A DNA stretch of 20,328 nt from a virus. The stretch spans positions 1-20,328 of the IMG/VR virus record IMGVR_UViG_3300029319_000674. One strand, 5' to 3'. Shown here piece by piece: positions 1 through 20,328 of this stretch. The notes under the pieces were generated by a model. The model ran no database searches. It was not told the origin of the DNA and saw only the letters and a program-made list of their open reading frames with translations. Numbering within the stretch: the stretch's first letter is position 1; each line of letters starts with the position of its first letter. The position numbers and the translations under genes were made by a program.

Positions 1-352
1 TTTCAACGTGAGTTGAGTCGTGTCCCCAAGTAAATAAATCATTGTCAAAAGCTAAATCTAAACGAAAGGCAGTAACACTAGCTCCGTTATCATCAAGTGT
101 AACAGCTATTGTCATTACTGAATCTCTCCAGGCATCAAAGTTATTATTTTTATATGCAACACCTACAACAGCATTAGATGTATTCATCCCTGTGGTGTCA
201 TCAGCTAAGTAACCTCTTAGTTTAAAGGTTTCTGAATCTCTCCACCAGAACTTTGGTGTTGTGTATTCTCTGCTCTGCATAAGTCTGATAATGGGAGTTT
301 GTGCTTGAACCACACTCATAACCATTAACAGGCTAAGTAACAATTTACGCAA
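1..352 (-). CDS. Exported protein of unknown function, 5' part only (runs off the left edge)
   Basis: The reading frame is open from a TTG at 350-352 to the window edge (117 codons), and its stop lies outside. The start is supported by a GGAG seven bases upstream of the TTG and by the N-terminus it gives: MRKLLLSLLMVMSVVQA, with two positive residues, a hydrophobic core and a likely signal peptidase I cut after QA. The mature part has WW and W-R-D motifs and a stretch near residues 85-110, TAFRLDLAFDNDLF, that faintly recalls the strand pattern of cohesin-like beta domains; that resemblance is too weak to assign. It follows the structural genes on the same strand after a 108-base gap. A Sec signal peptide is unusual among virion genes, so the product may act in the host envelope or periplasm. 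Function is not recognised. Confidence 0.75.
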   Translation of the reverse strand, partial: MRKLLLSLLMVMSVVQAQTPIIRLMQSREYTTPKFWWRDSETFKLRGYLADDTTGMNTSNAVVGVAYKNNNFDAWRDSVMTIAVTLDDNGASVTAFRLDLAFDNDLFTWGHDSTHVE

Positions 353-460
353 TGTAAATCTCCTATATGTTATTGAGATAACCTTTTTAGAATAAAAAAG
401 TATAGACTTTATTTCATAATATAAATATCAAGATTAATATGAAAAATTAAGTTTCCTATA

Positions 461-1561
461 TTAATTTGTGTCGAATTTAACAAGAAACGAAATAGACATT
501 TCTTTTTCGTTTTTGATAGGCTTGGAAGGTTTACCGACAGCTAATAATTCATTTTGGTCATTGTAAAGACCTATTTGAGTTATGTAGGTATTGAAGTCTG
601 AATGAGTGGCTACACCTATTAATTCAGTTCCAATATTATATCCCTCCGGGTTGAATGAACTTGTTGTGTATCCAACTCGTTCATAGGGAAAGTTAGGGTC
701 TTCATTATTAGAAAATACTGAAGAGGTGAAAGGTGTACCTGCAAAAGATATACTTCCACTCTGTCCTACTTTTAGACTTTTGTTTGTGGTATGTGTAAAT
801 TGGTTCTCATCAATCGTACAAAAATATGAACGTTCGTAAATTGTTTGTGTGGAATCAAACTCCAACGTAAATCCATCTGTACCTGTACCTGAACTTATCG
901 TATCGTACGAACCTGTATCAGTAAATACGATTATTCCGTCATTATAGAAAACATTACCTACGACACTTCCACTCATTGTATTTGTATTTGGTTCACGTCT
1001 AGCATAACTAGCTGAGAAAGCTACATCATAAATATTTCCTCTACCATCATCTCGTAAAGTTATTGTTTTAGATGTACTATCATCAACAATCTTGACAGAA
1101 CTAGGTCTTATATTTTCACCGAATAATTCTTGAGGAATTGATAAAACATTAGCTGTGTCTCTGAGTTGACGTGTGTAGGGTCTTCGATATTTAAAAGTTT
1201 GAGGCTGTGAACCAGTAGTGAGAAATCTTGTAAATGTATAATCAATTATAGCTTCTGAAGATGTAGGTACTCCTCGTATCAAGTCTATGTAACCACTCAT
1301 TTGTGTTATATTACGATAGTATAAATTGTTTATAGCGTGATACGTAGGAACTTTATAGAAAACACTTTCAGAGGGATTAGATATTGTTTTTGAATCACCA
1401 TCAGTAGTGTTGTAGTTGAATATAGTGCTATCAGTACCTTTTGTTATTGGTACGGAATATATTCCGCTCCCACTATCAGCATCAGTAAACGAAAACGTCT
1501 TGTGAACTTGAAATGACGAAACTACAATATCTTCGGGTTCAAGGTTTTTCTTGAATGACAT
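461..1561 (-). CDS. Virion structural protein, paralogue of its upstream neighbour
   Basis: This 366-residue protein is rich in Ser, Thr, Asn and Tyr and lacks Lys-rich or helical stretches, which suits a beta-rich tail or baseplate component. It has no signal peptide or membrane segment. The last 45 residues contain TYITQIGLYNDQNELLAVGK followed by a S-x-P-I motif, which closely matches the C-terminus of the protein encoded just upstream at 1573-2595. Weaker matches continue inward (SGSVVG then a YNDGI strand, and an F-x-HTTN motif), so the two look like products of an old duplication. The ATG is preceded by AAGGGGG in an 11-base gap after the previous gene, indicating one operon. Its exact place in the virion cannot be told from sequence. 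Confidence 0.7.
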   Translation of the reverse strand: MSFKKNLEPEDIVVSSFQVHKTFSFTDADSGSGIYSVPITKGTDSTIFNYNTTDGDSKTISNPSESVFYKVPTYHAINNLYYRNITQMSGYIDLIRGVPTSSEAIIDYTFTRFLTTGSQPQTFKYRRPYTRQLRDTANVLSIPQELFGENIRPSSVKIVDDSTSKTITLRDDGRGNIYDVAFSASYARREPNTNTMSGSVVGNVFYNDGIIVFTDTGSYDTISSGTGTDGFTLEFDSTQTIYERSYFCTIDENQFTHTTNKSLKVGQSGSISFAGTPFTSSVFSNNEDPNFPYERVGYTTSSFNPEGYNIGTELIGVATHSDFNTYITQIGLYNDQNELLAVGKPSKPIKNEKEMSISFLVKFDTN

Positions 1562-1572
1562 TTAAAACCCCC

Positions 1573-2595
1573 TTAGAAATCAAGTTTGACTTTGATAAGA
1601 GCTTCTCTCGATTTTGATTTTAAGATTGGTTGACTTAGTTTAGCAATAGCTAACAATTCATTATCACTATTATACATACCTACGGTTGTAATATAAGTTT
1701 TAGGGTCTGAACTTAATCCATCAATTACTCTTTTGACACCTGCTACTGATTCAGTATAATAGGTCTCGTTAGTTGTTGAGTTAAATTCATTAGCTGTTGC
1801 TCTTACAAAGAAATGACGTGAAGTAATTTGTTCTTCACGCTTAGCTTGGAAGTAAGCACCTGTTTTGATTACATTATAAAGTTTCTCATTATTTCTATCA
1901 TCACTATTCGAACCACTAACGGTAATCAAATTAAGATTATCTGGGTCAGCTAACTTTGTAGGATTTAATACCAAGACTCCGATACTTGGATAAAACTTAC
2001 CATAAGTACCTGTTGCTCCTTCACTAGCAGCTGCTGTCTCAATACTTGTTCCTCCAATTAATGTACCACTTACAATGTTGTACTCAGGAGCAAAATTAAC
2101 TTGACTTGAATTACCACCTTTGTTAGTAGATGAATCATCAATTAACTTTACAACAGGTCCTGAAGCTCCATTTTTTAAATGAAGTTCCCAACCTCCTGCT
2201 TCCATTCTCTCTCTGATTCTAGCACGATTAAATGAGATTGCATAAAATTCTTTTGTTGATAAATCACCGAAAGTAAATTGTGTTGTTTCGGGTGGATTTA
2301 AAGTATTATTAAACTGACCGAATACAGCAGCTGTAGGTCTATCACCGCTGACACCAACACCTCCTAGTGAACCACTTCCATCTCTATGACCAAACACTAC
2401 ACCAAACTGAACAGATGCTGAAGCATTTGTACCAGGAGCATATCTGTATAAATCAATGTTGTAATCACCAGTGTTTGTGTATTGAGTTGATGAGGTGTGA
2501 AAAGTTGTGATGCTTGAAGCACCATCTTGAAATAAACCAGATGTTACTATAGCAACATCAGATACTTTGTCGGCTTCTGTAAGTTGTTTATACAT
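1573..2595 (-). CDS. Virion structural protein with the shared C-terminal module
   Basis: This 340-residue, Ser/Thr/Gly-rich protein is predicted to be soluble and beta-rich. Near its end is TYITTVGMYNSDNELLAIAK followed by LSQPI, the same module as in the gene downstream. Other shared landmarks are an SG-T-L-I-G strand with a Y-P-S-I-G-V segment about 40 residues on, and an FF-V-R...NEFNSTTN segment. Its start overlaps the stop of the preceding gene by 8 bases, and a strong GGAGGAG lies within the end of that gene, so translation is probably coupled. Together with its neighbours it forms the distal end of the tail operon. I call it structural by context and composition; no named family is certain. 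Confidence 0.7.
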   Translation of the reverse strand: MYKQLTEADKVSDVAIVTSGLFQDGASSITTFHTSSTQYTNTGDYNIDLYRYAPGTNASASVQFGVVFGHRDGSGSLGGVGVSGDRPTAAVFGQFNNTLNPPETTQFTFGDLSTKEFYAISFNRARIRERMEAGGWELHLKNGASGPVVKLIDDSSTNKGGNSSQVNFAPEYNIVSGTLIGGTSIETAAASEGATGTYGKFYPSIGVLVLNPTKLADPDNLNLITVSGSNSDDRNNEKLYNVIKTGAYFQAKREEQITSRHFFVRATANEFNSTTNETYYTESVAGVKRVIDGLSSDPKTYITTVGMYNSDNELLAIAKLSQPILKSKSREALIKVKLDF

Positions 2596-3256
2596 CGTAG
2601 ATTACTCCTCCACGACCAGTTGTGTTACCACCTGTTGTGTCACCTCCGGTTGTTGTAGTAGTAGTTGGGTCTTGAGTTCCTTGAGCGTCACCAGTACCTG
2701 TTGTATCAGCTACTACCGTGATGTTAATTACTGAAACAAGTCCTGATTCAACACCCTGAACATTAACAAGAGTTGATGCATTCGGAGTAGGTGTACCAAA
2801 TGATTGTGCTATCAATTCAACACTCTTACCTGTAAATGTTTTAGCGGCTGCTTGTCCTTTGAATCTAACAATGTTTGTATTATCAATCGTAAATATGTAG
2901 TCTTCAGCTGCTCCTCCTTTAGTAGTAGGACTTAAAGGTATAGGTGCTCCTGCTTTTACACCAGGGTAAGATTGTTGAGCAACTTCTATTGTTGCCCCTG
3001 CAGCTGTTTGATTTGTTAGAAAACTATTGAAATTACTTCTGTTAGGAGCTCCTTCAAGTAAAGACATATTCTCAATAACTGCTCCATAAGAATCAGTCCC
3101 GTCTGGATGAGTTACGTCATACAAGGTGTAATCAACCTCTTCATCACTAAGAGCGAACTTAGTTATGTTGAAATTACCTCCTTGTGAGAGTATTTCACGT
3201 CCTCTTTTTGTTAAAATAGCATCAACGGTAATCGTTGAATTATCTAAAAATCCCAT
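2588..3256 (-). CDS. Conserved MGFLDN-type virion-associated protein with a Thr/Gly-rich tail
   Basis: I place the start at the ATG at 3254-3256, giving MGFLDNSTITVDAILTKRGRE, because GGAG sits six bases upstream; a longer TTG start at 3268 would include that ribosome site. From memory, this N-terminus is common in structural proteins of marine T4-like phages. The body (to about residue 185) looks like an alpha/beta fold, ending in a strand-rich part (VNVQGVESGLVSVINITVVA). The last 35 or so residues are a low-complexity Thr/Gly/Asp tail with a run of six Thr, possibly a flexible linker or surface tail. It starts 76 bases after the 1438-aa gene ends, the longest gap in the structural block, which may hold a promoter. 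Function within the virion is unknown. Confidence 0.7.
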   Translation of the reverse strand: MGFLDNSTITVDAILTKRGREILSQGGNFNITKFALSDEEVDYTLYDVTHPDGTDSYGAVIENMSLLEGAPNRSNFNSFLTNQTAAGATIEVAQQSYPGVKAGAPIPLSPTTKGGAAEDYIFTIDNTNIVRFKGQAAAKTFTGKSVELIAQSFGTPTPNASTLVNVQGVESGLVSVINITVVADTTGTGDAQGTQDPTTTTTTGGDTTGGNTTGRGGVIYDV

Positions 3257-3277
3257 TATTATCTCCAAGATTTGAGT

Positions 3278-3286
3278 GTATATATA
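3278..3286 (-). promoter_or_regulatory. Possible late-type promoter box upstream of the MGFLDN gene
   Basis: Read on the minus strand, the gap between the 1438-aa gene and the MGFLDN gene contains TATATATAC, one base off the T4 late consensus TATAAATAC. It is placed so that transcription would begin about 15 bases before the ATG, just ahead of the GGAG. It lies in one of the few gaps in this block. The match is imperfect and the region is AT-rich, so this is a candidate only. Confidence 0.25.
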
Positions 3287-3331
3287 ACTTTCCTACTAAT
3301 AAATATTGGTAAGTTAAATTTTTACACATTA

Positions 3332-6300
3332 TTAATCCTCATCAACCTGTAGGTTAGAAATACCAACGTCTGTTGGGACTGCTACCGTAGGTGCTGTTTT
3401 TCTTATGATGATTGGTAAATCACCATCTAAAGTTGTATTTGATGTATTCTTCACACCCTCATAAAAACTATTATTGAAAGCTGTAATCTCAGTATATCGA
3501 GGGTCAATATCAGTACTTGCTAATGATTTAGTGTGATAGAAATGTTGACTTTTATCAAGTGTAAATCTGTTACTTCTTCTAAATTCACCTGAACTTGTAT
3601 AGACAAAGTTGTACACTTGATTAAATTCTGATTTTACACCTTCTAGTATCATCGAACCAGTTGCCTCACTAAATACTCTGTTTGGTCCTCCGTAAGAAGC
3701 TGTAGCTCTTAAATAAATATTTGGGTCATCATAGTTGAAATTCACTTCATTCAAAGCATACAAAGAAGGTGTTTTAAATATATCAACATTGTCAGCTACA
3801 CCTTCATAATTAGGATATTGAGTTTCTATCCTGACTATTGAACGACTATCTTCATTTTCATTGTTAAGTTCGAAATTACTAATATTTAATTCATCTTCAT
3901 ATATAGGTTGAGTAAATGAAGGTCTGTTTCTCTGTACAGGTGATTTAGGTCTTTCAAATAAATTACCCTCAATGACCGTACCTAATTGTGTTTTAGCTCT
4001 AGCGGGTATAACTTTTTTGAGTTGTTTAAATACTGATTGGTCATAAAACTTTATAAGATGCATATAATCCCAAAAGTTATTATTATCAGTATATTTTCTG
4101 AAGTAGTTATCAGCTGTGTATTTTAAATTTCTATACTCTGATTCGTAATTATCACGTGGGTCACCTAATAGTTGATTGAAATCTAAATTAGCAAATGAAT
4201 TAACAATATCATCATTTACTGCATCAACTGGTGAAAAATAAATACCTAACTTGTTTGAATCAAGAGGAGCAAAGTCATTTGAACTTTTGTCATATCGTGA
4301 AAATCTACTTAACATAGCTCCACTACCACTCAAGTAATTGTTTTCAATTCTAATCTTTGTGGCTGTTCTTCGTTGAGGACCAAAGTTAGGGACTATTGTT
4401 TTTGTTTTATCATTGACTGATTCAAAAAAGTTTAAGCCATCAAAGCCGTGAGCACTACCAGTCTGTGTAGCATCTTGATTAGGTCTTGTATCACGAACCC
4501 CATCTTCATTACTACCAGTAAATTCTGTATTATCATCCATTGGAAATCTTCGTACTAAATTAAAGTATGAAGAAGAAGGAGTATTTCCAATATATGATTG
4601 AGGATTAGAAACGTGTGTATCGAATTTATCTTCTTCTAATTTTTCAGTCCATAATCTGAACTCCATAATCGAACCACTAAGTTTAATGTTATTTGTACCA
4701 AAACTCGTGGTCGTGTTACCACCTATAAATAAATCACCACTACCAGTCCAAGCAGCATTATAAGAAGATGTGGTTGTATTTGAACCTGTAATATATAATG
4801 AAGTTTTTGATGATTGAGTTATTCTGTCTACACCTGCATCATACTTCTTAACAAATAAATCATAGATAAAAGCATCTGATATATCATCAGTATTTGTAAC
4901 TGCTCTTCTTACTGAAACATCGTCCCATAAGATTGTAGATTTAGCTTTTCTGTTTTCAAATCTTACACCTAGTCCTGAAGTGTTAGAAAAATGTATTGTT
5001 TTTTGAACTTTTATTTGTTTCCAATCCGTTTCATTTAAACCCACTACTTCTGATTCAGATATACCTCCTTTTTGTAGATTAGAATCAACGTTCCAATTCA
5101 CAACTTCACCATCAGAATCTAACTCAAATAAAGCTAAACTTCCTACACTATCAACTGAACTACCTGAAGCTTTAGCATAAACTGAAAACTCATAAGTCTG
5201 TCCTTCACTTACACTCGCTACAGATGCATTGAGAGAAGGATAGTTTACATTATCATTATGATACAGATTAGTGTAAGATATATTTGTCGAATCACCAGTG
5301 TGTTCGTGTCGTAAAGCATTTGTTCCTGTACGAGATACATTTGAACTACTTACAATTTTTAAATTACCAAACTCTACACTTGTTGTATCAGTTCCTCCTG
5401 TTATAAAAGGAGGATTGAATAATGATGAGGTTTCGAAACCTTGATTAGTGAATAAATTTGTATTGACTTTGTTTTTACGTAACATTACAGAATAAAATTC
5501 ACCATCATAAACTGGTAATAAAGATGAACTTATTTCCTGATAACCTGGTGAACCAGATAACTGAAATGCTACCGTTCCATAGTTATCATCTTGTCCGTTA
5601 TCCTTAACCTTGATAGCCCAATCTGAATCTTTTTGGACAAGTATTTGTTCAGCTGAACCACTCAACACTCTAAATCTAAATTCAACGGTGTCGGGTTTTC
5701 GACTCGTAACTGAATCATCATCCCAAGGTGTTCTTATGAACTGGTCTCCTCTAAAACCTAAAGCTTTCGTAAATCTTCGAGCTATTTCAAACTGCTGTCT
5801 TTGTCCTATTTTTTGTAAACCTCCATACTCACGTACACGCAAAATACTTGAAGGAATACCATAACAATTAAGAATAGCTTTTAATGAGTTAATTGTACCT
5901 TTAGTTTTAAGTATGTAAGGCATACTAGCTATCAAACGTTTAGTGATTTCTTTTGTTATTTCACCTTCAGGTACTGAAGTGGCTGTCCCGTCTGTAATCT
6001 TAGAAAATCCTGATGAACCTGATGTGTATAGTGAGTAACTATCACCACTAAGTTTTTGACCGAAACCTACTCTACTCAAATCTAATAAATCTTTACCATC
6101 ATCAACAGACCAACCTAAAGATTTAGCTAAATTAAATACTAAGTCATTCGAGAAACCTTTACTCAAATCGTTTTGTCTATCGGTTAATTCTGATATACCG
6201 TTAGTGTAAACCCACAACTCGTCAAAGTGTTGACCTACCATATCCATAAAACTAAAGAAGTCTGAATTGTTTTCATCCTCTTTGACAAATGTAGGTAATA

Positions 6301-7648
6301 AATTTTTAAGTCTATTTTTATTTTCGTTATCATAAAGAGAGGCACTATAAATTTGTCCATACTCACCATAAATTGACCCGTACCAATTTGTAAAGTCTGC
6401 GTGTGATGAACTTACAGGAACAAATGGGTCATCATAAGTACCACTTCCTGTTTTTGGCCAACTAGCATCAGGAAACTCACCTAATGAACTAGACTCATAA
6501 GATGAACTCACGTTGTAAAGATAATTTTCATATCCATCAAAGTTTGTTTTGATTTGTCTTATCTTTTTATCAAAGTTAGCAGCATCACTAGGTGACGGAA
6601 TAGAAGCATAAGAAGCACTCTTTGAAGTATAATCTTCAATCAATTCTATTTTATATTTAAAATTTTCTAATCGTTTTTGGGCAGAAGAAAAGTTAACGAA
6701 GTTTTTATAATTTGAATAATCAATATTTAGTGTTACAGGTTTTCTACTTCCACTTATAAACTTGTCTTCGATTTCTTTTTTTAATCTAACATCACCTGTA
6801 ACTAAATCGGTGTAATTTTTTAACTCAGTAGAACGATTTGTTATGGGTGAGTTTACTTGTGAACTTTCAGGATTTCTTAAAACTAAGACATCTTCATCTT
6901 CTTGTTCATACGGAAAAAGTTCGATTGTTTGTTCTAACTGAGGTAAAATCTCTTTAACAATAAATACATTATCCTTAACTTCAATATCATCAGGTAAAGG
7001 TTCATATAATTTGTAAATACCTGAATTAGGATAATTTTTAATTGTCTCGGTATCTTTTTTTACATTTGTGATTAGTGATAAGTTATCATCTCCTAAATGC
7101 ATATAAGTATTTAAATCACTATAATCATTTATTTTTGATGAGATTTCATAGGTCGTAAACTTTTCTAAAGGACTTTTAAACTCTTGTTCTGGTTTTACTT
7201 TGTTTGTAAACTCTTCCCAACTTGTGTTGATTGTGATTTCATCATTCTCGACAGCTGCAATCTGAGCTACAAATGGGACATATATAGCTTGAGGTAAAGT
7301 TTCCTCTTTACTGACAAGTGTAAATTGAATCTCAAAAGAACCCTCATCAATTTCACCTTCTTGATTAGCTGATACTAGAACTGCCTGCACAACATATCGA
7401 CCAGCATTTTCAGGTTTGTTACCAAGGACGTCAGCTATATTTACAGAGAAATTTAATCCTTGACCTAATTTTTCATATATAATTTGTTGACCCTTATAAA
7501 CAAACCAGTTAATATAAGAGTATTCAATTTGTTCATTTATATTTTCAGATAAAGCAAGTTCAATCGTGTTGATTAAATCACCTGAATAACTATTATCAGG
7601 TCCTTTGTCTAAACTAATTCTACTAAATTGTTCTGCTGTAGTTGCCAT
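3332..7648 (-). CDS. Large baseplate/tail protein with LamG-like lectin domain carrying a nested carbohydrate-binding-like insert
   Basis: This is the longest gene in the window (1438 residues). Residues 1-450 are a beta-rich start and a charged middle part. Residues 445-615 (LLPTFVKEDE, the W-V-Y-T segment, then LKTKGTINSLKAILNCYGIP) resemble the tail-protein module of P2 gpI-type baseplate proteins. Residues 653-727 and 920-1015 look like the two halves of a concanavalin/LamG jelly roll: VEFRFRV, then FYSVMLRK, DLFIGG and IMEFRLWTEKL. Between them, residues 731-915 show the pattern of a CBM4/9-like module (NQGFE, RTGTNALR, EGQTYEFSVYAKAS, ILWDDVSVRR). A Tyr/Asn-rich helical part, including the NNFWDYMHLIKFYDQS segment, follows to about 1235, then a further strand-rich C-terminus. 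It may be a baseplate rim or host-binding component. The domain calls are by pattern, not by search. Confidence 0.75.
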   Translation of the reverse strand: MATTAEQFSRISLDKGPDNSYSGDLINTIELALSENINEQIEYSYINWFVYKGQQIIYEKLGQGLNFSVNIADVLGNKPENAGRYVVQAVLVSANQEGEIDEGSFEIQFTLVSKEETLPQAIYVPFVAQIAAVENDEITINTSWEEFTNKVKPEQEFKSPLEKFTTYEISSKINDYSDLNTYMHLGDDNLSLITNVKKDTETIKNYPNSGIYKLYEPLPDDIEVKDNVFIVKEILPQLEQTIELFPYEQEDEDVLVLRNPESSQVNSPITNRSTELKNYTDLVTGDVRLKKEIEDKFISGSRKPVTLNIDYSNYKNFVNFSSAQKRLENFKYKIELIEDYTSKSASYASIPSPSDAANFDKKIRQIKTNFDGYENYLYNVSSSYESSSLGEFPDASWPKTGSGTYDDPFVPVSSSHADFTNWYGSIYGEYGQIYSASLYDNENKNRLKNLLPTFVKEDENNSDFFSFMDMVGQHFDELWVYTNGISELTDRQNDLSKGFSNDLVFNLAKSLGWSVDDGKDLLDLSRVGFGQKLSGDSYSLYTSGSSGFSKITDGTATSVPEGEITKEITKRLIASMPYILKTKGTINSLKAILNCYGIPSSILRVREYGGLQKIGQRQQFEIARRFTKALGFRGDQFIRTPWDDDSVTSRKPDTVEFRFRVLSGSAEQILVQKDSDWAIKVKDNGQDDNYGTVAFQLSGSPGYQEISSSLLPVYDGEFYSVMLRKNKVNTNLFTNQGFETSSLFNPPFITGGTDTTSVEFGNLKIVSSSNVSRTGTNALRHEHTGDSTNISYTNLYHNDNVNYPSLNASVASVSEGQTYEFSVYAKASGSSVDSVGSLALFELDSDGEVVNWNVDSNLQKGGISESEVVGLNETDWKQIKVQKTIHFSNTSGLGVRFENRKAKSTILWDDVSVRRAVTNTDDISDAFIYDLFVKKYDAGVDRITQSSKTSLYITGSNTTTSSYNAAWTGSGDLFIGGNTTTSFGTNNIKLSGSIMEFRLWTEKLEEDKFDTHVSNPQSYIGNTPSSSYFNLVRRFPMDDNTEFTGSNEDGVRDTRPNQDATQTGSAHGFDGLNFFESVNDKTKTIVPNFGPQRRTATKIRIENNYLSGSGAMLSRFSRYDKSSNDFAPLDSNKLGIYFSPVDAVNDDIVNSFANLDFNQLLGDPRDNYESEYRNLKYTADNYFRKYTDNNNFWDYMHLIKFYDQSVFKQLKKVIPARAKTQLGTVIEGNLFERPKSPVQRNRPSFTQPIYEDELNISNFELNNENEDSRSIVRIETQYPNYEGVADNVDIFKTPSLYALNEVNFNYDDPNIYLRATASYGGPNRVFSEATGSMILEGVKSEFNQVYNFVYTSSGEFRRSNRFTLDKSQHFYHTKSLASTDIDPRYTEITAFNNSFYEGVKNTSNTTLDGDLPIIIRKTAPTVAVPTDVGISNLQVDED

Positions 7649-7650
7649 AA

Positions 7651-8994
7651 TTAATCACCTGCTCCTACAACTTCGATACAAGCTGGTAATGACACCGTAC
7701 TTGTTTCATTTTTAGTATCTATTTTTAAACTTACACCTACACGAGAGTTAAAGGCTTGTAAAGCAATTGTTACCTCACTACCATTAGTTTTATCTCTATC
7801 GATTACCTGTAACCCAGTAGCCGGAGGATTCTGAATAGCTATTTTGTTATTGTTGTTAGTAAACTTTTCCCACTTTCCGTCGCTGTTCCAATCATATCCA
7901 TAAAATGTCCAAGTATAGGTTGTCGAAGTGTTTGGTTTACTTGAAACACTTTTTAATGTTATAATATCACCTTTTCCATAAGCAGGAACATCCATAGTGT
8001 TTTCATTGAGTTTTCTAATTACGTTTACATTACCTTTTCCTTCTTGATGTCCTATCACCTGACCTAACATAGCCCCATAATCACCATCATATCCTTTTTC
8101 ACGTAAAAATTCTTCTGTTGGATAACCATCTTTAAAAATATCAAATATTTTTTTGAATGAAGTATCACCTCTTCTACGTGTAGCTTGACTTTCGTCTGAT
8201 ATTATAAAGTTAGCTTGTACAATTTCACTTTCAACCTCACCTCCTATTTCAGCTCCTGTCGTACCGTCAGCTGCGGGAGGAGGGGGTAAAAATCTTTCAA
8301 TGTATGAGTTGGGTAAATAAACATAACCTCCTACTAAACTTTGAACATTTTTAAACCTACTGGTTAGTCCTGATAACTTCATTCTAAGTGAATTTCTTTT
8401 TGTTGAATCACCATCAGATATAAACTCGGCATCATTATTGATTTGAACTTTTTTTCTTATAAGTTGACTATCATTAAAATTATCTTTGTATTCATTATCT
8501 TTAATGTTTTGAGAAATAAGACGAACTTCATTTCGAGAAGGTGATATTTCTTGAATAGGATATTTGTTTTCTTTTAGAAATAAAGGATATGACGCATCTG
8601 AATGTTGAGCTCCTGACATAATACTACCATCAGACATCGTATGAAACTCACCTCTGTACACTTTACCTGCAGAGTCAACTAAAAGTGTTTCGTTTGAACC
8701 TGCGGTCTTTCTAAAAAAATTAAATTTAACATTAAATTTACCTCTGTCATATCCCATCTTTCTGAGTATTGTTCCTGTTTTGATTTTGATTCCATCTTGT
8801 CCTCTATTTTCATAATCTGAAGAATCAACAACACCTGACTCTAAAAAATTTTCGCCAGAATAAACAAGAACTTCAACATAGTCATTGGAGTTTGAACCAA
8901 ACTCACCTCCTAAATAGGCATACTTTTGACTACTCAAATCAATCACTTGATTGGTGTTAAGTAAATCAGAATCTTTTTGATTTAATCTAGCCAT
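7651..8994 (-). CDS. Tail/baseplate-associated protein, C-terminal Ig/PKD-like region
   Basis: This 447-residue soluble protein begins MARLNQKDSDLLNTNQ and has a strand-rich N-terminal half with YLGGEFGSNSNDYVEV and YDRGKFNVKFNFFRKT. A Pro run (PPPP, near residue 237) separates the two halves. In the C-terminal part, TTYTWTFYGYDWNSDGKWEK followed by strands recalls a PKD- or Ig-like fold, common as accessory domains on phage tails. Its ATG overlaps the stop of the gene upstream by one codon and it ends two bases before the 1438-aa gene, so it belongs to the same transcript and probably the same structure. No specific T4 counterpart is recognised; the assignment as structural rests on context. 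Confidence 0.65.
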   Translation of the reverse strand: MARLNQKDSDLLNTNQVIDLSSQKYAYLGGEFGSNSNDYVEVLVYSGENFLESGVVDSSDYENRGQDGIKIKTGTILRKMGYDRGKFNVKFNFFRKTAGSNETLLVDSAGKVYRGEFHTMSDGSIMSGAQHSDASYPLFLKENKYPIQEISPSRNEVRLISQNIKDNEYKDNFNDSQLIRKKVQINNDAEFISDGDSTKRNSLRMKLSGLTSRFKNVQSLVGGYVYLPNSYIERFLPPPPAADGTTGAEIGGEVESEIVQANFIISDESQATRRRGDTSFKKIFDIFKDGYPTEEFLREKGYDGDYGAMLGQVIGHQEGKGNVNVIRKLNENTMDVPAYGKGDIITLKSVSSKPNTSTTYTWTFYGYDWNSDGKWEKFTNNNNKIAIQNPPATGLQVIDRDKTNGSEVTIALQAFNSRVGVSLKIDTKNETSTVSLPACIEVVGAGD

Positions 8995-9545
8995 TATTGT
9001 ATGTCATCTCCTGTAACAATACTATCAATAATACTTTGACTGAACGTCTCTAACTTTACTAAAGAGTAATCAGTAGCATAATATGTACCTAAATCTGAAA
9101 ATTCTCTTTTAGTATTATTTTCGATTAACCATCTTCGTGAATCGTCAGCTTTATCATTAGTTACGACCATTCCGTTTTCAATGTTTTCAGGTAGTTCTTT
9201 ACCAACTTTTAGTTCAGATAGTTCGGATATATTTCTATCAATAGTTTTTTCCAATAACTCGGATTTATCGTAGATAGAATATTTTTTTGTTTGATATGAA
9301 TTTGAAAAATTTTGTTGTTCTGGTGTAAGAAATGTTTTATAAATACTATCCTGAGAAACATTAGCATCTTCTAATCCCATACCCGTCAAGATGTCCTCAA
9401 ATAAATATAAATCTGTATTTTCATCACCGAAAGGTATCGGCCTATTAGCGTAATCTTTGATTTGTTCAAGATATGTATTTCGTAATCCGTTTACAAAATC
9501 CTGATAAAAATCAACATTTTGTAATTCTTGTTTTGTGTATGGCAT
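8994..9545 (-). CDS. Conserved tail-operon protein, unknown function
   Basis: This 183-residue acidic protein begins MPYTKQELQNVDFYQDFVNG. It is predicted to be mostly helical at the N-terminus, with no signal peptide, membrane span or catalytic motif that I recognise. It contains a run of Glu/Leu-rich heptads (SELLEKTIDRNISELSEL) that could form a short coiled coil. Start and stop each overlap the neighbouring gene by one base, so it is translated as part of a tightly coupled gp6-to-1438-aa-protein block. This position suggests a small baseplate or tail connector subunit, or an assembly factor; a T4 gp53-like role cannot be excluded, but I see no LysM-like motif to support it. Confidence 0.6.
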   Translation of the reverse strand: MPYTKQELQNVDFYQDFVNGLRNTYLEQIKDYANRPIPFGDENTDLYLFEDILTGMGLEDANVSQDSIYKTFLTPEQQNFSNSYQTKKYSIYDKSELLEKTIDRNISELSELKVGKELPENIENGMVVTNDKADDSRRWLIENNTKREFSDLGTYYATDYSLVKLETFSQSIIDSIVTGDDIQ

Positions 9546-10684
9546 TATAGAGTTACCTTAAATGTAAATCCTTCATCAAAATACTGGTCAGTCTCTTCAT
9601 CAGTAGTACTACCACTTTGTATTCTATATTCTATTTTATAATATCTTTCAGGTTGATAACCATCCATTCTAAGTAGGAAATAGTTTCCGTCTGAATCACA
9701 ACTTAATTTTGAACCACTACCAAAGGGTACAACAACGTCATCAGTCTCAGCATCAAGTATTGAGTAGAATGATGAACCACTTGGTAAATATTTGACTGAT
9801 AAATTATCACTTGTTGTTGAGTAAGTTTTTTCAGGAAATCTTTCTCTACCAACAACTCTAAATTTAGCTATTGATTTTTCTTTATATTCTGGTCTAAGTC
9901 CTTTCATATAGATAACCATATCTTCAATGTTACCTTTTGTCAAGGGACTCAATGAACCTGTTGTCCATTTTGAGTCATCCCAAACCGCTTCAAGAGTTGG
10001 AGGATATTTTGTGTGAGTATCACTTGAGAAGAATGAAAAATTACCAAATCTTGTGCTGTTACCCTCATCACTTCCACTATCATTATTTCCAAAAGAACCT
10101 GAAGTTGTTGTTGGATTATAAAAACTACCACTACGTTTTACTATAAATCCTTCATTAGGAATTGTGCCGTCTAACCAAGCATTTACAATTCCTGTTACGT
10201 CCATTCTCATATCAGAAGATTTGACTCCGAATGAATGAGACATTTCATATGCTCCATCATTGTTAGTAAACCAAGAACCTCCAGAAGCTGTTTCTTCGGA
10301 CCAAAGTTTACCATCTGTTTCACCGTGTCTAAAATTCCAACTACAACCTTCAGTAGTTACTGGGTCATCATAAGAACGTCCATCACCCATTGTCCAGGAT
10401 TGACTCACAGGATAAGCATATAAACTTTGAGAAGTAGCTAGAGCTGTAGGTCTAGCATCAAATAAATTTAAAAAGTATTGTGCATTGTCTTTTATAACAT
10501 TTTGATTTTTTAATTTTGAAATAGGGTCTAAATCAAATTTAATCATAATACGAGAAACACTAACTACTTCACCTGAAGTACTAACGTCTTTTCGTACTTC
10601 TAATATTTCATCTAATCCTGAATTTAAACTACCACTTTTTTCATATAAAGTTGTATCTTTTTCTGCGAATGTAAAATAATGCAT
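9545..10684 (-). CDS. DNRLRE-like beta-sandwich virion structural protein
   Basis: This 379-residue protein shows the order of motifs seen in DNRLRE-type jelly-roll domains: an SRIMIKFDLDPI strand near residue 45, an LNLFDARP strand, then SQSLYAYPVSQSWTMGDG with a Trp, a further EGCSWNFR, and DVTGIVNAWLDGTIPNEGF around residues 160-180. The C-terminal 150 residues carry YKEKSIAKFRVVGRERFP and further strands ending in FTFKVTL. It starts four bases after gp6 ends and overlaps the next gene by one base. The fold is typical of surface-exposed structural or adhesive modules, so a role on the baseplate or tail is likely. The family name is by pattern and the exact role is unknown. Confidence 0.65.
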   Translation of the reverse strand: MHYFTFAEKDTTLYEKSGSLNSGLDEILEVRKDVSTSGEVVSVSRIMIKFDLDPISKLKNQNVIKDNAQYFLNLFDARPTALATSQSLYAYPVSQSWTMGDGRSYDDPVTTEGCSWNFRHGETDGKLWSEETASGGSWFTNNDGAYEMSHSFGVKSSDMRMDVTGIVNAWLDGTIPNEGFIVKRSGSFYNPTTTSGSFGNNDSGSDEGNSTRFGNFSFFSSDTHTKYPPTLEAVWDDSKWTTGSLSPLTKGNIEDMVIYMKGLRPEYKEKSIAKFRVVGRERFPEKTYSTTSDNLSVKYLPSGSSFYSILDAETDDVVVPFGSGSKLSCDSDGNYFLLRMDGYQPERYYKIEYRIQSGSTTDEETDQYFDEGFTFKVTL

Positions 10685-10688
10685 TTAG

Positions 10689-12680
10689 TTACTCCACTAT
10701 ACCTAAGTTATCACCGACTACTTTTCCTTTAATATCGGAATCAGGATATTTGACTTCAAAAATACTTGGGTCTAAAGCAGGATATAATACACCATCGATA
10801 ATACCACTAGCTATATCATAGAAGTTTCCTGAATAACCCTCAGTTGTTTTATATTTGTTTTCAATCACAATCGGTAAATCATTCGGATTATTTTCAACAG
10901 GTTTCACTACTGATGCTACACCATCAATCAAAGATAGTTCGTAAGCTATATCAGAGATAACAATAGGTTGTCCTATTTGTATTCTGTCTGTATTGAAAAA
11001 ATCTTGAACTGCTGCTACACATTGTAACAAAACATCGTTTTTATTAAATCCTGTTTTTGTTAAAATAGAAAAGTTAACACCTATGTTGATTACGTAAGCA
11101 TCTTTAATATTTACGGCATCAGTTACTAATCTAAATTGTGATAAATACGTTGATAAATTTTGTTTTACAATTTGACTCATAGGAGCTAAATTCCTATTAT
11201 TGTCATAACCTAAAGTATACATATTCATAGCTAAAGGATTAGGAGTTCTTACTTGTAGTTGTTTAATAGTTCTTCCAGCATCAACATCTGCTTGAGTAAC
11301 TTTTCTTTCGAGTTCATCAAAACCTACTGATTTATTTAATTGGTCATCTTGTACCATATGAACTTTTGCTATGTTCCCGTATCTTTGAGGTAGTGATAAA
11401 GCTCTCACAACATAATCTTCTTTAGTAACAGCTCGGCTTTGAGCTTGAAAATATGCTAAAGCACTTTCACGTGTCTCACGTACGGTTTGTCCTGATGAAC
11501 CTCCTGTAGCAGGTCTTGGGTTCGTAAACGAAACCGAGTTCTTACTATCAGTAACGGTGCTCGCGTTCAACAAAGCATCCTGTATTTCATACTCTATATT
11601 TGTGATTTGATTTATTTCATTTGAAGGAACATTATCATCGATACCTCCTCCGTGAGAATACTCTATTGTTAAAGTTGTTCTACTGGGAGCTAATCCGTAA
11701 GCTTCTGTCTTTAAAAAATTACTTGGGTCAAAGGCACTTGTCAACTTTGATGGACTACCTGGTAAACTCGAACCAACGTTTGTAGGATTAGGAATAATTT
11801 CTTCATCAGGATTACTTGATATACCTGCTCCAAATCTTAAAATTGTTTCATCATTATCGTTAATAAAAGTTGTGAATCTACGAGCTGTCTTTTTTAATTT
11901 TAGTATATAAGGAGCCACATCTCTGTTTACAACGGATGTTGGGTCTGTTACTGAATTATTTTCCATATCCTCAAAGATAGTATCAGTAGCTAACGAATCA
12001 ACTTCATACCATTTATTATTATCACTATCAGTACAAGACAATATTTCAATTACATCAGGTGAACCTAATTTGATTTGAGAATATTTTTCAGAGGCTCCGA
12101 ATGTAAATCTTTCAGTAGTAATGTTACCACTTTCAACTCTAACTTGTTTTTTCAGTAAAAACTTTGTTATTGTGCTACCATTGTTTTCAAACACACTTAC
12201 TTCTTTAGGGTCAAAAGAACTTGAGAACTTAAAGTTACAATCTTCAATAGTGCGGAATTGCGTACCAGTTGAGGCTGCTTGAAGAGTTGTACCTGCTTTC
12301 ACATTGAGAGCATATCTTTCATCTGGTTTATTATTGACAGCCGGAACGGTCTGAAATACATCTAAAACAGCTACAGCAGGTGAAGTTGTTTTAGGTTTGT
12401 AACCGAATGATTGTGCTATTGTATAAACATTTCTTTTTTCTTCAGCATAAGCTAAAAGTGATTCTCTAAAAGAAGAATCAATGTAATATGATAATACATC
12501 ACCAACGTATGCAGCCATCTCAATAAACATCATTCCTGGTGAAGCTTCATTAAAGTCATTGTAGGTATTAGGGAAGTAAACCTTTGCATATTCAATCAAA
12601 CTATCTCTAAAATCTGAGAAGTCTTTATTGAGATAGTTTACTTGTTTAACTACATTTTTATTTATACTTGAACGAGCCAT
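10689..12680 (-). CDS. gp6: Baseplate wedge protein, T4 gp6 family
   Basis: The protein has 663 residues, almost the length of T4 gp6 (660). The N-terminus contains the segment typical of gp6/gpJ baseplate proteins: KDFSDFRDSLIEYAKVYFPN, then NEASPGMMFIEMAAYVGDVL and SYYIDSSFRESLLAYAEE. The middle has the KAGT-L-A strand and later the SQSRAVTKEDYVVRALSLP segment, a hallmark of the family, followed by KVHMV. In T4, gp6 dimers link the wedges and form the inner baseplate ring with gp25 and gp53, starting the sheath-contraction signal. It follows gp25 with a one-base overlap, the usual pairing in contractile-tail systems. The start is ATG. Assignment is firm. Confidence 0.92.
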   Translation of the reverse strand: MARSSINKNVVKQVNYLNKDFSDFRDSLIEYAKVYFPNTYNDFNEASPGMMFIEMAAYVGDVLSYYIDSSFRESLLAYAEEKRNVYTIAQSFGYKPKTTSPAVAVLDVFQTVPAVNNKPDERYALNVKAGTTLQAASTGTQFRTIEDCNFKFSSSFDPKEVSVFENNGSTITKFLLKKQVRVESGNITTERFTFGASEKYSQIKLGSPDVIEILSCTDSDNNKWYEVDSLATDTIFEDMENNSVTDPTSVVNRDVAPYILKLKKTARRFTTFINDNDETILRFGAGISSNPDEEIIPNPTNVGSSLPGSPSKLTSAFDPSNFLKTEAYGLAPSRTTLTIEYSHGGGIDDNVPSNEINQITNIEYEIQDALLNASTVTDSKNSVSFTNPRPATGGSSGQTVRETRESALAYFQAQSRAVTKEDYVVRALSLPQRYGNIAKVHMVQDDQLNKSVGFDELERKVTQADVDAGRTIKQLQVRTPNPLAMNMYTLGYDNNRNLAPMSQIVKQNLSTYLSQFRLVTDAVNIKDAYVINIGVNFSILTKTGFNKNDVLLQCVAAVQDFFNTDRIQIGQPIVISDIAYELSLIDGVASVVKPVENNPNDLPIVIENKYKTTEGYSGNFYDIASGIIDGVLYPALDPSIFEVKYPDSDIKGKVVGDNLGIVE

Positions 12681-13096
12681 TAATATCCTCCTGTAGAAGC
12701 ATCTATTGTGATTTGATTTATTGTAGTAGGATTCAATGTCGTTGAGTAATCTATCTTGACATAAATTTGATTTAAATCTCCTTCTTCAGTCAAAGTCTCA
12801 ACGTTTCGAATATTAATGTAATCTAACCACTCTGAGACAGCACGTCTCACTTCTTTTTCAATGTTTTCTGGTAACTCATCATTTTGTTGTTCGAAACAAA
12901 GTTCTAAAAGTTTACTACCAAAAGTTGGTTGCATTGGTCTTTCACCAATATAAGTTTGTAATAAATTTTTCAAATTAAACTCAGCTTGTTCTAAGGAAGT
13001 TTTTGTCAAAGCAAAATCATTGAACTTATCTCTCCCTAAAGGTAATTTCAATCCAACGGTTTTATTTGGATTTAAATCTGTTTCAATAGCTGACAT
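12680..13096 (-). CDS. gp25: Baseplate wedge protein, gp25/GPW family
   Basis: With 138 residues it matches the usual size of gp25 (132 in T4). Landmarks are LPLGRDKFNDFALTKTSLEQ near the start, LKNLLQTYIGERPMQPTFGS (residues 43-62), and the SEWLDYINIRNVETLTEEGD region, followed by strands that bind into the gp6 ring. Older annotations call this family lysozyme-like, but its known role is structural: it anchors the wedge to the tail tube and sheath. The gene overlaps gp6 by one base downstream and the 147-aa gene upstream by one base. The pairing gp25-gp6 is conserved in T4 phages and related injection systems. Confidence 0.92.
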   Translation of the reverse strand: MSAIETDLNPNKTVGLKLPLGRDKFNDFALTKTSLEQAEFNLKNLLQTYIGERPMQPTFGSKLLELCFEQQNDELPENIEKEVRRAVSEWLDYINIRNVETLTEEGDLNQIYVKIDYSTTLNPTTINQITIDASTGGY

Positions 13097-13539
13097 TAAT
13101 TACCTTTCTTATTCATAGCTTTCATTAGTTCACTATAATCACGTGTCAAAGCATTTGTTACGTGTTCAGGTACTTGTTCAGAAGTTACACCTGCTTTTTT
13201 CATTGTATCGACTGCTACCATATCACGTTGTACTTCTTCACTTTTACCATAACCTAACATTTCAGTCATTCGACTTGTATCGAATACACCACCTCCTAAA
13301 GTAGGATATTCTTCCTTACCTTGTTGAGGGAGACCTCCTCGTGTCTCGTTTAAAACTTTATTTAAAGTTTCATCTTTTGTGTATTTGATTTGTTTTTTAG
13401 GTTCAGAAACTTCGGGTTTAGAAATCATAGATTCTAAAGTGGGTGAAGATTCCTCCTTAATAAATATCTTTTCTATCTCTTTTTTGACTTCTCTACGAAC
13501 CGCTTCTTGTATTATCTTTACAAGTTCTTTTTTAGTCAT
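13096..13539 (-). CDS. Small helical protein of the baseplate operon, unknown function
   Basis: This 147-residue protein has a strongly charged N-terminal helix (MTKKELVKIIQEAVRREVKK) continuing with EIEKIF, then a low-complexity Pro/Ser/Glu/Lys linker. A GGG-V-FDTSRMTEMLGYG segment and a C-terminal helix (NALTRDYSELMKAMNKK) follow. There is no membrane segment. It lies between the gp5-like hub gene and gp25, eight bases after the former and overlapping the latter by one base. From memory, proteins of this type occur in other marine T4-like phages at the same place, without an assigned role. A hub-associated or chaperone role is a guess from position only. Confidence 0.65.
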   Translation of the reverse strand: MTKKELVKIIQEAVRREVKKEIEKIFIKEESSPTLESMISKPEVSEPKKQIKYTKDETLNKVLNETRGGLPQQGKEEYPTLGGGVFDTSRMTEMLGYGKSEEVQRDMVAVDTMKKAGVTSEQVPEHVTNALTRDYSELMKAMNKKGN

Positions 13540-13547
13540 AACAACTC

Positions 13548-14546
13548 CTATATTGTTTTTACTTTATCACTTAAATAAGTGGAATTATTTATTGCATTTT
13601 GTAAATCTTTATTTTGTTGTAAAAGTGTTTTATTTTCTTTTGTCAAGTCAACAACTTTTTGAGGATTCGGTGTAGGTCCTCCTGGTGATGAAGCTACGAT
13701 TTCTGCTGTGTTTTTAGCTATTGTAGCTTGATTTACAGATTGTTGAGCTGCAAATATCGGGTCAAGTAATTCTTTTAAATCATTACCCTTCACAACAGGT
13801 TGTAAATTGTTATTATCACCACTACCTAATCTAATATCACTTCCTTTAATAAATATACCATCACTTTTTATTAGTATTTTTTTTCCGGTTATTTGTTGAT
13901 TATCAAACTTAATATCACGTAAACCATCTGAAGTTAGATATATTGAAGAAGCATCTGTATCGATATTTTCTTTTACAGATTTTCCCGTAACCTGTCGAGT
14001 TTCAGAATCAAGAGTTTGACCGGCTCTTATCTTGATTACTGGTGAATTATTAGCATCATTACATCCCATATTAATAGAATTACCATATCTTCCTTCAAAA
14101 ACAACATCACCCTCTTTTACCTCGATATGTCTAATATCTTTTTTAGTAAAGGTCTTACCGAATTTAGTATTGGTGGGTAAATCAACAGGTATAGAATTTT
14201 CATTAACTGAATTTTTTCTATTAATAATTGAAAAATAAAAAAGTTTTCCATTATACTCAGATGTTAAGACGTGTTCACCAACAACAGGTATTGTCTGAAT
14301 ATGTGGCATCAAAGGAAAAACTTCATCAACTTCATCACCCGATACTGAAAATTTTCCCTTGATTGCTCCTTGTAGTCCTGTATCATTTAAATATACTTTA
14401 CTAACAACAACAGGTTCTGTCTCGTGAAAATCATATTGTGATGCTTTAATTAGTTTTTTAATATATGAACTAATTTGTTGAGGTGTACCTAAACGGTCTA
14501 AAGGTATAGAGGTATGCGTGTCAACACCCTTTCGTTCTCTGTACAT
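13548..14546 (-). CDS. gp5: Baseplate hub protein, gp5-like OB-fold, no lysozyme domain
   Basis: This 332-residue protein has an N-terminal targeting stretch, then an OB-fold-like barrel around residues 45-110 (VSKVYLND, IQTIPVVGEHVL, LFYFSIINR), as in gp5 and VgrG-type hub proteins. Residues 146-162 (EGDVVFEGRYGNSINMG) are the family signature that I recognise from gp5-like proteins of marine phages. Short strands (ILIKSDGIFIKG, DIRLGS) follow. The T4 gp5 lysozyme insert (E-D-T catalytic set) is not present, and the C-terminal 70 residues are a Lys/Leu/Gln-rich predicted coiled coil (KVVDLTKENKTLLQQNKDLQ) in place of the long beta-helix needle. The product would cap the tail tube as a trimeric spike base. 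It ends in TAG, one of only two TAG stops in the window. Confidence 0.8.
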   Translation of the reverse strand: MYRERKGVDTHTSIPLDRLGTPQQISSYIKKLIKASQYDFHETEPVVVSKVYLNDTGLQGAIKGKFSVSGDEVDEVFPLMPHIQTIPVVGEHVLTSEYNGKLFYFSIINRKNSVNENSIPVDLPTNTKFGKTFTKKDIRHIEVKEGDVVFEGRYGNSINMGCNDANNSPVIKIRAGQTLDSETRQVTGKSVKENIDTDASSIYLTSDGLRDIKFDNQQITGKKILIKSDGIFIKGSDIRLGSGDNNNLQPVVKGNDLKELLDPIFAAQQSVNQATIAKNTAEIVASSPGGPTPNPQKVVDLTKENKTLLQQNKDLQNAINNSTYLSDKVKTI

Positions 14547-14939
14547 TTATTGTCCTTTTACTGATTCTATTCGATTTTGAATTTTGTCTGATTCTATTTG
14601 AATGTCTTTTATGGTATCTTCCATTCCAGCTAATAGTTGAGTTTTTTCTTCTTCTGATAAGCCAAACTCGTTTTCAGAACCAGCCTTGTTTTCAGCTGAA
14701 ATTAATCTTTGTACAATACCCGCCATCTTAACAAGTTGGTCATCGTTCTTGACGTTGATTTCAAGATATTCTTTTATCATAGGAACTAATTGTACAGCTG
14801 TATCACCATCTTTGATGAACTGAACAAGTTCTTTTGTAAGTATATCTAATTGTTTTTTGTTATATTCTGTATTGTCGTATATGTCTTTGAAAAGAGATGA
14901 AAGAGATTTTCCTTCAAAGATTTCGTAGTCAATAGCCAT
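14547..14939 (-). CDS. Helical protein leading the baseplate operon, unknown function
   Basis: This 130-residue, acidic protein begins MAIDYEIFEGKSLSSLFKDI and is predicted to be almost entirely helical, with a Leu/Ile heptad pattern in the last 40 residues (MEDTIKDIQIESDKIQNRIE). It has no Cys, no signal peptide and no membrane span. It is the first gene of the leftward structural block, its stop is directly followed by the gp5-like ATG, and its start faces a 172-base gap shared with the plus-strand island. An AAGG lies just upstream of the ATG. From memory, similar proteins occur at the head of this block in other marine T4-like phages; no function is assigned. Confidence 0.65.
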   Translation of the reverse strand: MAIDYEIFEGKSLSSLFKDIYDNTEYNKKQLDILTKELVQFIKDGDTAVQLVPMIKEYLEINVKNDDQLVKMAGIVQRLISAENKAGSENEFGLSEEEKTQLLAGMEDTIKDIQIESDKIQNRIESVKGQ

Positions 14940-14966
14940 AATCTACCTTAAATGTTATTACTCAAT

Positions 14967-14974
14967 TATAAATA
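14967..14974 (+). promoter_or_regulatory. T4 late-type promoter box, plus strand (distal)
   Basis: The exact octamer TATAAATA, the T4 late promoter core recognised by gp55-loaded RNA polymerase, lies in the intergenic gap, reading towards the 73-aa gene. A second copy lies 32 bases downstream. The region is very AT-rich, so a chance match is possible, but a gp55-type sigma gene is present in this window. Confidence 0.4.
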
Positions 14975-14998
14975 TATCGTAGTTTAAAAACTTTAATA

Positions 14999-15006
14999 TA
15001 TAAATA
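14999..15006 (+). promoter_or_regulatory. T4 late-type promoter box, plus strand (proximal)
   Basis: A second exact TATAAATA, within TATATAAATATATA. Transcription would begin around 15012, giving a leader of about 100 bases before the 73-aa gene. This leader contains the hairpin at 15048-15091. No exact TATAAATA box is visible on the minus strand for the baseplate operon in the same gap, so the late signals here favour the plus-strand gene. Confidence 0.45.
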
Positions 15007-15047
15007 TATATTAGAATTTATTATTTGTTTACAATATAGTTATTATT

Positions 15048-15091
15048 GGAGGTTACTCGGTTACCAAAATTACTGGGTAGCCTCTTTTTTT
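15048..15091 (+). terminator. Terminator-like leader hairpin upstream of the 73-aa gene (possible attenuator)
   Basis: GAGGTTACTC (15049-15058) pairs with GGGTAGCCTC (15075-15084) over ten positions, two of them G-U, and is followed at once by seven T. That is a good intrinsic terminator in the plus direction. It lies between the late-type promoter boxes and the start of the only plus-strand gene, where a plain terminator would block expression. The second GGTTAC copy at 15059-15064 can also pair with GTAGCC (15077-15082), so two arms compete for one partner. On the minus strand the hairpin has no T run. A short leader RNA or an attenuator are both possible. Confidence 0.55.
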
Positions 15092-15111
15092 CTAACTAAC
15101 GGGAGAAAACC

Positions 15112-15333
15112 ATGAAGGAAATCGTAACAACGGTCAAAGGATACATTGATGACTTAGCTCATCTATTGTTATCTTTTGTAACCATAGGTGCTATATCTGA
15201 AGTTATCTTTGGAAGTGGTATCTTTGGTGTCAATGTTATTGGTAACCTAACATCCATCATAAACAAGTTTGGCGAATCGGGTTTCGCCGGGCTCGTCGCC
15301 TTGTTGGTGTTGGTGGGTTTATTTCGAAAGTAG
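15112..15333 (+). CDS. Small two-span membrane protein, the only plus-strand gene
   Basis: This 73-residue protein begins MKEIVTTVKGYIDDLAHLLL and has two hydrophobic stretches, about residues 15-48 (broken by glycines and a Ser) and 56-70 (GFAGLVALLVLVGLF), ending in RK. The start ATG has a GGGAG six bases upstream. It is framed by a leader hairpin before and a strong bidirectional terminator after, so it is a separate transcription unit on the strand opposite to all other genes. Its size, two membrane segments and late-type promoter boxes would suit a holin or a small membrane component, but nothing beyond that supports such a role. It ends in TAG. Confidence 0.7.
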   Translation: MKEIVTTVKGYIDDLAHLLLSFVTIGAISEVIFGSGIFGVNVIGNLTSIINKFGESGFAGLVALLVLVGLFRK

Positions 15334-15346
15334 GAGCGAAATAGTA

Positions 15347-15368
15347 CAATAGTATTCCTACACTATTG
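15347..15368 (+). other. Short perfect inverted repeat after the 73-aa gene
   Basis: CAATAGT (15347-15353) and ACTATTG (15362-15368) form a seven-pair stem with an eight-base loop, just after the stop of the 73-aa gene and before the terminator. It may stabilise the 3' end of the transcript. It has no T run of its own, so it is not a terminator by itself. Confidence 0.4.
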
Positions 15369-15374
15369 GACACT

Positions 15375-15405
15375 AAAAAAGGGAAGTTTCGGCTTCCCTT
15401 TTTTT
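15375..15405. terminator. Bidirectional intrinsic terminator between convergent genes
   Basis: GGGAAG (15381-15386) and CTTCCC (15393-15398) form a perfect stem with the loop TTTCGG; six A before and seven T after extend the pairing to twelve base pairs and give a T run on both strands. It lies between the 73-aa gene on the plus strand and the end of the polymerase gene (15408) on the minus strand, where both converge. This is a classic arrangement and the call is firm. Confidence 0.9.
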
Positions 15406-15407
15406 GT

Positions 15408-17111
15408 TTATAGTAAATGTGAGACTTCTATGTAATCAGAATTGAATTGAGGTTTTCGTAATCCACAACCCTCTACAAATGTCCATTGTTTTCCTCCTCT
15501 GAATATACTTTTGTCAATAATCAAATCTTCAAATTTATTATTGTCAACTCCTATACTCATCAAAACTAATTTCTTTTTATATCGGTATATTGTTCTTGTG
15601 TTTGCTACTAAACCTGAGAAGTAAGTTACACCTTGAGAATCTTCACAACCAAAATCTTTTGAAAGAAAGTCAGGTGAGTTCCACCATCCTGTTTTTTCAA
15701 ATTGTTGTATAGGTGTACCTTGTACTTTGTTATATAGATAATTACCCGCAAGAATATTCTGACGAGGATGTACCCATTTTCTATAACTTGAATGACAATG
15801 TCTAAGAGTAGCTTCCCAAAATCTTTGAGGTTCTCTTGACTTCCAGTAAGCTAAAGCCCATACTAATTGTCCGTAAGCTAAAGCGTGTCCCCTACAATAA
15901 GAATATTTGGGTGAGTGTCGTAACTCTTTTAATATATCTGCTTTCTCAACTGAACCTTTTCGATTTTGTAGTTGAGCCATAAATTCACTAATCACGTTAG
16001 GAATCTGTTTACTAAATCCTCTTCTGTAATAATCAGCTTTATCTAGTGAACAATCAACACTATCAGAAATATATTCTATAGCATCTTCATCTGTAATTAT
16101 ATGTCTTCTGTTTTTTTCTTTTCGTAAAAAAGCTGCCTTACGACCTCCGTCAGCAGCTGCTGGTCGTATCAGAGCTAAAGCAAGAGCTACATCATATACA
16201 GATTTAGGTTGTAGAGCTAAAATACACTTTCTCATAGTTCTACTTTCACTCTGAGTTAGACCTAATACTTCACCTCTACACAACAACTCTGATGCCTGTT
16301 TGTCAAATGGGTCATAGTCGGCTATCGGTTTATCAGATAACTCCCACAACTGAGAAAGACCTCTGTTACACAATAAATCTATTTTGATTAAGTTTTGTTC
16401 CTCAACATCATACTTGTCTAATATGATTTGTTTTTTTTCTTCTTTCAACCATAAGTCTTCAGGTACTTTATCATTAAATACTATGAGACCACCACAATGT
16501 AATGACCATTGTCTTTGTTTTCCCATCAATGATTTAGCATAAGTTTTTACATCTCTTCGTACAATAGGGTCAGGAAATATTTTGTCTAACTTGTAGTTTC
16601 TAGGTAAAAACTTTCTATGTCCAAACTTTCTGATAGCTTCTCTCATAGCACTTTTAGGTTTGTACATAACTTTATTACTGATACGAGCTACTTTACCAGG
16701 ATGTTTCTCGTGAAACTCCTCAATCAATCCATCACGTGTCCAGTGTGGTACATCTAAGTCAATGTCAGGTTGAGTATCACGACAAAAATTCATAAAACGT
16801 GTCAAAGGTATTTTTTCTTTGATGGGATTTATATCACTAATACCGAGTTGATAACACACGAGAGATGAAGCGGCTGAACCTCGTAATACGTGAGGAATGT
16901 TTTTATCTTTAATAATATCTAATAAATCACATACTCTATGAAACGTATTTATGAAACCCTTTTCTTCAATTATTTTATATTCTTTATCAAGTCTTCGTAT
17001 GTAATTTATATCTGTTGGATAGGCACGGCGAAATCTTCGGATAAGCGCCTTAATATCCTTAGAGTATTTTTTATCTAATAGACTTATTTTTAAATCACTA
17101 TTCGATAACAC
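15408..17111 (-). CDS. Compact DnaE-like (family C) DNA polymerase lacking the PHP domain
   Basis: The 567-residue product matches the Pol III alpha catalytic core. Palm: VLRGSAASSLVCYQLGISD (75-93) and PDIDLD (115-120), with D118 and D120 matching E. coli D401 and D403; the third acid is D245 in LIKIDLL. Other core segments are KPKSAMREAIRKFG (151-164), HCGG (205-208), LTQSESRTMRK (285-295), LALIRPAA (312-319), DKADYYRRGFSKQ (367-379) and HALAYGQLVWALAYWKS (409-425). Residues 503-560 look like the C-terminal OB fold. The N-terminal PHP domain (about 270 residues), the usual helix-hairpin-helix expansion and the tau-binding domain are missing, so it is half the usual size. The start is GTG with AAAGG five bases upstream. 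All three catalytic acids are kept, so it should be active; T4 itself uses an unrelated family B polymerase. Confidence 0.85.
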   Translation of the reverse strand: MLSNSDLKISLLDKKYSKDIKALIRRFRRAYPTDINYIRRLDKEYKIIEEKGFINTFHRVCDLLDIIKDKNIPHVLRGSAASSLVCYQLGISDINPIKEKIPLTRFMNFCRDTQPDIDLDVPHWTRDGLIEEFHEKHPGKVARISNKVMYKPKSAMREAIRKFGHRKFLPRNYKLDKIFPDPIVRRDVKTYAKSLMGKQRQWSLHCGGLIVFNDKVPEDLWLKEEKKQIILDKYDVEEQNLIKIDLLCNRGLSQLWELSDKPIADYDPFDKQASELLCRGEVLGLTQSESRTMRKCILALQPKSVYDVALALALIRPAAADGGRKAAFLRKEKNRRHIITDEDAIEYISDSVDCSLDKADYYRRGFSKQIPNVISEFMAQLQNRKGSVEKADILKELRHSPKYSYCRGHALAYGQLVWALAYWKSREPQRFWEATLRHCHSSYRKWVHPRQNILAGNYLYNKVQGTPIQQFEKTGWWNSPDFLSKDFGCEDSQGVTYFSGLVANTRTIYRYKKKLVLMSIGVDNNKFEDLIIDKSIFRGGKQWTFVEGCGLRKPQFNSDYIEVSHLL

Positions 17112-17132
17112 TAAAACCTTTCATTATGTTAG

Positions 17133-17225
17133 CGGCGACGGATAGGAATCGAACCTACCTGTAATATCAACTACTACACTACGGTGTTGAAGACCGAGGA
17201 GAGCACCAGCTACTCAATCGTCGCC
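17133..17225 (-). tRNA. selC: tRNA with anticodon UCA and selenocysteine-tRNA architecture
   Basis: This 93-base gene folds with the features of bacterial tRNA-Sec. The acceptor has seven perfect pairs (GGCGACG with CGTCGCC) plus an eighth A-C position, stacked on a five-pair T stem, as in the 8/5 fold (alternatively 7/6). The D arm has a six-pair stem with one bulged T and a four-base TGGT loop. The anticodon loop CTTCAAC gives UCA, which reads UGA. The variable arm is long, with seven pairs closed by GTTGA. The T loop is TTCGATT and the discriminator is G. No CCA is encoded (CTA follows). The anticodon loop and T arm closely resemble E. coli selC. It lies five bases after gp55 and 21 before the polymerase gene, on the same strand, so it is probably cut from their common transcript. 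A serine-charged UGA suppressor is the alternative. Confidence 0.78.
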
Positions 17226-17230
17226 ATAAA

Positions 17231-17962
17231 TTAAAATATCGAACCAGTATTAGAGGTATCAATCTCACCTACTGCAGAGAACTCCTCCATCATATTATAG
17301 TAATAACGTTTCATTTGATTTATTACTCGTGTGATATGTTGAGTATTAGAACCTGTCATTTCACGAATCATAATATAGAGAGCTTTTTTGTTGAAGTTCT
17401 CGATATTTTTTCTTCGTCTAAATAATTCTAATACAGCATCAGCTACAAGAATATCTTTTTGTCTACGAAAGATATTAGTAATATTATTATCCCAATACTC
17501 TAACATCTGGTCTACAAATTGAATGTTAAACTCATCAGCTTCCTCTTGTATAGATTCACTCAGAACATTACGTTTGAAATCTAATACTTTGACTTCATCG
17601 TGTGTTTTCATTTTTTTGTAATTATTGTTATTATTTAGAATCAAATAATTTTTACCAATTACAGAAAAATATGAGAAAGCTCTTCCTTTGTCAGCTTTAT
17701 ATTTAGGCATCTGCATCACTAAAAAAGATACTACTTCGTGTTTAACTTCTTCAAAAGGATAATCAAAATAGTAAAACTTAAATGTGTGAATTAAGTTTTC
17801 AGCTAATTTATCAAAAGCAGCAGCTATATGTTCACGATAGATTCTATTTCGTATTGTAGGATTTGAACATTCATTGTACCTAATGATAGCATTTTGTACC
17901 GGTGTTCCAAAATATACTTTACTTTTTTTACGTCTTTTTTTCTTGACAACTTTAGCTGGCAT
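17231..17962 (-). CDS. gp55: Late-transcription sigma factor, T4 gp55 family
   Basis: The 243-residue product begins with a basic stretch (KVVKKKRRKKSK) and then follows the pattern of gp55-type sigma factors: a helical region 2-like core (HIAAAFDKLAENLIHTFKFY, EEVKHEVVSFLVMQMPKY, and KGRAFSYFSVIGKNYLILNN, residues about 46-110). T4 gp55 is 185 residues, so this version is longer, partly through the basic head and a helical C-terminal part (AVLELFRRRKNIENFN, then ITRVINQMKRYYYNM) that may be a region 4-like or helix-turn-helix part. In T4, gp55 loads onto host RNA polymerase core and directs it to TATAAATA late promoters. The gene overlaps the small membrane protein gene by 11 bases and has AAGGAG upstream. 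The identity is good from pattern and context. Confidence 0.82.
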   Translation of the reverse strand: MPAKVVKKKRRKKSKVYFGTPVQNAIIRYNECSNPTIRNRIYREHIAAAFDKLAENLIHTFKFYYFDYPFEEVKHEVVSFLVMQMPKYKADKGRAFSYFSVIGKNYLILNNNNNYKKMKTHDEVKVLDFKRNVLSESIQEEADEFNIQFVDQMLEYWDNNITNIFRRQKDILVADAVLELFRRRKNIENFNKKALYIMIREMTGSNTQHITRVINQMKRYYYNMMEEFSAVGEIDTSNTGSIF

Positions 17963-18212
17963 TTACATCTTCTCCTTTGAAGGTTTCTAATTGTTTTACG
18001 GTTCCTTTGATAGCCTCAAATATACTACCAATTTCATCATCAGATTCAAAATGTCCTGTTGAATCAATTTCTTTTAAGTCGGTATCTACTTGTTGTATTA
18101 CTTGTGTAAAATCTTCTACCCAAGTTTCGAGAAATTCTGTTTTTCTAAATAAGTTCCAAATAACATATCCCTCAATAACGACTAATAATCCTAATACTAT
18201 TTCTATTATCAT
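17952..18212 (-). CDS. Small membrane-anchored coiled-coil protein, unknown function
   Basis: This 86-residue protein has one N-terminal membrane span (IIEIVLGLLVVIEGYVIWNLF, given here by its ends, residues 2-22) without a signal cleavage site, followed by an acidic helical tail with a heptad-like pattern (EDFTQVIQQVDTDLKEID). It would sit in the inner membrane with the tail in the cytoplasm or, less likely, the periplasm. Its ATG shares bases with the stop of the HD gene and its end overlaps gp55, so it is translated in a coupled cluster. From memory, such short proteins next to gp55 are common in marine T4-like phages, but their job is not known. Confidence 0.65.
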   Translation of the reverse strand: MIIEIVLGLLVVIEGYVIWNLFRKTEFLETWVEDFTQVIQQVDTDLKEIDSTGHFESDDEIGSIFEAIKGTVKQLETFKGEDVNAS

Positions 18213-19030
18213 TATTTATCTCCAAATAATTCATTAAACAAATCTTTAGACTTTTCTGATAAAATATCAGGAGTTTCTGATTTAGTGATAGCCTCTTTGA
18301 TTGTGTTTACTGATTTTTGTTCTTGTTCTTCACGTTCTTTTTTAAGTTCAGGATTAAGAATCTCACTATAATTTATATCTGAATCTTTACTGAACATATA
18401 ACGTTCTTTTTCTAATCTTGTAGCCATCATATCAGCTTGATGTAGTATCAAAGGTAAATTTGTTTTAAGATTTTTACCCTCACCGAATCCCATCAAGTAT
18501 CCTTTATTAGCATCTTCATACATACCATCAGTCAATCGTAGAGCTAAATATTCGATTTGATTCATCTTAATATCAAACTGAGTTAGTAACCAAACAGCTC
18601 TGTCTGTAACGGTCATATAATGTAGTTTGTCATTATACTCATACATTTTACCTTGATTTATTCTATGCCATTCAGACTCGTTAGGTACATAGTAATCTTC
18701 TTTCATATCACCTAACTTACCTAAGTCGTGATGAAGAGCACAAAAGATAACATTTTCAAGAGTATATTCGTCTGTATGAGCTCCCATTTCTTTCCACATC
18801 TCATATATTTTTTGAGAACATTCTGTAATGTTAAGAATATGGTCAACATAACCTCCGGGTATCGCATTGTGATAATACACAACACCACTAGCAGGAGCAA
18901 ACATAGCTCTATCTTTAAAGTAATCATACATCTTCAAGAGATTTTCTTTTCTTTCTCCTTCAAAGGTATCTTCTATTATACCGATTAGTTTGTCCCAATT
19001 TTCTTGTATTTGTTCTGCTGTAAATTGCAT
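18212..19030 (-). CDS. HD-domain metal-dependent phosphohydrolase
   Basis: The 272-residue product carries the full set of HD metal ligands: H64 in GGYVDHILNI, H101-D102 in FCALHHDLGKLGD, and D200 in ILHQADMMATRLEKE. The family hydrolyses phosphate esters, including nucleotides and cyclic nucleotides; here the substrate cannot be read from the sequence. The C-terminal 60 residues (about 212-272) are a charged Glu/Lys-rich helical extension outside the domain. The gene lies between the DpdA-like gene and the small membrane protein gene, 9 bases after the former and overlapping the latter. A role in nucleotide-pool control or in breaking down a host signal is plausible from the fold and context, but unproven. 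Confidence 0.85.
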   Translation of the reverse strand: MQFTAEQIQENWDKLIGIIEDTFEGERKENLLKMYDYFKDRAMFAPASGVVYYHNAIPGGYVDHILNITECSQKIYEMWKEMGAHTDEYTLENVIFCALHHDLGKLGDMKEDYYVPNESEWHRINQGKMYEYNDKLHYMTVTDRAVWLLTQFDIKMNQIEYLALRLTDGMYEDANKGYLMGFGEGKNLKTNLPLILHQADMMATRLEKERYMFSKDSDINYSEILNPELKKEREEQEQKSVNTIKEAITKSETPDILSEKSKDLFNELFGDK

Positions 19031-19039
19031 TTTTTCTCC

Positions 19040-20242
19040 TTAAAAGAAATTGTGTGTTGAATTTGTAGGTTGTTTTTTAGTATTACTCATTTTCATATAA
19101 AGTTGTTTATATGATTCGAATACTCTTGAGGGGTCTTCACTCTTGACCATATCATCAATGGACCTCAATACTTTATATACTTCACTATCTACTGCTTGTT
19201 TCAGTATATAATCGTGTCCATAAATTAGTTCAGTTACATTTCTGATAGCATCTTTAAACACATAGAAGTTATGTAATCTCATTCCCATAGTACATTGAGT
19301 GTTCCAGTCAGCTACATCTTTCCAAGAAACAAGTCCTCTAAGTACATCATCAAAAGCAGTCATACGAGGCCAATCTTGATTAGGTGTTTCTCTAAACCAC
19401 TCTATAATGTCAGGATTGTGTTTTTCACTTGGAAAGTTGATTGATTCAAATGTGGCTTTCTTTATACTAAATCGTGTGTAATATGTACCAAAAACGACAG
19501 CTCTGTCAGGAGACGAACTATCAGTCGTTACAACAATATTGGAACCAATATCCTCAAGTGATTTCTGTAATTGAATCAACATCAAGAAGTCTCTGATTTT
19601 AGAAGTACCAAGAATGTGAAAGTATTCATTACGAGGATTCAAGTGTTCTTTACCTTGTAACAGAGCATGGACACCTGACATAAAACGATAAAGACTACCA
19701 CCAGCACCTCCGATACCCCAACCATTGAAATCAAAATCTTTGACTTGTTCATACCAGTGTTTGTAAGTGTGTTCGTCATCACCTTGTACTACATTCAAGA
19801 ACTTTGTAGAACCATCTTGTTTTGATTGAAAGTATTTAAAGTTATCAATACTAACATCTAAACATTCGTGAAACTTACCTTCATTCTTTAAACGAGGAGG
19901 TAAATCTAAGTTCATAGCCACATCAGTATTTTCTGATAACCAGTTGAAGATTTTATCTCTGTATTTTAAGTCCCATTTGAGAGCTCCAGATGCGAACTGA
20001 AATCCTCCTGAATCACCCATAACAAGATTTCTATCAGTAAGTCCCATTTTGTTTTTATAATCTTTTACTGACATATGTGCTCCAGCTGTAATCAATAATT
20101 GATTGTGTTGAAACTCTTCAGGAAATTCTTCACTATAAAATCGTATCGTCATATCATTTCTGAAACGATGGTCTTTTACAAAGTTAGAACCCATCTCACC
20201 AGCTGAGAATGAAGGAAAATAAATAAAATTAGTTTTAATCAC
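19040..20242 (-). CDS. dpdA: TGT/DpdA-like 7-deazaguanine transglycosylase
   Basis: This 400-residue protein shows the TGT-superfamily sequence of motifs: GDSGGFQF (residues 76-83), matching the DSGGYQ active-site motif of tRNA-guanine transglycosylase; NLDLPPR (111-117); FLNVVQGDDEH (148-158), matching the V-Q-G motif; WGIGGAGG (175-182), matching the GG substrate loop; and VTTDSSSPDRAV (238-249), with D241 as the probable second catalytic Asp. The TGT zinc site (CxCxxC and His) is not visible. Phage members of this superfamily, DpdA, insert 7-deazaguanine derivatives into DNA and protect it from host restriction. tRNA modification is the alternative. The synthesis genes (folE, queD, queE, queC) are not in the window. 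The start is GTG with GGTGG upstream, overlapping the end of the preceding gene. Confidence 0.72.
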   Translation of the reverse strand: MIKTNFIYFPSFSAGEMGSNFVKDHRFRNDMTIRFYSEEFPEEFQHNQLLITAGAHMSVKDYKNKMGLTDRNLVMGDSGGFQFASGALKWDLKYRDKIFNWLSENTDVAMNLDLPPRLKNEGKFHECLDVSIDNFKYFQSKQDGSTKFLNVVQGDDEHTYKHWYEQVKDFDFNGWGIGGAGGSLYRFMSGVHALLQGKEHLNPRNEYFHILGTSKIRDFLMLIQLQKSLEDIGSNIVVTTDSSSPDRAVVFGTYYTRFSIKKATFESINFPSEKHNPDIIEWFRETPNQDWPRMTAFDDVLRGLVSWKDVADWNTQCTMGMRLHNFYVFKDAIRNVTELIYGHDYILKQAVDSEVYKVLRSIDDMVKSEDPSRVFESYKQLYMKMSNTKKQPTNSTHNFF

Positions 20243-20328
20243 GGAACCACCTTTCTATAGCTTCTTGATAATCTCTACTATGTAATGGAGCTAATAAGTT
20301 ACCTTTCAGAGCCATATTAACTTTATCA
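20235..20328 (-). CDS. 3' end of an unknown gene upstream of the DpdA-like gene
   Basis: An open frame runs from the window edge to a TAA at 20235-20237 and encodes about 30 residues, including ALKGNLLAPLHSRDYQEA and an acidic-aromatic end ERWFRD. Its stop overlaps the GTG start of the transglycosylase by eight bases, and that gene's GGTGG lies within it, so the two are probably translated together. The 5' part lies outside. The fragment is too short for a family call. Confidence 0.55.
   Translation of the reverse strand, partial: DKVNMALKGNLLAPLHSRDYQEAIERWFRD

Follow-up and report, generated by a model that had tools for sequence, protein, structure and literature searches.

The 20,328-base IMG/VR fragment analyzed here (the window) carries at 17133–17225 a complete, genuine bacterial-type gene for selenocysteine tRNA (tRNA-Sec), maintained across several related phage species. 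It appears to belong to a lineage of uncultured marine myovirus-like phages, in which it would be a functional item of a small, variable tRNA cassette. In the reading that we consider likely, the phage tRNA feeds the selenocysteine synthesis of its host during infection, and this host is probably a member of Ca. Neomarinimicrobiota (Marinimicrobia).

ARAGORN returned a single tRNA for the window, a tRNA-SeC with anticodon TCA on the minus strand (17132–17225), and the Rfam family RF01852 gave a full-length match at 17225–17134 (63.8 bits against a gathering threshold of 47, E = 3.8e-11). No other Rfam family reached its gathering threshold anywhere in the window, leaving no competitor to the Sec assignment. 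Both results confirm an earlier sequence-only reading of this DNA, which had called a complete tRNA-Sec of 93 bases with a UCA anticodon. That reading had also described 13 stacked acceptor and T-stem layers, a six-pair D stem with one bulge and a four-base loop, and a seven-pair variable arm. The same structure was recovered by unconstrained folding, where the minimum-free-energy and centroid folds agree on a cloverleaf whose acceptor and variable arm have 7 bp each and whose D and T stems have 6 bp each. The folding energy is −35 kcal/mol (z = −3.44), and only one of 200 shuffled sequences was as stable. The G discriminator that had been proposed is indeed present, at 17133 (Table 1).

Table 1 Features of the tRNA-Sec locus in the window.
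Feature	Position	Strand	Details and basis
tRNA-Sec gene	17133..17225	minus	93 nt including the G discriminator, CCA not encoded; ARAGORN, Rfam, fold, covariation
Anticodon UCA (reads UGA)	17188..17190	minus	ARAGORN; no variation among phage copies
D arm	17199..17215	minus	6 pairs, one bulged U, loop UGGU; compensatory changes at three pairs
Long variable arm (class II)	17160..17178	minus	7 pairs; fold and covariation
T arm	17141..17159	minus	6 pairs in the window phage; 13 layers with the 7-bp acceptor
Conserved 243-aa phage protein	17231..17962	minus	Upstream of the tRNA in all relatives; labeled gp55 in the sequence-only reading
DnaE-like DNA polymerase core (567 aa)	15408..17111	minus	Lies as an insertion between tRNA-Sec and the terminator of the operon; lacking in G071 and G010
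Terminator-like hairpin	15375..15403	minus	Directly after the tRNA cassette in relatives lacking the DnaE-like insertion; sequence comparison

The determinants of bacterial tRNA-Sec are a 13-bp acceptor domain, a 6-bp D stem with a 4-base loop for SelA, and a class II variable arm for SerRS, while Sec-specific features of the D arm and acceptor domain reduce EF-Tu binding (PMC7609411). All of these determinants are present in the window tRNA, which resembles the bacterial selC genes of RF01852 in its UCA anticodon, 13-layer acceptor domain, 6-bp D stem, 4-base loop, long variable arm, and G discriminator, and differs from them in being phage-borne. Its T stem has six pairs and position 8 is unpaired, giving a 7/6 rather than an 8/5 arrangement, which is partly shared by the chromosomal relatives. 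The resulting A8–C85 mismatch and the missing CCA had been flagged as oddities, a judgment that did not hold up against chromosomal genes. No phage copy pairs position 8, but the same is true of 32 of 44 distinct Marinimicrobia selC genes and 30 of 31 other bacterial selC genes compared, so that the 8/5 split cannot tell members from non-members, and several Marinimicrobia selC genes likewise do not encode CCA. Both features are thus ordinary and neither is a defect.

The gene upstream of the tRNA, coding for the 243-aa protein, has many relatives in IMG/VR, and 16 other related records were found to carry tRNA-Sec. The tRNA scored above the Rfam cut-off in 14 of 50 records; G071 adds one case and a pattern match one more. 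In every carrier among 80 related contigs examined, the tRNA immediately follows the same ~243-aa gene. Seven distinct phage copies retain pairing in 95.8% of pair cells, with changes on both sides at nine of the 31 pairs (16 cells); none of 500 shuffles reached this level and sliding the partners gave far lower scores. When three phage copies were aligned with four Marinimicrobia chromosomal copies, 14 pairs were changed on both sides. The UCA anticodon and the D loop are invariant in all phage copies, a G-U pair in the T stem is common to all seven sequences, and the sixth T-stem pair, intact in the window copy, is broken in two others. No degenerate copy was found among those read. The fold and anticodon are therefore kept in relatives, and the compensatory changes together with the constant anticodon indicate a maintained gene.

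The distribution of this gene is nevertheless patchy. On a tree of the upstream protein, the presence of tRNA-Sec requires five changes, at least three of them forced by well-supported branches, meaning that the gene has been repeatedly gained or lost. Most relatives of the phage lack it, hence it is dispensable in the wider group. In a tree of the tRNA-Sec sequences themselves, the phage copies cluster together (SH-aLRT 91) and not within Marinimicrobia, although the alignment has too few columns for the tree to place the donor.

The site is a variable tRNA cassette between the conserved ~243-aa gene and an intrinsic terminator, where related phages carry tRNAs for Ala, Glu, Thr, or others, with or without Sec; a tRNA-Cys is located elsewhere in some related contigs. 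The sequence-only reading had placed the tRNA between two core phage genes, which is correct for the 243-aa side, conserved in relatives, but not for the DnaE-like side. In G071, which is 98% identical on both flanks, the tRNA-Sec runs straight into the terminator hairpin, so that the DnaE-like gene is an insertion of ~1.7 kb and not a core gene. This gene matches the DnaE core only, with no recognizable PHP domain. In some phages, the insertion (15404–17126 in the window) is placed precisely between the tRNA and the terminator, and the relatives G045 and G046 carry the DnaE-like gene at a different place. The label gp55 given to the 243-aa neighbor could not be confirmed, as the protein had no PDB match and, in one member only, a weak PHROG match to a late sigma factor (E = 0.14). 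An integration scar at a host selC gene (att-site scar), already dismissed by the earlier reading, was ruled out because the gene is complete and sits within a variable tRNA cassette, amid phage genes whose order is collinear among the contigs compared.

Other genes of these phages were noted. A TGT-like protein (weak match, possibly of the DpdA type) is encoded at 19040–20242 of the window, and FolE, QueD, and QueE genes are nearby in G006 (44368–46945); this combination suggests a 7-deazaguanine modification of the phage DNA. A relative without tRNA-Sec (G035, 48965–51682) encodes a TonB-dependent-receptor-like protein with plug and carboxypeptidase-regulatory domains, which is unusual for a phage.

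To identify the host, a pattern derived from the phage tRNA was searched against 84,980 species and found in Bacillaceae, some Actinomycetota, others, and three Ca. Neomarinimicrobiota genomes. Among chromosomal tRNAs, the most similar one came from a marine Marinimicrobia genome (78% to the phage copy in L010), and a 21-nt segment of its D arm is identical to that of the window. The phage tRNA-Sec can be aligned with Marinimicrobia selC across 92 columns with one gap. Since the search pattern was built on the D arm, this likeness is only suggestive. Within the phylum, tRNA-Sec scored above the RF01852 cut-off in 127 of 199 genomes and SelA above its cut-off in seven of the 12 tested, with SelA and SelB as neighbors in G073 and G074. 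Collinear phage contigs occur in two of 245 Marinimicrobia assemblies, at identities of 58% and 38%. SelA was not found in the assembly holding the closest of them (G313), which is possibly incomplete. The protein searches for the host phylum covered Marinimicrobia genomes, and taken together these sequence comparisons make Ca. Neomarinimicrobiota the likely host phylum.

Secreted and outer-membrane proteins of the phage bear on the same phylum. A 942-aa secreted protein is encoded in part in the window (2–352, minus strand; full copy in G010, 25527–28355), and its last ~100 residues, which look like a type IX sorting domain, form the C-terminus that matches Marinimicrobia. This C-terminal domain occurs in 241 of 244 Marinimicrobia genomes. 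Next to the secreted protein, G010 encodes a PorV/PorQ-family protein (28425–29330; NCBIfam NF033709, 92.2 bits against 90). Both proteins are thus of kinds that occur in Marinimicrobia.

Three uses had been put forward from the sequence for a tRNA of this kind: supporting host selenocysteine use, making a phage selenoprotein, and suppressing UGA. The last, in which serine or selenocysteine would be inserted wherever phage or host has an ordinary UGA codon, draws on the UCA anticodon and on the suppressor tRNAs that recode UGA in other phages (PMC12386605). Here UGA works as a normal stop, ending nine of the 53 G006 genes and 11 of the 45 in G318, mostly with a further stop soon after, and neither frame scanning nor alignment with relatives revealed a UGA-interrupted gene in ~100 kb of the clade and close relatives. 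This makes recoding of UGA unlikely, and the tRNA moreover keeps the Sec-specific D-arm and acceptor features that lower EF-Tu binding (PMC7609411), leaving suppression the least probable reading that we considered. Hardly more probable is a host selC that was captured and has been retained to no advantage; its patchy spread, with at least five state changes on the upstream-gene tree, would fit such a history, but the compensatory pair changes and the lack of degenerate copies among those read argue against it.

A selenoprotein of the phage's own, encoded in a part of the genome that was not recovered, would explain the selection on the tRNA seen in its compensatory changes, and much of the genome is indeed unseen, the largest contig with tRNA-Sec being 51 kb where the genome of the related Immutovirus spans 160 kb. 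G045, a related contig that lacks tRNA-Sec, also encodes a small glutaredoxin-like protein with a CPGC motif, and proteins of this type can be selenoproteins elsewhere. However, no relative of this protein was found in the tRNA-Sec clade, and no UGA-to-Cys alignment on the coding strand or plausible UGA-interrupted frame was found in G006, G010, G031, G001, and others. The UGA/Cys alignment matches examined were antisense or out-of-frame artifacts, bar one degenerate frame in G034. Genome walks with kinase and helicase genes reached G318 (47 kb) and G319, both 93% identical to G006 in the overlap, and these held no selenoprotein either. We thus regard a phage selenoprotein as quite unlikely, and the more specific proposal that the lineage depends on selenocysteine, through a selenoprotein needed for infection and encoded in the unrecovered part, as slightly less probable again. 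A somewhat better case, though still an unlikely one, can be made for a cassette that makes up for host tRNAs lost in the infected cell to anticodon nucleases or RNA decay of the host. Sec shares its cassette with tRNA-Ala, tRNA-Glu, and tRNA-Thr, while some contigs have tRNA-Cys elsewhere, and the idea that phage tRNAs counter tRNA-depleting defenses is a published one (cited in PMC10747093). On the other hand, neither a nuclease nor a tRNA repair gene was recognized in the vicinity, and the phage genes seen so far do not need tRNA-Sec. Such replacement is compatible with support of host selenocysteine use and may be one cause of it. Among the three proposed uses, host support is by inference the most plausible, suppression being disfavored and no phage selenoprotein having been found in the ~100 kb of fragments.

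Phage tRNA-Sec genes have been reported twice before. In 2018, tRNAscan-SE predicted a tRNA-SeC in Basilisk-like Bacillus phages, then called the first in bacteriophages (PMC6145125); there too the gene lies within a phage tRNA cluster, in phages unrelated to ours. In 2023, three huge wastewater phage genomes were described with tRNA-Sec genes (PMC10747093), which in the accessible portion of that paper appear as list entries without conservation or covariation analysis, both of which are available for the present case. The evidence of selection is stronger here than what was seen in either report. No close relative of the window tRNA-Sec was found in named phage records. The nearest named relatives by the 243-aa and baseplate proteins are the Flavobacterium Immutovirus phages, Microcystis phage Mel-JY01, and LR756508, a 484-kb metagenomic phage, and no tRNA-Sec scored above the cut-off in their full records. 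By the polymerase, too, LR756508 ranks with the nearest named relatives. The IMG/VR scan gave further tRNA-Sec candidates among the matches listed. One of these sequences (L149, in G058, 8313–8411) scored 64.3 bits, over the Rfam cut-off, in an unrelated viral contig of 11 kb that has 16 tRNA genes.

The likely host phylum has selC, SelA, and SelB, which makes a tRNA that feeds the host pathway the best reading, and because the recognition features of SerRS, SelA, and SelB (PMC7609411) are kept, entry into the host selenocysteine pathway is the simplest model. The tRNA would be transcribed during infection with the upstream operon, and host enzymes would process the transcript and add CCA. Host SerRS would then charge it with serine and host SelA convert this to Sec-tRNA, which host SelB would deliver to UGA codons bearing a SECIS. 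The benefit to the phage would most likely be sustained selenocysteine insertion in a Sec-using host at times of shrinking host tRNA pools or growing demand, and making good a loss of host tRNA is a plausible reason for it.

Codon usage is the usual explanation for phage tRNAs, but it cannot apply to a tRNA reading only UGA with a SECIS. As the gene also shows compensatory changes across several phage species, it offers a particularly clear case in which to test why tRNAs are carried by phages, and its maintenance suggests that selenocysteine synthesis is important while abundant marine bacteria are being infected.
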